64,000 nucleotides of DNA from assembly GCF_021049265.1 (NCBI RefSeq), contig NZ_CP088018.1:558001-622000 (forward strand), written 5' to 3'. Of this stretch, positions 1-64,000 are shown piece by piece (positions within the stretch are counted from its first letter, which is position 1; every line of letters starts with the position of its first letter). The notes under the pieces were generated by a model that had not been told where the DNA came from, ran no database searches, and saw only the letters and a list, made by a program, of their open reading frames with translations. The DNA comes from Ruania suaedae (GTDB lineage Bacteria; Actinomycetota; Actinomycetes; Actinomycetales; Beutenbergiaceae). Both the position numbers and the translations under genes were made by a program.

Positions 1-1
1 G

Positions 2-364
2 TCGATCACCGTCGACGCCGATCTGCTGGAGGCGGCCGACCTGCCCGAGGGCCACCAGGTCGACGTCGTGGACATCACCAACGGCTCCCGGCTGACGACG
101 TACGTGATCGCCGGGGAGCCCGGTGGCGGTCAGATCTGCATCAACGGCGCTGCCGCGCATCTGGTGCACCCGGGCGACCTGGTCATCATCATCGCCTACG
201 GCCTCATGCCGGACGACGAGGCACGGACCTACGCGCCCCCGGTCGTGCACGTGGACGCGCAGAACCGGATGCGCGAGCTGGGCCACGACCCGGGCGCCGT
301 GGGGCCCGGGAGCGGGCTGGCGACCGCTGCAGTGCCGTGGCACTCGAGCACCTCGTTACGATGA
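2..364 (+). CDS. panD: Aspartate 1-decarboxylase, C-terminal (pyruvoyl chain) part
   Basis: PanD decarboxylates L-aspartate to beta-alanine for pantothenate and CoA synthesis in the cytoplasm. The reading frame is open from base 2 and starts with Ser-Ile-Thr-Val-Asp-Ala-Asp. That serine matches the residue which self-cleaves to form the pyruvoyl group, so the window begins almost exactly at the processing site and the short beta-chain lies outside. The family blocks [20 protein letters not shown] and a later GHDP are present. The stop (362-364) lies 4 bases before the lysS start. The 5' end is missing because of the window edge, not a mutation. Confidence 0.95.
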
Positions 365-371
365 TCGGGTG
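357..371 (+). promoter_or_regulatory. Leaderless -10 element for lysS
   Basis: TACGAT (357-362), a 6-nt gap, then the GTG start at 369. There is no Shine-Dalgarno sequence. The -10 overlaps the end of panD, so lysS can be transcribed independently. Inferred from geometry only. Confidence 0.55.
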
Positions 372-1892
372 AACACCGAGACCACGCCTGCGCAGCCCCC
401 GGCCCCGGACGTCGACGTCCCCGAGCAGGTGCGGATCCGGCTGGCCAAGCGTGCGCGCATGCTCGACGAGGGTGGCCAGGCCTACCCCGTCTCGGTGCCG
501 GTGACCCACACGATCGGGGCAGTCCGCGCGGCCCACGAGGGCACGCTCGAGGCGGGCGAGGAGACCCAGGAGGTCGTCGGCGTCGCCGGCCGGGTGGTCC
601 ACCAGCGCAACACCGGCAAGCTCTGTTTCGCGACCCTGCAGGACGGCGAGGGCCGCACCCTGCAGGTGATGCTCTCCCAGCGCGAGGTGGGGCCCGAGTC
701 GTTGGCGGCGTTCAAGGCCGACATCGATCTGGGCGACCACCTCTTCGCCCGGGGGCGGGTGATCGTCTCCCGCACCGGTGAGCTCTCGGTCTTCGCCGAT
801 TCCTGGCAGCTCGCTGCCAAGGCGATCCGGCCCCTGCCTGCGCTGCACAAGGAGAGCTCGGAGGAGAACCGCGTCCGGCGTCGCCACGTCGACCTGATCT
901 CCCGGCCCGCGGCGCGGGAGATGGTGCGCACCCGTGCCGCAGTGATGCGGTCGCTGCGCCGGTCCTTCCATGAGCGGGACTTTCTCGAGATCGAGACCCC
1001 GATGCTGCAGACCATGCACGGCGGAGCCAGCGCGCGCCCGTTCGTCACGCATATGAATGCCTACGACATCGATCTCTATCTGCGGATCGCTCCGGAGCTG
1101 TTCCTCAAGCGGGCGGTGGTCGGCGGGGTGGAGCGGGTGTTCGAGATCAACCGCAACTTCCGCAACGAGGGAGCCGATTCTTCGCATTCACCGGAGTTCG
1201 CGATGCTCGAGGCGTACGAGGCCTACGGTGATTACGACACCATGGCGCGCCTGACCAAGGATCTGGTGATCACGGCCGCGCAGGACGCGCTGGGAACCAC
1301 GGTGGTGACTTTGCCGGACGGGTCTGAGTACGATCTCGGCGGCGAATGGGCGGACATTCAGCTCTATCCCTCGCTCTCTCAGGCCTGCGGGGAGGAGATC
1401 AGCCCGCAGACCCCGATGGCCGAACTGCGCCGGCTCGCTGAAAGCGCCGGGATCGGCCTGGATGAGAAGACGCTGACCGCCGGAAAACTGGTGGAGGAGC
1501 TGTGGGAGCACTTTGTCGGCCATTCCCTCTATCTGCCCACCTTCGTGCGCGACTTCCCCGTCGACACCTCCCCGCTCACGCGTGCCCACCGCTCGCAGGA
1601 GGGCGTGGTGGAGAAGTGGGACCTGTACGTGCGCGGTTTCGAGCTCGCGACCGCATACTCCGAGCTCGTCGACCCGGTGGTGCAGCGCGAACGGTTCGAG
1701 GAGCAGGCGCGACTGGCAGCCCGCGGGGACGCCGAGGCCATGCAGGTCGATGAGGAGTTCCTCCAGGCGATGGAGCACGGGATGCCGCCCTCGGGCGGTA
1801 TGGGAATGGGAATCGACCGGCTCCTCATGGCGCTCACGGGACAAGGAATCCGCGAGACCATCACCTTCCCGTTGGTCAAACCGCGCGCATGA
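369..1892 (+). CDS. lysS: Lysyl-tRNA synthetase, class II
   Basis: Charges tRNA-Lys with lysine in the cytoplasm. The 507-residue length is normal for bacterial LysS. An OB-fold anticodon-binding domain comes first (roughly residues 50-150, with [20 protein letters not shown]). The class II core follows: motif 2 around [13 protein letters not shown] and motif 3 [13 protein letters not shown] near the C-terminus. GTG 369 is chosen because a -10-like TACGAT ends 6 nt upstream and the preceding in-frame sequence is only panD read in another frame. The panD-lysS-lsr2 order fits Actinobacteria. The stop overlaps the next start (ATGA). Confidence 0.96.
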
Positions 1893-2056
1893 GCACCGGC
1901 GATCTCGTGGCTGCCCTGGCGCCTTCCATCGGCGTCACGGTGCTTTTCGTCATCGTCATTCGAGCGATGGTTCAGGCAGATCGCCGCGAACGCCGTGCTC
2001 AGGCGCGTGCTGAAAGGGAACGTGGCACAGATCAGACCCGCGATTCTCGTTCCTGA
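1889..2056 (+). CDS. Small single-pass membrane protein between lysS and lsr2
   Basis: A 55-residue protein whose ATG overlaps the lysS stop (ATGA), so translation is probably coupled to lysS. Residues about 7-27 form one hydrophobic helix ([19 protein letters not shown]). The tail is strongly charged ([16 protein letters not shown]), so by the positive-inside rule it should face the cytoplasm. No known domain is recognised. Short membrane proteins of this type next to lysS and lsr2 are, to my recollection, recurrent in Actinobacteria, but function is unknown. Confidence 0.75.
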
Positions 2057-2060
2057 CCTT

Positions 2061-2090
2061 TTGACACCGAAGGTGCGCTCGTGCGATTCT
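2061..2090 (+). promoter_or_regulatory. Candidate lsr2 promoter
   Basis: TTGACA (2061-2066), 18-bp spacer, GATTCT (2085-2090), beginning 4 bp after the small membrane protein ends. The predicted transcript would have a leader of about 35 nt containing the AAAGGAA ribosome site of lsr2. The -35 matches the consensus perfectly; the -10 is imperfect. Confidence 0.5.
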
Positions 2091-2130
2091 TCGAGCACGA
2101 GCAATTCCCGTGCGTTCGAAAGGAATCCCC

Positions 2131-2460
2131 ATGGCGCAGAAGGTTCGCGTTCTTCTCATCGATGACATCGATGGTACGGACGCCGAGGAAACCGTGACGT
2201 TCGCCCTTGACGGGGTGACATACGAGATCGATCTGAATGCCAAGAATGCCGCCAAGCTGCGTGATGATCTCGCCCAGTGGGTCGGCCAGGCGCGGCGTGC
2301 CGGTGGCCGTAAGACCTCGGGCAGGAAGGCCTCGGGTTCGCGAGCCGGCGGCTCCGACGCCCAGAAGATCCGGGAGTGGGCCAAGTCGAACGGCTACCAG
2401 GTCAGCGACCGTGGGCGAGTGTCGGCCGAGATCCGCGAGGCGTACGCCAAGGCGCACTGA
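2131..2460 (+). CDS. lsr2: Lsr2-family nucleoid-associated protein
   Basis: Lsr2 is the actinobacterial functional analogue of H-NS: it bridges DNA and silences AT-rich, often horizontally acquired genes. The 109-residue product has the N-terminal dimerisation domain (MAQKVRVLLIDDIDG, then VTFALDGVTYEIDL), a Gly/Ser/Lys-rich linker with RKTSGRKASGSRAGG, and the C-terminal DNA-binding domain. The AT-hook-like RGR sits in VSDRGRVSAEI. ATG 2131 is chosen over 2110 because it follows AAAGGAATC and gives the family N-terminus. clpC, often found downstream of lsr2, is absent here. Confidence 0.95.
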   Translation: MAQKVRVLLIDDIDGTDAEETVTFALDGVTYEIDLNAKNAAKLRDDLAQWVGQARRAGGRKTSGRKASGSRAGGSDAQKIREWAKSNGYQVSDRGRVSAEIREAYAKAH

Positions 2461-2479
2461 GTCACTGCCGCTGCTGTCA

Positions 2480-2512
2480 TGGCACTCCACCGATGCGTAG
2501 GGTGGGGTGCCA
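2480..2512 (+). terminator. Hairpin after lsr2
   Basis: Arms TGGCACTCCACC (2480-2491) and GGTGGGGTGCCA (2501-2512) pair over 12 bp with one G-U wobble and a 9-nt loop. There is no U-tract. It probably terminates lsr2, but its right arm also contains the -10-like TAGGGT (2498-2503) of the next gene, so both roles are possible. Confidence 0.45.
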
Positions 2513-2531
2513 TGAGCATGTGGAGGCCGAG

Positions 2532-3539
2532 ATGGGCATGAACTTCCTCCTGGGTACCGAGGGCGATGGTCCGGGACAGGGCATCTGGCGGGTGAGCGTC
2601 TCCGGCTCCGCGGGGTGGAGCGGAGCGGAACCCGAGCTCGTGGCCCAGGCACCGGCCCCGACGTTCCTGGCGCTGCACCCCACGGCCGAGCGTGTCTACG
2701 CGGTCGGCGAGGGGGCGAAGGGCTCGGTCACCTCCTTCGACATGCGGTCGGACTGTTCGCTGCGGCCGACCGCACGGGTGTCCAGCGGGGGAGCGGGCCC
2801 CTGCCACCTGCTCGTGCACCCGTGGGGGCAGTGGCTGTACGTCGCCAACTACGGCGACGGGACAGCGTGCGCGATCCGACTGGATGAGGCGGGCGACGTC
2901 ACCGACGACAACGTCGTGCTCGCCCACCACGGGTCGGGTCCTGTCGCCGACCGTCAGGAGGGCCCCCACGCACACTTCTGCGCCCTGAGCGAGGGAGGCG
3001 GGTGGCTGCTCGTCAGTGACCTGGGCACCGATCAGTTGCGCGCCTATCCGCTCGAGGACGGCCGGCCGGCGGACACACCGGTCCTGACCGACCTCCCGGC
3101 CGGATGCGGGCCGCGCCACCTGGTGGTCGGGGACGGGCTCCTCTACCTGGCCGGCGAGCTCAGCGGCGAGGTCCTGACCTTGGCCTGGGACGAGGAGCTC
3201 GGGCAGGCCCGGGTTCTCCACCGCGGTGACGCCTCCGGCCGGGACGGCGGCCACCAGCTCTCCCACCTCGCGCGCAGCGGCCCGTTCCTTTACGTCGGCG
3301 TGCGCGGCACGGACACCCTGGCGACCTTGCGCATCGCCGAGGACGGCGAGTCGACCGAGCGCGTCGCCGAGGTGAGCACCGCGGGATGGCCGCGCCACCA
3401 TGCCGTGACCGGCCACGCCGTGGTCGTGGCCGGCCAGGAGGCGGACCGTCTCGCCGTGCATCCACTGCAGGACGGCATCCCCGGCGAGGCGACCACCGAG
3501 ATCGAGCTGCCCAGACCGATGTGTGTGCTGCCGCTGTGA
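2532..3539 (+). CDS. Lactonase family (6-phosphogluconolactonase-like beta-propeller) protein
   Basis: A 335-residue protein resembling the seven-bladed-propeller lactonase family (YbhE/Pgl type, PF10282), which hydrolyses 6-phosphogluconolactone or similar sugar lactones. Supporting blocks are [55 protein letters not shown] and [19 protein letters not shown], the recurrent blade patterns of this family. There is no signal peptide, so it should be cytosolic. GGAGG (2522-2526) lies 5 nt before ATG 2532. ATG 2538 is an alternative because a short upstream ORF (2512-2541) ends on it. The exact substrate is not visible. Confidence 0.75.
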
Positions 3540-3559
3540 CGGCACCGGCTCCGGTACGG

Positions 3560-3574
3560 CAGACTGGAGCCATG
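3560..3574 (+). promoter_or_regulatory. Leaderless -10 element for gpmA
   Basis: CAGACT (3560-3565), 6-nt gap, ATG 3572. The first base deviates from TANNNT. The gap GGAGCC also looks weakly like a ribosome site, so leaderless initiation is only one reading. Confidence 0.35.
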
Positions 3575-4309
3575 ACGTACACCCTGGTACTGCTCCGCCA
3601 CGGCGAGAGCGAATGGAACGCCAAGAACCTGTTCACCGGCTGGGTCGACGTGCCCCTCTCCGAGAAGGGCACCGAGGAGGCCCGCCGCGGGGGCCGGCTG
3701 CTCGTCGACGCCGAGGTGCTCCCCGACGTGCTCCACACCTCGCTGCTGCGCCGCGCGATCACCACCGCGAACCTCGCCCTCGACGCCGCCGAGCGGCACT
3801 GGATCCCCGTCAAGCGGTCCTGGCGCCTGAACGAGCGTCACTACGGTGCGCTACAGGGCAAGGACAAGAAGCAGGTCCGGGACGAGTTCGGCGAGGAGCA
3901 GTTCATGACCTGGCGCCGCTCCTACGACGTGCCGCCGCCGTCGATCGAGCACGGCTCCGAGTACTCCCAGGACGCCGACCCCCGCTACGCCGGCGAGCCG
4001 ATCCCGGACACCGAGTGCCTCAAGGACGTGCTGGCCCGCGCGCTGCCCTACTGGGAGTCCGAGGTGGTCCCGGACCTGCAGGAGGGCAAGGTGGTGCTCG
4101 TGGCGGCGCACGGCAACTCGCTGCGGGCCATCATCAAGCACCTCGACGGCATCGACGACGAGACCATCGCGGGCCTGAACGTGCCCACGGGGATCCCGCT
4201 GCTGTACGAGCTCGACGAGAACCTCCGCCCGCTCACCCCCGGGGGGCGCTACCTCGACCCCGAGGCGGCCAAGGACGCGATCGCGGCGGTGGCCAACCAG
4301 GGCCGCTGA
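3572..4309 (+). CDS. gpmA: 2,3-bisphosphoglycerate-dependent phosphoglycerate mutase
   Basis: Interconverts 3- and 2-phosphoglycerate in glycolysis. The 245-residue product has the histidine-phosphatase signature [10 protein letters not shown] with the phospho-accepting His about residue 10. It also has the family blocks [39 protein letters not shown] and [18 protein letters not shown], which carries the second catalytic His. gpm next to senX3-regX3 is a known mycobacterial arrangement and is seen here with phoU between. The gene ends in a long perfect hairpin shared with convergent phoU. Confidence 0.96.
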
Positions 4310-4319
4310 GCCCAGCCCA

Positions 4320-4378
4320 GCACACAGCACGACGGCGGCGCCTGACCTTTGGTCAGGCGCCGCCGTCGTGCTGTGTGC
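4320..4378. terminator. Bidirectional terminator between gpmA and phoU
   Basis: A perfect 28-bp stem (4320-4347 with 4351-4378) and a 3-nt TTT loop, lying between the convergent gpmA and phoU stops. The symmetry lets it act on both strands. No U-tract follows, which is common in high-GC Actinobacteria. Confidence 0.85.
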
Positions 4379-4396
4379 CGGTGGAGCAGGCCGTGC

Positions 4397-5053
4397 TCAG
4401 TCGCTGCTGACGCCGTCCAGGTCTCCGGTCACCAGGTAGGAGATCCGGCGCGCGACGGAGACGGCGTGGTCGCCGAAGCGCTCGTAGAAGCGGGCCAGCA
4501 GCGTCACGTCCACCGTCTGGGTCACGGTGCCCGCCCAGTCGGCGGCCAGGGTGGTGGTGAAGGTGCGTTGGTGCAGCTCGTCGAGGGCCTTGTCATCGGT
4601 CTCGATGGCGGCGGCCAGCTCGAGGTCGTGGTTCTCCAGCAACGCGACGATGTTCGTGACCGCCTCGTTGGCGGCATCGGCCAACCCGGCGAACGTCTCC
4701 CGGGCCTGCTCCGGGATCGCCTGGTCCGGATAGCGCATCCGCGTCACCTGGGCGATGTGACGTGCCAGGTCGCCCATCCGCTCGATGGAGGCGCTGATCC
4801 GCAGTCCGGAGACGATGACCCGCAGATCGGTGGCGACCGGCTGCTGGCGTGCCAGCAGGGTGACGCACCGCTCGTCGAGCTCGGACTCGATCGCGTCGAT
4901 CGCATCGTCGGCCGCGATGACCTGCTCAGCCAGCTGCAGGTCAGCGGTCGCGAGGGCCGTGGAGGCGTCGCGGACCCCGGCCTGGACGTGGCGAGCCATC
5001 TGCAGCAGCCCCTCACCGACCTGTTCCAGTTCTTGCTCGAAGATCGCTCGCAC
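4397..5053 (-). CDS. phoU: Phosphate transport/signalling regulator PhoU
   Basis: PhoU restrains the phosphate-sensing kinase when phosphate is plentiful and modulates the Pst transporter at the inner membrane face. The 218-residue protein has the two three-helix PhoU repeats. The first carries VATDLRVIVSGLRISASIERMGDLARHIA and the second FYERFGDHAVSVARRISYLVTG, containing the metal-binding E/DxxxD-type positions. GTG 5053 follows a GA-rich stretch with ACGAGG. It is divergent from senX3-regX3, matching the phoU/phoR-phoP layout in Streptomyces, with a PHO-box-like element in between. No pst genes are in the window. Confidence 0.94.
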   Translation of the reverse strand: MRAIFEQELEQVGEGLLQMARHVQAGVRDASTALATADLQLAEQVIAADDAIDAIESELDERCVTLLARQQPVATDLRVIVSGLRISASIERMGDLARHIAQVTRMRYPDQAIPEQARETFAGLADAANEAVTNIVALLENHDLELAAAIETDDKALDELHQRTFTTTLAADWAGTVTQTVDVTLLARFYERFGDHAVSVARRISYLVTGDLDGVSSD

Positions 5054-5139
5054 CCTCGTCCGTCCTCTCGTCGTGCGCCCGTCCGGGCACGTGCAGCCTC
5101 TATCTCACTACACGCAGGTCGCCTAGGCTCTCACGGCCC

Positions 5140-5172
5140 GGTGAATACATGGTGCCCGGACGGTGAACATCG
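5140..5172. promoter_or_regulatory. PHO-box-like triple direct repeat (RegX3/PhoP site)
   Basis: On the minus strand three 11-nt units follow each other: GTTCACC+GTCC, GGGCACC+ATGT and ATTCACC plus 4 nt. This is the Streptomyces PHO-box design, direct 11-nt units with a conserved GTTCACC heptamer and 4 free bases. It sits in the phoU-senX3 intergenic region, where autoregulation by RegX3 would be expected. Confidence 0.7.
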
Positions 5173-5217
5173 CGCCGCCCGAACGAGGCTGGTGCCGTGA
5201 CGCCGCTCGGCTGCGTC

Positions 5218-5233
5218 TAGTGTGGCCGCTGTG
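5218..5233 (+). promoter_or_regulatory. Leaderless -10 element for senX3
   Basis: TAGTGT (5218-5223), 7-nt gap, GTG 5231. CGTGAC at 5196-5201 could be the -35 (16-bp spacer). This geometry selects GTG 5231 rather than GTG 5222, which lies inside the hexamer. Confidence 0.5.
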
Positions 5234-6445
5234 GAGCAGGCATGGCTGATGATCGGCGTCGGCGTGCTCGGCCTGTTCGTCGGGGCGAGCGCGGCGCTCG
5301 CCTTCCGCGTGTCCGAACGAAGCCAGCGTGGCTCGGCCGTCTCAGAACCGGAGAATCGCGTGCTCGATGACGACGTCGCAGCCCTGTTGGCAGCGCTGCG
5401 CTCGCTGTCGGTCCTCGTCGGGCCCTCCGGTGAGGTGATCCGGGCGGCGCCCGGTGCCTACACCGACGGTCTGGTCCGCAGCGGCCGGCTGGCCCATCCG
5501 CCGCTGGAGGAACTGGTGGAGCGGGTGCGTCGCAGCGGCTCCAGCCACGATGAGCAGATGATCGTCCCGCGCTCGCAGGTGCCGGGCTCGGACCGGCTCG
5601 CCTTCGACGTGCGCGCCGCCCCCCTGACTGGCGGGCGGGTGCTGGTCCTCGCCGAGGACCGCACCGCCGAGCGCAGGGTGGAGGAGGTCCGGCGCGACTT
5701 CGTCGCGAACGTCTCGCACGAGCTGAAGACCCCGGTCGGCGCCATCGCGCTGCTGGCGGAGACCGCCGCCGACGCGGCGGAGGACCCCGAGGCCGTGCGC
5801 CGGTTCGCGGCCGGGATGCAGCGCGAGACCGCCCGCCTGTCCGCCCTGGTGCAGGAGATCATCGAGCTCTCCCGGCTGCAGGCGCCCGAGCACGAGGTGG
5901 ACTTCGTCCAGGTGCCGCTCGAGGCAGTGGTCGCCGAGGCCGTGGACCGGGTGGCCGTGGAGGCCCAGGCCCGCGATGTCACGATCGTGGTCGGTGGGCA
6001 GGAGGCCCTGCGGGTCCAGGGCGATCACGCGCTGCTCGTCACCGCGCTGCGCAATCTGCTCGACAACGCCCTGCGGTACTCCCCGACGGGCACCCGGGTG
6101 AGCGTCGGCATGCGCGAGGTGGACGGGATCGTCGAGGTCGCCGTCGTGGACCAGGGCGTGGGCCTGTCGGCGGAGGACGCCAGCCGGGTCTTCGAGCGCT
6201 TCTACCGGGTGGACCCGGCCCGCTCGCGCGAGACCGGCGGCACCGGCCTGGGGCTGTCCATCGTCAAGCACGTGGCCGCCAACCACGGCGGGGAGGTGCG
6301 TGTGTGGTCGACCCCCGGCCGGGGCTCGACCTTCACGCTGCGGATCCCGCTGGCCGATCCGGAGCCCGCCCCCGACCCATCCCCCCAGCACCCGGCCAAT
6401 CCGATCGGACCGGCCGGCGACGGCGCAGAAAGAGAGAACACGTGA
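5231..6445 (+). CDS. senX3: Sensor histidine kinase of the SenX3 type
   Basis: Phosphate-responsive membrane kinase that phosphorylates RegX3. The 404-residue product starts with one membrane helix (about residues 6-27, MIGVGVLGLFVGASAALAF). A PAS-like sensor segment follows (about 50-145), then the dimerisation domain with phospho-acceptor His163 in FVANVSHELKTPVGAIALL. The ATPase domain has the N-box NLLDNALRYSPTG, G1 VVDQGVGLS and GGTGLGLSIVKHVAANHGG. The C-terminal tail is Pro-rich. GTG 5231 is preferred over 5222 from the -10 spacing. The stop overlaps regX3 by GTGA, so the pair is coupled. Confidence 0.94.
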   Translation: MEQAWLMIGVGVLGLFVGASAALAFRVSERSQRGSAVSEPENRVLDDDVAALLAALRSLSVLVGPSGEVIRAAPGAYTDGLVRSGRLAHPPLEELVERVRRSGSSHDEQMIVPRSQVPGSDRLAFDVRAAPLTGGRVLVLAEDRTAERRVEEVRRDFVANVSHELKTPVGAIALLAETAADAAEDPEAVRRFAAGMQRETARLSALVQEIIELSRLQAPEHEVDFVQVPLEAVVAEAVDRVAVEAQARDVTIVVGGQEALRVQGDHALLVTALRNLLDNALRYSPTGTRVSVGMREVDGIVEVAVVDQGVGLSAEDASRVFERFYRVDPARSRETGGTGLGLSIVKHVAANHGGEVRVWSTPGRGSTFTLRIPLADPEPAPDPSPQHPANPIGPAGDGAERENT

Positions 6446-7134
6446 CCCGCATCCTGCTCGTCGAGGACGAGGACTCCTATCGCGAGCCCCTCACCTACCA
6501 ACTCACCCGCGAGGGGTTCGAGGTGGTGGCCGTCGCCACGGGCTCGGACGCCCTCGTGGAGTTCGACCGCGCGAGCGTCGACCTGGTGCTGCTGGACCTG
6601 ATGCTGCCCGGTCTGTCCGGGGTGGAGGTGTGCCGGGAGCTGCGCCAGCGCAGCGCGGTGCCGGTGATCATGCTGACCGCCAAGGACAGCGAGATCGACA
6701 AGGTCGTCGGACTCGAGATCGGCGCCGACGACTACGTCACCAAGCCCTACTCCTTCCGGGAGCTGCTGGCCCGCATCCGCGCGGTCCTGCGGCGTGGGTC
6801 GGAGGGGAGCGGCGAGGTGGCCGAGCCGTCGGTGCTCGCCGTCGGCCGGATCCGGATGGACACCGACCGGCACGAGGTGACCGTCGGCGGTGATCCGATG
6901 GCGCTGCCGCTGCGCGAGTTCGAACTGCTCGAGCTCTTCCTGCGCAACCCGGACCGGGTGCTCACGCGCGGCCAGCTCATCGATCGCGTGTGGGGTGCCG
7001 ACTACGTGGGCGACACCAAGACCCTCGACGTCCACGTCAAGCGGATCCGGGCGAAGATCGAGCAGGATCCGGTCCAGCCGCAGGTGCTCGTCACCGTGCG
7101 CGGCCTGGGGTACAAGCTGGTGGCCGAGCGCTGA
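6442..7134 (+). CDS. regX3: Response regulator of the RegX3 type (OmpR/PhoB family)
   Basis: DNA-binding partner of SenX3 in the phosphate-starvation response. It has 230 residues. The receiver domain (1-120) has acidic pocket residues in VEDEDS, phospho-acceptor Asp52 in LVLLDLMLPG, the switch Thr in VIMLTAKD and Lys in VTKPYSF. The winged-helix domain (130-227) contains LPLREFELLELFLRNP and the recognition region LDVHVKRIRAKIE. The start overlaps the senX3 stop by 4 bp. The gene ends exactly where the convergent lipoprotein gene ends, with zero bases between the stops and no room for a terminator. Confidence 0.96.
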   Translation: MTRILLVEDEDSYREPLTYQLTREGFEVVAVATGSDALVEFDRASVDLVLLDLMLPGLSGVEVCRELRQRSAVPVIMLTAKDSEIDKVVGLEIGADDYVTKPYSFRELLARIRAVLRRGSEGSGEVAEPSVLAVGRIRMDTDRHEVTVGGDPMALPLREFELLELFLRNPDRVLTRGQLIDRVWGADYVGDTKTLDVHVKRIRAKIEQDPVQPQVLVTVRGLGYKLVAER

Positions 7135-7614
7135 CTACTCGGCGGGCAGGTACTCGTCGTAGGGCGGGATGTCGCCGTTGAGCACCGGCACCGGGAGGGT
7201 GATCGACCCGGTCTGCGCGGTGGAGACCTGCATCTGGAGGGTCGCGCCGGGGGGCACGGGAACCGCGGCCAGCTCGACGTCCTCATGATCGGGGCTGAGC
7301 AGCAGCGTCTCGCCGGCGGCGACGGAGAGCTGGACGCCCTCGGCGATCTCGGCGCTGCTGAGCGTGACCTCGACGTCCTCGGGGCTGTGGTTGACCACGC
7401 CGCCCAGGATCGTGCCCGCCGCGCCCTCGGCGGTGCTCAGGATCATGAGGTTCTCGACGACGACGCGGACGTCACCGCCCACCACCTCGCCCCGGACACC
7501 ATCGCTGGGGGCGTAGGGCTGCATCGTGGTGATCGGGCTGCACGCGCCGACTCCGACGGCTGTGGCCGCAGCCAGCGCCAGGGTGGCCACGAGACGACGG
7601 GTGCTGCGAGCCAC
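7135..7614 (-). CDS. Putative secreted lipoprotein
   Basis: A 159-residue protein with a signal peptide (basic RSTRRL, hydrophobic VATLALAAATAVGV) and lipobox VGAC, giving a lipid-modified Cys at residue 25. The mature part is beta-rich, without cysteines or a recognised domain (VVNHSPEDVEVTLSSAEIAEGVQLSVAAGE). It is reminiscent of small actinobacterial lipoproteins with an extracellular Ig-like fold, but no function can be assigned. GTG 7614 follows GAGAGGAG at good spacing. It abuts regX3 tail to tail, and this position beside a phosphate two-component system may or may not be meaningful. Confidence 0.75.
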   Translation of the reverse strand: MARSTRRLVATLALAAATAVGVGACSPITTMQPYAPSDGVRGEVVGGDVRVVVENLMILSTAEGAAGTILGGVVNHSPEDVEVTLSSAEIAEGVQLSVAAGETLLLSPDHEDVELAAVPVPPGATLQMQVSTAQTGSITLPVPVLNGDIPPYDEYLPAE

Positions 7615-7686
7615 AGGGCTCTCCTCTCCATGCTTCGGGCGTACGCCCTTACCTTAATGCCTGGCCCGTCCTTCACCTGCCGCACA

Positions 7687-7708
7687 CATCCGGCACGGTG
7701 GCCGGATG
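7687..7708. repeat. Inverted repeat between the divergent lipoprotein and carD genes
   Basis: Arms CATCCGGC (7687-7694) and GCCGGATG (7701-7708) with a 6-nt spacer. Both flanking genes point away, so this is more likely an operator than a terminator. No regulator can be named. Confidence 0.35.
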
Positions 7709-7821
7709 CATGCGCGGGTGCCGCCACCGCCACTGACCTGCGCAAATGCCGGCTACCCCGCGGTGAGGTGGACCTTTCCTCGTGCTAAACTGGCAGTCCT
7801 GCGAAAGGGGAGTGCGAGCAC

Positions 7822-8304
7822 ATGACCTTCACAGTCGGCGAGACCGTCGTCTACCCGCACCATGGAGCGGCCCTCATCGAGGAGATCTCCAAGCGCATCA
7901 TCCGGGGGGAGGAAAAGCTCTATCTCCGGTTGAAAGTAGCCCAGGGTGATCTCACGATCGAGGTCCCGGCAGAGAACGTCGACCTTGTCGGCGTCCGTGA
8001 CGTCGTCGGCAAGGAAGGCCTGGAGAAGGTCTTCGAGGTCCTGCGCGCCCCGTACACCGAGGAGCCCACGAACTGGTCCCGGCGGTACAAGGCGAACGTC
8101 GAGAAGATTGCCTCCGGTGACGTGATCAAGGTGGCCGAGGTCGTCCGCGACCTCTCCCGTCGCGACGCCGACCGAGGTCTGTCCGCCGGTGAGAAGCGGA
8201 TGCTGGCCCGCGCACGTCAGATTCTCGTCTCCGAGCTCGCACTGGCCGAGCACACCGAGGAGGAGAAGGCTGAGGCGCTGCTGGACGAGGTTCTCGCCTC
8301 CTGA
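7822..8304 (+). CDS. carD: CarD-family RNA polymerase-binding transcription regulator
   Basis: CarD binds the RNA polymerase beta subunit and stabilises open complexes, notably at rRNA and other housekeeping promoters. The 160-residue product has the Tudor-like N-terminal RNAP-interaction domain ([19 protein letters not shown] through [19 protein letters not shown]). It also has the helical DNA-binding domain with the key tryptophan in [21 protein letters not shown]. The start follows GAAAGGGGAG. A -10-like TAAACT lies at 7786-7791. carD followed by ispD-ispF is a conserved actinobacterial order. Confidence 0.96.
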
Positions 8305-9038
8305 ACCGCTCCAGGCCCCGCGTCGGGGTCGTGCTGACGGCGGCCGGGTCCGGCCAGCGCTTCGGCGCTGACCTTCCGAAGGCGCTGGTGCTCCTGCGTG
8401 GCCGGCCGTTGGTGGCGCACGCCACGAGCAGGATCGCTGCGAGCGGCGTGGTCGACGAGATCGTGGTGACGGCGCCCGCCGGTCATCTGGACGAGGTCCA
8501 CCGGGCGGTCACCCGCGCCTGTGACCTCCCGGTGCGCATCGTCGCCGGTGGCCTCTCCCGCCAGGCTTCGGTCGCGGCCGGGCTTGCGAGCCTGAGCCCG
8601 GCGGTCGAGATGGTGCTCGTCCACGACGCGGCGCGGCCCCTCGCCTCACCGGAGCTGATCCGGCGCCTGGTGCGCGCGGTGGGCTCGGGGATCGACGCGG
8701 CCATCCCTTCCGTGCCGGTGGTGGACACCATCAAGGAGATCGGCGGGGGAGACCCGCCGGTCGCCCTGCGTACCCTCGATCGCCCCCGGTTGCGCGCCGT
8801 GCAGACGCCGCAGGCCTTCCGGGCCTCGGTGCTACGACGCGCCCACCGGCAGGGCGCTGCGCTCGCCGATGACGAGGCGACAGCGGTCAGTGACGATGCG
8901 GGATTGGTCGAGGCGATGGGCGTGCCGGTGCACCTGGTCGAGGGCGAGGCGGCCGCGCTCAAGATCACCACCAGACATGACCTGGCGATCGCGGGGATCT
9001 ACCTCGACGAGATGGCCGGAGCGGACGGCCTCCCATGA
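8301..9038 (+). CDS. ispD: 2-C-methyl-D-erythritol 4-phosphate cytidylyltransferase
   Basis: Third enzyme of the MEP isoprenoid pathway: joins CTP and MEP to give CDP-ME. Nucleotide-binding motif [16 protein letters not shown], then LVHDAARPL and the terminal [14 protein letters not shown] are clear. The first ATG/GTG/TTG in this frame is GTG 8331, which would remove most of the first beta strand ([12 protein letters not shown]). I therefore propose a CTG start at 8301, overlapping the carD stop (CTGA) and preceded by ACGAGG about 10 nt upstream. This gives 245 residues. GTG 8331 (235 residues) is the conservative alternative. Confidence 0.92.
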
Positions 9039-9526
9039 TGCTGCCTCGCACCGGCATCGGCGTCGACGTGCACGCCTACGCCACCGGCGGCCGCACCGGA
9101 CTCTCGCTCGCGGGCGTGTTCTTCCCGGACGAGCCCGCCCTGGAGGGCCACTCCGACGGTGACGTGGCCGCCCACGCCGCGGCCGATGCCCTCTTCAGCG
9201 CCGCCGGACTGGGCGACCTGGGCCAGCAGTTCGGCACCAGCGACCCGCAGTGGTCGGGCGCCGCCGGGGTCCGGTTGCTCGCGGAGGCGGCCGCGCGGGT
9301 GCGGGCGGCCGGGTTCGAGATCGGCAACATCGCAGTGCAGGTGATCGGGAATCGGCCGAAGCTGGGGCCCGTGCGTACGCAGGCCCAGCAGGCCCTGTCC
9401 GAAGCGGCGGGCGCACCGGTCACCCTGGCCGCCACCACTACCGACGGGCTCGGTTTCACCGGGAGAGGCGCGGGCCTGGCCGCCATCGCCACGGCGCTGG
9501 TGATGCCGGTGGGTGAGTCACGCTGA
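9035..9526 (+). CDS. ispF: 2-C-methyl-D-erythritol 2,4-cyclodiphosphate synthase
   Basis: Fifth step of the MEP pathway: cyclises CDP-ME 2-phosphate to MEcPP with loss of CMP. It has 163 residues, normal for this trimeric zinc enzyme. Metal-binding DVHAY near the N-terminus and [25 protein letters not shown] are visible, as are the substrate loop [15 protein letters not shown] and the C-terminal [22 protein letters not shown]. The ATG overlaps the ispD stop (ATGA), so carD-ispD-ispF is one coupled unit. The next MEP gene, ispE, is not here. Confidence 0.96.
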
Positions 9527-9599
9527 GCGCCGGGTCGCTGACCATGCCTCGATCAGGGCTGTAGCCGGCTTCGTCTCCACCGTCGAAAGGACCGTGCCC

Positions 9600-11408
9600 G
9601 TGCGCGGCGATCAACCGACCCGTATCGACCCCCGTGACCAGGCGCAGCTCAGCCGCCACCCCGTCTCGGGGCGCCGCGTGCTCGGGCTGTTCCGCCCGCA
9701 CACCCGCGGACTGGCTGCGGTGCTGGCACTCATCGTCACCTCGTCCGGGATCGGGCTCGCGACCCCGTTCCTGACCAAGCACCTCATCGATGAGGCCATC
9801 CCCGACCAGAACGTGCGCCTACTCGCGGTGCTGGTGGGCGCGATGATCGCGGTCGCCGTCGTCTCCAGCGTGCTCGGAGTCGTGCAGACCTGGCTGTCCA
9901 CCACGATCGGTCAGCGTGTCATGCATGGCCTGCGGACCGCCGTCTTCGCCCGGCTGCAGCGCCAGCCCCTCGCCTTCTTCACCCGGACCCAGGGCGGGGA
10001 GGTGCAGTCCCGGCTCACCCACGACATCTCTGCGATGCAGTCCGTGGTCACGACGGCGGCCACCTCCGTGGCCTCGAACGTCACCGTGGCCGTCGGCTCG
10101 GCGATCGCCATGGTGGCCCTGAGCTGGCAGCTCTCCCTGTTCTCGCTGGTGGTCCTGCCCCCGGCGATCTGGGCCACCCGCAAGGTGGCGAGCATGCGCC
10201 GGGAGATCACCGCACGGCGCCAGAGCGCACTCGCCGGCCTCCACGGCCAGGTCGAGGAGTCCCTCTCGGTCAGCGGCGCACTGCTCGGGAAGACCTTGGG
10301 CGCCGGACCGGCGCTCACCCAGAAGTTCACCGAGAGCTCGCGGGAGCTGCTGGACCTGGAGGTCCAGTCCCAGCTCGCCGGCCGCTGGCGGATGGCCACC
10401 ACACGGATCGTGTTCGCCGTCATCCCGGCCCTGCTCTACCTGATGGCGGGGCTGCCCGTGACCTCCGAGGGGATCACGATCGGGACCCTGGTCGCCTTCG
10501 TGGCCCTGCAGGCGGGGCTCTTCCAGCCCCTGATGGGCCTGCTCAACGTGGGCGTGCAGGTGGTCACGTCGATGGCGCTGTTCAGCCGCATCTTCGAGTA
10601 CCTGGACCTGCCGGTGCCGATCGACGATCCCAGCGATCCGGTGGAGGTCGATCCGGCGCGCATGGGCGGTGCCCTGGACCTGGACGCCGTCACGCTGCGC
10701 TATCCCGGAGCCGACCGGGACGCCGTCACCGACCTGGACCTGCACGTGCCGGCCGGTGCGCACGTGGCCCTGGTGGGCGAGTCCGGAGCCGGGAAGAGCA
10801 CGGTCGCCTCACTGCTGGCGCGGTTGCACGATCCCGACTCCGGTGCGATCCGGATCGACGGTCTCGACCTGCGGGAGATGGCGTTGGCCGACGTCGCCCG
10901 CCTGGTCGGGATGGTCTCCCAGGAGACGTATCTGCTGCATGCCAGCGTCCGGGAGAACCTGCGTTATGCGCGGCCGGAGGCCACCGACGGCGAGATCGAG
11001 CAGGCGGCCCGCGCCGCCCAGGTGCACGCACTGATCGAGTCCCTGCCCCAGGGCTACGAGACCGTCGTCGGGGCCCGAGGTTACCGATTCTCCGGCGGGG
11101 AGAAGCAGCGGATCGCGATCGCGCGCACGCTCCTACGGGATCCGAAGGTGCTGGTGCTGGACGAGGCCACCAGCGCCCTGGACAACCAGACCGAGCGGGC
11201 CGTCCAGGATGCTCTCGACGTGGTCAGCCGGGGCCGCACCACGCTGACGATCGCGCACCGTCTCTCCACCGTGCGCGAGGCGGACCTGATCGTGGTGCTC
11301 GACCACGGCCGGATCCTCGAGCAGGGCACTCACGATGAACTGGTGCAGCGGTCCGGACGCTACGCCGCACTGCTCGCCCGTGCCGCGCGGGTGCCAGTCG
11401 CGCCGTGA
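9600..11408 (+). CDS. ABC transporter, fused permease and ATPase (exporter type)
   Basis: A 602-residue half-transporter: N-terminal transmembrane domain (about residues 20-310, six helices), then ATPase. The ATPase has Walker A GESGAGKST, the Q-loop SQETYLLHASVRENLRY, signature FSGGEKQRIAIARTLL, Walker B VLVLDEATSALD and the switch His in TIAHRLSTV. This is the MsbA/multidrug exporter architecture and it presumably works as a homodimer in the plasma membrane. GTG 9600 lies 9 nt after AAAGGA (9585-9590). An earlier in-frame GTG (9594) is too close to that site, and upstream frame lies inside ispF. The substrate cannot be inferred. Confidence 0.93.
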   Translation: MRGDQPTRIDPRDQAQLSRHPVSGRRVLGLFRPHTRGLAAVLALIVTSSGIGLATPFLTKHLIDEAIPDQNVRLLAVLVGAMIAVAVVSSVLGVVQTWLSTTIGQRVMHGLRTAVFARLQRQPLAFFTRTQGGEVQSRLTHDISAMQSVVTTAATSVASNVTVAVGSAIAMVALSWQLSLFSLVVLPPAIWATRKVASMRREITARRQSALAGLHGQVEESLSVSGALLGKTLGAGPALTQKFTESSRELLDLEVQSQLAGRWRMATTRIVFAVIPALLYLMAGLPVTSEGITIGTLVAFVALQAGLFQPLMGLLNVGVQVVTSMALFSRIFEYLDLPVPIDDPSDPVEVDPARMGGALDLDAVTLRYPGADRDAVTDLDLHVPAGAHVALVGESGAGKSTVASLLARLHDPDSGAIRIDGLDLREMALADVARLVGMVSQETYLLHASVRENLRYARPEATDGEIEQAARAAQVHALIESLPQGYETVVGARGYRFSGGEKQRIAIARTLLRDPKVLVLDEATSALDNQTERAVQDALDVVSRGRTTLTIAHRLSTVREADLIVVLDHGRILEQGTHDELVQRSGRYAALLARAARVPVAP

Positions 11409-11458
11409 TGCTCGCGGGTGCGGCCTCCCGGTCGGCCGAGACCTCACGGATCTAACGA

Positions 11459-11480
11459 ATACATAACACTGTATATGTAT
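11459..11480. promoter_or_regulatory. AT-rich palindrome, candidate operator/promoter
   Basis: ATACATA (11459-11465) and TATGTAT (11474-11480) flank an 8-bp spacer. Such AT density stands out in this GC-rich window. It could be bound by a regulator, by Lsr2, or supply a -10 element for the symporter operon. Confidence 0.4.
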
Positions 11481-11675
11481 GAGATTGCAGGCCTCCCGGA
11501 GCATCGAGGCTCCTCCCGGCCGCGAATCGGAGCGCCTGCCGGCCCGGGGCGGACCGCCATCTTGCTACGGTGGCCGAGTTCGCGACTCCCTGCCCGGTGC
11601 GGCGCACGGCGCACACCGTCCAGGTCGGGGGTCGCTGAGGTGAGCACCCGCTCCCGCCCGCAGTGCATGCGGCTT

Positions 11676-11700
11676 CCCCCAGAAAAATCGTTGGGGGTTT
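11676..11700 (+). promoter_or_regulatory. Possible attenuator hairpin in the symporter leader
   Basis: CCCCCA (11676-11681) pairs with TGGGGG (11692-11697) across a 10-nt A-rich loop and is followed by TTT, 70 bp before the symporter ATG. It resembles a weak intrinsic terminator placed in a leader. Confidence 0.3.
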
Positions 11701-11769
11701 CTCGTCGTGCCCGCGCACCTGCGCCGGCGGACCCGTACAGCGCGAACGAAGTGAGGCGAGAACAGCCGA

Positions 11770-13455
11770 ATGGATGATGTGCAGCGACTTTCCGGGCCGA
11801 TTGTGGTCCTCCTCCTGATCCTGATTTTCGGAGGCAGCTTGTTCCTGGCCATCCGGATCAGCCGCAAGAAGGAGAATGCCGACGGCTACATGACCGGAGG
11901 TGGCCGTATCGGCTTCGGGATCGCCTCGGCATCGATGACCGCGACCTGGATCTGGGCGTCGTCCATGTACGCCTCCGCCACCTCGGGTTACACCTACGGC
12001 GTCTCCGGCCCCATCCACTACGGCCTATGGGGAGCGCTGATGATTCTGCTGATCTACCCCTTCGGCCGCCGGATCCGGAAGGTGGCGCCGAATGCGCACA
12101 CGATCGCCGAGGTGATGTACGCCAGGCACGGCCGCTCCAGCCAGCTGATGCTCGCTGGTTCCAACGTGCTCGGTAGCCTGATCAGCCTCACCTCGAACCT
12201 CATTGCCGGTGGCGCCCTCATTTCGCTGCTCACGCCATTCACGTTCACCCAGGGCATCATCGCCATCGCCACCGGCGTCCTGCTGTACACGCTGTGGTCG
12301 GGTTTCCGCGCGTCGGTGCTGACCGACTTCGCGCAGGTGTGCGCGATGCTCGGCGCCGTGGTCGTCATCGTTCCCGTCGTGTTCTTCGCTGCTGGTGGAC
12401 CGGACATGTTCGTGACCGGAGCGTCGAACCTCACCCCCGAGCAGGAGAATTTCTTCTCGTCCGAGGCATTCCTCAACCAGGGCGCTCCCTATATCGCAGC
12501 GGTGCTCGCATACGCGATCGGTAACCAGACCATCGCCCAGCGATTGTTCGCGGTGCGCGAGGACCTCATCAAGAAGACCTTCGTGACGGCGACGATCGGC
12601 TATGGCGCCACGATCATCGGCGTCGGGATGCTCGGTGTGATCGCTCTGTACGCGGGGCTGGAGCCGCTCGGCGGCGATACCAACAACTTGATCCCGCACA
12701 TGGCGGCCACGTACTTGCCCGGCATCCTGATCGCGGTGTTCTTCGTCATGATCATCGGATCGCTGGCCTCGACCGCCGATTCGGACCTCTCGGCGCTTGC
12801 GGCCATCGTGATGGCCGATGTCTATGGCCAGAACATCGCAGGCAAGAAGCGAGCAGACCCGCGCACCATGGTGTGGATCGGCCGGATCACGATGATCGTG
12901 GCGGTCGCCGCAGCCTTGTACTTCGCCAGCGGCCAGATGAACATCCTCGACCTCTTGGTGTTCGTCGGGGCCCTGTGGGGCACGCTGGTATTCCCTGTGA
13001 TCGCGAGCTTCTACTGGAAGAAGGTTTCGAACCTCGCGTTCACGGCTGCCGTCCTCGCTGCGATGGCCTGCTTCCTGCCGGTGCGATTCGAATGGGTCGA
13101 GCTGGCTGGGCCGGTCGGGATCGTCGTCGACGTCCTGTCGGTGATCGGCGTCGGCATCGTCCTCGGACTGATGGCATTCGGATTCTTCGGTCTGCGTACC
13201 GCGCGAATCGTCGGGGTCGTTTCGGCTGTGGCCGCGGCCCCGTTCACGATCGGCTTTCTGCACGAGTACGCGGTGCTGTCCGGATCGTTGGTCGCCTACG
13301 CCGTCAGTGCACTCGTGTGCATCGCGCTCTCGGTGCGCAGCGGCGTGAGCTTCGACTTCGCCGTGCTCGCCGAGCGTACGGGGAAGTTCGACGAGTCGGA
13401 CGCCTCCGTAGGCGACACCGGCCAGACCGATCTCGATCTCGACCGCACTCGCTGA
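11770..13455 (+). CDS. Sodium:solute symporter (SSS family, DUR3/urea-like)
   Basis: A 561-residue multi-pass protein with about 13-15 hydrophobic helices, beginning VVLLLILIFGGSLFLAI. The GYMTGGGRIGFGIASASMTATWIWASSMYASAT block matches the Na+/substrate core of the solute:sodium symporter family. The closest relatives I recall are urea/choline-type DUR3 transporters, but the substrate is not provable from sequence. ATG 11770 gives the expected short N-terminus, with a weak GAGGCGAG upstream. Eighteen bases downstream is a 45-residue membrane protein, so the two probably form one transporter operon. Third-position GC looks slightly lower than in its neighbours. Confidence 0.88.
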   Translation: MDDVQRLSGPIVVLLLILIFGGSLFLAIRISRKKENADGYMTGGGRIGFGIASASMTATWIWASSMYASATSGYTYGVSGPIHYGLWGALMILLIYPFGRRIRKVAPNAHTIAEVMYARHGRSSQLMLAGSNVLGSLISLTSNLIAGGALISLLTPFTFTQGIIAIATGVLLYTLWSGFRASVLTDFAQVCAMLGAVVVIVPVVFFAAGGPDMFVTGASNLTPEQENFFSSEAFLNQGAPYIAAVLAYAIGNQTIAQRLFAVREDLIKKTFVTATIGYGATIIGVGMLGVIALYAGLEPLGGDTNNLIPHMAATYLPGILIAVFFVMIIGSLASTADSDLSALAAIVMADVYGQNIAGKKRADPRTMVWIGRITMIVAVAAALYFASGQMNILDLLVFVGALWGTLVFPVIASFYWKKVSNLAFTAAVLAAMACFLPVRFEWVELAGPVGIVVDVLSVIGVGIVLGLMAFGFFGLRTARIVGVVSAVAAAPFTIGFLHEYAVLSGSLVAYAVSALVCIALSVRSGVSFDFAVLAERTGKFDESDASVGDTGQTDLDLDRTR

Positions 13456-13473
13456 GGGCTGGAAGGAATTCCT

Positions 13474-13611
13474 ATGGACTTCTCTGCTTTGATCATGACC
13501 CTGTACATCCTGGTGTGGCCTGTCATCGTCGCCGGCACGTTGTTCGTCATCGTGCGGTCCTTCACGAAGGAGGCACGCGCGGCCAAGCGGGATGGCCGGA
13601 CGATGATCTGA
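13474..13611 (+). CDS. 45-residue membrane companion of the symporter
   Basis: MDFSALIMTLYILVWPVIVA begins a tiny protein with one membrane helix (about residues 5-27) and a basic cytoplasmic tail. ATG 13474 has a strong GGAAGGAA ribosome site. Such short proteins are annotated elsewhere as putative transporter small subunits next to SSS-type transporters, which fits its position 18 bp after the symporter. It is too small for most gene finders. Its convergent neighbour alkA ends 9 bp away. Confidence 0.8.
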   Translation: MDFSALIMTLYILVWPVIVAGTLFVIVRSFTKEARAAKRDGRTMI

Positions 13612-13620
13612 TCGAGGAGA

Positions 13621-14520
13621 TCATGCCGGTCCCTCCAGCTGGGCGTGCCGCCACAGATGGTGCGCCGCATAGGTGCGCCAGGGTGCGAACTCCGTACCGC
13701 GTGGGTCTGCCGGGGCGCCGCTGAGCCCCACGGCCGTTCGGCGCAGCACGAGGTCGGTGCCGCAGTAGGCGTCCGGATCGCCGAAAGCGCGCATCCGCAC
13801 GTACTGGGCCGTCCAGGGGCCGATGCCGGGGACGGCGAGCAACGCCGCCTCGGCCTCATCGGCACTGATCCCCCCGTCCAGGTCCATTCCCTCCAGTACC
13901 GCGCGGCTCAGCGCGAGCACCGCGCGACGGCGTCCGGCCGGCATGGCGAGGACGCTTTCCTGTGCGGTGTCGTCCGTGCCGAGGGCGGCGACCTGCGCGG
14001 GCGTCGGGAACACGTGCGTCACTGTCCCGACCGGGGTGGGTAGGCGCGTCCCCGTCGCGGTCACCAACCGGGCGGCGTGGGTGCGTGCCGCTGTCAGCGA
14101 CACCTGTTGCGCGAGCACCGCGCGCACTGCCACCTCGAAGCCTCCTGGATGTTGCGGAGCGCGCAGGCCGGGCCGTGCCCGCACCAGCGGTCCCAGCCAC
14201 GGATGGGCGCCGAGCCCCTCGAGGACGTCGGTGGGATCCCGGTCCAGATCGGCCGTGCGTCGCACTATCGACTCCGCCTGGGCCCGGTCGGCGGGAACGC
14301 TCAGTCGGACAGTGGCGCGCAGCACCCCGGGGGCCGTGGCCTCTGGCTCGGGGCGGCGGAGTTCGAGAACCCCCGGACCATGGGCGAGGTGAACGGCCCG
14401 GCGGTACCGGGCGCCGTCGATGTCCTCCACGCCGGCCACCGTGCGTGCGGCGAGGTATGCCCACAGCGCCTCCCCGTCGAACGGAGACGCTGTGGGCAGC
14501 TCGATCGTGGTGATGTGCAC
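13621..14520 (-). CDS. alkA: DNA-3-methyladenine glycosylase II (AlkA-like)
   Basis: Base-excision repair enzyme removing alkylated purines. It has 299 residues. An AlkA N-terminal beta domain (about 1-115) precedes the helix-hairpin-helix glycosylase domain: RAVLAQQVSLTAARTHAARL, then the hairpin VPGIGPWTAQYVRMRA and the catalytic Asp in YCGTDLVLRR. The Ada/AraC regulatory domains fused to AlkA in many Actinobacteria are absent. GTG 14520 lies 6 nt after a CACGAT hexamer. The gene follows the MerR regulator on the same strand, 40 bp downstream, with a hairpin between, so co-regulation is uncertain. Confidence 0.9.
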   Translation of the reverse strand: MHITTIELPTASPFDGEALWAYLAARTVAGVEDIDGARYRRAVHLAHGPGVLELRRPEPEATAPGVLRATVRLSVPADRAQAESIVRRTADLDRDPTDVLEGLGAHPWLGPLVRARPGLRAPQHPGGFEVAVRAVLAQQVSLTAARTHAARLVTATGTRLPTPVGTVTHVFPTPAQVAALGTDDTAQESVLAMPAGRRRAVLALSRAVLEGMDLDGGISADEAEAALLAVPGIGPWTAQYVRMRAFGDPDAYCGTDLVLRRTAVGLSGAPADPRGTEFAPWRTYAAHHLWRHAQLEGPA

Positions 14521-14532
14521 CTGGGCATCGTG
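14518..14532 (-). promoter_or_regulatory. Leaderless -10 element for alkA
   Basis: Reading the minus strand: CACGAT (14532-14527), 6-nt gap, GTG 14520. The first base deviates from TANNNT. Confidence 0.35.
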
Positions 14533-14543
14533 TCAGCAGACCC

Positions 14544-14562
14544 GAGAGCCTTCCGGGCTCTC
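14544..14562 (-). terminator. Hairpin at the end of the merR gene
   Basis: GAGAGCC (14544-14550) and GGCTCTC (14556-14562) form a 7-bp stem with a 5-nt loop and overlap the merR stop codon. It probably separates merR transcription from alkA. Confidence 0.5.
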
Positions 14563-15286
14563 AGGCGCTCGCGCGCGTGATGAACTCGATCTGCTCGGCG
14601 CTCGGGCCACCGTAGTCACGACGGATGGCCTCGGCATTGTCCTGCTGCATCGAGTAGAGCGACTCACGCAGCTGCGCATCACCCTGGTGGAACTCGTGCA
14701 GCAGCGCCTGCCACTCACGCCCGAGGGCACGCCCGTCCTCACTCGCCGGGTCGACTCCGGCGTCGATCGCCCGCTGGACCCGGCTGATGAGATCCGGCCA
14801 GGCGGCCTCGACGCCGGCGATCCGCTCAGCGTCGGTGTCCTTCCGCTCGGCGAGCGCACTGAGCTGCTCTGGGCTGAAGTACTTCTGGACGGTCTCGTCC
14901 ACGATGATCACCTTCCTGATGACGTCCAAGAGGTCGTCGGAGGATCGTCCGGATCCAGCAGCGAGAGTCGCGGCCAGTCCGTCCCGGAGCCGGCGCAGTG
15001 CGGCGATCTGCTCGTCCACCGCGGCGAGATGGCTGGTGAGCACCTCGCCGACCTCGGCCGCGCCGTCGAGCAACGTCCGCACCGTGGCCAGGTCGACCCC
15101 GAGGCGTCGCAGCGTGAGCACGTGGTATACCCGCTCCACGTCAGACCCGGTGTAGAGCCGGTGGCCAGCCGTGGTCCGGGCCGTCGGCACCACGAGCCCG
15201 AGATCGTCCCAGTGGTGCAGCGTGCGCACCGTCAGGCCGGTGGCTCGCGCGAGCCCGCCGACCTTCCAGCTCCCGTCCTGCTCCAT
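14561..15286 (-). CDS. MerR-family regulator with TipAS-type ligand domain
   Basis: A 241-residue transcription activator. The N-terminal winged helix reads WKVGGLARATGLTVRTLHHWDDLGLVVPTARTTAGHRLYTGSDVERVYHV (about residues 7-56), followed by a dimerisation coiled coil. The C-terminal domain (about 130-241, SDDLLDVIRKVIIVDETVQKYFSPEQLSALAE and AWPDLISRVQRAIDAGVDPAS) matches TipAS, the thiopeptide- and multidrug-binding fold of Streptomyces TipA. ATG 15286 has a strong GGAGGAGG site. Its own promoter has the MerR hallmark, a dyad in a 19-bp spacer. Inducer unknown. Confidence 0.9.
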   Translation of the reverse strand: MEQDGSWKVGGLARATGLTVRTLHHWDDLGLVVPTARTTAGHRLYTGSDVERVYHVLTLRRLGVDLATVRTLLDGAAEVGEVLTSHLAAVDEQIAALRRLRDGLAATLAAGSGRSSDDLLDVIRKVIIVDETVQKYFSPEQLSALAERKDTDAERIAGVEAAWPDLISRVQRAIDAGVDPASEDGRALGREWQALLHEFHQGDAQLRESLYSMQQDNAEAIRRDYGGPSAEQIEFITRASA

Positions 15287-15302
15287 CGATTCCTCCTCCG
15301 CC

Positions 15303-15329
15303 CTCACCGGCGCTCTCTGCGCCGGTGAG
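15303..15329 (-). promoter_or_regulatory. Hairpin in the merR 5' leader
   Basis: CTCACCGGCG (15303-15312) and CGCCGGTGAG (15320-15329) form a perfect 10-bp stem with a 7-nt loop between the predicted promoter and the ribosome site. It could modulate translation or mRNA stability. Confidence 0.35.
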
Positions 15330-15333
15330 AAGG

Positions 15334-15364
15334 ACGCTAGGACCTCACGCCGCGTGAGGTGCAA
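15334..15364 (-). promoter_or_regulatory. MerR-type promoter and operator (autoregulatory)
   Basis: On the minus strand: -35 TTGCAC (15364-15359), a 19-bp spacer, -10 TAGCGT (15339-15334). The spacer is overlapped by a perfect dyad, ACCTCACGC (15342-15350) and GCGTGAGGT (15352-15360). Over-long 19-20-bp spacers with a dyad are the hallmark of promoters activated by MerR proteins through DNA twisting. The dyad resembles TipA-type operators. Confidence 0.75.
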
Positions 15365-15386
15365 GTGCCCGCGTCCCCATGGCCGC

Positions 15387-15401
15387 TAAACTCGCCGGGT
15401 G
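15387..15401 (+). promoter_or_regulatory. Leaderless -10 element for cysS
   Basis: TAAACT (15387-15392), 6-nt gap, GTG 15399. No Shine-Dalgarno sequence. The merR promoter lies immediately upstream on the other strand. Confidence 0.55.
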
Positions 15402-16832
15402 ACTGTCCGCCTGCATGATTCCGCCACGCGCGAGGTTCGCGACCTCACGCCCCGCCGACCGGGCCACGTGGGGATCTACCTGTGCGGTGCCACCGTCCAG
15501 GGCGCTCCCCACATCGGGCATCTGCGCTCGGCTATCGCCTTCGACATCCTGGTGCGCTGGCTGCAGCGCCAGGGCCTCGCGGTGACCCTCGTGCGCAACG
15601 TCACCGACATCGACGACAAGATCCTCACCAAGTCCGGCGAGGCGGACGTCCCGTGGTGGGCCTGGGCACACCGGTTCGAGCGGGCCTTCGCCGCCGCCTA
15701 CGCCGCGCTCGGGGTGCTGCCGCCCACCTACGAGCCCCGCGCCACCGGCCACGTGCCGGAGATGGTCGGGCTGATCGAGCGGCTGATCGAACGCGGACAC
15801 GCCTACACCGGTGCGGAGGGCAACGTCTACTTCGATGTGCGCTCCTGGAGCGAGTACGGGGCGCTCACCCACCAGCTGCTGGAGAACCTCAGCGCCGAGG
15901 AGGATGAAGCCTCCGACAAGCGCGACCCGCGCGACTTCGCGCTCTGGAAGGCGTCGAAGGCCACCGACCCCGACGGCGCCGCCTGGCCCACTCCGTGGGG
16001 GACCGGGCGCCCCGGTTGGCACCTGGAGTGCTCGGCGATGGCCCGCAAGTACCTCGGTGAGGGCTTCGACATCCATGGCGGGGGCATCGACCTGCGCTTC
16101 CCGCACCACGAGAACGAGCTCGCCCAGTCCCGGGCCGCCGGATGGGACTTCACCCAGGTGTGGATGCACAACGCTTGGGTGACGGTCGGCGGAGAGAAGA
16201 TGAGCAAGTCGCTCGGCAACTCCCTGACGGTGGAGGCGGTGCTGGAGCGCACCACGCCGGTGGTGCTGCGCTACGCCCTCGGCGGCGTGCACTACCGCTC
16301 CACGCTGGAGTTCTCGGAGGACACGCTGGCCGAGTCCGCCGCCGCATGGGAGCGGATCAGCCAGTTCGTCACCCGCGCCGGCGAATTCGCCGGCGTCGCC
16401 TCCGAGTCCGAGGTGGCCGAAGCTCCACTGCCCGAGGCATTCGCCGCCGCCCTCGACGACGACCTCAACGTCTCCGCGGCGTTGGCGGTCGTCCACGAGC
16501 ACGTACGCCGCGGCAACACCCTCCTGGCCGGCACAGGCGAGGCCGATGACGTACGCACGCACGGGCTGGCTGTTCGTGCGATGCTGTCCGTGCTGGGTCT
16601 GGATCCGCTTGCCGAGCCGTGGGCCGGGGAGGCCGCCCACGACGACGCAGCCCACCACGCCCTGTCCGTCCTGGTCCAGGCGGTGCTCACCGAACGGGCG
16701 CAGGCCCGCGCCGCCAAGGACTACGCGCGCGCCGATGCGTTGCGCGACCGCCTCGCCGAGGCGGGAATCGTCGTCGAAGACTCCGCCGGCAGTGTCCGGT
16801 GGAGCGTGAAGGAGGCCCCAGGTGGCCGGTAA
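15399..16832 (+). CDS. cysS: Cysteinyl-tRNA synthetase
   Basis: Charges tRNA-Cys. The 477-residue class I synthetase has the HIGH motif in [20 protein letters not shown] and KMSKS in [11 protein letters not shown]. Zinc ligands are the Cys in YLCGATVQG, the Cys in WHLECSAMA and the His/Glu in HHENELAQS. The C-terminal helical anticodon-binding region ends with [22 protein letters not shown]. MshC, the mycothiol paralogue, is shorter and lacks this C-terminal part, which supports CysS. The cysS-rlmB order, with an 11-bp overlap, is conserved in Actinobacteria, often directly after ispF; here ispF lies 6 kb away. Confidence 0.95.
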
Positions 16833-17796
16833 CTCCAAGCGTCAGGGAGCCGTGCGCAAGTCCGGCTCCAAGAAGGGTGCCCAGGTCGGCACCGGTGGGC
16901 ACCGCCGCAAGGCGCTCGAGGGCAAGGGACCCACGCCCAAGGCCGAGGACCGGCCCTATCACCCTGCCCACAAGCGCAAGGCGGCGGCCGATCGCGAAGC
17001 GCAGAAGCGCGGCGGGGCGCCGAGCCGGGGCGGCCAGCGGGTGGCCAAGAGCCACGAGCTCGTCGTGGGGCGCAACTCCGTGGTGGAGGCTCTGCGTGCC
17101 CAGATCCCCGTCAGCGCGGTCTACCTCGCGACCGGGATCGACGCCGACGACCGCACCCGCGAGATCGTGGCGGCGGTCGCCGCGCGCAGCCTGCCGGTCA
17201 AGGAGGTGCGCAAGCCCGAGCTGGATGCCCTCACCGACCGGGCGGTCCACCAAGGAGTGGCCCTGGAGGTGCCCGCCTACGACTATGCCGAGCCCGACGA
17301 CCTGCTCGATGCCGCCGCCGGTCGCGGTGGCGCGCCGTTGATCGTCGCGCTCGACGGAATCACCGACCCGCGCAACCTCGGCGCCACGCTGCGCTCGGCC
17401 GGAGCCTTCGGGGTGGACGGCCTGGTCGTCCCCGCCCGCCGCTCCGCCGGCGTGACGGCCACGGCGTGGAAGGTCTCCGCCGGTGCGGCAGCCCGGGTGC
17501 CGGTAGCACGCGCGACCAACCTGGTCCGTGCGTTGCAGGACTACAAGAAGGCCGGGTGCTTCGTGGTCGGTCTCGACGGTGGGGGCGAGACCCGCGTCGG
17601 GGATCTGGAGCTGGCCACCGACCCCCTGGTGGTCGTGCTCGGCTCGGAGGGCAAGGGCCTGAGCCGTCTCGTGCAGGAGACCTGCGACATGGTGGTCTCC
17701 ATCCCCATGGCGGCCTCGACCGAGTCCCTCAACGCAGGCACCGCCGTCGGGATTGCGCTGTACGAGATCGCACAACGGCGCGCCGAGCGCCGCTGA
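16822..17796 (+). CDS. rlmB: 23S rRNA (guanosine-2251-2'-O)-methyltransferase, SpoU/TrmH family
   Basis: Methylates the ribose of G2251 in the ribosomal P-loop using SAM. It has 324 residues. A long basic, disordered N-terminal extension (about 1-75, rich in Lys/Arg/Gly) is typical of actinobacterial forms. The substrate-binding domain ([22 protein letters not shown]) and the knotted SPOUT domain follow. Motifs are [33 protein letters not shown] and [25 protein letters not shown] 16822 follows GGAGG (16811-16815) and overlaps the cysS end. The exact target base is inferred from family and gene order. Confidence 0.92.
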
Positions 17797-17828
17797 GTGA
17801 TCTGCACTGCGCTCGCGAGAGTGGTCGG

Positions 17829-17843
17829 TAGGCTCTGGGGATG
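17829..17843 (+). promoter_or_regulatory. Leaderless -10 element for the 17841 gene
   Basis: TAGGCT (17829-17834), 6-nt gap, ATG 17841. No ribosome site in the gap. Confidence 0.55.
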
Positions 17844-19055
17844 AGCACGTCGACCTCGTGGCAGCGTTGTCAGGGACAGATCCTGGCCCCGGAGCAGCAG
17901 GTGCTGCGTGCGGCCGGGTTCCTTGACGGGGCCCTGGTGGTGGCGATCCTGGAAGCGGACCCGGAGGAACCGACCGTCGTCTCGATCACCGTCGCCGTGG
18001 ATGAGCAGTCGCGGGTAGCCGTCCTGGACGAGTCGCTCGCCGGTGTCATCGCCGGGCCGCCGCTGGCCGAGCTCGTCGAGGCGCTGGCGACTGAGTGCCG
18101 GGGCAGGGCCCAGTTCGGCGACCTGATCGCCACCTGCGAGGAGCGCGAGGACGACCCGTTCGAGCCGCATCTGGAGATCGCCTCCGTGACCGAGCGAGCC
18201 GTCGTGCTCACCCCGGCCACCGGGGAGGCACTCGAGGACCTGGCGACCGACGCCGGTACGACCCTCGACGCGCTGGCTCTCCCGAACCGGTCCGCCGCGC
18301 TGGTCGAGGACGTGGCCACGATCGATGAGCTCGGCCTACGCGGCGCCCGCCTTCCCGCGATCGTTCTCGAGCGTCGCACGGTCCGCGCTGCGCTGACGGT
18401 GCTGGGCGAGACCGAGGGTCAGCACGTCTGGGGCCTGGAACGGGCGACGATCCCGGACGGACGCGTCGCGGAATCCTTCGCCGATGAGCTTCTCGGACAG
18501 GGGGCGCTGCTCGAGGCCGTCAGCCGCACCTGGCCCGGCGTCGACCGCGCGCGGCTGCGCGCCGCGCTCGGGGGTGACGTGAACTTCGAGGAGGTGCTCG
18601 CCGCGCTCGAGACCGGTGCGGCGGCAGGCGCACTGGCACGGTTCCTCGAGGGTGACGTCGCGGCCGCAGACGTCGAGGGTGTCGAGCAGATCGCGCCGGT
18701 GCCCATCGCCGAGCTGGTGCGGCGCCGCGCGCACGTGGCGGCCGAGGACGCCCGGAGGGCGGCCCAGCAAGCACGTGAGGACGCGCGCCGTCGGGCCCAG
18801 CAGGCGGCCGAGGATGCCCGGACCGGGATGACGGCGTTCGCGGAAGCGGCGGAGGAGCCCGTGCGCACCTGGGCGCCCTATGTCGCCGCTGCCGTCGACG
18901 TCGCGGTCGGGACCCTGATCTGGCGCCGTGCGGCGCGGCCGGGAACGCGCCCCGGATGGGCGACCACGGGCAAGGTCACCGCCGGGATCCTCTGGGGTGG
19001 TGCCGCGGCCAATGTGGTGGCAGCGGTGTGGCCGCGCGTGCGCGGCGCGCGCTGA
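17841..19055 (+). CDS. Unrecognised 404-residue protein with acidic N-terminal domain, coiled coil and possible membrane tail
   Basis: I do not recognise a family. Residues 1-290 are acidic and look globular (repeated LEDLATDAG-, ELLGQGALLEAVSRTWPG-type helices). Residues about 295-330 are a regular Ala/Arg/Asp/Gln heptad stretch (AEDARRAAQQAREDARRRAQ) predicted to be a coiled coil. Residues about 340-400 contain two moderately hydrophobic, Gly/Ala-rich segments (YVAAAVDVAVGTLIW; ITAGILWGG-like AGILWGGAAANVVAAVW) that may contact membrane. No signal peptide. It is monocistronic under its own leaderless promoter, between rlmB and the sugar cassette. The start is supported by the -10 spacing. 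Confidence 0.75.
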   Translation: MSTSTSWQRCQGQILAPEQQVLRAAGFLDGALVVAILEADPEEPTVVSITVAVDEQSRVAVLDESLAGVIAGPPLAELVEALATECRGRAQFGDLIATCEEREDDPFEPHLEIASVTERAVVLTPATGEALEDLATDAGTTLDALALPNRSAALVEDVATIDELGLRGARLPAIVLERRTVRAALTVLGETEGQHVWGLERATIPDGRVAESFADELLGQGALLEAVSRTWPGVDRARLRAALGGDVNFEEVLAALETGAAAGALARFLEGDVAAADVEGVEQIAPVPIAELVRRRAHVAAEDARRAAQQAREDARRRAQQAAEDARTGMTAFAEAAEEPVRTWAPYVAAAVDVAVGTLIWRRAARPGTRPGWATTGKVTAGILWGGAAANVVAAVWPRVRGAR

Positions 19056-19073
19056 GCCCGGGCAGACCGCTGG

Positions 19074-19102
19074 TTGGTTGTTCGGCGCACCATATCTAGA
19101 CT
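19074..19102 (+). promoter_or_regulatory. Promoter of the ThuA-like/oxidoreductase operon
   Basis: TTGGTT (19074-19079), 17-bp spacer, TAGACT (19097-19102). It predicts a leader of about 20-25 nt containing GAGGACGAGG directly before ATG 19132. Confidence 0.5.
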
Positions 19103-19131
19103 GTCGATGACCCGGACCTTCGAGGACGAGG

Positions 19132-19839
19132 ATGGCTGTGACGACGCACGACACGCCCGCACGCCGGGCCTTGGTGGTACGAGGTGGCTGGGAGGGTCAT
19201 TCACCGGTCGAGGCGACCGAGATGTTCCTGCCGTTCCTGCGTGAGCACGGTTTCGAGGTGGCCGTGCACGACTCGCTCGAGGTCTACGCCGACGCCGAGA
19301 CCATGGCCGCGACGGACCTGATCGTGCAGTGCTGGACGATGGGGACGATCGAGAAGGAGCAGTTCTCCGGTCTCGCCGGGGCCGTCGCCTCGGGCACCGG
19401 GTTCGCCGGCTGGCACGGCGGGATCGCCGACTCCTTCCGCGCCACCAACGACTACCTGCACCTGGTGGGCGGCCAGTTCGCCACCCATCCCTCGCGCCCC
19501 GCCGAGCAGCGCGTGGGCCAGGCTCGCGACAACTACCTCCAGCACCGGGTGCACATCACCTCCGACCACGAGATCGTCGCCGGCATCGGCGACTTCGACC
19601 TTGACACCGAGCAGTACTGGGTCCTCACCGACGACCTCATCGACGTGCACGCCACCACCACCCACCCCGCACGCGAGGACCAGCCATGGCATCGCGAGGT
19701 CACCTGCCCCGCGGTGTGGACCCGCCACTGGGGCTACGGCCGGGTCTTCGTGGCCACCCCCGGGCACTCGGTGGATGTGCTCGAGCACCCGAGCGTGCGC
19801 ACGATCGTCGAGCGGGGACTGCTGTGGGCGGCGCGATGA
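19132..19839 (+). CDS. ThuA-like (trehalose utilisation) domain protein
   Basis: A 235-residue protein of the ThuA/glutamine-amidotransferase-like fold. The pattern begins ALVVRGGWEGHSPVEATEMFLPFLREHGFEV, continues with VQCWTMGTIEKEQFSGL and GTGFAGWHGGIADSF, and ends TRHWGYGRVFVATPGHSVDVL. These are ThuA-family blocks, linked in rhizobia to trehalose and related disaccharide catabolism, often with a Gfo/Idh dehydrogenase for 3-keto sugar chemistry. Exactly such a dehydrogenase follows with a 4-bp overlap. GAGGACGAGG precedes the start. Catalytic activity of ThuA proteins is poorly defined, so substrate remains open. Confidence 0.85.
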   Translation: MAVTTHDTPARRALVVRGGWEGHSPVEATEMFLPFLREHGFEVAVHDSLEVYADAETMAATDLIVQCWTMGTIEKEQFSGLAGAVASGTGFAGWHGGIADSFRATNDYLHLVGGQFATHPSRPAEQRVGQARDNYLQHRVHITSDHEIVAGIGDFDLDTEQYWVLTDDLIDVHATTTHPAREDQPWHREVTCPAVWTRHWGYGRVFVATPGHSVDVLEHPSVRTIVERGLLWAAR

Positions 19840-20912
19840 CGGTACGCATCGGCATCGTGGGCCTGGGCAAGATCCTCGACCAGTACCTCGCCACCTTCGA
19901 CCGGCTCCCGCAGGCCCAGGTGACGGCGGTCGCGGACCTGGACGCCGCCCGCGCCGAGGAGGTCGCTGCTCAGGTGGGCGCCCGCGCGCTGAGCGTGGAA
20001 GCGCTGGTCAGCGATCCCGAGGTGGACGTCGTGCTCAACCTGACCATCCCCGCTGCGCACGCCGAGGTGGCCCACGCCGCCATCGCGGCCGGGAAGCCCG
20101 TGTACACCGAGAAGCCGCTGGCCGCCACGGCCACCGACGCGTTCGGGGTGCTGGAGGCCGCGCGTGCGGCGGGCGTGCGCGTCGGCGGGGCGCCGGACAC
20201 GGTGCTGGGTGCGGGGATCCAGACCGCACGGGCCGCCGTCGACGCCGGCCGGGTCGGGATCCCCACCTCGGCGACGGCCACCTTCGCCTGCCCGGGACAC
20301 GAGTCCTGGCACCCGAACCCCGACTTCTACTACCAGGCCGGTGGCGGGCCGCTGCTGGACATGGGGCCGTACTACCTGACCACGTTGGTGACCATGCTCG
20401 GGGAGGTGGCCTCCGCCGTCGGGGTGGCCGGTGCGGCGCACGAGACCCGCACCATCGGCTCCGGCGCACGAGCCGGCCAGAGCGTGCCGGTGGACGTGGC
20501 CACGCACGTGACCGGCATCCTCACCCATGCCGGCGGTGCGATCTCCACCGTGGTCATGAGCTTCGACACGGCCGGCACGGAGGCCCCGAAGATCGAGGTG
20601 CACGGCACGAAAGGCTCGCTGAGCGTGCCCGACCCCAACCGCTTCGACGGCGACGTCCGGCTGCGTGCGCAGGGTTCGCCGGAGTGGGTGGTGCTGGAGC
20701 CCTCGGCCGGGGACATCCCCGGCGGGCGGGGGATCGGCGTCGTGGACATGATGACGGCGGGTGACGAGGCGGGGGTGCGGGCCTCCGGCGAGCTCGCGCT
20801 GCACGTGCTCGAGGTGATGGAGGGCATGCTCACCTCTGCCGAGACGGGCCGCGCGGTCCCGATCTCCTCCCGGGTGCAGCGACCGGCTCCGGTGCCGCTG
20901 ACCCGGTCCTGA
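19836..20912 (+). CDS. Gfo/Idh/MocA-family NAD(P)-dependent oxidoreductase
   Basis: A 358-residue sugar dehydrogenase-like enzyme. The N-terminal Rossmann fold has RIGIVGLGKILDQYL and the conserved EKP motif in GKPVYTEKPLAATATDA, where the Lys is catalytic. The C-terminal beta-sheet substrate domain follows, with GGGPLLDMGPYYLTTLVTMLGEV typical of the family. The ATG overlaps the ThuA-like stop (ATGA). Together with ThuA it probably oxidises a sugar or inositol derivative. It converges on the LacI regulator gene with 3 bp between stops, so no terminator fits. Confidence 0.9.
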   Translation: MTVRIGIVGLGKILDQYLATFDRLPQAQVTAVADLDAARAEEVAAQVGARALSVEALVSDPEVDVVLNLTIPAAHAEVAHAAIAAGKPVYTEKPLAATATDAFGVLEAARAAGVRVGGAPDTVLGAGIQTARAAVDAGRVGIPTSATATFACPGHESWHPNPDFYYQAGGGPLLDMGPYYLTTLVTMLGEVASAVGVAGAAHETRTIGSGARAGQSVPVDVATHVTGILTHAGGAISTVVMSFDTAGTEAPKIEVHGTKGSLSVPDPNRFDGDVRLRAQGSPEWVVLEPSAGDIPGGRGIGVVDMMTAGDEAGVRASGELALHVLEVMEGMLTSAETGRAVPISSRVQRPAPVPLTRS

Positions 20913-20915
20913 CTC

Positions 20916-21938
20916 TCAGGGGCGGGTGCTGCCGCGGTGCAGGAGGTGATGGGCGACCACGAGCTCGGCGGGGGACTCATGGGAGCCCTCGATCCGGGCG
21001 ATCACCAGGTCGACGGCGTGCCGTGCCACGGCGCGCACGTCCAGGTCGATGGTGGTCAGTGGCCGCCAGGTGAAGCGCCCTTCGTCGATCCCGTCCCACC
21101 CGGTGACCTGCACCTGCTCCGGGACGTTCACCCCGGCCTCCCGGAGCGCGTGCAGAGCGCCGACGGCGATCAGGTCGCTCGCGCAGACGAGCGCGTCGAA
21201 GTCGCGCCCCTGGGCCAGCAGGTCCGCCACGGTGCGAGCGCCCTCCTCCCGGCTGTAGCGCTGGGTGGGCACCACGGGAGCGGCGTCGTCGGTCGCCAGT
21301 CCGAGCGCGTCCAGGAAGCCCTCCGCGCGTAGCCAGCCGGTGCCGAACCGGTGCCGCGGATCGGCGCCGAGGAAGAGCGGGCGCCGCGCACCACGGGCGA
21401 GAACGTGCTCGGTGGCCGTGCGGGCAGCGCTGCGGTTGTCGTAGATGACGTGGTCCAGCGCCGATCCGGCGACGCGCTCACCGAGCAGCACCAGCGGCAC
21501 GTGGGCGCGGGCGCCGACCACGTCGGCCCCGTCGAGGGAGAGCGGACTGAGGATGACGCCGTCGGCCACCTGGGTGTCGAAACCGCGTAGCGCCGCCCGT
21601 TCCCCGGCCTCCAGGCCGCGCGTCTCGGTGATCAGGGCGGTGTAGCCGCGCATCCCGGCGTGGGCGAGCACCTCGTGTGCGAGGTCGGCGAAGTACGGGG
21701 TGGTGAGTTCGGGAACGGCCAGGGCGATGATGAACGAGCGCCCGTACCGGAGCTGGCGGCCGGCCGGGCTGCGGCGGTAGCCGAGCTCGGCGATCGCCTC
21801 CTCCACCCGGAGGCGGGTGTGCGGGCGGACGTTGACACCGCCGTTCATCACATTCGAGACGGTCTTCCATGACACACCGGCGCGCTCGGCCACGTCCTTG
21901 ATGGTGGGCGGGCGCTGCTGATCGGGCTGGTCGGGCAC
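20916..21938 (-). CDS. LacI-family transcriptional regulator
   Basis: A 340-residue repressor. The helix-turn-helix TIKDVAERAGVSWKTVSNVMNGG and the hinge helix region (VEEAIAELGYRRSPAGRQLR) come first. The periplasmic-binding-protein-like effector domain (about 65-340) follows, with FIIALAVPELTTPYFADL, GVILSPLS, DALVCASDLIAVGALHALREAG and GWDGIDEGRFTWRPLTTID. GTG 21938 has GAGAGGGG about 5 nt upstream. It is divergent from the GH2 gene and convergent with the oxidoreductase, so it plausibly controls both flanking sugar units. Effector unknown. Confidence 0.93.
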   Translation of the reverse strand: MPDQPDQQRPPTIKDVAERAGVSWKTVSNVMNGGVNVRPHTRLRVEEAIAELGYRRSPAGRQLRYGRSFIIALAVPELTTPYFADLAHEVLAHAGMRGYTALITETRGLEAGERAALRGFDTQVADGVILSPLSLDGADVVGARAHVPLVLLGERVAGSALDHVIYDNRSAARTATEHVLARGARRPLFLGADPRHRFGTGWLRAEGFLDALGLATDDAAPVVPTQRYSREEGARTVADLLAQGRDFDALVCASDLIAVGALHALREAGVNVPEQVQVTGWDGIDEGRFTWRPLTTIDLDVRAVARHAVDLVIARIEGSHESPAELVVAHHLLHRGSTRP

Positions 21939-22046
21939 CTGGCCCCTCTCGATGGTGCTTGACGGTCGGTCTGCTCGCGGCCTACCGTAACGGAGACATC
22001 ATTACAACGTGAGAATTTGCGTTCCTCCGATCGAGAAGGCCATCAC
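21939..22046. promoter_or_regulatory. Divergent control region between lacI-type and GH2 genes
   Basis: The segment contains CCGTAACGG (a short dyad) and TTACAACGTGAGAA around a central CG, a weak LacI-like operator. AGAAGG (22034-22039) serves the GH2 start. The operator assignment is tentative because only four of seven half-site positions are symmetric. Confidence 0.35.
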
Positions 22047-23855
22047 ATGAGCACCGACGCTCCGCGTCCCGAGCACCCCCGCCCGCAGTTCGTCCGAGAC
22101 ACCTGGGAAACGCTGAACGGCACCTGGGACTTCGAGTTCGATCCGGGTGACTCCGGGCTGGAGCGTGGTCTGCTCGAGCGACCGCTGAGTGGCTCGATCA
22201 CCGTGCCGTTCGCTCCCGAGTCCGAGCTCTCCGGGATCGGGGACGTCGACTTCCACGAGGCCGTCTGGTACCGGCGCGAGGTGACGATCCCGGCCGGGTG
22301 GACCGGTCTGCGGCCGCAGCTGCACTTCGCTGCGGTGGACCACGACGCGACCGTGTGGGTGGATGGTACCGAGGTGGTGCGTCATCGCGGCGGCTTCACG
22401 TCCTTCACCGCCGACCTGACCGGGCTGGCCACGGCCGGCCAGACCGTGACCGTGACCGTCCGAGCGCGCGACCCACGCCGCGGCCCGCAGGCACGCGGCA
22501 AGCAGGCCACGCGCTATGCCAACACCGACTGCCACTACACCCGCACCACCGGGATCTGGCAGAGCGTCTGGCTCGAAGGCGTGCCGGAGGTGGCGATCCG
22601 CCGGCCCCGGATCACCCCGGACGTGGCGGGCGGGCGGTTCCACGTGAGCGTGCCGCTGACCGCGAACCGGCCCGGCCAGCGGGTGCGCGTGCAGGTGCGC
22701 GACGCCGGCGGCGTGGTGGCCACCGACGAGGTGGCGGCGCACGCTGATCTGGCGCCCACGGCGGTGCTGACCCTGCCCGCCGACCGGGTGCGACTGTGGC
22801 AGCCCGGGGACCCGCACCTGTATGACGTCGACATCGTGCTGCTCGACGGCGAGACCGTGCTGGATGAGGTCACCAGCTATGCGGGTCTGCGGTCGGTGAG
22901 CATCACCGGGCGCAAGTTCCTCCTCAACGGCAAGCCCGTCTTCCAGCGTCTTGTGCTCGACCAGGGTTACTGGGCCGAGAGCCTGATGACGGCGCCCAGC
23001 GACGCGGCCCTGGTGCGCGACATCGAGCTCTCCCTCGCCGCCGGCTTCAACGGTGCCCGGCTGCACCAGAAGGTGTTCGAGGAGCGCTTCCTCTACCACG
23101 CGGACCGGCTCGGCTACCTGGTCTGGGGCGAGTTCGGCGACTGGGGTGCTGGTGGCCACGGCACACCGGGTGACCACCAGCAGCCCACGGCCTCGTTCAT
23201 CACCCAGTGGCTGGAGGCGGTGGAGCGGGACTACTCCCACCCCTCGATCATCGGCTGGTGCCCGCTGAACGAGACCTACCAGCGCCTGCACGACCGGATC
23301 ACCCAGCTCGACGACGTCACCCGCGGGATGTTCCTGGCGACCAAGGCGATGGACACCACCCGGCCGGTGCTGGATGCCTCCGGGTACTCCCACCGGGTGC
23401 TGGAGACCGACGTCTGGGACTCCCACAACTACGAGCAGGACCCGGCGGCGTTCGCACAGAAGGTCGGCGGGCTCAGCCGTGAGGAGGCCGACACCAACAC
23501 CAGCGACGGGCGCACCATCTCCCAGCCCTACAACGGCCAGCCGTTCTTCGTGAGCGAGTACGGCGGCATCTGGTGGAACCCGGAGCGGGCGGCGGAGGCC
23601 AGCGGTACCCGTCGCGACGACTCCTGGGGGTACGGGGACCGCGTGCGGGACGAGGAGGAGTTCCATCAGCGCTTCGCCGGCCTGACGGACGCCCTGCTGG
23701 ACGATCCGGAGATGTTCGGCTACTGCTACACCCAGCTCACCGACGTCTTCCAGGAGGAGAACGGGATCTACCGCTTCGACCGGTCCGAGAAGCTGGACGT
23801 GTCCCGGGTGCGGGCGGTGCAGGAGCGCGCGGCCGCGTTCGAGACGCAGGGGTAG
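22047..23855 (+). CDS. Glycoside hydrolase family 2 enzyme (beta-galactosidase/glucuronidase type)
   Basis: A 602-residue intracellular glycosidase without signal peptide. The N-terminal jelly-roll sugar-binding domain reads RDTWETLNGTWDFEFDPGD and AVWYRREVTIP. An Ig-like middle domain follows, then the TIM barrel starting near FLLNGKPVFQRLVLDQGYW. The acid/base Glu is in GWCPLNETYQ (NE pair) and the nucleophile Glu in PFFVSEYGGIWW. ATG 22047 lies 7 nt after AGAAGG; the ATG 30 bp upstream lacks a site. It is shorter than LacZ and lacks its C-terminal domains. With the neighbouring LacI, ThuA-like and Gfo/Idh genes it forms a sugar-use cassette. Confidence 0.92.
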   Translation: MSTDAPRPEHPRPQFVRDTWETLNGTWDFEFDPGDSGLERGLLERPLSGSITVPFAPESELSGIGDVDFHEAVWYRREVTIPAGWTGLRPQLHFAAVDHDATVWVDGTEVVRHRGGFTSFTADLTGLATAGQTVTVTVRARDPRRGPQARGKQATRYANTDCHYTRTTGIWQSVWLEGVPEVAIRRPRITPDVAGGRFHVSVPLTANRPGQRVRVQVRDAGGVVATDEVAAHADLAPTAVLTLPADRVRLWQPGDPHLYDVDIVLLDGETVLDEVTSYAGLRSVSITGRKFLLNGKPVFQRLVLDQGYWAESLMTAPSDAALVRDIELSLAAGFNGARLHQKVFEERFLYHADRLGYLVWGEFGDWGAGGHGTPGDHQQPTASFITQWLEAVERDYSHPSIIGWCPLNETYQRLHDRITQLDDVTRGMFLATKAMDTTRPVLDASGYSHRVLETDVWDSHNYEQDPAAFAQKVGGLSREEADTNTSDGRTISQPYNGQPFFVSEYGGIWWNPERAAEASGTRRDDSWGYGDRVRDEEEFHQRFAGLTDALLDDPEMFGYCYTQLTDVFQEENGIYRFDRSEKLDVSRVRAVQERAAAFETQG

Positions 23856-23883
23856 GACGACGGCGGCGGGCGCGCGGCGGGGG

Positions 23884-25134
23884 CTAGACGTCCTCGCCGA
23901 GCGCCCGCAGGGTCGCGGTGTCCAGGCCGAGCACCGCCTCCTCGTCCGGGCGGTGGCGCAGCACCGTGTCGACGTAGTGGGGGACGACCTCGCTCATCGG
24001 GATGTCGTGCCCGGCCTCCTGGGCCATGAACCACCGGTGCTCGAGCACCTCGTGGTAGATCTCGGCCGGTTCCAGCTTGCCGCGCAGGTCCCGCGGCACG
24101 GCGCGCACGGCCGGCTCGAACACGTCGGAGAGCCACTCGTGGGCGACGAACTCCTCGTCCTCGTTCTGCTGCTCGGTCGCGGCCTGGTAGGTGTCCATGT
24201 CGTTGAGGAGACGGCGCGCCTGGTTCTCCTCGACGTCGAGGCCGGTCAGGCGCATGAGGCGCCGGTGGTGGTGGCCCGGGTCGACGACCTTCGGTTGGAT
24301 CGACAGGGTGGTGCCGTCGATGTCGGTGGTCATCTGCACCTCACCGACGTCATAGCCGAGCTGGTTCAGGCGCTGGATCCGCGCCGCCACCCGCCACCGG
24401 TCACCGGCGCCGAACTCCTCGACACCGAGGAGCTCGTTCCACAGTTCGCGGTAGCGCGTGACGATCATCTCGCCCACGGCCACGGTGTCGACGTCCTCGA
24501 CGAGCAGCTCGCCCGCCTCGAGGTCCATCAGCTCGCCGATGATGTTGACGCGCGCGATCTCCAGGTCGTACTCGCGCTGACCGTCGGTGAGGGTGTCGTG
24601 CAGGTCACCGGTCTCGGCGTCGACCAGGTAGGCGGCGAACTCACCCGCGTCCCGGCGGAAGAGGGTGTTCGAGAGGGAGACGTCCCCCCAGTAGAAGCCG
24701 GTCAGGTGCAGCCGCACCAGCAGCACTGCGAGCGCGTCGATGAGCCGGGTGGCGGTGTCGGGGGCCAGGTAGCGGCTGAACAGCGCGCGGTAGGGGAGGG
24801 AGAACTTCAGGTGCTGGGTGATCAGCACCGAGTTGAGGTCCTCACCCTCGGGGGTGCTGCGGCCGGTGATCACCCCGACCGGTTCGACCGCGGGTACGTC
24901 GAGCTTCTGCAGGTCCCGCAGCAGCTGGTACTCACGGTGGGCGACCGACTCACCGATCTCCTTGACGGCCAGCACCTTGCCGGACAGGCGCACGAATCGC
25001 ACCACGTGGCGGGAGATACCGCGGGGGAGGGCGGCCAGGTTCTCGGCCGGCCAGTCCTCCAGCGCGATGTGCCAGGGCAGGTCCAGGATGGCGGGATCCG
25101 GAGAAGCAGCGGTGATCTGCAGGGACTGCGGCAT
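23884..25134 (-). CDS. DUF4032 protein with kinase-like N-terminal domain
   Basis: A 416-residue actinobacterial protein of unknown role. The N-terminal part looks like a lipopolysaccharide/Kdo-kinase-type fold: VLAVKEIGESVAHREYQLLRDL resembles a nucleotide-binding lysine and Glu. LHLTGFYWGDVSLSNTLFRRDAGEFAAYLVDAETGD resembles a catalytic loop plus metal-binding Asp. The C-terminal DUF4032 region contains DIDGTTLSIQPKVVDPGHHHRRLMRLTGLDVEENQARRLLNDM. ATG 25134 lies 6 nt after a GAGACT hexamer. No operon partners. Kinase activity is inference; the glycine-rich loop is not obvious. Confidence 0.82.
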   Translation of the reverse strand: MPQSLQITAASPDPAILDLPWHIALEDWPAENLAALPRGISRHVVRFVRLSGKVLAVKEIGESVAHREYQLLRDLQKLDVPAVEPVGVITGRSTPEGEDLNSVLITQHLKFSLPYRALFSRYLAPDTATRLIDALAVLLVRLHLTGFYWGDVSLSNTLFRRDAGEFAAYLVDAETGDLHDTLTDGQREYDLEIARVNIIGELMDLEAGELLVEDVDTVAVGEMIVTRYRELWNELLGVEEFGAGDRWRVAARIQRLNQLGYDVGEVQMTTDIDGTTLSIQPKVVDPGHHHRRLMRLTGLDVEENQARRLLNDMDTYQAATEQQNEDEEFVAHEWLSDVFEPAVRAVPRDLRGKLEPAEIYHEVLEHRWFMAQEAGHDIPMSEVVPHYVDTVLRHRPDEEAVLGLDTATLRALGEDV

Positions 25135-25146
25135 GGGTCCAGTCTC
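25132..25146 (-). promoter_or_regulatory. Leaderless -10 element for the DUF4032 gene
   Basis: Minus strand: GAGACT (25146-25141), 6-nt gap, ATG 25134. The first base deviates from TANNNT. Confidence 0.35.
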
Positions 25147-25172
25147 TCAGGTTCGGTCGTCGGACACACGAA

Positions 25173-25203
25173 ACGGGGGCGGACCGCAGTGGCCCGCCCC
25201 CGT
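25173..25203 (-). terminator. Terminator of the msiK-type ATPase gene
   Basis: Perfect 10-bp arms ACGGGGGCGG (25173-25182) and CCGCCCCCGT (25194-25203) with an 11-nt loop, 14 bp after the ATPase stop on the minus strand. Confidence 0.75.
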
Positions 25204-25216
25204 GTCGTACCTCAGA

Positions 25217-26341
25217 TCACTCCGGCAGGCGCTGGCCCGTCGCGGAGGAGAACAGGTGCTTCTGGCCGTCCTCGATCTTGATGTAGACCGTGTCACCCTT
25301 CAGCGGGGGGTTGCGCGGCTCGACGCGCACGATCACCTGCGCGTCACCGGCACCGGAGGAGATGTGCTCGGAGGCCTCCTTGTCGAGCATCTCGCCGTAG
25401 ACGAAGGCGTCGGAGCCGAGCTCCTCGACCAGGTTCACCTTGATGCCGAACGAGGCCTCGGTGCCCTCGGAGACGAGGTGCGTGGCCTCCGGGCGGAACC
25501 CGAGGGTGATCTCGCCCTTGTCCTCCTCGGTGATGGCGTCGAGGGTGGTGCGCGTCAGCGGGATGTGCGCCCCGCCGAGGTTGGCCTTGCCGTCGGCGAC
25601 CTTGAAGGAACCGAGGTTCATGGCCGGGGAGCCGATGAAGCCGGCGACGAAGACGTTCTGCGGGGTGTCGTACATGTCGCGCGGGGAGCCGACCTGCTGC
25701 AGGACGCCGTCCTTGAGCACGCAGATGCGGTCACCCATCGTCAGGGCCTCGGTCTGGTCGTGCGTCACGTACACGGTGGTGACGCCCAGGCGGCGCTGCA
25801 GCGAGGCGATCTGGGTGCGGGTCTGCACACGCAGCTTCGCGTCCAGGTTCGACAGCGGCTCGTCCATGAGGAACACCTGCGGCTGACGCACGATCGCGCG
25901 GCCCATGGCCACACGCTGACGCTGACCACCGGAGAGGGCCTTCGGCTTGCGGTCCAGGTACTCGCTCAGGTCGAGGATCTTGGCCGCCTCCTCGACGCGC
26001 TGGCGGATCTCGGCCTTGGGCTTGCCGGCGATCTTGAGCGCGAAGCCCATGTTGTCGGCCACGGACATGTGCGGGTACAGCGCGTAGTTCTGGAACACCA
26101 TCGCGATGTCGCGGTCCTTGGGCTGGACGTCGGTGACGTCGCGGTCACCGATGAGGATGCGACCGGAGTTCACGTCCTCCAGACCGGCGAGCATGCGCAG
26201 CGAGGTGGACTTCCCGCAGCCGGAGGGCCCGACGAGCACGAGGAACTCGCCGTCCTCGACCTCGAGGTTGAGGGCGTCCACGGCGGGGCGCTCGGTGCCG
26301 GGGTAGATCCGGCTTGCGTGGTCATAGGTCACAGTTGCCAT
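25217..26341 (-). CDS. msiK: Orphan sugar ABC transporter ATPase, MsiK/UgpC type
   Basis: Cytoplasmic ATPase that energises carbohydrate ABC importers. It has 374 residues: Walker A GPSGCGKST, Q-loop AMVFQNYALYPHMSV, signature LSGGQRQRVAMGRAI, Walker B VFLMDEPLSNLDAKL, switch His in YVTHDQTEALTMGD. The C-terminal OB-fold regulatory (TOBE) region starts near GFRPEATHLV. The sequence closely matches my memory of Streptomyces MsiK, a shared ATPase serving several sugar transporters. In agreement, no permease or binding protein is adjacent. ATG 26341 gives the MATVTYDHASRIYPG N-terminus and follows AAGGGA at a long 12-nt spacing. It ends in a strong terminator. Confidence 0.93.
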   Translation of the reverse strand: MATVTYDHASRIYPGTERPAVDALNLEVEDGEFLVLVGPSGCGKSTSLRMLAGLEDVNSGRILIGDRDVTDVQPKDRDIAMVFQNYALYPHMSVADNMGFALKIAGKPKAEIRQRVEEAAKILDLSEYLDRKPKALSGGQRQRVAMGRAIVRQPQVFLMDEPLSNLDAKLRVQTRTQIASLQRRLGVTTVYVTHDQTEALTMGDRICVLKDGVLQQVGSPRDMYDTPQNVFVAGFIGSPAMNLGSFKVADGKANLGGAHIPLTRTTLDAITEEDKGEITLGFRPEATHLVSEGTEASFGIKVNLVEELGSDAFVYGEMLDKEASEHISSGAGDAQVIVRVEPRNPPLKGDTVYIKIEDGQKHLFSSATGQRLPE

Positions 26342-26465
26342 GACTGCGTCATTCCCTTCACCGGCAGGTACGTGCCGGACGATCCGTTGTGAAGAGTGCC
26401 ATGCGAGTGTCTCCGCTGACACGGCACCGCCGGTCGGAGGTACCGTCGTTCATTCTGACACAGGT

Positions 26466-27254
26466 TCACCCCTGCTGCTGTGACCTCCGCCACGACGCGA
26501 GATCGGCGAGCGCCCCGGCCATCGCCTGCTCGTCGGCCACGCGGTGGCGCGCCACCGTCTCGGCCGCGCCAACCTTGATCCCGAGGTCGTCCTCGCCGAG
26601 CACCGCCAGAGCGGTCTCGTCGGTGACGTCATCGCCCGCGTAGAGCACGGCAACGTGGCCGAGGCGCTCGCGCAGGTCCTCGATCGCCATCCCCTTGTTC
26701 ACGTCCACCACGGCGATCTCGACCACCTGGTTGCCGCGCATCGTGTGCACCCCGGGCTGCCCACCGGGCCCGCGGTAGGCCTCGGCGAGCGCCTCCTCGG
26801 CGCGGTCCTCGGCGAGCGCGCGGGTGTGCAGCACAGCCGCGGCGGGCTTGTGCTCCACCCACGCCCCCGGGTAGGCCTCCGCGATCTTCCCGACGGCGGC
26901 CGTCACCTCCGCCAGGAGGCTCGCCTCGTCGTCGGCGAGGGTGAACGGCACCCGGTGCAGCTCGCCCGCCTCGTCGAGCTCGGCGGTCTCGGCGCCGTGG
27001 CTGCCGACCAGCCAGGTGCCCGGCGGCGGGTCAGCGAGGTCGCGCAACTGCTGCACCGGCCGGCCGGAGACCAGGGCGAGCTGGACGCCGTCGCAGTCCG
27101 CGAGGCGGCGCAGCGCCTCGCTCGCCTCCGGGAGGGGGCGGGCGTCGGCCGGATCGGTCACGAACGGGGCCAGGCAGCCGTCGAAGTCCAGCGCCACCAG
27201 CACCTGCGGTGTCGCGGCGAAGGCGCGCAGGGCGCCGGGGAGTGAGTCGGTCAT
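26466..27254 (-). CDS. otsB: Trehalose-6-phosphate phosphatase
   Basis: Removes phosphate from trehalose-6-phosphate to give the osmo- and stress-protectant trehalose. The 262-residue HAD-superfamily enzyme has motif I DFDGCLAPF, with the nucleophile and acid Asp residues; the usual Thr after Gly is Cys. Motif II is LALVSGRPV, the Lys is in VEIAVVDVNKGMAI and motif IV is YAGDDVTDETAL. It is expressed after otsA on the minus strand, with 10 bp between them. The pathway is completed by the adjacent OtsA. Confidence 0.94.
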   Translation of the reverse strand: MTDSLPGALRAFAATPQVLVALDFDGCLAPFVTDPADARPLPEASEALRRLADCDGVQLALVSGRPVQQLRDLADPPPGTWLVGSHGAETAELDEAGELHRVPFTLADDEASLLAEVTAAVGKIAEAYPGAWVEHKPAAAVLHTRALAEDRAEEALAEAYRGPGGQPGVHTMRGNQVVEIAVVDVNKGMAIEDLRERLGHVAVLYAGDDVTDETALAVLGEDDLGIKVGAAETVARHRVADEQAMAGALADLASWRRSQQQG

Positions 27255-27264
27255 GAGGGCGGCC

Positions 27265-28692
<1,428 letters not shown>

Positions 28693-28749
28693 TCCTGCGG
28701 TGACCCCACTTCTGCTCGCTCGTCCGCCCAGGCTACCCGGGCGTTGGCG

Positions 28750-28765
28750 TAGGTTGCCTGTCATG
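28750..28765 (+). promoter_or_regulatory. Leaderless -10 element for the Ser/Thr kinase gene
   Basis: TAGGTT (28750-28755), 7-nt gap, ATG 28763. No ribosome site. Confidence 0.5.
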
Positions 28766-30472
28766 GGTGCAGGGTCCGAGGATCAGCGGCCGATCCGCGA
28801 GGTCGGTGGCTACCGGCTGCTCGAGGTGCTCGGTTCGGGCGGCATGGGCACGGTCTACAAGGCGGTGGACGCCGAGGACCGCCATGTCGCCGTCAAGCTG
28901 CTGCACCCGGCCTTCAGTGCCGATGACGCCGCCCGCGAGCGGCTGCGACGCGAGGTCGCCTCGCTGCACCGCGTGCGCGGCGAGCGCGTCTCGCGCGTGC
29001 TGGACGCCGAGGCGGACTCCGCCGAGGCGTTCATCGTCACCGAGCTCATCGACGGCCAGTCGCTGGAGGAGTCGGTCCGCGAGCACGGACCACTCGATGC
29101 CGAGGAGCTGGCCGACCTCGCGGACGGCCTGGCCTCGGCGCTGGAGGCGATCCACGCCGCCGGCGTGGTCCACCGCGACCTGAAGCCGGGCAACGTCATG
29201 CTCACCGACGAGGGTCCGGTGGTGATCGACTTCGGCATCTCCCAGCTCGCCGACGATCCCCGCCTGACCCAGACGGGCCTGGTGACCGGCACCCCGGGGT
29301 ACGTGGACCCGCAGGTGATGCGCGGCGGTGACCCGGGGGCGGTCGGGGACTGGTGGGGCTGGGCGGCGGTGCTCGTGTTCGCCGCCACCGGCCGGGGTCC
29401 GTTCGGGCACGGTCAGGGAGTGCTGCTGCGGGTCGAGTCCGGCCGGGTCGACACCGAGGGGTTGCCGGCGCGGGTGGCTCAGGTGCTGCGACGGGCGCTG
29501 CACCCGGACCCGGATCGGCGCATGCGTCAGACCTCGGTCTGCCAGGCGCTGCGTGACCACGCCGCGGGCCGGGAGCCGACCTCTCTGCTCGCCGATGACG
29601 CACCGGCCGCGACCGCAGAGCCCGTGGACCGGTGGGACGCCACGTCGGTGCAGGGGTACGAGGCGGCGCCCGAGGCGGCGCCCGGCCCGCTGCCTCCGTC
29701 GATCCCGCCGGGGCAGGCGCCGCCGGAGCCGGCGCAGCACACGGCCGTGATGCCGCAGCAGCTGCGTGAGCATTACCCGCCGACCGCCCTCGCCCGGCAC
29801 TCGCCCCCGCCCGGCGGCGCAGCCCCCCTCCCTGGGCAGGAAGGGCCCGCGGCCGTCTCGCCCGCTCCGTACACCCTCGGCCCGGACGGGCTACCGCAGC
29901 GGCCGGCGTGGTCGTTCCCGGCCCCCGCCCGGCCGTGGCTGTCCGTGGCGTGGCTGCTGGCGCTGTCGCTGCTGGGTGGCCTCTATCCCGCGGTGGTCCT
30001 GCTGGGTGCCGTGGCTCTGGTCGCCGTCTTCGGCGGGATCGGCTCGGATGCCCGGGCGCTGCGCCAGCGGCGGTTCAGTCGCGGCCCGGGCCGGTGGGAC
30101 CTCCCGCGGGCGACCGCGGCCTTCCCGGTGCATCTCGTGCTCGGACTCCTCCTGGCCCTGCCCGGAGCGGTGGTGGCCACGGCCGGGGTGGTGATCGTCT
30201 GGGTGCTGGCGGCGGCTGCGCTCCCGGCTCTGCTGCTGGTGCCGCTGGCGGTGGCGATCGCCCTGCTACTGGTGTGGTGGACACCCTCCAGCGGCAGCGC
30301 CCGGGAGGGGCAGCGGGCGGTGCTGCGGGTGATCGCGCCCCCCGGCGCTGCGGCCACGGTCTGGGGCCTGATCGCCCTGGCGGTGGCGCTGACCGCGCTC
30401 GCGGTGACGGTGCTCGGCGATGGCGCCGTGCAGTGGTGGCCGTTCGGACCGCCGCCGATGAACTTCTTCTGA
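28763..30472 (+). CDS. Serine/threonine protein kinase with C-terminal membrane domain
   Basis: A 569-residue Hanks-type kinase. The glycine loop is GSGGMGTVYKA, the ATP lysine is Lys45 in VAVKLL, the catalytic Asp139 is in HRDLKPGNVML and the DFG is at 156-158, so it should be active. The kinase domain ends about residue 265, followed by a Pro/Ala-rich linker (about 275-405). At least four membrane helices follow (about 410-550, for example WLSVAWLLALSLLGGLYPAVVLL). This differs from PknB-type kinases, which have one helix and extracellular PASTA repeats; none are present. Divergent from otsA. Targets unknown. Confidence 0.9.
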   Translation: MGAGSEDQRPIREVGGYRLLEVLGSGGMGTVYKAVDAEDRHVAVKLLHPAFSADDAARERLRREVASLHRVRGERVSRVLDAEADSAEAFIVTELIDGQSLEESVREHGPLDAEELADLADGLASALEAIHAAGVVHRDLKPGNVMLTDEGPVVIDFGISQLADDPRLTQTGLVTGTPGYVDPQVMRGGDPGAVGDWWGWAAVLVFAATGRGPFGHGQGVLLRVESGRVDTEGLPARVAQVLRRALHPDPDRRMRQTSVCQALRDHAAGREPTSLLADDAPAATAEPVDRWDATSVQGYEAAPEAAPGPLPPSIPPGQAPPEPAQHTAVMPQQLREHYPPTALARHSPPPGGAAPLPGQEGPAAVSPAPYTLGPDGLPQRPAWSFPAPARPWLSVAWLLALSLLGGLYPAVVLLGAVALVAVFGGIGSDARALRQRRFSRGPGRWDLPRATAAFPVHLVLGLLLALPGAVVATAGVVIVWVLAAAALPALLLVPLAVAIALLLVWWTPSSGSAREGQRAVLRVIAPPGAAATVWGLIALAVALTALAVTVLGDGAVQWWPFGPPPMNFF

Positions 30473-30516
30473 ACGCTGCTCGCAGATTCCTGGGCCCCCG
30501 GGTCAGTGCGGGCGCG

Positions 30517-30532
30517 TATCCTGTGCGCCATG
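30517..30532 (+). promoter_or_regulatory. Leaderless -10 element for the 30530 gene
   Basis: TATCCT (30517-30522), 7-nt gap, ATG 30530. This selects 30530 over an earlier in-frame start at 30506. Confidence 0.5.
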
Positions 30533-31024
30533 GCCCCAGCGATTCCCGTGACTCCCGCACGCCGTGCGCGTGCGGGCACGGGCGCCGTCGTGATCGCGCT
30601 CGTGGGGCTGTGGTCGCTGCTGTCGGTGGGTCTGACCGCGCTGCTCCGCCCGGCGAACTGTGTCCACGCCGAGGGTGTGGCCGGTTTCGTGGCTGCCAAC
30701 CTCGCCCAGATGCGCAGCGTGGCCACCTGCCCGGCCGGCACTCTCGGCTACGGACCGCACACGGCAGCCGCCGTCTCGGCCTGCGCGGCGCTCATGGCTG
30801 CCCTGGTGGTCGCGCACGTCAGTCTCACCGCGATCGCGGTGGTGCTCGCCCGGGCGGCCGCTGCGGTCCGGGACGGTCTCGCAGCCCTGCGCACCCTTCC
30901 CGAGCGCGTGCAGCCCGTCCGGACCCGTCCGCACGAGGAGCCACGCGCCTGGGTCGCCCGTCCCGCCCCCGCGGTGCTGCAGGTGCGGCCGGTCTGGCGG
31001 CGGGGACCGCCGGTGCTCGCCTGA
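30530..31024 (+). CDS. Small two-helix membrane protein
   Basis: A 164-residue protein of no recognised family. Helix 1 is about residues 15-38 (TGAVVIALVGLWSLLSVGLTAL) and helix 2 about 80-107 (AAAVSACAALMAALVVAHVSLTAIAVVL). Between them is a loop of about 40 residues with two cysteines (NCVHAEG, ATCPAGT) that could form a disulfide outside the membrane. The Pro/Arg-rich C-terminal tail is presumably cytoplasmic. The downstream gene encodes a DsbA-like thioredoxin-fold protein, which fits a disulfide in the loop, but this is inference. Confidence 0.7.
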   Translation: MAPAIPVTPARRARAGTGAVVIALVGLWSLLSVGLTALLRPANCVHAEGVAGFVAANLAQMRSVATCPAGTLGYGPHTAAAVSACAALMAALVVAHVSLTAIAVVLARAAAAVRDGLAALRTLPERVQPVRTRPHEEPRAWVARPAPAVLQVRPVWRRGPPVLA

Positions 31025-31083
31025 GCACCCGACCCCCCACCCCACCTCCCAGGTCGCAGCAGCGGCCGGACAAGGACCCTGTG

Positions 31084-31878
31084 ATGGCAACCAGCAGCAA
31101 GGCTGAGCGGCGCGAAGCCGCCCGCCAGGAGGCCGAGCGCCTCCGCAAGATCCAGGCCAGGAACGACAAGCGCAACCGCGGCATCCTCATCGGCGTGGTG
31201 CTCGTGGTCGTGGCACTCATCGCCGCCGCCGCGATCATGATCTCCCAGCAGGCCGGCCGCACCCTGCTGTCGGACTTCGAGGGTGAGATCCCCGCCGGTG
31301 CGGACCTGCACGGCGGCATCACCTTCGGCGCCGACGGCGTCGGCGCCGCGAATGACGACGAGCCGGCCGTCGACATCTATGTCGACTTCATGTGCCCGTT
31401 CTGCGGCCAGTTCGAGGAGATCAACGGCCCCGACATGGCCCAGGCGGCCGCTGAGGGCGAGGCGACCGTGATCTACCACCCGCTCGACTACCTCGACCGC
31501 CTCTCCAACGGTACGGAGTACTCCACCCGCGCGGCCAACGCGTTCGCCGTGACCGCGACCGAGGCACCCGAGGCGGCGCTGGACTTCATGGCGGCGATGT
31601 TCGCGAACCAGCCGGCCGAGAACTCCACCGGCCTGACCGACGAGGAGATCGCGCAGATCGCCGTCGACGCCGGCGTGCCGCAGGAGGTGGCCGACTCCTT
31701 CAGCGAGGGCACCTACAGCGAGTGGGTCGAGGTGGCCTCGGAGCAGGCTCGGCGTGACGGCTACTCCAGCACGCCCACGATCGTGATCGAGGGCGATGAG
31801 TGGGGTACGACCGAAGGCGACCCGTCCCAGCAGTGGACCACCGAGGGAGCCCTGCTCAGCGAGCTCCAGAGCCGCTGA
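31084..31878 (+). CDS. Membrane-anchored DsbA-like thioredoxin-fold protein
   Basis: A 264-residue extracytoplasmic thiol:disulfide oxidoreductase. A charged N-terminal segment (AERREAARQEAERLRKIQARN) precedes a membrane anchor (about 33-54, GILIGVVLVVVALIAAAAIMI). The thioredoxin_4/DsbA domain has the active site CPFC at 104-107 (DIYVDFMCPFCGQFEE) and the cis-Pro region SSTPTIVIEGDEW. It likely oxidises secreted proteins. ATG 31084 is chosen; an adjacent GTG at 31081 is possible. Spacing of 59 bp from the preceding membrane-protein gene allows co-transcription. Confidence 0.9.
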   Translation: MATSSKAERREAARQEAERLRKIQARNDKRNRGILIGVVLVVVALIAAAAIMISQQAGRTLLSDFEGEIPAGADLHGGITFGADGVGAANDDEPAVDIYVDFMCPFCGQFEEINGPDMAQAAAEGEATVIYHPLDYLDRLSNGTEYSTRAANAFAVTATEAPEAALDFMAAMFANQPAENSTGLTDEEIAQIAVDAGVPQEVADSFSEGTYSEWVEVASEQARRDGYSSTPTIVIEGDEWGTTEGDPSQQWTTEGALLSELQSR

Positions 31879-31964
31879 CCCACCGGCCGGGGCCGGCGGC
31901 GACTGCACGAGGTCGTCCCGGCCCCAGCCGATCTGGCACACTGCCACTCGCCCCTCGGGGGCGC

Positions 31965-32040
31965 GCCACCTTAGCTCAGCTGGTAGAGCACCCGCCTTGT
32001 AAGCGGACGGTCGTCGGTTCGAATCCGACAGGTGGCTCCA
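31965..32040 (+). tRNA. tRNA-Thr (anticodon TGT)
   Basis: A 73-nt cloverleaf plus encoded CCA (32038-32040). The acceptor arm GCCACCT/AGGTGGC (31965-31971 with 32030-32036) pairs perfectly. D-arm GCTC/GAGC, anticodon loop CTTGTAA with TGT at 31998-32000, and T-arm GTCGG-TTCGAAT-CCGAC are all present. The outer anticodon-stem pair (27-43) is a C-A mismatch. It reads ACA and possibly other ACN codons. Confidence 0.97.
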
Positions 32041-32055
32041 GCAGCACGGGCGACG

Positions 32056-32070
32056 TACCGTGGTGGCGTG
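32056..32070 (+). promoter_or_regulatory. Leaderless -10 element for thiD/pdxK
   Basis: TACCGT (32056-32061), 6-nt gap, GTG 32068, only 16 nt after the tRNA CCA end. Confidence 0.55.
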
Positions 32071-32895
32071 TCTGAGACCACTACGCCACCGACCACCAGC
32101 ACCTCACCGGCTCGTGCCTACGTGATCGCGGGCTCCGAAGCGACCGGCGGCGCCGGCATCCAGGCGGACCTGCGCACGTTCCAGGCGCTGGGCGCCTATG
32201 GCTTCGGCACGCTCACGTGCATCGTCTCGTTCGACCCCGCGAACAACTGGGCGCACCGGTTCGTCCCGGTCGACCCGCAGGTGATCGCCGACCAGATCGA
32301 GGTCGGCCTGGCCTGCCACGCCCCGGAGGTCGTCAAGATCGGGATGCTCGGCACCCCCGCCACCATCGACACCGTGGCGACCTCGATCGCCGCGCACCCG
32401 TGGCGGCACGTGGTGCTCGATCCGGTCCTGATCTGCAAGGGCCAGGAACCCGGTGCCGCGCTGGACACCGACAACGCGCTGCGCGAGCGGATCCTGCCGC
32501 TGGCCACGGTGATCACCCCGAACGTCTTCGAGGCCCGCACCCTTGCCGGGATGGATGCGATCGAGAGCGTGGACGACCTCGCCGAGGCGGCGCGGCGCAT
32601 CCACGCCCTCGGCCCGCAGTACGTCCTGGCCAAGGGCGGGGTGGAGTTGCCCGGGCCGGACGCCGTCGACGTGCTCTTCGACGGGGAGCGCACGATCGTG
32701 CTCACCACCCCGAAGATCGGCGAGGAGCGGGTGAGCGGGGCCGGGTGCACCGTCGCGGCCGCCGTCACGGCCCTTCTCGCTCAGGGAGCGAGCGTCGAGG
32801 AGGCCGTGCGTGCGGCCAAGGGCGTCGTGACCCAGGGGATCCGTGACCGGCTGTCCTCGGCCGCTCCGTTCGACGCGGTCCACCTCGTCGGCTGA
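32068..32895 (+). CDS. thiD: Hydroxymethylpyrimidine/phosphomethylpyrimidine or pyridoxine kinase
   Basis: Ribokinase-superfamily vitamin kinase, 275 residues. N-terminal AYVIAGSEATGGAGIQADLRTFQALGAYGFG is the ThiD/PdxK signature. KIGMLGTPATIDTVA, VVLDPVLICKGQEPG and VITPNVFEARTLAGM follow. The anion hole/catalytic segment is VSGAGCTVAAAVTALLAQG with Cys, as in dual HMP/pyridoxal kinases of Gram-positives. GTG 32068 is chosen from the -10 spacing. No other thiamine genes are nearby, so the physiological substrate (HMP or pyridoxine) is undecided. Confidence 0.9.
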   Translation: MSETTTPPTTSTSPARAYVIAGSEATGGAGIQADLRTFQALGAYGFGTLTCIVSFDPANNWAHRFVPVDPQVIADQIEVGLACHAPEVVKIGMLGTPATIDTVATSIAAHPWRHVVLDPVLICKGQEPGAALDTDNALRERILPLATVITPNVFEARTLAGMDAIESVDDLAEAARRIHALGPQYVLAKGGVELPGPDAVDVLFDGERTIVLTTPKIGEERVSGAGCTVAAAVTALLAQGASVEEAVRAAKGVVTQGIRDRLSSAAPFDAVHLVG

Positions 32896-32927
32896 CGTCG
32901 TGGGGCTGTCATGTCGCAGGGCCGTCA

Positions 32928-32942
32928 TAGAGTGCGAGCATG
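32928..32942 (+). promoter_or_regulatory. Leaderless -10 element for the S9 peptidase gene
   Basis: TAGAGT (32928-32933), 6-nt gap, ATG 32940. No ribosome site. Confidence 0.55.
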
Positions 32943-34913
32943 CTGCCTGAGCACCTGAGCCTCGTCCGCGACCTCGGCGCCCCCGCGGTCCACCCCGACG
33001 GGACGTGGGCCGTGGTGCCCGTGCGGCGCCCTGACCTGACGGCGGACCGCTACGTTGCGTCCCTGTGGCGGGCGGACCTGGCGGATGGTGCGATGACGCC
33101 GCTCACGTTCGGGGTCTCCGACGCCGAGCCGGTGTTCTCCCCCGACGGGCGCTGGCTCGCCTTCGTGCGCACGGTGGAGGGCGCCGCACAGCTGGCGCTC
33201 ATGCCCGCCGGCGGCGGCGAACCCCGCGTGCTCACCGCCCACCGCACCGGCATCACGGGACGGCCCGCCTTCAGCCCCGATTCCACGCGCATCGCCTACA
33301 CCGCCCGGGTCCCGGAGGAGGGACGCTACGGCACCACCGACGTCGGTCCCGAGGCGGAGCGGCCGCGCCACTTCCGGCACCTGACCTACCGCACAGACGG
33401 GCTCGGCTATTACGCCGACCGGCCGCAGCACGTCTTCGTCGCCGACGTCCCCACGGCAGGCAGCCCACTGCTGGACCCGTGTGCGGACGCTCCGGACGTC
33501 TCGGAGCAGGCTTGGGGTGTGCCGGGGGTCCGTGTCGAGCAGATCAGCAGCGAGCCCCGCGACCACCGCATCCCGGTGTGGACACCCGACGGCACCGGCC
33601 TGCTCATCATCCGCTCGGCACCCGACGCCATCGCCGGCGACCTGGTCCACCACGCCGCCGAGGCATCCTCGACGGCGACCGTGCTCGACGTGGGGACGCT
33701 GGCCCCGGGTGCGGTGAGTATCGACGGCGCCGGCCGGCTCTGGTTGCTGCTCACCGATCAGGGTCCGAACCGGATGGACTTCATCGGCCGGTCGCCGGCG
33801 CTGTACCGGGGAGGGCTGAACGGCGCCGCCCTGACGGGCCTGACCAGGCTCACCGATCCGGCGTCGCTCACCCTGACGGGGGTGATCGAACCGGCCGACG
33901 ACGGCGTCCTTCTCCTCACCGCCGACCGTGGCACCTCGCCGGTGCTGCGCTGGCGAGGCGAGGCCGGCACGCGACTGCTCGAGGGCCATGAGGCGCGTGC
34001 CCTCGCCGCTGTGCCCGACGGTTCGGCGCTCTTGGTGGCCGGCAGCCCGGACAGCGTCGCCGACCTGTGGCACGTCCCGGCCACGGGAACCCCACGCCGC
34101 CTGACTGACCTCTCCGCCCGGCTGCGGCAGGAGGCGGGCGTGGCCCGGCCGGTCGAGCTGACCACCACCGGAGCCGACGCCTACCCGGTGCACGGGTGGG
34201 TGAGCGTCCCCGAGGGTGAGGGCCCCCACCCAGTGCTGCTGCTCATCCACGGCGGCCCGGCTGCGCAGTACACCTCGATGTTCTTCGATGAGGTGCAGGT
34301 GTACACGCAGGCGGGCTACGCCGTCGTGTTCTGCAATCCGCGTGGCTCGCTCGGCTACGGCGAGGACCACGCGCGGGCGATCATCGGCGGCTTCGGCGGC
34401 CGTGACGCCGCGGACATCCTCGCCTTCCTCGATGCCTCGCTGGAAAGCCACCCGCAGCTCGACGCCGAACGGCTCGGCGTGCTCGGCGGCTCCTACGGCG
34501 GGTACATGTCGGCCTGGCTGACCACGCGGACCGACCGGTTCACCGCGGCGATCGTCGAACGCGGCTTCCTGGATCCGGTCAGCTTCATCGGGTCCTCCGA
34601 CATCGGGTGGTTCTTCGCCGACGCCTACCTCGGGACCGATCCGGAGCGGATCGCGGCGCAGAGTCCGATGACGTTCCTGGACCGGGTGAGCACCCCGACG
34701 CTGGTGATCCACTCCGAGAACGACTGGCGGTGCCCGGTGGAGCAGGGGCAGCGCTGGTACACCGAGCTGCGGCGCCGGGGCGTGGAGGCGGAGTTGCTGC
34801 TCTTCCCCGGTGAGGGGCACGAGCTCAGCCGGTCGGGGAGACCGCAGCATCGGCGGGCTCGGTTCGAGCACATCCTGGCGTGGTGGGAGCGGCACCTGCC
34901 GGTGGCAGGCTGA
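32940..34913 (+). CDS. Prolyl oligopeptidase-family (S9) serine peptidase
   Basis: A 657-residue cytosolic peptidase, probably an acylaminoacyl- or dipeptidyl-type S9 enzyme. Residues 1-400 form the beta-propeller gate, with WD40/TolB-like blades (GVSDAEPVFSPDGRWLAFVRT, RPAFSPDSTRIAYTAR). The alpha/beta-hydrolase domain follows: oxyanion block LLIHGGPAAQYTSMFF, nucleophile Ser in LGGSYGGYMSAWL, catalytic Asp in VIHSENDWRCPVEQG and His in FPGEGHELSRSG. No signal peptide. Monocistronic, converging on the SGNH hydrolase gene with 4 bp between stops. Confidence 0.94.
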   Translation: MLPEHLSLVRDLGAPAVHPDGTWAVVPVRRPDLTADRYVASLWRADLADGAMTPLTFGVSDAEPVFSPDGRWLAFVRTVEGAAQLALMPAGGGEPRVLTAHRTGITGRPAFSPDSTRIAYTARVPEEGRYGTTDVGPEAERPRHFRHLTYRTDGLGYYADRPQHVFVADVPTAGSPLLDPCADAPDVSEQAWGVPGVRVEQISSEPRDHRIPVWTPDGTGLLIIRSAPDAIAGDLVHHAAEASSTATVLDVGTLAPGAVSIDGAGRLWLLLTDQGPNRMDFIGRSPALYRGGLNGAALTGLTRLTDPASLTLTGVIEPADDGVLLLTADRGTSPVLRWRGEAGTRLLEGHEARALAAVPDGSALLVAGSPDSVADLWHVPATGTPRRLTDLSARLRQEAGVARPVELTTTGADAYPVHGWVSVPEGEGPHPVLLLIHGGPAAQYTSMFFDEVQVYTQAGYAVVFCNPRGSLGYGEDHARAIIGGFGGRDAADILAFLDASLESHPQLDAERLGVLGGSYGGYMSAWLTTRTDRFTAAIVERGFLDPVSFIGSSDIGWFFADAYLGTDPERIAAQSPMTFLDRVSTPTLVIHSENDWRCPVEQGQRWYTELRRRGVEAELLLFPGEGHELSRSGRPQHRRARFEHILAWWERHLPVAG

Positions 34914-34917
34914 TCGC

Positions 34918-35709
34918 TCAGTCGGACGGCCCGGGCTGGGACCGCTTGGCCTGCTGGGTGTCCCCGGAGGAGCGGCCTCGTAACCTCCGGCCCGCCCACG
35001 GCAGGACGTCCCGGTGCATCCAGGCGGCGTCCGCGCGCAGTCGTTGCGCCGTCGGGGGAGCGGGCAGCCGGGTCAGGGGGACGTCCCAATCGGGATGCTC
35101 GGGCTCCAGCCCAAGAGCGACCAGGGCGGCGTCGGCGACGCGCGCGTGGCCCAGCGGGCTGAGGTGGATCCGGTCCTGGGCCCACATACGCCAGTCCTGC
35201 AGGGGCAGCAGACCCCAGACGTCAAGCACGTGCGCACCATGGCGCCGGGCGATCGACCAGAGGTGGGCGTTGTAGATCGCCACCCGGGGCCGGATGCCGC
35301 GCAGCAGCCCCGCGTTGCGGGTGTCGGTGCCGGTGGCGAGGAGCACATCCGTCCCGGCCGCGCGGGCGGTGCGGACCGCCCGGTCGAGCCGGACCGCTAA
35401 GCGGTCGGGGTCGGAGCCGGGCCGGAGCAGGTCGTTGCCGCCTCCGACGATCGAGATCAGGTCCGGGGAGGTCTCGAGCGCGCGTGGCAGCTGGTCCTCG
35501 AGGATAGGCCCGAGCAGGCGTCCGCGGACGGCGAGATTGGCGTACTCCAGCGGCAGTTGCCCGGCGGCGCGCTGACGGTTGGCGATCGCGGCGGAGAGGC
35601 GGTCGGCCCAGCCGAGCAGGTGGTCGGGGTGCTCGGGGTGGGGATCCCACAGGCCTTCCGTCATGCTGTCGCCGATGGCGACGTAGCGGCGCCAGCGGGG
35701 CGCGGTCAT
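34918..35709 (-). CDS. SGNH/GDSL-family hydrolase
   Basis: A 263-residue esterase or lipase-like enzyme. Block I is [14 protein letters not shown] (nucleophile Ser), Gly of block II is in [11 protein letters not shown], block III is [13 protein letters not shown] and block V is [15 protein letters not shown] (catalytic Asp and His). No signal peptide, so it acts inside the cell. ATG 35709 overlaps the ung stop (ATGA), so it is translated with ung. The combination with DNA repair is probably positional only. The C-terminal 60 residues are Arg-rich and look disordered. Confidence 0.9.
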
Positions 35710-36401
35710 GCGAGCCGCCAGTCCACCGGGTCCCCGCCGAGCTCGCGCAGCAGGTCGTTCGCCCGGGAGAAGGGCCGCGAGCCGAAAAAGCCGCGGGAGG
35801 CGGACAGCGGGCTCGGATGGGCGGAGGCGATGATCGGGGTCTGCCCGAGCAGCGGACGCAGCGACTGGGCGTCGCGCCCCCACAGGATGGCCACCAGCGG
35901 CTGCTGCCGGGCGACGAGCGCGCGGATCGCCGCATCGGTGACCCGTTCCCAGCCCTTGCCCCGGTGGGAGGCGGGTTCGCCCGGCTGCACGGTCAGGCTC
36001 CGGTTGAGCAGGAGCACGCCGGCGTCAGCCCAGGGCGTGAGGTCTCCGGTGCTGGGGGCGGGCAGCCCGAGGTCCTCGCCGAGCTCGCGGTAGATGTTCT
36101 GCAGCGAGCGGGGAATCGGCCGCACGTGCGGCTGCACCGAGAACGACAGGCCCATGGCATGGCCGGGGGTGGGGTAGGGGTCCTGGCCCACGATCAGCAC
36201 CCGCACGTCGGAGATCGGGTGGGTGAACGCCCGCAGCACGTGCTCGCCGGCCGGCAGGTAGCCGCGGCCGGCGGCGTTCTCGGCACGGAGGAACTCACCC
36301 ATCGCGTGGATGTCGGCCTCGACCGGGGCCAGCGCCTGGGCCCACCCGGGATCGACGATGTCGGCGAGCGGGCGGTGGTCGGGTGCGGGCGAGTTCTCCA
36401 C
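35706..36401 (-). CDS. ung: Uracil-DNA glycosylase, family 1
   Basis: Excises uracil from DNA. The 231-residue protein has the water-activating motif [22 protein letters not shown], the uracil-recognition Asn in LLLNRSLTV and the DNA-intercalation loop [27 protein letters not shown] 36401 is chosen because TACCCT ends 6 nt upstream and the result begins with the normal family N-terminus; a much longer frame upstream lacks homology. It is co-transcribed with the SGNH hydrolase. Confidence 0.95.
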
Positions 36402-36413
36402 CAGCCCAGGGTA
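36399..36413 (-). promoter_or_regulatory. Leaderless -10 element for ung
   Basis: Minus strand: TACCCT (36413-36408), 6-nt gap, GTG 36401. Confidence 0.55.
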
Positions 36414-36481
36414 GGAGATGGAGCTGGTGATGAGGTGGGCGGGCCGGGCTGCGCTATCACATCGGCCCGTGGGGGAGGCGA

Positions 36482-36510
36482 ATGACACGCGTGTCGTTTG
36501 CCCGTAGGAT
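36482..36510 (+). promoter_or_regulatory. Promoter of the DUF3263 gene
   Basis: ATGACA (36482-36487), 17-bp spacer, TAGGAT (36505-36510), near-consensus for the housekeeping sigma factor. The leader of about 30 nt carries a GAGGAGGA ribosome site. Confidence 0.55.
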
Positions 36511-36546
36511 GGCGCGCAGTTGTCAGGAACGAACCGAGGAGGACCG

Positions 36547-36837
36547 ATGGCGGCAGCGCACCCGCTCCCCACGCCGAGCGGCACGGCCGAGCTCAGCGAC
36601 CGAGACGCCGAGATCCTCGCCTTCGAGCGCCAGTGGTGGAAGTACGCCGGTGCGAAGGAGACCGCCATCCGCGAGCTCTTCGACATGTCCGCCACCCGCT
36701 ACTACCAGGTGCTGAACGCGCTCATCGACGAGCCCGCGGCGCTGGCGGCTGAGCCGATGCTGGTCAAGCGACTGCGGCGGATGCGCAGTGTGCGTCAGCG
36801 CGAGCGCTCCGCGCGGCGCCTCGGCCACGACCTGTGA
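36547..36837 (+). CDS. DUF3263 small helix-turn-helix-like protein
   Basis: A 96-residue actinobacterial protein. The block [51 protein letters not shown] matches DUF3263. It looks like a sigma-region-4/HTH fold ([22 protein letters not shown] as the helix-turn-helix). The C-terminus is basic ([20 protein letters not shown]), consistent with nucleic-acid binding. ATG 36547 has a strong GAGGAGGA site. In Actinobacteria it typically precedes a LytR_C gene, as here (29 bp downstream). Its target is not known. Confidence 0.85.
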
Positions 36838-36853
36838 CCGGCCGCTGACGGGT

Positions 36854-36869
36854 TAGCCTGCCTGTCGTG
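36854..36869 (+). promoter_or_regulatory. Leaderless -10 element for the LytR_C gene
   Basis: TAGCCT (36854-36859), 7-nt gap, GTG 36867. Confidence 0.5.
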
Positions 36870-37490
36870 AGCAACCCGGATCCCTCCTACCCCTACGACG
36901 AGGACGAGTTCGACGCCCTCGGTGCCGACCGCACGCCGGCCGGGGTGCACCGTGAGCGGGTGCCCCGGTGGCGCCAGGCGCTGCCGTTCCTCGTGGTACT
37001 GGTGCTCGCCCCGCTGCTGGCCTTCGTGGTGGTGCAGGCGGTCTCGCGTGACACCATCGACCCGGGGGCCGACCCCACCCCGTCGGTGGGTACCTCGGAC
37101 GAGGAGACGTCGGGCGATGCCACCGAGGAGCCCGTCGACGAACCGACCGACGGCGAGCCGACGGACGAGGAGACCGAGCCCGCTGAGCCCACCGAGCTCC
37201 CGGCTGATCTGGATCAGGGCGTTGCCGTGTGGGTGCTCAACGGCACCAGCGAGTTCGGCGTCGCCGGGGAGAGCCAGGCCGTGCTCGCCGAGGCGGGTTG
37301 GACGAACGTCGTCACGGGCGACTACGCCTACAGTCTGCCGACCACTACCACGATCTACTACCGCGACGAGGACATCGCGGCGGAGGCCGAGGCGATCGGA
37401 GCCGAGCTCGGCATCACCGATCTGGTCGAGGATGCGAACGCGGCACCGAACGGGATCTATGTGGTGCTGCGCCCGGACCAGTTGGGGTGA
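36867..37490 (+). CDS. Membrane-anchored LytR C-terminal-domain protein
   Basis: A 207-residue envelope protein. A cytoplasmic N-terminus (1-38) is followed by a membrane helix (about 39-60, ALPFLVVLVLAPLLAFVVVQAV). An extracellular acidic Thr/Glu/Pro linker (about 65-115) leads to the LytR_C domain (about 118-205, VAVWVLNGTSEFGVAGESQAVLAEAGWTNVVTGDYAY). LytR_C occurs in wall-polymer ligases, but here the catalytic LytR-CpsA-Psr domain is absent, so it is probably a wall-associated accessory. It converges on the GH15-like gene with 9 bp between stops. Confidence 0.88.
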   Translation: MSNPDPSYPYDEDEFDALGADRTPAGVHRERVPRWRQALPFLVVLVLAPLLAFVVVQAVSRDTIDPGADPTPSVGTSDEETSGDATEEPVDEPTDGEPTDEETEPAEPTELPADLDQGVAVWVLNGTSEFGVAGESQAVLAEAGWTNVVTGDYAYSLPTTTTIYYRDEDIAAEAEAIGAELGITDLVEDANAAPNGIYVVLRPDQLG

Positions 37491-37499
37491 GCGCGGTCG

Positions 37500-38822
37500 T
37501 CACTGTCGGTCGGGCTGCTCCAGTTCGTGCAGGGTGAGTAGCACGAGCGCGCACGTCCACGCGAGTGGGGCGACGGCGGCGGGGGCGCCGTCCGGGCCGA
37601 CCTTCTCCGGGATGGCCCCGGTGGCGGTGCGGTGCTCATCGATCCACGTCAGCAGGCTCATCGCCAGGTCGTCATCGCCCATGCTCGCAGCGGTCCAGGC
37701 GTAGAGGGCGGTCTGTGGGGTCCAGGAGTACTGCGTTTCCGGCCATGCAGCTCCGGGGGCGAGTCCGCCCGCAGGCCGGGCCATGGCGTCGATCGAGGTG
37801 CGCCAGGCCGAGGCGGCGCCGGGCAGCGGCTCGCTCACGTACGGCGGGAGCACGAACGCGGCGGCGGCGTCCTGGACCGACCGGCCCGGGTAGCGGCCGT
37901 AGCCGGAAGTGCCGAATTCGGCTGCGATCGCCTCCCGCAGCTGCGCGGCGCCGGCCGAGATCTCGCTCGCGCGCTCGGTCGTCCCGCGCAGTCCGTGCAG
38001 GTGCGCCGCTGCCTCGAGGCCGGCCAGCACCGGGGCGGCGGTGCCGAGAGTGACTTCATGCTCCTGGTGCTCCCAGTAGTCGGCCGACGGCGCGGGGAGC
38101 GGGCCCGCGGCGACCTCGGCGAGCAGGAAGGCGGTTGAGCGGTCGAGCAGTGGGGCGAAGCGGTCGAGCAGTTCCTGCTGTTCGGTGGGCCCGACGGCGC
38201 TCACCACGTTGTCGAGGGCCCACAGCGCCCAGCCGGTGCCGTCGGTCTGGAGCCCGCGGCCGTCCGGAGGCAGCTGGTCGGCCACGGTGTAACGCGCATG
38301 GAAGGTGCCCTCGGGCGCCTGGACCTGCTGCAGGAATGTGAGCACCTCGAGGGCGTCCTCGTGGTGGCCCGTTGCGCTCAGTCCGGAGGCGATGAACGCG
38401 GCGTCCCGGGGCCAGACGTAGTGCCACCGGGGCATGGCGCCGGCGATGGCACCGTCGCCACCGCGCAGCAGGGCGTGCAGGTCCAGCAGCGCGTCGGTGG
38501 CGAGGTCGTCGAAGCGGCCCCCGGCGCCGGGCACCGAGCCGGCGTCCATCCACGCTCGGGTCTGCTCGGCCAGGTCCTCGGCGCCGGCGAGGGTGGCTGC
38601 CGGGGCGTCGGGTGCAGGTGCGAGCACCCGGGACCCGGGGAGGTAGGCGGGCGCCTCGCCCTCGGGGATCAGGACCAGCTCACCGGTTGCGCTCAGGCCG
38701 ATGCCCTCGTGGTAGAGCGCGATCGTGTCGGCACGGGTGCGGGGCGCCGTCAGGACGGCGACGGCAACCAGCGCCGCCACGAGCACGGCCCCGCACAGGG
38801 CGGGGAGCAGGCGTCCGGACAT
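37500..38822 (-). CDS. Membrane-anchored glycoside hydrolase family 15-like protein
   Basis: A 440-residue protein with an N-terminal uncleaved signal or anchor (about 5-28, LLPALCGAVLVAALVAVAVLTA). The (alpha/alpha)6-barrel follows. GH15 blocks are PRWHYVWPRDAAFIASGLSATGHHEDALEVLTFLQQVQ and LQTDGTGWALWALDNVVSA, then an AAAFVLPPYVSEPLPGA region and a C-terminal WPETQYSWTPQTALYAW. The family cleaves alpha-glucans or, in some Actinobacteria, trehalose. The catalytic Glu pair is not confidently placed. ATG 38822 is favoured over 38852 because TACGCT ends 7 nt upstream. Extracellular location is likely. Confidence 0.8.
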   Translation of the reverse strand: MSGRLLPALCGAVLVAALVAVAVLTAPRTRADTIALYHEGIGLSATGELVLIPEGEAPAYLPGSRVLAPAPDAPAATLAGAEDLAEQTRAWMDAGSVPGAGGRFDDLATDALLDLHALLRGGDGAIAGAMPRWHYVWPRDAAFIASGLSATGHHEDALEVLTFLQQVQAPEGTFHARYTVADQLPPDGRGLQTDGTGWALWALDNVVSAVGPTEQQELLDRFAPLLDRSTAFLLAEVAAGPLPAPSADYWEHQEHEVTLGTAAPVLAGLEAAAHLHGLRGTTERASEISAGAAQLREAIAAEFGTSGYGRYPGRSVQDAAAAFVLPPYVSEPLPGAASAWRTSIDAMARPAGGLAPGAAWPETQYSWTPQTALYAWTAASMGDDDLAMSLLTWIDEHRTATGAIPEKVGPDGAPAAVAPLAWTCALVLLTLHELEQPDRQ

Positions 38823-38835
38823 GGGCTCGAGCGTA
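38820..38835 (-). promoter_or_regulatory. Leaderless -10 element for the GH15-like gene
   Basis: Minus strand: TACGCT (38835-38830), 7-nt gap, ATG 38822. The upstream in-frame ATG 38852 would lie outside such a transcript. Confidence 0.5.
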
Positions 38836-38922
38836 ATCGTGGTTGCCGACATAGCGGGTCGGATGTGTCACGCCGGGGTCGGGCCAGCATGCGAGATGTT
38901 ATCGATTCGTGATGTTCCTGGG

Positions 38923-38952
38923 GTGACGGCGATGCTTGAACGTCCGTAGAGT
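38923..38952 (+). promoter_or_regulatory. Candidate promoter of the Rib-repeat surface protein
   Basis: GTGACG (38923-38928), 18-bp spacer, TAGAGT (38947-38952). It would give a leader of about 90 nt to GTG 39050, or a short one to ATG 38972. Confidence 0.4.
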
Positions 38953-39049
38953 CTCGTTGCAGTCGTCTGTGATGGACGTCATGGAATCGAACACGCCACG
39001 GACCCGACCGGGTCACGGGCACCACGCACCCAAGGCTCGGGGGAGTTAC

Positions 39050-42000
39050 GTGCAGAAAAACAGGAATGTCGCGCGCAGACGAGCGCGCTCCGCATGGCAG
39101 CGGCCGTTGGCGGGCGCAACCGCCATGGTCACCGCCATCGCGCTGGGGGCCGTTGGTCTCTCCGGCACGCTGACGCCGGCCAACGCCATCCCGTCGGACG
39201 ACAGTGAGGCACTCGCCGAGCTGATCAACCTCGACGCACTCGGTCTCGACGCGGTCGACGCGATCACCACCGAGTCCGGCAACCCGAGCGACCCCGGGCC
39301 GAACAGCGCCGACATCGACGCCTCGGTGCTCGAAGGGATCGTGGGTATCAACGTCGGCGGCGTCACGCTGCCGCTCATCGGTAACGGCACCGCCGGTAGC
39401 GGGCTGCTCGACCTCGGTGACAACGCCGCGGCCGGCCTGCTCAACGGTTATGCCTCCTCCCCGGACTTCCAGTCCTCCGTCGCCGCATCCGGTGCGATCA
39501 CGGGTGAAGGTTCGATCAACCCGGACGCCATTGATGGCGGACCGGTTGCCACAGTCGACCTGACCGCGCCGCTGGAACAGCTTGGCCTCGACGGCGTCAC
39601 TGACGAGGTCGTGGATCAGCTCGGGATCCAGCTCGGCGCCATCGCTTCACGCGCCGAGGTCACCGACGGCACGGCGGTCGACAGCGAGTACCTGATCGCC
39701 GACGCCCAGCTCGCGGTCTCCAGCCCTCTGGTTGACGACCTGTCCACGGACCTCGACGACACGCTCATCGGTGTCGGCGGCACGGTCGATGCAGCACTCG
39801 GTTCCGAGGGCACGGTCGGCAGTCTGCTGGGTGACCTGGACATCGACCTGAGTGTTCTCGGTATCGGTGTGGACGTCAGCTCCGGGACGATCGGTGTCGA
39901 CGGTCTCGACGCCGCGCTCAGCGAGCTCAGCAACACGCTGATCAACGAGCCGCTGGTCGACCCGAACGGCATCGTCTCCATCGACCTGAACAGCGGGCTG
40001 ATTTCGGTCGACCTCGCCCAGCTCGGTGGTCCGGAGGGGCTGAACGGCCTCGACGCCAACACCCCGCTTCTCGACGACGAGCAGATCGGTCTCGTCACGA
40101 CGGCGGTCTCGGAGGCGCTCGGCAGCCTGACTTCCAAGGTCACCGAGGGCGTGACCGAGGTCCTCAACGAGACCTCCGTGACGCTCGACCTGTCGGCTCA
40201 ACTGTCGTACCTGGTCAACAGCACCTCCGCCGAGATCTTGGTTGACACCACGCTCGGCCAGCTCGCAGGCACCGACGACACGACCGAGCCTGCCGTGGAG
40301 ATCAACACAGACGGTGGCGTCCTCGACACCATCCTTGGGCTTCTTGGCTTGAGCCTCGAGGACCTCACCGACGGACTCGTCACACCGCTGGTTGACGAAT
40401 TGCTCGATGTCGTCGGCGGCACCGTCGGCACGCTCATCGACACCATCGGTGACGACCTCGACACCACGCTCACCGGCCTGATCGACCCGATCCTGGCCTC
40501 GCTTTCGCCGCTGTTCAGTGGGCTCAACGACCTGGTCAGCATCACGATCAACGAGCAGCCCACCGCGGAGCCGATCAACGGCGAGGGCGACCTGGGCGAC
40601 GAATCCTTCACGGTCCGCCCGATGGCGATCGACGTGCTGCCTGGCCTCGCCAGCGGCGTGGCGCTCGACCTGGCCTCCTCCACGGTTCGCGCCAGCGATG
40701 AGCCCTCCAACGCCACCTCCTTCGAGCCGGCGTACGCGCCGACGGATGCGGTGCCGGGTGAGTCGGTCGACTCCGAGGAGCCGACCTTCACCGATGCCGA
40801 GGGTGACCCCGCCACCGCGCCTACCGGCACGGAGTACGCCCTGGGCGACGACGCGCCGGACAGCGCGTCGATCGATGAGACGACCGGCGTGGTCACCTTC
40901 ACGCCGGCCCTGGACGACGCCAACACCACGGTGAACGTGCCGGTGGTGGTGACCTACCCGGACGGTTCGACCGACACGACCGACGCGCCGTTCGAGGTGG
41001 GCGACACCAACGCCGGGCTGTTCGAGCCGGCCTACACCGACACCGACGCGTTCGTGGGTGTCGAGGTGACGTCCGAGGCGCCGACCTTCTCCGACGCTGA
41101 TGGCCCGGTGGACGAAGCGCCGGAGGGCGTGGAGTACGCGCTGGGCGATGACGCGCCCGACGGCGCCACGATCGATGGCGCCACTGGCGCGGTCACCTAC
41201 ACCCCGACCGTGGACGACGCCGACACTACGGTGGACATCCCGGTCGTGGTGACCTACGACGACGGCTCGACCGATGAGGTCGACGCCCCGTTCGTAGTGG
41301 CCACGCTGGCCGACTCCTTCGATCCCTTCTACACCGACACCGACGCTGAGATCGGTGAGGAGGCGACGTCCGAGGACCCGACCTTCACCGACAGTGAGGG
41401 CACGGAGGGTCTGGACGCTCCCGAGGGCACGACCTTCGCCTTGACCGATGAGGCGCCGGACGGCGGCAGCATTGACGAGACCACGGGTGCGATCACGTAC
41501 ACCCCGACGCTCGACGACGCGAACGACACCGTCACCTTCCCGGTCGAGGTCACCTACGACGACGGCTCGACCGATCTGGTCGGGGCCAACTTCCAGGTGG
41601 GCGACACCGTTGCCTCCGAGTTCGACCCGGAGTACGCGCCGACCCAGGCGAGCCCGGGCGTGGCCGCTGTCTCGGATTCGCCGGACTTCGGCGAGGACGT
41701 CACGGCACCTGAGGTCAGCTACGCGACCGGATTCGACGCACCTGACAGCGCCGAGGTCGACTCCGAGACCGGCGAGGTCACCTTCACGCCGGCCCTGGAG
41801 GACGCCAACACCACGGTGAACATCCCGGTCGTGGTGACCTACTCGGACGGCTCGGGCGACCTGATCTACGCGCCGTTCGTGGTGGGCGACACCTCCGCGA
41901 ACCTGCTGGACCCGGCGTACGCCGTGACCCCGGCGGAGCTCGGACAGGAAGCACTGTCGGACGAGCCGACGTTCACTGACGCCGACGGCGCGGCCGAGGC

Positions 42001-43504
42001 CCCTGAGGGGACCTCGTACGAGCTGGCTGAGGGCGCGCCGGAGAACTCCGCGGTCGACGAGGCGACCGGTGTCGTCTCCTTCACGCCGTTCGGGGAGGAC
42101 GCCGGACAGCTCGTGAACATCCCCGTGGTGGTCACCTACCCGGACGGATCGACCGACGAGGTCGACGCCCCCTTCCAGGTGGAAACCATCGCCGAGGCGA
42201 TCGATGTCGACTACACCGAGACCGAGGCGAACGTGGGCGTGGAAGCCACGTCTGCGCCGCCGACGTTCAGTGTGGACGGCGAGCCGGGCGACGGCTTCCC
42301 GCCGGGGACGAGCTTCGCCCTCGCGGACGACGCTCCGGAGGGTGCGACGGTCGACGCCGAGACCGGTGAGGTCACGTGGACACCTGGCATCGAGGATGCC
42401 GACAGCACCGTCAACATCCCGGTGCTGGTGACCTACGCGGACGAGTCGGTCGACGAGGTCGATGCCCCGTTCGTGGTCGGCGTCTACAACGACAATGCGT
42501 CGGCCTCGGCCGCCGCGTCTGCCGACGCCGATGACAACTCGAACGCGTCGGCTGAAGCGGCAGCGGAAGCTGCGGCGAGTGCGGACAACGAGACGGATGC
42601 CTCGGCTGCTGCCGATGCGACCGCGGCTGCGGCAGCTGAGGCCGCTGCAGACGAGGACGCCTCTCAGGACGCCTCGGCGGATGCGACCACGGACCCGGAT
42701 GCGTCGGCTGCTGCGGCAGCTGAGGCGGCGGCGAACGCGGACAACTCCTCGAACACCGCTGCGGACGCTTCGTCGGCCGCGTCGGCGAACGCCGATTCCG
42801 ACGCCACCTCCGAGGCCGCTGCTGCGGCCGACGCGGCGGCGACGGCGGACTCCTCCACCGATGCCTCGGCTGAGGCTTCGGCGGACTCCGATGCCAACAC
42901 CAACGCCTCGGCGTCGGCGTCGGCCTCGGCGGATGCGGACGATGACTCCAACGCCTCGGCTGAGGCTGCTGCTGAGGCGGCGGCTGACGAGGACAACGAG
43001 TCGGACGCTTCGGCTGCTGCCGATGTGACCGCGGCTGCGGCGGCTGAGGCCGCTGCGGACGAGGACGCCTCGAGCGATGCGTCGGCGGATGCGACCACGG
43101 ACCCGGATGCGTCGGCTGCTGCGGCAGCTGAGGCGGCGGCGAACGCGGACAACTCCTCCGACACCGCTGCGGACGCCTCGGCGGCCGTGACCGCGGATGC
43201 CGACTCCGACGCCACCGCTGAGGCCGCTGCTGCGGCCGACGCGGCAGCGACGGCGGACTCCTCCACCGACGCCTCGGCTGAGGCTTCGGCCGACGCCGAT
43301 GCGGCTGCGGACGACACGGCTGACGACACCGCTGACGCGACGAGCGCCAGCGATGCGGATGCCGACGCGGACGGCGACGATGGCGGGAGCCTTCCCGACA
43401 CCGGCGCCGGCCTCGACACTCTGTTCGTCGTGATCGCCCTGGCACTCATGTGCCTCGGTCTCGGCCTCCTGCTGACCGGCAACCGGCGGTCGCACGTGGC
43501 CTGA
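39050..43504 (+). CDS. LPxTG-anchored surface protein: choice-of-anchor-G-like N-terminus, six Rib-like repeats, acidic Ala-rich stalk
   Basis: A 1,484-residue cell-wall protein. The signal peptide (basic RNVARRRARS, hydrophobic core) likely ends after PANA (Ala46). Residues about 47-550 resemble the choice-of-anchor-G region (AELINLDALGLDAVDA, NPSDPGPNSADIDASVLEGI, GTAGSGLLDLGDNAA). Six Rib-like repeats of 95-101 residues follow (558-1147), each with an LxDxAPxx...FTP...VxxPVxVTYxDGS pattern. The stalk (1149-1420) is almost only Ala, Asp, Ser, Glu, Thr and Asn. The sortase signal LPDTG is at 1448, then a hydrophobic helix and RRSHVA. GTG 39050 has GGGGGAG 4 nt upstream; ATG 38972 is the alternative. 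No sortase is in the window. It presumably mediates adhesion or interbacterial contact. Confidence 0.88.
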   Translation: MQKNRNVARRRARSAWQRPLAGATAMVTAIALGAVGLSGTLTPANAIPSDDSEALAELINLDALGLDAVDAITTESGNPSDPGPNSADIDASVLEGIVGINVGGVTLPLIGNGTAGSGLLDLGDNAAAGLLNGYASSPDFQSSVAASGAITGEGSINPDAIDGGPVATVDLTAPLEQLGLDGVTDEVVDQLGIQLGAIASRAEVTDGTAVDSEYLIADAQLAVSSPLVDDLSTDLDDTLIGVGGTVDAALGSEGTVGSLLGDLDIDLSVLGIGVDVSSGTIGVDGLDAALSELSNTLINEPLVDPNGIVSIDLNSGLISVDLAQLGGPEGLNGLDANTPLLDDEQIGLVTTAVSEALGSLTSKVTEGVTEVLNETSVTLDLSAQLSYLVNSTSAEILVDTTLGQLAGTDDTTEPAVEINTDGGVLDTILGLLGLSLEDLTDGLVTPLVDELLDVVGGTVGTLIDTIGDDLDTTLTGLIDPILASLSPLFSGLNDLVSITINEQPTAEPINGEGDLGDESFTVRPMAIDVLPGLASGVALDLASSTVRASDEPSNATSFEPAYAPTDAVPGESVDSEEPTFTDAEGDPATAPTGTEYALGDDAPDSASIDETTGVVTFTPALDDANTTVNVPVVVTYPDGSTDTTDAPFEVGDTNAGLFEPAYTDTDAFVGVEVTSEAPTFSDADGPVDEAPEGVEYALGDDAPDGATIDGATGAVTYTPTVDDADTTVDIPVVVTYDDGSTDEVDAPFVVATLADSFDPFYTDTDAEIGEEATSEDPTFTDSEGTEGLDAPEGTTFALTDEAPDGGSIDETTGAITYTPTLDDANDTVTFPVEVTYDDGSTDLVGANFQVGDTVASEFDPEYAPTQASPGVAAVSDSPDFGEDVTAPEVSYATGFDAPDSAEVDSETGEVTFTPALEDANTTVNIPVVVTYSDGSGDLIYAPFVVGDTSANLLDPAYAVTPAELGQEALSDEPTFTDADGAAEAPEGTSYELAEGAPENSAVDEATGVVSFTPFGEDAGQLVNIPVVVTYPDGSTDEVDAPFQVETIAEAIDVDYTETEANVGVEATSAPPTFSVDGEPGDGFPPGTSFALADDAPEGATVDAETGEVTWTPGIEDADSTVNIPVLVTYADESVDEVDAPFVVGVYNDNASASAAASADADDNSNASAEAAAEAAASADNETDASAAADATAAAAAEAAADEDASQDASADATTDPDASAAAAAEAAANADNSSNTAADASSAASANADSDATSEAAAAADAAATADSSTDASAEASADSDANTNASASASASADADDDSNASAEAAAEAAADEDNESDASAAADVTAAAAAEAAADEDASSDASADATTDPDASAAAAAEAAANADNSSDTAADASAAVTADADSDATAEAAAAADAAATADSSTDASAEASADADAAADDTADDTADATSASDADADADGDDGGSLPDTGAGLDTLFVVIALALMCLGLGLLLTGNRRSHVA
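40721..42489 (+). repeat. Six tandem Rib-like repeats (285-303 bp each)
   Basis: Repeat starts at 40721, 41021, 41318, 41621, 41906 and 42200, each beginning F/L/I-D/E-x-x-Y. The spacing is in frame. DNA identity between units is moderate, so the array is old compared with the stalk duplication. Confidence 0.8.
42494..43309 (+). repeat. Tandem duplication of a 408-bp (136-codon) stalk unit
   Basis: Unit 1 is 42494-42901 and unit 2 is 42902-43309. Long stretches are identical at DNA level, for example the segment from 42674 repeats at 43082, exactly 408 bp later. The encoded residues are Ala, Asp, Ser, Glu, Thr and Asn with almost no others. Confidence 0.85.
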
Positions 43505-43531
43505 TCCGCATCGCGGATGAGCACGGATCAA

Positions 43532-43573
43532 GGGTCGGTCCCGGAGCGTCGCAGGACGCTCCGGGACCGACCC
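43532..43573 (+). terminator. Terminator of the surface-protein gene
   Basis: A perfect 19-bp stem (43532-43550 with 43555-43573) and a 4-nt GCAG loop, 27 bp after the stop. A smaller hairpin ATCCGC/GCGGAT (43504-43518) precedes it. Confidence 0.85.
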
Positions 43574-43606
43574 GCGTCACGGCCTTCCCGCTGCACGGCG
43601 GTGCAG

Positions 43607-43639
43607 CATGATGGCCCGGTGGGAAACGAACTGACATGA
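43607..43639 (+). promoter_or_regulatory. -10-like element and 6-codon leaderless ORF coupled to the DUF5819 gene
   Basis: CATGAT (43607-43612), 6-nt gap, then GTG 43619 opening VGNELT and a stop at 43637-43639 that overlaps the DUF5819 ATG (43636) as ATGA. This suggests that ribosomes starting on the leaderless mini-ORF hand over to the main gene. Inferred only. Confidence 0.35.
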
Positions 43640-44463
43640 CGAGCAACGACGCGGCGGCCCGCACCGACGCCGCCCACGCCACCGGGGGCGAGAGCCCGGA
43701 CAGCGAACACGTCGGCACACCGTTGAGCCGGCTCAAGCGCGTGGTCGTGGTGGTGGCGGTGCTGTTCACCGCCTTCCACATCTTCGCCACCTTCCTCTGG
43801 ATCGCGCCCGCCTCCGGCCTGCGCCAGGTCATCCCCGGCGAGGTACTGAGCCGGTACATGATCCCGATGCACGGCCAGAGCTGGAGCGTGTTCGCGCCCG
43901 AGCCGATCAACGGTGACTACCGCCTCCAGGTGCGCGCCACCATCACCGAGGGTGAGTCCACCGCGGAGACCGAGTGGGTCGATGCCACCGCCGCTGAGCT
44001 GGACATGCTCACCCACAACTTCTTCCCGCCACGGGCCGCCATCACCGCCAGCGAGCTCTCCGGGCGCTACCGCAGCGCCTACCTCGACCTCGACGACGCC
44101 CAGCAGGAGATCGTCGCCCTCGGGTACTACAACGGCGAGGACTGGCGTGAACGTATGGAGGAAGCCCTGCGGGAGCACGGCAACGGCGGCGCCGTCACCG
44201 ACTACATGGCGATCGAGGAGACTGTGAACGCCTACGCCACCCAGGTGGCCTACGCCATGTGGGGTGAGGACGTGCTCCAGGTGCAGTTCGTCGTCAGCCG
44301 CCAGAACGTCATCCCCTACGGCCAGCGCAACGACCCTGAGGCCGAGCGCCCCGCCGTCCAGCCCTATGTCACCGGCTGGCGGGGCCTGATCGAGTACCCC
44401 GGCCAGTCCCGGGAGCGGTTCGCGGACATCTTCCGCACCGCGGTCGAGGAGTCCCAGCGATGA
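43636..44463 (+). CDS. DUF5819-family membrane-anchored protein
   Basis: A 275-residue protein with a disordered N-terminus, one membrane helix (about 35-58, VVVVVAVLFTAFHIFATFLWIAP) and an extracytoplasmic domain. The domain starts RYMIPMHGQSWSVFAPEPINGDYRLQVRATI, the hallmark segment of DUF5819, and continues with EWVDATAAELDMLTHNFFPPRAA. Its last codon overlaps the HTTM gene (ATGA). DUF5819/SdpA-type proteins are repeatedly paired with HTTM/SdpB-type proteins; in Bacillus SdpAB is needed to mature the toxin SdpC. No SdpC-like peptide gene is seen here. Confidence 0.82.
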   Translation: MTSNDAAARTDAAHATGGESPDSEHVGTPLSRLKRVVVVVAVLFTAFHIFATFLWIAPASGLRQVIPGEVLSRYMIPMHGQSWSVFAPEPINGDYRLQVRATITEGESTAETEWVDATAAELDMLTHNFFPPRAAITASELSGRYRSAYLDLDDAQQEIVALGYYNGEDWRERMEEALREHGNGGAVTDYMAIEETVNAYATQVAYAMWGEDVLQVQFVVSRQNVIPYGQRNDPEAERPAVQPYVTGWRGLIEYPGQSRERFADIFRTAVEESQR

Positions 44464-45608
44464 GCGCGCGCCACGTCATCGGCGCCGGTGCCCGCGCCGC
44501 CACCTCGCTGACAGCAGACCTCGCCCGTTCGACGGGCTCGCTCACCGGGCGCACCTTGGCCTGGATCGAGACCTGGCTGGTCGGTGCCAAGCACGCGCGC
44601 TACGGCCTGGCCGTCACCCGGATCCTGCTCGGCCTGACCGCCCTGGGGATCCTGGCCACCAACTGGCGCACCCGCTACTACGCCTTCGGCAGCGGCTCGG
44701 TGTGGAACGGGGAGGCGGCCCAGCCGCTGAGCGACTTCCCGCAGATCCCACTGTTCAGCCTGTTCCACCGCGTGGCCCTCGACGACCTCACGTTCACCAT
44801 CCTCTACCTCGCCCTGGCCTGGCTGGCGCTGCTGGTGGTGCTGGGCTGGCGGACCAAGATCATCCTCCCCGTCTTCTTCGTCGCCTGGACCTCGTTCGTG
44901 GAGATGAACGACTCCCTGGGAGACCAGGGCGACAACATGTTCCGCATCACCCTGCTCGCGCTGCTCTTCGCCGACACCGCCGGTCGTTGGTCACTGGACG
45001 CCAACCGGCGCGCCGAGCCCGCCGCCCAGGACGGACCGTTGCTGCGGCGGGCCTGGAACGGCGGCCCATGGATGCCGTCCTGGCTGACGAACCTGGCCCA
45101 CAACCTGGTGCTCGTGGTGGTGACCTGCCACGTCTGCTTCGTCTACGCCTCCGGCGCCCTGTTCAAGGCCGGCGGCGCGCCCTGGCAGCACGGCTATGCG
45201 ATCTACAACCCGCTGCAGACGGCCCGCTTCGGCTCCTGGCCCGAGCTCAGCGACCTGCTCACCACCTGGGCACCGATGGTCACTGTGATCACGTGGAGCT
45301 CGATCATCCTGCAGATGATCTTCCCGCTCGCGCTGCTGCGCCGCCCCTCCCGGGTGATCGCCCTGTTCGGTATCACCTCCTTCCACGTCGGCATCGCCAT
45401 CCTCATGGGCCTGCCGTGGTTCTCGCTGGCGATGATCGCCATCGACGCGATCTTCATCCGCGACCTCACCTGGCGTTATGTCGCCGACCGGATCACCGGC
45501 GCCTGGCGCAGCGCCCGCGGCCGCGAGCCCTCCGAACCCGACGACCCGCCCGGCGCCGAGACCTCGGAAGAGACAGAGGAACGCCGCGCCGCAACGGCGG
45601 CCCGCTGA
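44460..45608 (+). CDS. HTTM-domain membrane protein (SdpB/vitamin K carboxylase-like)
   Basis: A 382-residue multi-pass protein with six to seven helices. The HTTM core is visible: GLAVTRILLGLTALGILATNW, the extracytoplasmic YYAFGSGSVWNG loop, LFSLFHRV, FVEMNDSLGDQGDNMFRITLLALLFADTAGRW (the conserved N-D-x-D segment) and FVYASGALFKAGGAPWQHGYAIYNPLQTARFG. HTTM includes vitamin K-dependent gamma-carboxylases and SdpB. The architecture lacks the extra C-terminal domain of true carboxylases. Translationally coupled to the DUF5819 gene, so the two likely form one membrane complex acting on a secreted substrate. Confidence 0.85.
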   Translation: MSARHVIGAGARAATSLTADLARSTGSLTGRTLAWIETWLVGAKHARYGLAVTRILLGLTALGILATNWRTRYYAFGSGSVWNGEAAQPLSDFPQIPLFSLFHRVALDDLTFTILYLALAWLALLVVLGWRTKIILPVFFVAWTSFVEMNDSLGDQGDNMFRITLLALLFADTAGRWSLDANRRAEPAAQDGPLLRRAWNGGPWMPSWLTNLAHNLVLVVVTCHVCFVYASGALFKAGGAPWQHGYAIYNPLQTARFGSWPELSDLLTTWAPMVTVITWSSIILQMIFPLALLRRPSRVIALFGITSFHVGIAILMGLPWFSLAMIAIDAIFIRDLTWRYVADRITGAWRSARGREPSEPDDPPGAETSEETEERRAATAAR

Positions 45609-45628
45609 CGCCCGTCCCGGAAACAGGG

Positions 45629-45643
45629 GAGACTGGAGGCATG
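45629..45643 (+). promoter_or_regulatory. Possible leaderless -10 element for the flavoprotein gene
   Basis: GAGACT (45629-45634), 6-nt gap GGAGGC, ATG 45641. The gap could instead be a very close ribosome site. Confidence 0.3.
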
Positions 45644-47116
45644 GTGCGCAGCGCAACGGACGTCGTCGTGATCGGCTCGGGCCCGAACGGGCTGACGGCG
45701 GCCGTCACGATGGCGCGCGCCGGCCTCGAGGTGATCGTGCTCGAGGCTCAGGCGGTGGCCGGCGGGGGTGCGCGCACGCTCGACTCGCCGCAGGCCGACG
45801 GGCTCCGTGAGGACATCTGCTCGGCCGTGCACCCGCAGGCGCTGGCCAGCCCCGCGTTCGGGGAGTTCGACTTCGCCGCCCGCGGGGTCGAGCTGATCGC
45901 ACCGGAGGTCTCCTACGCCCAACCCCTTGACGACGGGCGCGCCGCGATCGCCTACCGCTCGCTGGAGCGCACCGTGGCCGAGCTCGGCCCGGACGGACCG
46001 GCGTGGCAGCACTTCTTCGCACCCCTGGTCGAGAACGCCGGGCTGCTCACCGAACTTGCGCTGGGCGACCGCCGCCACGTGCCGGCAGGCCTGGGCAGCG
46101 TGCGCGGACTGCGCGCGCTGGCCGCTGCCGGGCTGCGGGTGCTCGAGCAGGCCACACCCGCCTGGAACCTGCGCTTCTCCAGTGACCTCGGCCCCGCCCT
46201 GCTCACCGGCGTGGCCGCCCACGCGATCGCCCCGCTGCCCAGCCCCGCCGCCTCCGGCACGGCGATGATGCTGGCCACGCAGGCCCACACCGTCGGCTGG
46301 CCGATCCCCGTCGGGGGGTCGGGCTCCCTGACGGCGGCCCTGATCGCCGACCTGGAGGCGCACGGCGGCCGCGTGGTCACCGATGCCGAGGTGCGGTCCT
46401 GGACCGATCTGCCACGTGCCCGGGCCTACCTCGCCGACACCTCACCGGCCGGGCTGGTGCAGATCTGGGGGGAACGGATGCGCCCGTCGGTGCGCCGCGC
46501 CCTGGAACGGTTCCGCTACGGCGACGCCGCGGCGAAGGTCGACTACGTCCTCTCCGGGCCGGTGCCGTGGGCGGATCCGCGCGTCGGCGAGGCCGCCACC
46601 GTGCACGTCGGTGGCACCCGGGAGCAGATGGCCGCGGCCGAGAACGAGGTCGCCTCGGGCCGGATGCCGCAGCGACCCATGGCCCTCTTCTCCGATCCGG
46701 CGATCGCCGACCCGGGCCGGATCGTCGGCGGCCTGCGCCCCGGCTGGGCCTACGCCCACGTGCCGGCCGGGCACCCCGGCGACATCACGGAGGCCCTGAC
46801 CGCGCAGATCGAACGGTTCGCGCCCGGGTTCCGGGACGTCGTCGTGAGCGCGCGTTGTACCCCGGCCTCGCAGATGTCGGTCCACAATGCGAACTACATC
46901 GGCGGTGACATCGCCTCCGGTGCCCTGTCCACCTGGGGCCTGCTGGCCCGCCCCCGGCTGGCGTGGGACCCCTACCGGGTCTCGATCCCGGGGGTGTATC
47001 TGTGCTCGCAGTCCACGCCGCCGGCCCCGGGCGTGCACGGCATGTCCGGATGGCACGCCGCTCGCCGGGCCCTCGCACAACGGTTCTCGCTGCCCGTGCC
47101 CTCGCTCGCTCCCTGA
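45641..47116 (+). CDS. Phytoene desaturase-like FAD/NAD-binding oxidoreductase
   Basis: A 491-residue flavoprotein of the CrtI/amine-oxidase-like family. The N-terminal dinucleotide-binding motif is DVVVIGSGPNGLTAAVTMARAGLEVIVLEA, followed by GGGARTLDSP. The C-terminal FAD contact region is IPGVYLCSQSTPPAPGVHGMSGWHAARRAL, which is typical of CrtI-like proteins. No carotenoid cluster is nearby, and the wide subfamily includes enzymes with unknown substrates (such as retinol saturase-like and PYROXD2-like proteins). It follows the HTTM gene by 32 bp and may be in its operon. No signal peptide. Confidence 0.85.
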   Translation: MVRSATDVVVIGSGPNGLTAAVTMARAGLEVIVLEAQAVAGGGARTLDSPQADGLREDICSAVHPQALASPAFGEFDFAARGVELIAPEVSYAQPLDDGRAAIAYRSLERTVAELGPDGPAWQHFFAPLVENAGLLTELALGDRRHVPAGLGSVRGLRALAAAGLRVLEQATPAWNLRFSSDLGPALLTGVAAHAIAPLPSPAASGTAMMLATQAHTVGWPIPVGGSGSLTAALIADLEAHGGRVVTDAEVRSWTDLPRARAYLADTSPAGLVQIWGERMRPSVRRALERFRYGDAAAKVDYVLSGPVPWADPRVGEAATVHVGGTREQMAAAENEVASGRMPQRPMALFSDPAIADPGRIVGGLRPGWAYAHVPAGHPGDITEALTAQIERFAPGFRDVVVSARCTPASQMSVHNANYIGGDIASGALSTWGLLARPRLAWDPYRVSIPGVYLCSQSTPPAPGVHGMSGWHAARRALAQRFSLPVPSLAP

Positions 47117-47133
47117 GCGCGTGACCGTCCCTC

Positions 47134-47160
47134 CTTGCACTCTCGGGCCGAGAGTGCCAA
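47134..47160. promoter_or_regulatory. CIRCE operator 1 (HrcA site)
   Basis: CTTGCACTC (47134-47142), 9-bp spacer, GAGTGCCAA (47152-47160). It matches the CIRCE consensus TTAGCACTC-N9-GAGTGCTAA at most positions. HrcA itself is not encoded in the window. Confidence 0.9.
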
Positions 47161-47168
47161 TAATGGCA

Positions 47169-47195
47169 TTAGCACTCTCGCTCTGAGAGTGACAA
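47169..47195. promoter_or_regulatory. CIRCE operator 2 (HrcA site)
   Basis: TTAGCACTC (47169-47177), 9-bp spacer, GAGTGACAA (47187-47195). The left arm is a perfect CIRCE half-site. Centre-to-centre distance to operator 1 is 35 bp, about three and a third helical turns. Confidence 0.92.
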
Positions 47196-47238
47196 CCGTG
47201 GTCAGCGAGACGAGGCGCCGGCCCGGTGCGTGACGTGA

Positions 47239-48951
<1,713 letters not shown>

Positions 48952-48979
48952 TCGAGCCCCTCGCCCTCACCTGAGGCAT

Positions 48980-49018
48980 CGAAGGCCCCCGGTTCCCTCG
49001 TGGAACCGGGGGCCTTCG
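48980..49018 (+). terminator. groEL terminator
   Basis: A perfect 17-bp stem (48980-48996 with 49002-49018) and a 5-nt CTCGT loop, 28 bp after the groEL stop. It may also serve the convergent DUF4031/HD gene that ends at 49050. Confidence 0.88.
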
Positions 49019-49049
49019 TCATGCGGGCCTTCGTCGTGCCGGAGGTGTC

Positions 49050-49937
49050 TCAGCTCGGGCTGCGTAGGCTCTCCAGCTCGGCCGTGAGGTTGGCGCGGGC
49101 CCGATCCTGCCATCGATGCACGCCCTGAGGCGTACGGAACAGCGGCTGCAGCTCCAGCAGGCCCTGCACGACGGCGGAGCGCCCCGTCCGCCAGTCGGCG
49201 TCGGTGACGTGGGCGTACTCCTGCCGGACCTGGTGGAGGTAGCGCCCGTAGCCGGCCTCGTCCCGCCCCAGGACGGCGAGATCGGCGTCGCACAGCAGCC
49301 CGCCGTGCAGATCCTCGGGATCGGGACGATGCGCCATGGTCACCAGCACCAGCCGGGTCACCTCCGCGACGAGGTCCCCCGGTAGCCCGGCGCCGTCGAG
49401 CGTGCGCTGCGCCAGCGCGGCCGACTGGCGTTCGTCCTCGCCTGCCTCACCGCGGTGGACGGCATCGTGGAACCACGCCGCCAGCAGCACCGCCGGCGGT
49501 GGGGAGTGCGGACGGCATAGTTTATCCAGCGCCTCCAGCACGTCCAGCAGGTGTTCGCTCGTGTGATAGCGCCGGTGGTCCTCCTCCCAGCGGTCGAGCA
49601 CTCCCCGGCCGAGGTCGGCCCGGCCGGGGAGAACCTGCTCCCACCTGCCGAGCAGGGCGGCGCGTCGTGGCCGGGGCCGCCGGCGGGCGGGCACCCGCAG
49701 CCCGCTGCGGCGAAGCCGCCGGATCAGCTCACCGGCGGGCACGGCCAGCGCCCCCCGGGCCACCAGCTCGGCGTGCAGTCGTACGGGGACGTCATAGTGG
49801 TCGGCGTCGAAGGCGCGCTCCGAGAGTCCCGCGGCAGCGGCGAACGCGTGCAACTCGGCGAGCGAGTGGTCGGAGACCAGATGTGAGAACCGGGTGCCGT
49901 GCGCCGGCCACAGCGGCGGGTCGATGAGGATGGCCAC
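49050..49937 (-). CDS. DUF4031 plus HD-domain phosphohydrolase-like fusion
   Basis: A 295-residue two-domain protein. DUF4031 is N-terminal (about 1-85): VAILIDPPLWPAHGTRFSHLVSDHSLAELHAFAAAAGL and FDADHYDVPVRLHAELVARGALAVPAGELIRRLRRSGL. The HD domain follows: RRYHTSEHLLDVLEAL (first His), AAWFHDAVHRGEAGEDERQSAALA (the HD pair), LVTMAHRP and LLCDADLAVLGRDEAGYGRYLHQVRQEYAHV. All metal ligands are present, so a phosphohydrolase is likely; substrate unknown. GTG 49937 lies 6 nt after TACGCT. Its HD part is related to the 50391-51386 gene. Confidence 0.87.
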   Translation of the reverse strand: MAILIDPPLWPAHGTRFSHLVSDHSLAELHAFAAAAGLSERAFDADHYDVPVRLHAELVARGALAVPAGELIRRLRRSGLRVPARRRPRPRRAALLGRWEQVLPGRADLGRGVLDRWEEDHRRYHTSEHLLDVLEALDKLCRPHSPPPAVLLAAWFHDAVHRGEAGEDERQSAALAQRTLDGAGLPGDLVAEVTRLVLVTMAHRPDPEDLHGGLLCDADLAVLGRDEAGYGRYLHQVRQEYAHVTDADWRTGRSAVVQGLLELQPLFRTPQGVHRWQDRARANLTAELESLRSPS

Positions 49938-49949
49938 CGGCCCAGCGTA
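49935..49949 (-). promoter_or_regulatory. Leaderless -10 element for the DUF4031/HD gene
   Basis: Minus strand: TACGCT (49949-49944), 6-nt gap, GTG 49937. It lies just before the end of the WXG100 gene (49954). Confidence 0.55.
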
Positions 49950-49953
49950 GAAC

Positions 49954-50244
49954 TCAGCGGGTGAACAGCCGGGTGTTGCTCGTCTCCGCGGTCTCGTACT
50001 CGCGCGCGCCGGTGTCCAGCGCCTGGGAGATCTGCTCCAGTGACGACTCCACCTGCTGCTGCGTGGCACGCCACTCCGTGATCAGCGCAGCGAACGACGT
50101 CGAGGCGCTGCCCCGCCACGAGCTCTGCAGCGACGTCAGGTGGCGCATCATGTTGGTCACCTCGGTGCGGATCGCCGCCGCGGACGTGCGTGCGCTCGCC
50201 CCCGCTCGGGCCACCTCGGCGCTGTCGACCTGGAACTGTGCCAT
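49954..50244 (-). CDS. WXG100-family (ESAT-6-like) protein
   Basis: A 96-residue helical-hairpin protein, the normal size for WXG100 substrates of type VII secretion. The turn motif is W-R-G in LTSLQSSWRGSASTSFAALITEW. Helix 1 is about residues 8-42 and helix 2 about 52-85 (ATQQQVESSLEQISQALDTGAREYETAE); the YxxxE-like export signal is represented by YETAE. ATG 50244 has a strong GAAGGAGG site. No partner WXG100, EccC or other ESX gene lies nearby, so it is an orphan or acts as a homodimer. It sits between two related HD-domain genes on the same strand. Confidence 0.9.
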   Translation of the reverse strand: MAQFQVDSAEVARAGASARTSAAAIRTEVTNMMRHLTSLQSSWRGSASTSFAALITEWRATQQQVESSLEQISQALDTGAREYETAETSNTRLFTR

Positions 50245-50390
50245 CTCGTCCTCCTTCGTCCCGGGTGCCGTGTGCATCCCGACGAGGACGACGCTACGAG
50301 CGCACCACCAGGGGAGGGGGAGCGGGCGTGCGGGGTTGTGGACGGAGCGGCATCGCGTGGTCCGAGCGGTGCTGGCTCAGCAGCGCCGCC

Positions 50391-51386
50391 TCAGCGACGT
50401 GGGCCGCGGTGGCCGTGCTTGATCGCCGGCATCCGTGGCGGCCGGCTGAGCGAGGGCACCGTCTCGGTGGAGTTGGCACTCTCGGTGGAGCGGGCACGCT
50501 CGGCGGGCTGAGCGGGCTCGGGTGACTCCGTCGCCCCGTCCTGCTCCGCCGTCACGTCCGACTGCTCGTCGTCCCCACCGGCCTCGGCCTGGTCGTCGTC
50601 GGCGGGGGCCTGCCCGTCCGGCCGGTCCTCCTGCTCGGGGCGGTCCTCGTCGGCTCGGGCGGCCTCCGCCTCGGCGCTGCCCCGCGGCGGGAGCTCGGCC
50701 AGGTCGGCAGCGAGCCGGTCCCGCTCGGCGCCGAGATTCTCGCGCGCCGCGTCCTCCCAGGACTGGGCCAGGGGGCTGGCGAACAGGGTGCTGCGCCCCA
50801 GCAGCTTGGCCACGATCGCCAGCCGGGCCTCGAGGTAGTCCCGGTCGGGGATGTGCCGGTACTCCTCGCGCACCTCCCGCCGATAGCCCTCGTAACGCTG
50901 TGGCTCGGCGGCGAGGCCCCCGAGGTCGGCGTCGCACAGCGCCTGGGCGTCGATGTCGCCCTTGGGTGCACTGTGCCGGGAGATCGCGATGATGAGCTCG
51001 GCCACCCGGTCCACGATGTCGCTGGGCACCCCCAGCTCGGTCAGCTCTGCGCGGGCCAGATCCGCGGAGGCGAGTTCGTCCACCCCGCCCCGGTGGGCAT
51101 AGGCCTGACGGGCAGCGGCGTCGAAGGCCGCGCCGTGGTACCAGGCGGCGATGCGCACCACATCGGGGTTGTGGGTCTCCGGTGCGAGCTCGTCCACCCG
51201 GGCGAGCACCCCGATCAGCCGCTTGAGGTTGTGGTGGATCCGGCTCGGATCCGACCACCGCCGGATCAGCCGCTCACCGCAGGCCTCGATCTCGGCTCGC
51301 CCGGCAGTGGCGCCGACGGCCTCCAGGCTGCGGCGCCAGGCTGCGAGTACCCATCCCGGTGCGTCGACGACGCCCATCACGCTCAC
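50391..51386 (-). CDS. HD-domain protein with disordered acidic C-terminus
   Basis: A 331-residue protein. The HD phosphohydrolase-like domain (about 10-225) has IHHNLKRLIGVLARVDEL (His replacing the first HD ligand context), AAWYHGAAFDAAARQAYAHRGGVDE and ALCDADLGGLAAEPQRYEGYRREVREEYRHIPD. The HD dyad is H-G in WYHGAAFD, so one metal ligand may be lost. The C-terminal about 105 residues are Glu/Asp/Ala/Pro-rich and disordered, ending basic (KHGHRGPRR). GTG 51386 is used; GTG 51380 or ATG 51377 fit the GAGGA site better. It shares the SWEDAAREN/HRWQDRARAN tail with the DUF4031/HD protein. Confidence 0.8.
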   Translation of the reverse strand: MSVMGVVDAPGWVLAAWRRSLEAVGATAGRAEIEACGERLIRRWSDPSRIHHNLKRLIGVLARVDELAPETHNPDVVRIAAWYHGAAFDAAARQAYAHRGGVDELASADLARAELTELGVPSDIVDRVAELIIAISRHSAPKGDIDAQALCDADLGGLAAEPQRYEGYRREVREEYRHIPDRDYLEARLAIVAKLLGRSTLFASPLAQSWEDAARENLGAERDRLAADLAELPPRGSAEAEAARADEDRPEQEDRPDGQAPADDDQAEAGGDDEQSDVTAEQDGATESPEPAQPAERARSTESANSTETVPSLSRPPRMPAIKHGHRGPRR

Positions 51387-51521
51387 GTTCCTCGTTCGGA
51401 GAACAGGTTCACGTCATCGTAGACCCGCCCGGCGGGTCCACGGAGACGCTGATGGCCTCCGCGCCGCGATCGTGATCAGCCTGTCATCGCAGCCCTGGGA
51501 GGCGGGCGCCGGTACCGCAAC

Positions 51522-51536
51522 TACGCTGGGGTCATG
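51522..51536 (+). promoter_or_regulatory. Leaderless -10 element for the moaB/moaE gene
   Basis: TACGCT (51522-51527), 6-nt gap, ATG 51534. Confidence 0.55.
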
Positions 51537-52535
51537 ACGGGACAGGTACGCGCGGCCGTGATCACGGTCTCGGACCGGTGCGCGCGCGGTGAGCGGGTGG
51601 ACCGGTCGGGCCCTGCGGCCGCCGCGATGCTGGCCGAGGCAGGCTACGCCGTCGGTGACGTGCGGGTGGTGCCGGACGGCGCGGACGCCGTCGAGAGTGC
51701 TCTGCGGGCGGCGCTGGCCTCGGGCGCCCGGGTGGTGCTGACCACCGGCGGCACGGGCATCTCCCCGCGCGACCGTACCCCCGAGGGCACCGCGCCGGTG
51801 CTGGACCGCCGTCTGCCCGGCATCATCGAGTACGTGCGCCGCGTGGACGCCGACGACGTCCCCACCGCCGTGCTCAGCCGGGCGCTGGCGGGCGTGGCCG
51901 GCCGTGCCCTGGTGATCAATGCGCCGGGCTCGATCGGTGGTCTCACCTCGACTGTGCGGGCCGTGGTGCCGCTGATCGCCCACGTGCTCGACCAGCTCGA
52001 CGGTGGCGACCACCCGCCGATGACCCCCGCGCAGGCCGAGGTGCGCACAGCCACAGCTACCCCCACAGCCACGGAGACGTCGCCGTCAGGGCCCGCGTCT
52101 GAGGCCGAGGCGCCCGTGGCACTGGCGCAGCTCAGCGCCGACGCGCTGGACCTGGCCACTCATCAGGAGGCCGTGACCGGATCCGCGGACGGGGCGGCGG
52201 CCTGCTTCGTCGGCACCGTCCGCGACCACAGCCCGGACGCTGCCGGGCGGGTGGTCGGATTGGAGTACGCCGCCCATCCCGATGCCCCGGCCGCCCTGCA
52301 GCGGATCGCCGCGGACGTGGCGGCCCGGCACCCGCAAGTCAGGCTCGCCGTCAGCCATCGCACAGGTGAACTGGCCGTGGGGGACGCGGCGATCGTGGCG
52401 TGCGCCGGGTCGGCCCACCGCGCCGAGGCGTTCGAGGCGTGCCGGGACCTGGTCGAGACGGTCAAGGCCGAGCTGCCGATCTGGAAGAAGCAGCTCCTGG
52501 CGGACGGCTCACACACCTGGGTGGGGGCGCTCTGA
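51534..52535 (+). CDS. Fused MoaB/MogA-like and MoaE molybdopterin synthesis protein
   Basis: A 333-residue fusion of two cofactor enzymes. The N-terminal MoaB/Mog domain (about 1-160) adenylylates molybdopterin: VITVSDRCARGERVDRSGP, LTTGGTGISPRDRTPE and INAPGSIGGLTSTV. A Thr/Ala/Pro linker (about 165-185, ATATPTATETSPSGP) follows. The C-terminal MoaE domain (about 190-333) is the large subunit of molybdopterin synthase: GAAACFVGTVRDHSPDAAGRVVGLEYAAHP, HRTGELAVGDAAIVACAGSAHRAEAFEACR and the Lys-rich active segment PIWKKQLLADGSHTWVG. Its stop overlaps the moaA start (TGATG). The small subunit MoaD is on the facing operon. Confidence 0.93.
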   Translation: MTGQVRAAVITVSDRCARGERVDRSGPAAAAMLAEAGYAVGDVRVVPDGADAVESALRAALASGARVVLTTGGTGISPRDRTPEGTAPVLDRRLPGIIEYVRRVDADDVPTAVLSRALAGVAGRALVINAPGSIGGLTSTVRAVVPLIAHVLDQLDGGDHPPMTPAQAEVRTATATPTATETSPSGPASEAEAPVALAQLSADALDLATHQEAVTGSADGAAACFVGTVRDHSPDAAGRVVGLEYAAHPDAPAALQRIAADVAARHPQVRLAVSHRTGELAVGDAAIVACAGSAHRAEAFEACRDLVETVKAELPIWKKQLLADGSHTWVGAL

Positions 52536-53548
52536 TGGTCTCCGAGCATCTCGCCCGCCCCCTGGTCGACGCCTTCGGGCGCGTGCACCGCGATCTGCGC
52601 ATCTCCCTGACGGACAAGTGCAACCTGCGCTGCGCCTACTGCATGCCGCCCGAGGGCGTGCCGTGGCTGAGCAAGAACAACATCCTCACCACCGACGAGC
52701 TCGTGCGGGTGGCGCAGGTGGCCGCAGCGCTGGGGATCGTCGAGGTGCGCCTGACCGGCGGGGAACCGCTGCTGCGGCAGGACGCCGTCGACGTGGTGCG
52801 CCGGATGGCCGCGATCGAGGGGGCGACCGGCCCGCTCGAGGTCTCCATGACCACGAACGGCATGGCGCTCCCGCGCGTGGCCGCCGACCTCGCCGAGGCC
52901 GGCCTGGCTCGGGTCAACATCAGCCTCGACACCCTGAACAAGGAACGCTTCCACGAGCTGACCCACCGGGACCGGCTCGCGGACGTCCTCGCCGGGATCG
53001 ACGCGGCGCTCGCGGCCGGGCTCAACCCGGTCAAGATCAACGCCGTGGCCATGCGCGACGTCAACGACGATGAACTCGTCGACCTGGTGCGCTTCGCCGC
53101 CCGCTCCGGATGCGAGATGCGCTTCATCGAGCAGATGCCGCTGGATGCCGGGCACCTCTGGTCGCGGGTGGCGATGGTGCGCGGGGAGGAGATCCTGGCC
53201 CAGTTGGAGCAGGCCTTCACCCTCACCCCGCTGCCCGGCCGGGGCGCGGCTCCGGCCGAACGCTTCCTCGTCGACGGCGGCCCCACCACCGTCGGTGTGA
53301 TCCGATCGGTGACCAAACCGTTCTGCGGGGCATGTGACCGGGTGCGGATCACGGCCGACGGGCAACTGCGCAACTGCCTGTTCGCGCGGGAGGAGTCCGA
53401 TCTGCTCACCGTGCTGCGCTCGGGCGGGACCGATGACGACGTCGCCGAGCTCATGCACCGCTGCATCGCCGGCAAGCTGCCGGGCCACGGGATCAACGAC
53501 CCGGGCTTCCTGCAGCCGGACCGGCCGATGAGCGCCATCGGTGGCTGA
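52535..53548 (+). CDS. moaA: GTP 3',8-cyclase MoaA (radical SAM)
   Basis: Converts GTP to 3',8-cyclo-GTP, the first committed step of molybdenum cofactor synthesis. It has 337 residues. The radical-SAM cluster is CNLRCAYC (CxxxCxxC). The GGEP-type SAM motif is in VRLTGGEPLLRQD. The second 4Fe-4S cluster is ligated by PFCGACDRVRITADGQLRNCLF. The C-terminus ends MSAIGG, and the terminal Gly-Gly is needed for activity in known MoaA proteins. ATG 52535 overlaps the preceding stop. Confidence 0.96.
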   Translation: MVSEHLARPLVDAFGRVHRDLRISLTDKCNLRCAYCMPPEGVPWLSKNNILTTDELVRVAQVAAALGIVEVRLTGGEPLLRQDAVDVVRRMAAIEGATGPLEVSMTTNGMALPRVAADLAEAGLARVNISLDTLNKERFHELTHRDRLADVLAGIDAALAAGLNPVKINAVAMRDVNDDELVDLVRFAARSGCEMRFIEQMPLDAGHLWSRVAMVRGEEILAQLEQAFTLTPLPGRGAAPAERFLVDGGPTTVGVIRSVTKPFCGACDRVRITADGQLRNCLFAREESDLLTVLRSGGTDDDVAELMHRCIAGKLPGHGINDPGFLQPDRPMSAIGG

Positions 53549-54032
53549 CCTGCCTGGTCCAGCGATCCCGGAGCTGGGGGTGCTCCCGGCACTGCACGAG
53601 GCGATCGCCGTCCACGGCGCCGTGGCACTCGGCGGCTCGGGCCTGCTGCGCGCCCTGGGTATCGAGGTCGCCGTCAACGACTGGGACCTGATCACCGACG
53701 CCGACCCGGAATTGGTGCGCGCGGCGATCGACGGGCTCGGCCTGCCGGTGCGCCGGGTCGGCGGTGACAGCGAGCGGTTCGCCACCCGGGCGCTGTTCCA
53801 GGTGTGCGACCCCGGCACCGGGCGCGCGATCGACGTGATGGTGGACTTCGCGATCGTCAGCGGCAGCGAGGTGGTGGCGATCCCGGTGCGGCCGCTGCGC
53901 CGATGGCACGGGCTGTGGCTGGCCGACCCCCGCGACTGGGAGCTGGCCTACCGGTTGATGGGCCGCCCGGAGAAGGCAGCGCTGCTGCGGGACTGGCTCA
54001 CCGCCTCCCACGGCACGGCCAACACCGCGTGA
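53541..54032 (+). CDS. Nucleotidyltransferase-fold-like protein
   Basis: A 163-residue protein without confident family. GAVALGGSGLLRALGIEVAVNDWDLITDADPELVRAAIDGLGL resembles a nucleotidyltransferase active site (GG[S/G] followed by D-W-D). AIDVMVDFAIVSGSEVVAIP would supply the third acidic position. The C-terminal WLADPRDWELAYRLMGRPEKAALLRDWL fits helices that follow such domains. GTG 53541 overlaps the moaA stop by 8 bp, suggesting co-translation, though a role in cofactor synthesis is not evident. Could act on nucleotides or small molecules. Confidence 0.7.
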   Translation: MADLPGPAIPELGVLPALHEAIAVHGAVALGGSGLLRALGIEVAVNDWDLITDADPELVRAAIDGLGLPVRRVGGDSERFATRALFQVCDPGTGRAIDVMVDFAIVSGSEVVAIPVRPLRRWHGLWLADPRDWELAYRLMGRPEKAALLRDWLTASHGTANTA

Positions 54033-54084
54033 ACAGCATCACCCGGTCGGTGAGACGGACCGGCGCAGGAGCGCGAGGATCTGG

Positions 54085-54099
54085 CAGGTTGGGGGGATG
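54085..54099 (+). promoter_or_regulatory. Possible leaderless -10 element for the 54097 gene
   Basis: CAGGTT (54085-54090), 6-nt gap GGGGGG, ATG 54097. The first base deviates; the G-run could also act as a poor ribosome site. Confidence 0.3.
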
Positions 54100-54882
54100 G
54101 ACTCCGCCGCTCTGCTCGATCTGCTGAAGGAGACGGCCGCGACCGTCATCACTCCGCGATTCCGCGCCCTGGCGGCCGAGGAGGTGATCGAGAAGAGCCC
54201 CGGCGATCTCGTCACCGTCGCCGACCGCGAGTCCGAGGCGGTGCTCACCAAGGCCCTGCAGGCGGCCTACCCGCAGGCGCTGATCCTCGGCGAGGAGGCG
54301 ACCGCGGCCGACCCCAGCCTGCTGGAGGTGTTCGCCGACGCCGAGCACAGCTTCACCATCGACCCGGTCGACGGCACCAAGAACTTCGTCAATGGTTCCC
54401 CCGATCACGCCGTGATGCTCTCCGAGCTGCGCGGCTCCGAGGTGGTCCGAGCGGTGATCTGGCAGCCCGAGCACCAGGTGGCCTGGGTGGCCGAGAAGGG
54501 CGCCGGCACCTACCGCAACGGTGAGCGGGTGGCACCGTTCGTCCGCGAGAGCGGGCCGGCCGGGCTGCGCGGGGCGACGTCGTCGGTGCTGCGGCGCTCG
54601 GCGGCGCCCTCCGATCTGCCCACGCTGCAGGACTCGTGGTGGTGCGCCGGGGTGGACTACCCGAACCTGGTCGCCGGCACGGTGGACTACCTCGTCTACC
54701 GCAAGGACTGGCCGTGGGACCACGCTCCCGGGGCGTTGCTGGTCACCGAGACCGGCGGGTACGTCGGCCGTCTCGACGGCGGGCCCTACGACCCGCGCGT
54801 GCTCACCCCGTGGCTGGTCGCCGCGGCGACCCCGGAGATCTTCCGGACGGTGCGGGGCCCGATCGTCGCTGCTCTCGCCTGA
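54097..54882 (+). CDS. Inositol monophosphatase-family phosphatase
   Basis: A 261-residue Mg2+- and Li+-sensitive-type phosphatase. Metal sites are visible: the Glu pair in LILGEEATAAD, FTIDPVDGTKNFVNG (the DPxDGT motif) and the C-terminal WPWDHAPGALLVTETGG. Substrates in this family include inositol-1-phosphate, histidinol phosphate (HisN), fructose-1,6-bisphosphate and PAP. Sequence alone does not decide, and there is no his cluster nearby. It stands alone between the moaA unit and the convergent cofactor operon. Confidence 0.9.
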   Translation: MDSAALLDLLKETAATVITPRFRALAAEEVIEKSPGDLVTVADRESEAVLTKALQAAYPQALILGEEATAADPSLLEVFADAEHSFTIDPVDGTKNFVNGSPDHAVMLSELRGSEVVRAVIWQPEHQVAWVAEKGAGTYRNGERVAPFVRESGPAGLRGATSSVLRRSAAPSDLPTLQDSWWCAGVDYPNLVAGTVDYLVYRKDWPWDHAPGALLVTETGGYVGRLDGGPYDPRVLTPWLVAAATPEIFRTVRGPIVAALA

Positions 54883-54909
54883 TCGCACCTGCCCAGCTTG
54901 GTCGCCCTT

Positions 54910-54950
54910 GACCCAGGTCCCCGGCACGGAGTCAGCTTCCAGCCTGGGTC
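54910..54950. terminator. Possible bidirectional terminator between convergent genes
   Basis: GACCCAGG (54910-54917) and CCTGGGTC (54943-54950) pair over 8 bp with a 25-nt loop, between the phosphatase and moaD stops. The loop is long, so confidence is low. Confidence 0.3.
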
Positions 54951-54987
54951 GGCGCCTGGATGGTGGGTCGGTCGGGACTGTGCCTGA

Positions 54988-55224
54988 TCAGCCGCCCGCG
55001 AACGGCGGCAGCACGTCGACCACGTCGGTTTCCTCCAGCGTGGTGCCATCCTCGGCGACCACGCCGTCGACCAGCAGCGAGCAGCGGGTGAGCACGCGCT
55101 CCAGCGGTTCGCCGTGACGTTCGACCATGAGCTCGCGCAGCTCGCCCACGGTGTTGGCGGCCAGGGATTCCCCGTGCCGGCCGGCGGCCTCGGCGGCAGC
55201 GGCGAAGTAGCGCACCTCGGTCAT
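54988..55224 (-). CDS. moaD: Molybdopterin synthase sulfur carrier subunit MoaD
   Basis: A 78-residue ubiquitin-like carrier that delivers sulfur to precursor Z with MoaE. The beta-grasp pattern VRYFAAAAEAAG at the N-terminus and the obligatory C-terminal Gly-Gly (VDVLPPFAGG) are present; the C-terminal Gly is adenylylated by MoeB and thiocarboxylated. It is the last gene of the minus-strand cofactor operon and overlaps the preceding DUF6457 gene by 4 bp. Confidence 0.94.
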   Translation of the reverse strand: MTEVRYFAAAAEAAGRHGESLAANTVGELRELMVERHGEPLERVLTRCSLLVDGVVAEDGTTLEETDVVDVLPPFAGG

Positions 55225-55481
55225 CGCTCCTCCTCCTGCTCCTGCTCCCAGGCGTGAGCCAGCTCGCTGATCCGCGCGGACACGACCTTCGCGTCCCCGC
55301 CGGAGGCGACCGCGAGCCCGGCGATGAAGGCGGTCACGGGCGCGGCCGGGCGGTCCACCTCATGGGCCACGTCCCGGGTCATCTCCAGCAGCGGGCGCAG
55401 GTCGACCAGGGCCGGGGGAACGTCGAGCTCGGCGCACACGTGCGCCACCCAGGCCTGGATCGGAGGAAGGTCGGTGCTCAT
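55221..55481 (-). CDS. DUF6457 small protein in the molybdenum cofactor operon
   Basis: An 86-residue helical protein with IQAWVAHVCAELDVPPALVDLRPLLEMTRDVAHEVDRPAAPVTAFIAGLAVASGG, matching the DUF6457 pattern. It is encoded between mobA and moaD with 4-bp overlaps on both sides. The conserved D-V-A-H-E-V-D-R-P-A-A-P-V segment suggests a ligand or protein-binding helix pair; no enzymatic motif. The operon position implies a role as an accessory to cofactor synthesis or guanylylation. Confidence 0.82.
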   Translation of the reverse strand: MSTDLPPIQAWVAHVCAELDVPPALVDLRPLLEMTRDVAHEVDRPAAPVTAFIAGLAVASGGDAKVVSARISELAHAWEQEQEEER

Positions 55482-56119
55482 CGCGTGCCTCGATTCTGCG
55501 CGGGGTCGCTGCCTGCGCCCGAGTCTGCCAGACGCTCCGCCGCTCGCGCCGCCCGGAGATCGTCCTCGGTGTCGACATCGCGCCCGGACGCACTCGTGAG
55601 CGCGCGCAGCCGCAGGCCGGCGAGCAGGCGCCGCAACGAGACCCCTTCCACCCGGGGCAGCTGCGCGAGGGCGGTCTGCAGCGACTGGCGCCGGTACATC
55701 CCGGCCAGCCACTGCCACCGGCCGCCGGCATCCTGCAGGCACACGCCGTCGAGACCCTCTGCCGCGGCCGCCGCAGGCAGCAGCTCGGCCACCACCTGCT
55801 CGGCCCCGGGAAGGTCCGCAGCCAGCAGCGCCACCCAGGCGGCGCCGTCGGGCAGGGCCTGCAGGCCGGCGTGGACGGCGGCCACCGGGCCACCGAACAC
55901 CGGATCCTCCCGGGTGCGGAGCACCTCGGGCGGCAGTGGCAGCTGCTCCGGGCCCACCACCACGGTGCGCCGGGCCCCCGCGCTCGCGCGCAGCGCGCGA
56001 TCGAGCAGGCTCCGCCCACCGACCTCCAGCGCAGTCTTGTCCACCCCACCCAGGCGCGTGCCGCGCCCACCGGCCAGCACGACGGCGTCCCACGCCAGTG
56101 CACCTGGGCTCACGCTCAC
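55478..56119 (-). CDS. mobA: Molybdenum cofactor guanylyltransferase MobA-like
   Basis: Attaches GMP to the molybdenum cofactor to give the guanine dinucleotide form used by DMSO-reductase-family enzymes. The 213-residue NTP-transferase fold has the consensus loop DAVVLAGGRGTRLGGVDKTALEVGG with the catalytic Lys. VALLAADLPGAEQVVAELLP carries the metal-binding Asp, and DVDTEDDLRAARAAERL is at the C-terminus. GTG 56119 leaves 4 bp after the moaC stop; GTG 56146 is also possible (23-bp overlap with moaC). It overlaps the DUF6457 start by 4 bp. Confidence 0.9.
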   Translation of the reverse strand: MSVSPGALAWDAVVLAGGRGTRLGGVDKTALEVGGRSLLDRALRASAGARRTVVVGPEQLPLPPEVLRTREDPVFGGPVAAVHAGLQALPDGAAWVALLAADLPGAEQVVAELLPAAAAAEGLDGVCLQDAGGRWQWLAGMYRRQSLQTALAQLPRVEGVSLRRLLAGLRLRALTSASGRDVDTEDDLRAARAAERLADSGAGSDPAQNRGTR

Positions 56120-56123
56120 CGGG

Positions 56124-56603
56124 CTAGTCCGCCCGGTGCCAGTCACCGGACTTCCCGCCGGTCTTGGCCACCAGCCGGACCTGCTCGATGGTCGTGCCCT
56201 TGTCCAGCCCCTTGACCATGTCGAGCACGTTCAGCGCTGCCACGCTGACCGCCGTCAGGGCCTCCATCTCCACCCCGGTGCGGTCGGCCGTGCGGGCCGT
56301 GGCGCGTAGCGTGACGCCGTCGTCGGTGACCTTGGCCTCGAGGGCCACCCCGTGCACACCGATCACATGGGCCAGTGGCAGCAGCTCGGGGGTGCGCTTG
56401 GCGGCGGCGATCCCGGCGATGCGGGCGACGGCGAGGACGTCACCCTTGGGCACCGACCCCTCCCGCAGTGCCTCGAGCACGTGCGGGGCGCAGCGCACGA
56501 GACCCTCGGCGGTGGCTGAGCGGACCGTCGGCTGCTTCTCGGTCACGTCGACCATCCGGGCGTGCCCGGCCTCGTCCAGGTGGGTGAAGCGGGGCTGAGT
56601 CAT
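56124..56603 (-). CDS. moaC: Cyclic pyranopterin monophosphate synthase MoaC
   Basis: Converts 3',8-cyclo-GTP (from MoaA) to cyclic pyranopterin monophosphate. It has 159 residues, the normal length. Blocks ARMVDVTEKQPTVRSATAEGLV, GDVLAVARIAGIAAAKRTPELLPLAHVI, TDRTGVEMEALTAVSVAALNVLDMVK and the terminal KTGGKSGDWHR are diagnostic, with the catalytic Lys and Asp in these segments. The start overlaps the moeA stop by 4 bp. Confidence 0.97.
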   Translation of the reverse strand: MTQPRFTHLDEAGHARMVDVTEKQPTVRSATAEGLVRCAPHVLEALREGSVPKGDVLAVARIAGIAAAKRTPELLPLAHVIGVHGVALEAKVTDDGVTLRATARTADRTGVEMEALTAVSVAALNVLDMVKGLDKGTTIEQVRLVAKTGGKSGDWHRAD

Positions 56604-57844
56604 CGCTCGGTTCCTTCCAGCAGGTCGATCAAGTCCCCGGGGCGCACCTCGGTGACCTCGGCCGGCACCCGCGCGAGGGCGTCCGCGGAGGCGAGGGTGC
56701 CCACCAGGTGCGAGCCGGACCCGCGGGCGCTCGCGGGCTGGACCCGCACCACCTCCACCGGGTCGGACTCGGTCGCGGCGGTGACGATCCGCACGGGCAT
56801 GAACTGTTCCCTCCCCGCGGGGGAGGACCACCCCTGCCACGCACGGGCCGCCGTCACCGGGATCTCGGGGGAGGCCGCGTGCCCGGCGAGGGCGCGCAGG
56901 GCGGGCGCGACGAACACCTCGAAGGAGACGTACACGCTCACCGGGTTGCCGGGCAGGGTGAACACCAGCGTGCCGTCGCCCAGGCGGCCGAAGCCCTGCG
57001 GCTTGCCCGGCTGCATCGCGACCGGGCCGAACCACATCGCCGGCTCGGGGGCGAGCACCGCCTTGACCACGTCGTAGGCACCGACGCTGACGCCGCCGGA
57101 GCAGATGATCGCGTCGACCTGCCCGCTGGTCTCGGCGAGGATGCGCGCGAAGGTGGCCTCGTCGTCGGGGACGGCGCCGATGCGGATCGGATCGGCGCCC
57201 GCCTGGCGGACGAGCTCGGCGAGCAGGTAGGAGTTGGAGTCGGGGATCTGCCCGTGCTCGGGGGTGGTGCCCGGGGCGATGAGCTCGGTCCCGGAGGAGA
57301 TGACCGCCACCCGGGGGCGCGGATGGACGGTGAGGCGCCCGTGACCGGCGGCTGCGGCGGCGGCGACGTGCCGGGCGCCGAGGGTGGTGCCGGCGGCCAG
57401 CACCAGGTCCCCGGCCGCGAGGTCGTCCCCGGCGCGGCGTACGTGCCGACCGACCTCCGGGGCCAGGGTGAGGTGCACCTGCTCGGTGCCGCCGTCGGAA
57501 CGCTCGACCGGCACGATCGCGTCGGCGCCCTCGGGTAGTGGGGCACCGGTCATGATGCGGGCCACCGTGCCCGGGGCGAGCGGGTCGATCCGGGTGGCGC
57601 CGGCAGGGATGTCCGCGCTGACCGGCATCGCGACCGGGGCGTGCTCGTCCGCGCCGGTCAGCTCGGCCGCCCGCACGGCGTAGCCATCCATGGCGGAGTT
57701 GTCGAACAGTGGGATCGCGGTGGTGGAGCGGACGTCGCCGGCGAGCACGAGGCCGCCGGTCGCGGCCAGGTCCACGGTGGCCGGCGGGAGCGGGGTGACG
57801 GTGGCCAGGATGTGGCGGCGGTGCTCGGCCGCGGTGCGCGTCAT
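56600..57844 (-). CDS. moeA: Molybdopterin molybdotransferase MoeA
   Basis: Inserts molybdate into adenylylated molybdopterin. The 414-residue protein has the MoeA four-domain layout. N-terminal LAGDVRSTTAIPLFDNSAMDGYAVRA is the signature. The MPT-binding domain follows with VAVISSGTELIAPGTTPEHGQIPDSNSYLLAELV, DAIICSGGVSVGAYDVVKAVL and FTLPGNPVSVYVSFEVFVAPAL. The C-terminal domain IV ends LASADALARVPAEVTEVRPGDLIDLL. The start overlaps the moeBR stop (4 bp). Confidence 0.97.
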   Translation of the reverse strand: MTRTAAEHRRHILATVTPLPPATVDLAATGGLVLAGDVRSTTAIPLFDNSAMDGYAVRAAELTGADEHAPVAMPVSADIPAGATRIDPLAPGTVARIMTGAPLPEGADAIVPVERSDGGTEQVHLTLAPEVGRHVRRAGDDLAAGDLVLAAGTTLGARHVAAAAAAGHGRLTVHPRPRVAVISSGTELIAPGTTPEHGQIPDSNSYLLAELVRQAGADPIRIGAVPDDEATFARILAETSGQVDAIICSGGVSVGAYDVVKAVLAPEPAMWFGPVAMQPGKPQGFGRLGDGTLVFTLPGNPVSVYVSFEVFVAPALRALAGHAASPEIPVTAARAWQGWSSPAGREQFMPVRIVTAATESDPVEVVRVQPASARGSGSHLVGTLASADALARVPAEVTEVRPGDLIDLLEGTER

Positions 57845-58992
57845 CGGTTCTCCCAGGCGGTGATGCCACCCTCGAGCACGGTGACGGCGTAGCCGTGGCC
57901 GGCCAGGTCGGTGGCGGCCTGCTCCGAGCGCGGCCCCTGGGCGCAGTAGACGATCACCTCGGCGGTGTCGCCGATCTCGCCGCGGCCGGCCTCGGTGAGG
58001 GCGCGCGCGAGCGGGATGAGCCGGGAGCCGGGGATCGAGCTGCGCAGGTACTCCTCGGACTCGCGCACATCGAGCAGGATGAAGTCCTCGAGCCGGTGGC
58101 GGCGCTGGGTGAGGCGGTGGTCCAGCTCGGCGGGGGAGAGGCGGGGGATCGGTGGGGCAGGCGTGGCGCCCTCAGCAGCCTGAGAGGGAACGGGGGCCGG
58201 GGTGGCCTGACGCCCGGCAGCCGCGCTGGAGCGCAGCGGCAGCTCCGTCCAGCGGGCGTTGAGTGCATCCAGGACCAGCACCCGGCCCAGCAGCGGCTCG
58301 CCGATTCCCGCGATGAGCTTGATCGCCTCGTGCGCCATGACCGCTCCCACCTGCCCGCACAGCGCTCCCAGCACCCCGGCCTCGGCGCACGAGGGCACCT
58401 CGCCCGCAGCAGGTTCGCGCGGGAACAGGGTGCGCAGCCGCACCGGGTCGCGGCCCTGCGGCGGGGCGGCCCAGAACACCGAGACCTGGGCGTCGAAGCG
58501 CAGCACCGAACCCCACACCAGCGGCAGGCCGAGCCGTGCGCAGGCGTCGTCGACCACGTACCGGGTCGCGAAGGTGTCGGTGCCGTCGAGGACCAGGTCG
58601 GCCCCGCTCAGGAGGGTGTCGGCGTTGTCGGCGGTGAGGTGCTCGCTGCGCCGGTCGACGGTCAGGTCGGGGGCCAGGTCCCAGAGGGTCTCGGCGGCCG
58701 ACTCGACCTTCGGCCGCCCGATGTCGGGGACACCGTGGGCGATCTGACGGTGCAGGTTGGACCGTTCGACCACATCGTGGTCGATGATCCGCAGCGTGCC
58801 CACGCCGGCCGCGGCCAGGTACATCAGCGCCGGGGAGCCGAGACCACCGGCGCCCACCACCGCAACGGTGGCGGCTCGCAGTCTCCGCTGGCCGATCTCG
58901 CCGAGCTGGGGCAGCAGGATGTGACGCGAGAGGCGGTCGGTCTCGGCGCGACTGAGCGCCGGACCCGGATCGACGAGCGGCGGCAGCGGCAT
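57841..58992 (-). CDS. MoeB/ThiF-type adenylyltransferase fused to a rhodanese domain (MoeBR/MoeZ)
   Basis: Activates the C-terminus of MoaD-type sulfur carriers by adenylylation and transfers sulfur. It has 383 residues. The adenylyltransferase domain (about 1-245) has ATP-loop VVGAGGLGSPALMYLAAAGVG, the RSNLHRQ motif, and LVLDGTDTFATRYVVDDAC; only one of the usual zinc CxxC pairs is evident. A Pro/Ala linker precedes the rhodanese domain (about 275-383), FILLDVRESEEYLRSSIPGSRLIPL, with active Cys in VIVYCAQGPRSEQAA. ATG 58992 lies 7 nt after TACCGT. First gene of the minus-strand operon. Confidence 0.94.
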   Translation of the reverse strand: MPLPPLVDPGPALSRAETDRLSRHILLPQLGEIGQRRLRAATVAVVGAGGLGSPALMYLAAAGVGTLRIIDHDVVERSNLHRQIAHGVPDIGRPKVESAAETLWDLAPDLTVDRRSEHLTADNADTLLSGADLVLDGTDTFATRYVVDDACARLGLPLVWGSVLRFDAQVSVFWAAPPQGRDPVRLRTLFPREPAAGEVPSCAEAGVLGALCGQVGAVMAHEAIKLIAGIGEPLLGRVLVLDALNARWTELPLRSSAAAGRQATPAPVPSQAAEGATPAPPIPRLSPAELDHRLTQRRHRLEDFILLDVRESEEYLRSSIPGSRLIPLARALTEAGRGEIGDTAEVIVYCAQGPRSEQAATDLAGHGYAVTVLEGGITAWENR

Positions 58993-59005
58993 GCTCCCTA
59001 CGGTA
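58990..59005 (-). promoter_or_regulatory. Leaderless -10 element of the moeBR-moaD operon
   Basis: Minus strand: TACCGT (59005-59000), 7-nt gap, ATG 58992. It lies just before the end of the SDR gene on the same strand (59029), so the cofactor operon can be transcribed separately. Confidence 0.5.
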
Positions 59006-59028
59006 GTGGGCCGCGTCGGCACCACGAG

Positions 59029-59793
59029 TCAGCGCGGCGGCATCCGCAGCGCGCCGTCGAGCCGGATCACCTCACCGTTGAGCAGCGGGTTGGCCACGAT
59101 GTGGGCCACGAGGTCGGCATACTCCTCCGGGCGGCCCAGGCGCGCGGGATGCGGCACCAGCGCCTCGAGCGAGGCCCGCACCTCCTCGCCCAGCCCTGCC
59201 ATCATCGGCGTCTCGAACACCCCCGGCGCGATCGTCATCACCCGGATCCCGCGGCTGGCGAGGTCGCGCGCGGCCGGTAGCGTCAGGCTCGCCACCCCGC
59301 CCTTGGAGGAAGCGTAGGCCGCCTGGCCGATCTGCCCGTCGTAGGCCGCCACGGACGCCGTCATCACCACCACGCCGCGGTCGCCGTCCAGGGGCTCGTT
59401 GCCCGCCATCGCCTCCGCGGCCGCCTCCAGCACCGCGAACGTGCCGATCAGATTGTTCTCGACCACCCGCCGGTAGTCGGCGAGGGGCAGCATCCCGCCC
59501 TTGCCGAGGATGCGGCCGGGGGTGGCCACCCCGGCGCAGCAGACGGCGGCCCGCAGCTCGCCCAGCTGCGTCGCCTGCTCGACGGCGGACCGTACGTCCT
59601 CGGCATCGGTCACGTCCCCGGGGGCGAAGGTGGCCGCTGCTCCCAGCTCGGTGGCCAGGCCGGCGCCACGGGAGGTGGGCAGGTCCAGCAGGACCACGCG
59701 GGCGCCGTCGGCGAGGAACCTCCGGGCCGTCGCCTCGCCCAGGCCGGACGCGCCACCGGAGATCAGGGCCACGGACTCGTCGGTGAGATGCAC
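59029..59793 (-). CDS. Short-chain dehydrogenase/reductase, 3-hydroxyacyl-CoA dehydrogenase-like
   Basis: A 254-residue SDR. The NAD loop is [31 protein letters not shown] (TGxxxGxG-type with Ser), with an acidic NAD-preferring residue in LLDLP and the NAG-like [10 protein letters not shown]. The catalytic Ser is in [15 protein letters not shown] and the Tyr/Lys pair in [70 protein letters not shown] matches type II 3-hydroxyacyl-CoA dehydrogenase (17beta-HSD10-like), suggesting branched-chain or fatty-acid beta-oxidation. GTG 59793 lies 6 nt after TACCCT. Confidence 0.91.
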
Positions 59794-59805
59794 GTGCTCA
59801 GGGTA
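59791..59805 (-). promoter_or_regulatory. Leaderless -10 element for the SDR gene
   Basis: Minus strand: TACCCT (59805-59800), 6-nt gap, GTG 59793. Confidence 0.55.
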
Positions 59806-59832
59806 GGCGTTGCCCGGTCGTTCGACGTCTGC

Positions 59833-59863
59833 TTGACGCCTGTGCAGTGATCCGGGTTACCGT
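59833..59863 (+). promoter_or_regulatory. Candidate promoter of the CshA-repeat surface protein
   Basis: TTGACG (59833-59838) and TACCGT (59858-59863) with a 19-bp spacer, or TTACCG with 18 bp. It gives a leader of about 80 nt to GTG 59949. Confidence 0.4.
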
Positions 59864-59948
59864 ATCCCTGTTCTCGGGGGTGCCGGCTGGGGTGTTGTCG
59901 CCATGGTGGTCGGGCACGCCTGTGCAGATCGAACCGGGAGAGTTCTTC

Positions 59949-62900
59949 GTGCGCAGACTTACTGCCTTCTCACGCCTGCTGACCGCTGCCGCCGTGGCGT
60001 TGACGGGCTCGGTCGTCGCGGTCGGCACCGCGACACCAGCGGCCGCCGCGCCGCCGGCCTCGTGCATCGACACGCTGTACCTGGCCGACAACCTCAGCGG
60101 GAACATCCGCTCCCTGAACGTCAACACCGGAGCGGTCGGCGGCGTGCTCTACGACGGCACGCCGGGGTCGACGACGACTCCGAACCAGAACGGCATCGGT
60201 GCCGGCGGGGCGTACGCAATCAGTGCCAACAGCTCGCAGATCGTCGACTGGACGGCCTCGAGCGAGGCGATCCAGACCGCTACCAAGCCGACCGCGGCCA
60301 ACGTGGGGCAGGTGGCCGGCGCCGTCAATCCGGCCACCGAGATGTTCTACTTCGGCGGCTACACCAGCCAGGCCTCCCCGCTGGTGCTCTGGACCTACGA
60401 CCGGGACACCAACACCGTCGCCGGTCCGGTGGCGCGCATCAGCGTCCCCGACCTGCCCGGCGGGAACGGTGACCTGGCGTTCGGTCCCGATGGCACCCTC
60501 TACTTCGTCGCGGCCTCGGCGACTACGACAGCGCTGTACCGCTTCGAGGAGCCGGTCCCGACCAGCGGACCGGCCGTGACATTCCCGGCGTCCTCCGTGA
60601 CCGAGCTCTCACGGACCACCGGCCTGACGGGAGCCTCGAACGGCATCGCCTTCGGCTCCGACGGCCTGCTCTACCTGGGTCGCGGCGCCGAGATCAGCCG
60701 TGTCAACCCGATCACCGGCGCCACCCAGGCGACGATCCAGATGACCGGTGCCTCCGTCTCGAGCACGGACCTGGCCTCCTGCGCCACCCCCAACACTGTC
60801 GAGGTCACGGTCGAGCTGCCCGATGGGCGGCTCGTGGACGGCGACCAGTTCACCACCGAGATCAGCGGCGGCAGCTACAACACGCCCGGCGTGGACAACC
60901 CCACCGGCACCACCAGCGGTGATGGCGGCGGCACGCAGGACTCCTCCGCAGGGCCGGCCCTGGTGCTGCCCGGCGAGACCTACGAGCTCGCGGTCGGCGG
61001 CGCCGGCGGCACCGATCTGAGCAACTATGTCGCGAACCACGTGTGCACCGACACCGCGACCGGCACCCAGGTCGCCAGCGGTCCCGGAGCGTCGCTGTCC
61101 TTCTCTCCTCCTGAGGGCACCGGCGCCGCGGTCGATTGCGTGGTCCAGCTCGCCGAGCCGGCCCCCTCGCTCAGCGTCGACAAGTCGGTGACCCCGGACA
61201 CCTTCGATGCCGCCGGCGACGAGTTGGCCTACGAGATCGAGGTCTCCAACACCGGCAACGTGGCTCTCTCGGACTTCGCGGTCACCGATCCGCTGCCCGG
61301 CCTCGGCGACCTCACCTGCTCCCCGGTCGCCCAGGGCGAGACGTTGCCGATCGACGGGATCACCCTCTGCTCCGCCGGCTACACGGTGACCCAGGATGAC
61401 ATCGACTCCGGGGAGGACCTGGTCAACGAGGCCACGGCCGCCGGCACCCCGCCGCCGAACCAAGGCGATCGGATCAGCGCCAGCGACACCGTGACCTCCG
61501 CGAACGCGATCGAGGGTCCTGTCGCCGTCGACGACGAGGCGACCACCACCTTCGATGAGTCCGTGACCCTCGAGGGCGCCACCAACGACGTCGGCGGCTC
61601 CACCGTCGACCCGGCCGAGACCGTCTTCACCTCTCCCGAGGCCACCGACGGCGGCACGACGCTGATCACTGTTGAGGGAACCTGGTCGATCCAGCCCGAT
61701 GGTTCGGTCGAGTTCACCCCGGCGCCGGGCTACTCCGGCACCACCGAGCCGGTGGAGTACGCCGTCTCGGACGCGCTCGACCGCACCGAGACCGCCACCC
61801 TGACCGTGACGGTACAGCCCGGCCCGGCGGCGGAGCCCGACAGTGACACCACCACCCAGGGCGAGCCCACGACCTTCGACCCGCTGGCCAACGACACCCC
61901 CGGCGTCAACCTGGACGGCAGCGACGGCGAGCTCGAAGCCGGCTCGATCGTCTTCGACCCGGACAACATCCCGGACGGCGGCACGCTCTCCGAGGACGGG
62001 AAGAGCCTCGAGGTCCCGGGCGAGGGCACCTGGACCTTCGAGGAGTCGGGTGAGGTGACTTTCCAGCCACTGCCGACGTTCGTCGGGGTGACCACCCCGG
62101 CCGGTTACCTGGTCACCGACCAGCTGGGCAACGAGGCCGGTTCGACGCTGACCGTCGTGGTCACCGCGGTCGACCCGGTCGCCAACGACGACAGCGCGAG
62201 CACCCCGTTCGCGACGCCCGTCACCCTCGAGGCAGGCACCGACGACACCCCCGGCCCCGGCGGCGAGATCGACCAGTCGCTGACCGTCTTCACCTCAGGC
62301 GACGCCACGAACGAGGGCACCACCCTCGTCACCGATGAGGGGACGTGGCAGGTGGAGGAGGACGGAACCGTCACCTTCACTCCGGCGGACGGCTTCACCG
62401 GGACGACGGCCCCGGTTGAGTACCAGATCACCGACACCAACGGTCAGAGCGATGTCGCCGACCTGACCGTGACGGTCGCCGTCGGACCCAGTGCTGAGGC
62501 GGATACGGAGACGACGCCGCAGAACGTGGACGTCGACGTCGCTCCGCTCGAGAACGACACCCCGGGTGACCTGGCCGACGGCGGTCCGGGGAGTTTCGAC
62601 CCGGCCACGCTGGCGTTGCTGACCGACGGGCTGCCGGACAGCACCACCGTCTCCGACGACGGGCGCACCCTGACCGTCCCGGGCGAGGGCGAGTACGTCG
62701 TCGACCCCGAGACCGGGATCGTCACCTTCGATCCGGAACCGCTCTTCCGCGGGGACGCCTCGTCGGTGACGTACACGGTGACCGACCAGGCCGGAAACGC
62801 GACCACGTCGACGATCACGATCACGGTCAGCCCGATCGACCCGGTGGCGGGCGATGACGGCGCCAAGGGGCCGGCCGGACAGCCGGTGGTCGTGGACGCG

Positions 62901-64000
62901 CTCGAGAACGACGCCCCCGGTGCGGACACCGCACCCCTCGTGCCGGGTTCGGTCGTCCTGACCTCCCCCGACGCCGTCGACGACGGCAAGACCCTCGTCG
63001 TCCCCGGCGAAGGCGAGTGGACGGTCGACGAGGACGGAGTTGTGACCTTCACTCCAGAGGCCGGCTTCGCCGGTCAGGTCACTGTCGAGTACGAGGTCTC
63101 CGACAGCAACGGTGAGACCGCCACCGCGACCATCGTGGTGGTCGTGGGCAGCGCCCCGCTCGCCGCCCCTGACCTGGGCAGCACGCCGCAGGCAACGGCG
63201 ACGGTGGTCGATCTCCTCGGCAACGACATCCCCGGCGACCAGGGCACGCCCTGCGACCCGCCCGGCTCGGACGAGCCCGCGGATTGTGACACCGGGGAGA
63301 TCGACCCCGCGACCGTCGTCTTCACCGAGGACGGTCAGCCCGAGGGTGTCGAGATCTCCGAGGACGGCCGGACCCTGACGGTGCCCGGTGAGGGCGAGTA
63401 CGTCATCGATGCCGAGTCCGGTGAGGTGACGTTCACGCCGGTCGCCTCGTTCCGCGGCGAGGCGAGCCCGGTGAGCTACCAGTTCACCGACAGCTACGAC
63501 AACGTCGCCTCCTCCACCGTCACGATCACGGTGCGTGGGATTGATCCGGTGGCGAGTGATGATGCGGCGTCGACGCCGTTCGGGACGCCGGTGACGTTGC
63601 CTGGTGTGGTCGATGATGTGCCGGGTACTGATGACAATGGCACGCCGGAGGATCCGGCTGATGATGTGACGCCGGCGTTGGTTCCTGGGGCGACGGTGTT
63701 CCCGGTGGAGGGTCAGCCTGAGGGGGCTGTGGTCTCCGAGGACGGGAAGACCCTGACTGTTGATGGTGAGGGTGTGTGGCAGGTTCTCGAGTCCGGTGAG
63801 GTGGAGTTCACTCCTGCTGAGGGTTTCGCTGGTGTGACCTCGCCGGTGGTGTACCTGATCGAGGATGAGAACGGCACGACCGATACTGCTGAGCTGGTGG
63901 TCACGGTCGCCGTCGGACCCAGTGCTGAGGCGGATGCGGAGACGACGCCGCAGAACGTGGACGTCGAGGTCGCTCCGCTCGAGAACGACACCCCGGGTGA
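59949..64000 (+). CDS. Giant secreted surface protein with CshA-type repeats (3' end beyond window)
   Basis: Open for at least 1,350 codons with no stop. The signal peptide ([25 protein letters not shown]) ends near TPAAAA. Residues about 35-280 look like a beta-propeller ([62 protein letters not shown]). A prealbumin-like segment and a DUF11/DUF7507-type domain follow (about 405-515, [37 protein letters not shown]). From residue about 524 there are seven complete CshA-like repeats and the start of an eighth (…DDxxxT…LxNDxPG…FTPxxGFxG…YxVTD…TxTVxV). GGGAGAG precedes GTG 59949. The wall anchor, if any, is outside. Confidence 0.85.
   Translation, partial: [1350 protein letters not shown]
61518..64000 (+). 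repeat. CshA-type repeat array (seven full units plus one partial)
   Basis: Units begin at 61518, 61827, 62172, 62490, 62838, 63153, 63543 and 63921 (309-390 bp each). Unit 4 and unit 8 share 98 bp with two mismatches (62472-62569 and 63903-64000), 1,431 bp apart and in frame. Units 3 and 7 are also close at protein level, so a block appears duplicated. Confidence 0.8.

Follow-up and report, generated by a model that had tools for sequence, protein, structure and literature searches.

The surface-protein gene analysed here raises the question of what occupies the segment between its stalk repeats and its wall anchor, a stretch written almost entirely in six kinds of amino-acid residue. It is routine to mask such segments, or to set them aside as disordered, low-complexity spacers, and the initial annotation of the window (the whole 64,000-nucleotide stretch of Ruania suaedae DNA under study) described this one as the product of a recent tandem duplication that yields an acidic, helical or disordered spacer. 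Our analysis points to another assignment: the segment is most likely a wall-proximal stalk module that is held by purifying selection and changes its copy number by recombination.

From N- to C-terminus, the protein comprises a choice-of-anchor-G domain, six RibLong repeats, the stalk and an LPDTG signal (Table 1), and the placement of the stalk between the RibLong repeats and the anchor agrees with the initial annotation. The choice-of-anchor-G domain scores well over the curated cut-off of NF033766, which places the protein in that family. The C-terminus (LPDTG...TGNRRSHVA) is that of an LPXTG sortase substrate, and the window genome, a single contig of 3.56 Mb, carries two sortase genes, both located elsewhere than at the surface-protein locus. 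The NCBIfam anchor model did not come up to E 0.001 against the surface protein. On the minus strand, a 1294-codon open frame (window positions 39647-43531) runs antisense to the gene, and is probably a by-product of high G+C content and repetitive codons.

Table 1 Features of the surface-protein gene, in window positions
Feature	Positions	Strand	Remark
Surface protein ORF	38936-43504	+	1522 aa from mechanical TTG start; true start possibly further in
Choice-of-anchor G domain (NF033766)	39197-40069	+	Residues 88-378; 208.8 bits vs cut-off 45
Six RibLong / YPDG repeats (Ig-like stalk domains)	40721-42487	+	Domain matches
Alternating-alanine stalk module, unit 1, 136 aa	42494-42901	+	
Alternating-alanine stalk module, unit 2, 136 aa	42902-43309	+	
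77-bp run identical to 43082-43158 (unit 2)	42674-42750	+	Core of the less diverged part; from alignment and run lengths
Short Asp/Ala-rich tail, last unit to anchor	43310-43390	+	Sequence
LPDTG sorting signal, hydrophobic segment and basic tail	43391-43501	+	Sequence

The stalk (42494-43309) consists of exactly two in-frame 408-bp units that align with zero indels, with 85.0% nucleotide identity and 120 of 136 residues identical. Codon-shuffled versions of the stretch reach at most 56% identity (mean 49%, 2000 shuffles), and in a self-comparison of the stalk region every other lag stays at or below 58%; since both remain far below 85.0%, the tandem duplication is real, and the two tandem units stand as first described. 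So does the nearly six-letter alphabet: 267 of the 272 residues are Ala (131), Asp (46), Ser (42), Glu (17), Thr (17) or Asn (14), the others being two Pro, two Val and one Gln, and Lys, Arg and aromatic residues are absent. The claim of long identical DNA stretches was overstated, in that there is one run of 77 bp and the next longest measure only 26 and 23 bp. A TRF run did not report the 408-bp array, and the unit is absent from the rest of the window's own genome. The share of the alanine codon GCT is 28% in the stalk versus 7% in the remaining protein and in a groEL-like gene, which may reflect codon diversification in repetitive DNA.

The window units lack the low silent divergence that marks a recent tandem duplication. 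Overall, dS between unit 1 and unit 2 is 0.53 and dN is 0.069, and by quarters of the unit dS is saturated in codons 1-34 and then amounts to 0.33, 0.20 and 0.30. The first 40 codons with identical amino acids carry 22 silent differences, where 21.5 are expected for independent codon choice, and the other 80 carry only 12 (Fisher P about 1e-5 versus the first 40). Per amino-acid-identical codon, the silent divergence between the units is 0.28, which lies inside the range of 0.25-0.52 among the six Rib repeats of the same protein, the neighbours with which the initial annotation had suggested comparing it, and just below the 0.31-0.38 separating the stalk from that of the nearest species. Silent-site divergence thus rules out the recent duplication that had been assigned to the window gene.

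Saturation of codons 1-34 beside a moderately diverged remainder implies an old duplication with partial later homogenisation, and the simplest reading is that the right-hand three quarters of the unit were exchanged between the copies at a later time. We infer gene conversion behind this silent-site mosaic, which could instead have arisen through unequal crossing-over. Recombination does occur in the module family, as follows from two module copies that are 100% identical over 384 bp in one relative (G182) and copies that are 99.5% identical in another (G009); of the earlier picture, the tandem duplication holds and array length does vary between species, but recency is not supported for the window gene. 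A tree of the family's units has little resolution. Overall, units from a single gene group together more than expected by chance, but support for a pair is limited to the copies in G001 (and to the identical ones in G009), and the window copies do not pair.

Nearly indel-free versions of the module are present in six further species of the window genus and in two other genera of its family, and in 13 units from two genera the unit length is fixed and 46 of the 136 columns are invariant. The HMM used for searches was built from 13 units, and it locates the module in 31 of 396 genomes from the order (seven genera, four families); in samples of 394 genomes across the class and 396 across the phylum, no genome outside the order has it. 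Shuffled sequences served as the test of homology, given the very small alphabet. With the first-family HMM, units from the other families score 49.6-87.4 bits, compared with at most 18.5 bits for parity-preserving and at most 33.7 bits for tetrapeptide shuffles, and between-family unit identity is 0.58-0.64 versus 0.34-0.39 for shuffles. Chance similarity through composition is ruled out by these two kinds of control. Searches of the stalk against Pfam and NCBIfam models were empty up to E 10, and a PDB search gave nothing convincing (best E 0.11, ribosomal protein L29). Literature searches on "choice-of-anchor G" and on alanine-rich low-complexity LPXTG stalks in Actinobacteria found nothing. 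Judged from its sequences, the module is an unannotated domain family present in four bacterial families.

Proteins of the order carry between one and eight copies of the module, and array length differs between species, the comparison being one of species with one genome each. Complete arrays mostly end in LPxTG. Nine proteins were typed, and in seven of them a choice-of-anchor-G domain lies N-terminal to the array; of the remaining two, one is truncated at the end of its contig. Module and domain need not occur together, since in one genome (G236) the module is attached to a different N-terminus without this domain. The choice-of-anchor-G domain itself occurs in 73 of the 396 genomes, and the alanine module is therefore one of several partner stalks.

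What the homologous units share is a register of alanines. Across 78 units, alanine fills 69% of the even but only 23% of the odd positions. The period-2 power of the alanine pattern is 45, against a 95% limit of 9 for the maximum in shuffles. Individually, each of the 78 full-length units exceeds the 99th percentile of its own shuffles. All alignment gap runs are of even length, as are 52 of the 57 unit-to-unit spacings, one or two of which are uncertain by a residue owing to the profile boundaries. A weaker four-residue register is superimposed, such that all ten odd positions with at least 85% Ala are 3 mod 4. A period of 3.5-3.67 residues is absent from the alanine pattern (P above 0.7); in conservation, a 3.5-residue component is present but weak (P about 0.01). 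Asp/Ser-rich breaks recur, for example A-D-S-S-x-[DE]-A-S, and the register breaks coincide with D-x-S-x-D-A-S motifs at a spacing of about 17 residues that is below significance. Serines are conserved at unit positions 5, 9, 57, 121 and 125. A coiled coil is ruled out, in that the alanine pattern has neither a heptad nor a hendecad period. Charge is likewise ruled out as the conserved property: the acid content of homologous units ranges from 4 to 25% while the alanine register persists, and the acidity stressed in the initial annotation is not what the units conserve.

The module appears to be held by purifying selection on its alanine register of every second, and partly every fourth, residue, and not on its charge. 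When the window species is compared with its two closest relatives, dN/dS, a rough measure on a six-letter sequence, is 0.10-0.19 in the stalk and rises to 0.40-0.46 in the N-terminal region of these proteins, so that in these comparisons the supposedly low-complexity part is the better conserved one. In the comparison of these two relatives with each other (the G003-G006 pair), the two regions are about equally constrained (0.08-0.09 for the stalk, 0.11 for the N-terminal region), and the contrast hence rests on the window-species comparisons.

These data bear directly on the reading from which we started, a recently duplicated and hypervariable acidic spacer, disordered or helical, whose exact sequence is irrelevant. 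The composition, the uniformly negative charge and the helices modelled by AlphaFold2 agree with it, and hypervariable (DPDSST)n spacers do adjoin the module in G003, G004 and G006; however, a fixed unit length with invariant columns across two genera, homology between four families beyond composition, dN/dS of about 0.1-0.2, silent saturation of codons 1-34 and acidity that is not conserved all speak against it, and we regard it as very improbable.

A different account would make the register the fossil of a 6- or 12-bp minisatellite expansion without structural meaning, and the array a glycosylated extended rod like the SD-repeat and serine-rich stalks. The strict mod-2 and mod-4 phase would fit such an origin, as would the conserved serines, and known dipeptide stalks are glycosylated (PMC3794999). 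The alanine positions, however, persist despite heavy divergence at silent sites, which argues that selection, and not recent expansion, keeps the register. We therefore consider this account unlikely.

The two-residue register suggests a chain that is extended or beta-like, with alanines on one face. In one form of this proposal, the module forms extended beta structure, stacked narrowly in the manner of silk or a solenoid, in which the polar Asp, Ser, Asn, Thr and Glu residues occupy the face opposite the alanines and the conserved Asp/Ser-rich breaks act as turns. The dominance of period 2, the lack of a helical period in the alanine pattern, the even gaps and mostly even unit spacings, and the position of the register breaks at the D-x-S-x-D-A-S motifs are in line with this proposal. 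Against it, alanine is a poor strand former, a simple strand leaves the four-residue register unexplained, and AlphaFold2 favours a helix whether given two sequences or one. With window sequences as the only input, AlphaFold2 returned long helices both for the two units as two rows (mean pLDDT 71, pTM 0.38) and for the stalk alone as one row (mean pLDDT 58, pTM 0.22). Given the few sequences and the abundance of alanine, these low-confidence models are weak evidence for a helix; nevertheless, together with the weak 3.5-residue component of conservation they mean that the register does not prove an extended fold. We hold the beta arrangement as a tentative proposal with the balance tilted against it.

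The same tentative standing is given to a single alanine-rich helix interrupted at Asp/Pro/Ser-rich caps, which the four-residue component and the weak 3.5-residue conservation signal keep in play. The AlphaFold2 models and EAAAEAAA-like segments favour it, but the alanine pattern itself lacks the corresponding period, it is not obvious what registers of period 2 and period 4 would do in a single helix, and a high content of Asp, Asn, Ser and Thr disfavours helix. The compound proposal of an undescribed domain family with a strict alanine-every-second register that folds as a narrow alanine-faced beta rod and forms the stalk of surface proteins is rather doubtful; if true, such a rod would be a folded domain made from almost only six residue kinds. 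The module allows a clean test of the folds open to a sequence of about six residue types.

Several known systems resemble the stalk in part. The SD repeats of staphylococcal ClfA/Sdr proteins likewise use a small alphabet with a two-residue register and lie between N-terminal domains and an LPxTG anchor (PMC3794999). In the module, however, alanine holds the register, and a position-specific unit of 128-136 residues is conserved between families; with its Ala-x register the protein scores only 19.2 bits with the ClfA model, against a cut-off of 1150, and does not belong to the SD-repeat MSCRAMMs. Serine-rich repeat glycoproteins of the GspB and Fap1 type share dipeptide-type repeats in an adhesin stalk but differ in composition, the 78 module units having 15% serine and 46% alanine. 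Periscope proteins (SasG, Rib, Sgo_0707) are wall-anchored with tandem stalk modules varying in number, and are defined by length variation at strain level (PMC8201768). Tandem wall-anchored modules of variable number, with identical copies in relatives, are found here too; in contrast, the DNA identity of the array units is 85% in the window (99.5-100% in G009 and G182), the variation is between species, and the module is no known globular family. The RibLong / YPDG repeats of the same protein are tandem stalk domains of comparable silent divergence, yet they are a known stalk family of normal composition, which the alanine module does not match. The spacer described here, with its clear register and its conservation above that of the N-terminal region between the window species and its nearest relatives, would give research on surface proteins of variable length a stalk module of a new kind.

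The module lies with Rib repeats on one side and the sorting signal on the other, is arranged in tandem and differs in copy number between species, all of which is consistent with a stalk that determines how far the N-terminal region extends, as in periscope proteins; in position and two-residue register it also resembles the SD repeats of ClfA. In the explanation that we favour, the two copies in the stretch belong to a conserved module, about 128-136 residues long, that would act as the spacer nearest the wall in choice-of-anchor-G surface proteins of a single bacterial order. Once the protein is exported and, presumably, attached by sortase at LPDTG, the tandem modules would hold the RibLong repeats and the choice-of-anchor-G region at the N-terminus away from the wall. 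Arrays would grow and shrink by unequal recombination, through which stalk length might be regulated, and gene conversion would homogenise them in part. For the window gene, the duplication itself is old, with the first quarter of the unit fully diverged at silent sites and the remainder presumably exchanged later. Taken as a whole, that is, a conserved wall-proximal module in a recombining array, an old duplication and a register under purifying selection, we consider this explanation probable.

Individual architectures within the order add further variants. The longest array found comprises eight module copies in a protein of 1917 residues (L074, G182). In the G236 protein (L094), the module is nearly free of acidic residues and is combined with an unrelated N-terminal region (ORF residues 1-410) and an LPNTG motif, an architecture that indicates domain shuffling. 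Three proteins (L024, L025 and L027, from G003, G006 and G004, respectively) have near-perfect (DPDSST)n hexapeptide arrays of very different lengths before or between their modules; these are a truly hypervariable spacer, of another kind than the conserved module. In two choice-of-anchor-G relatives of genus g8 (L031 and L032, from G018 and G014), long repeats of the DPTGT/DPEGT type replace the alanine module and are followed by another domain and then LPSTG.
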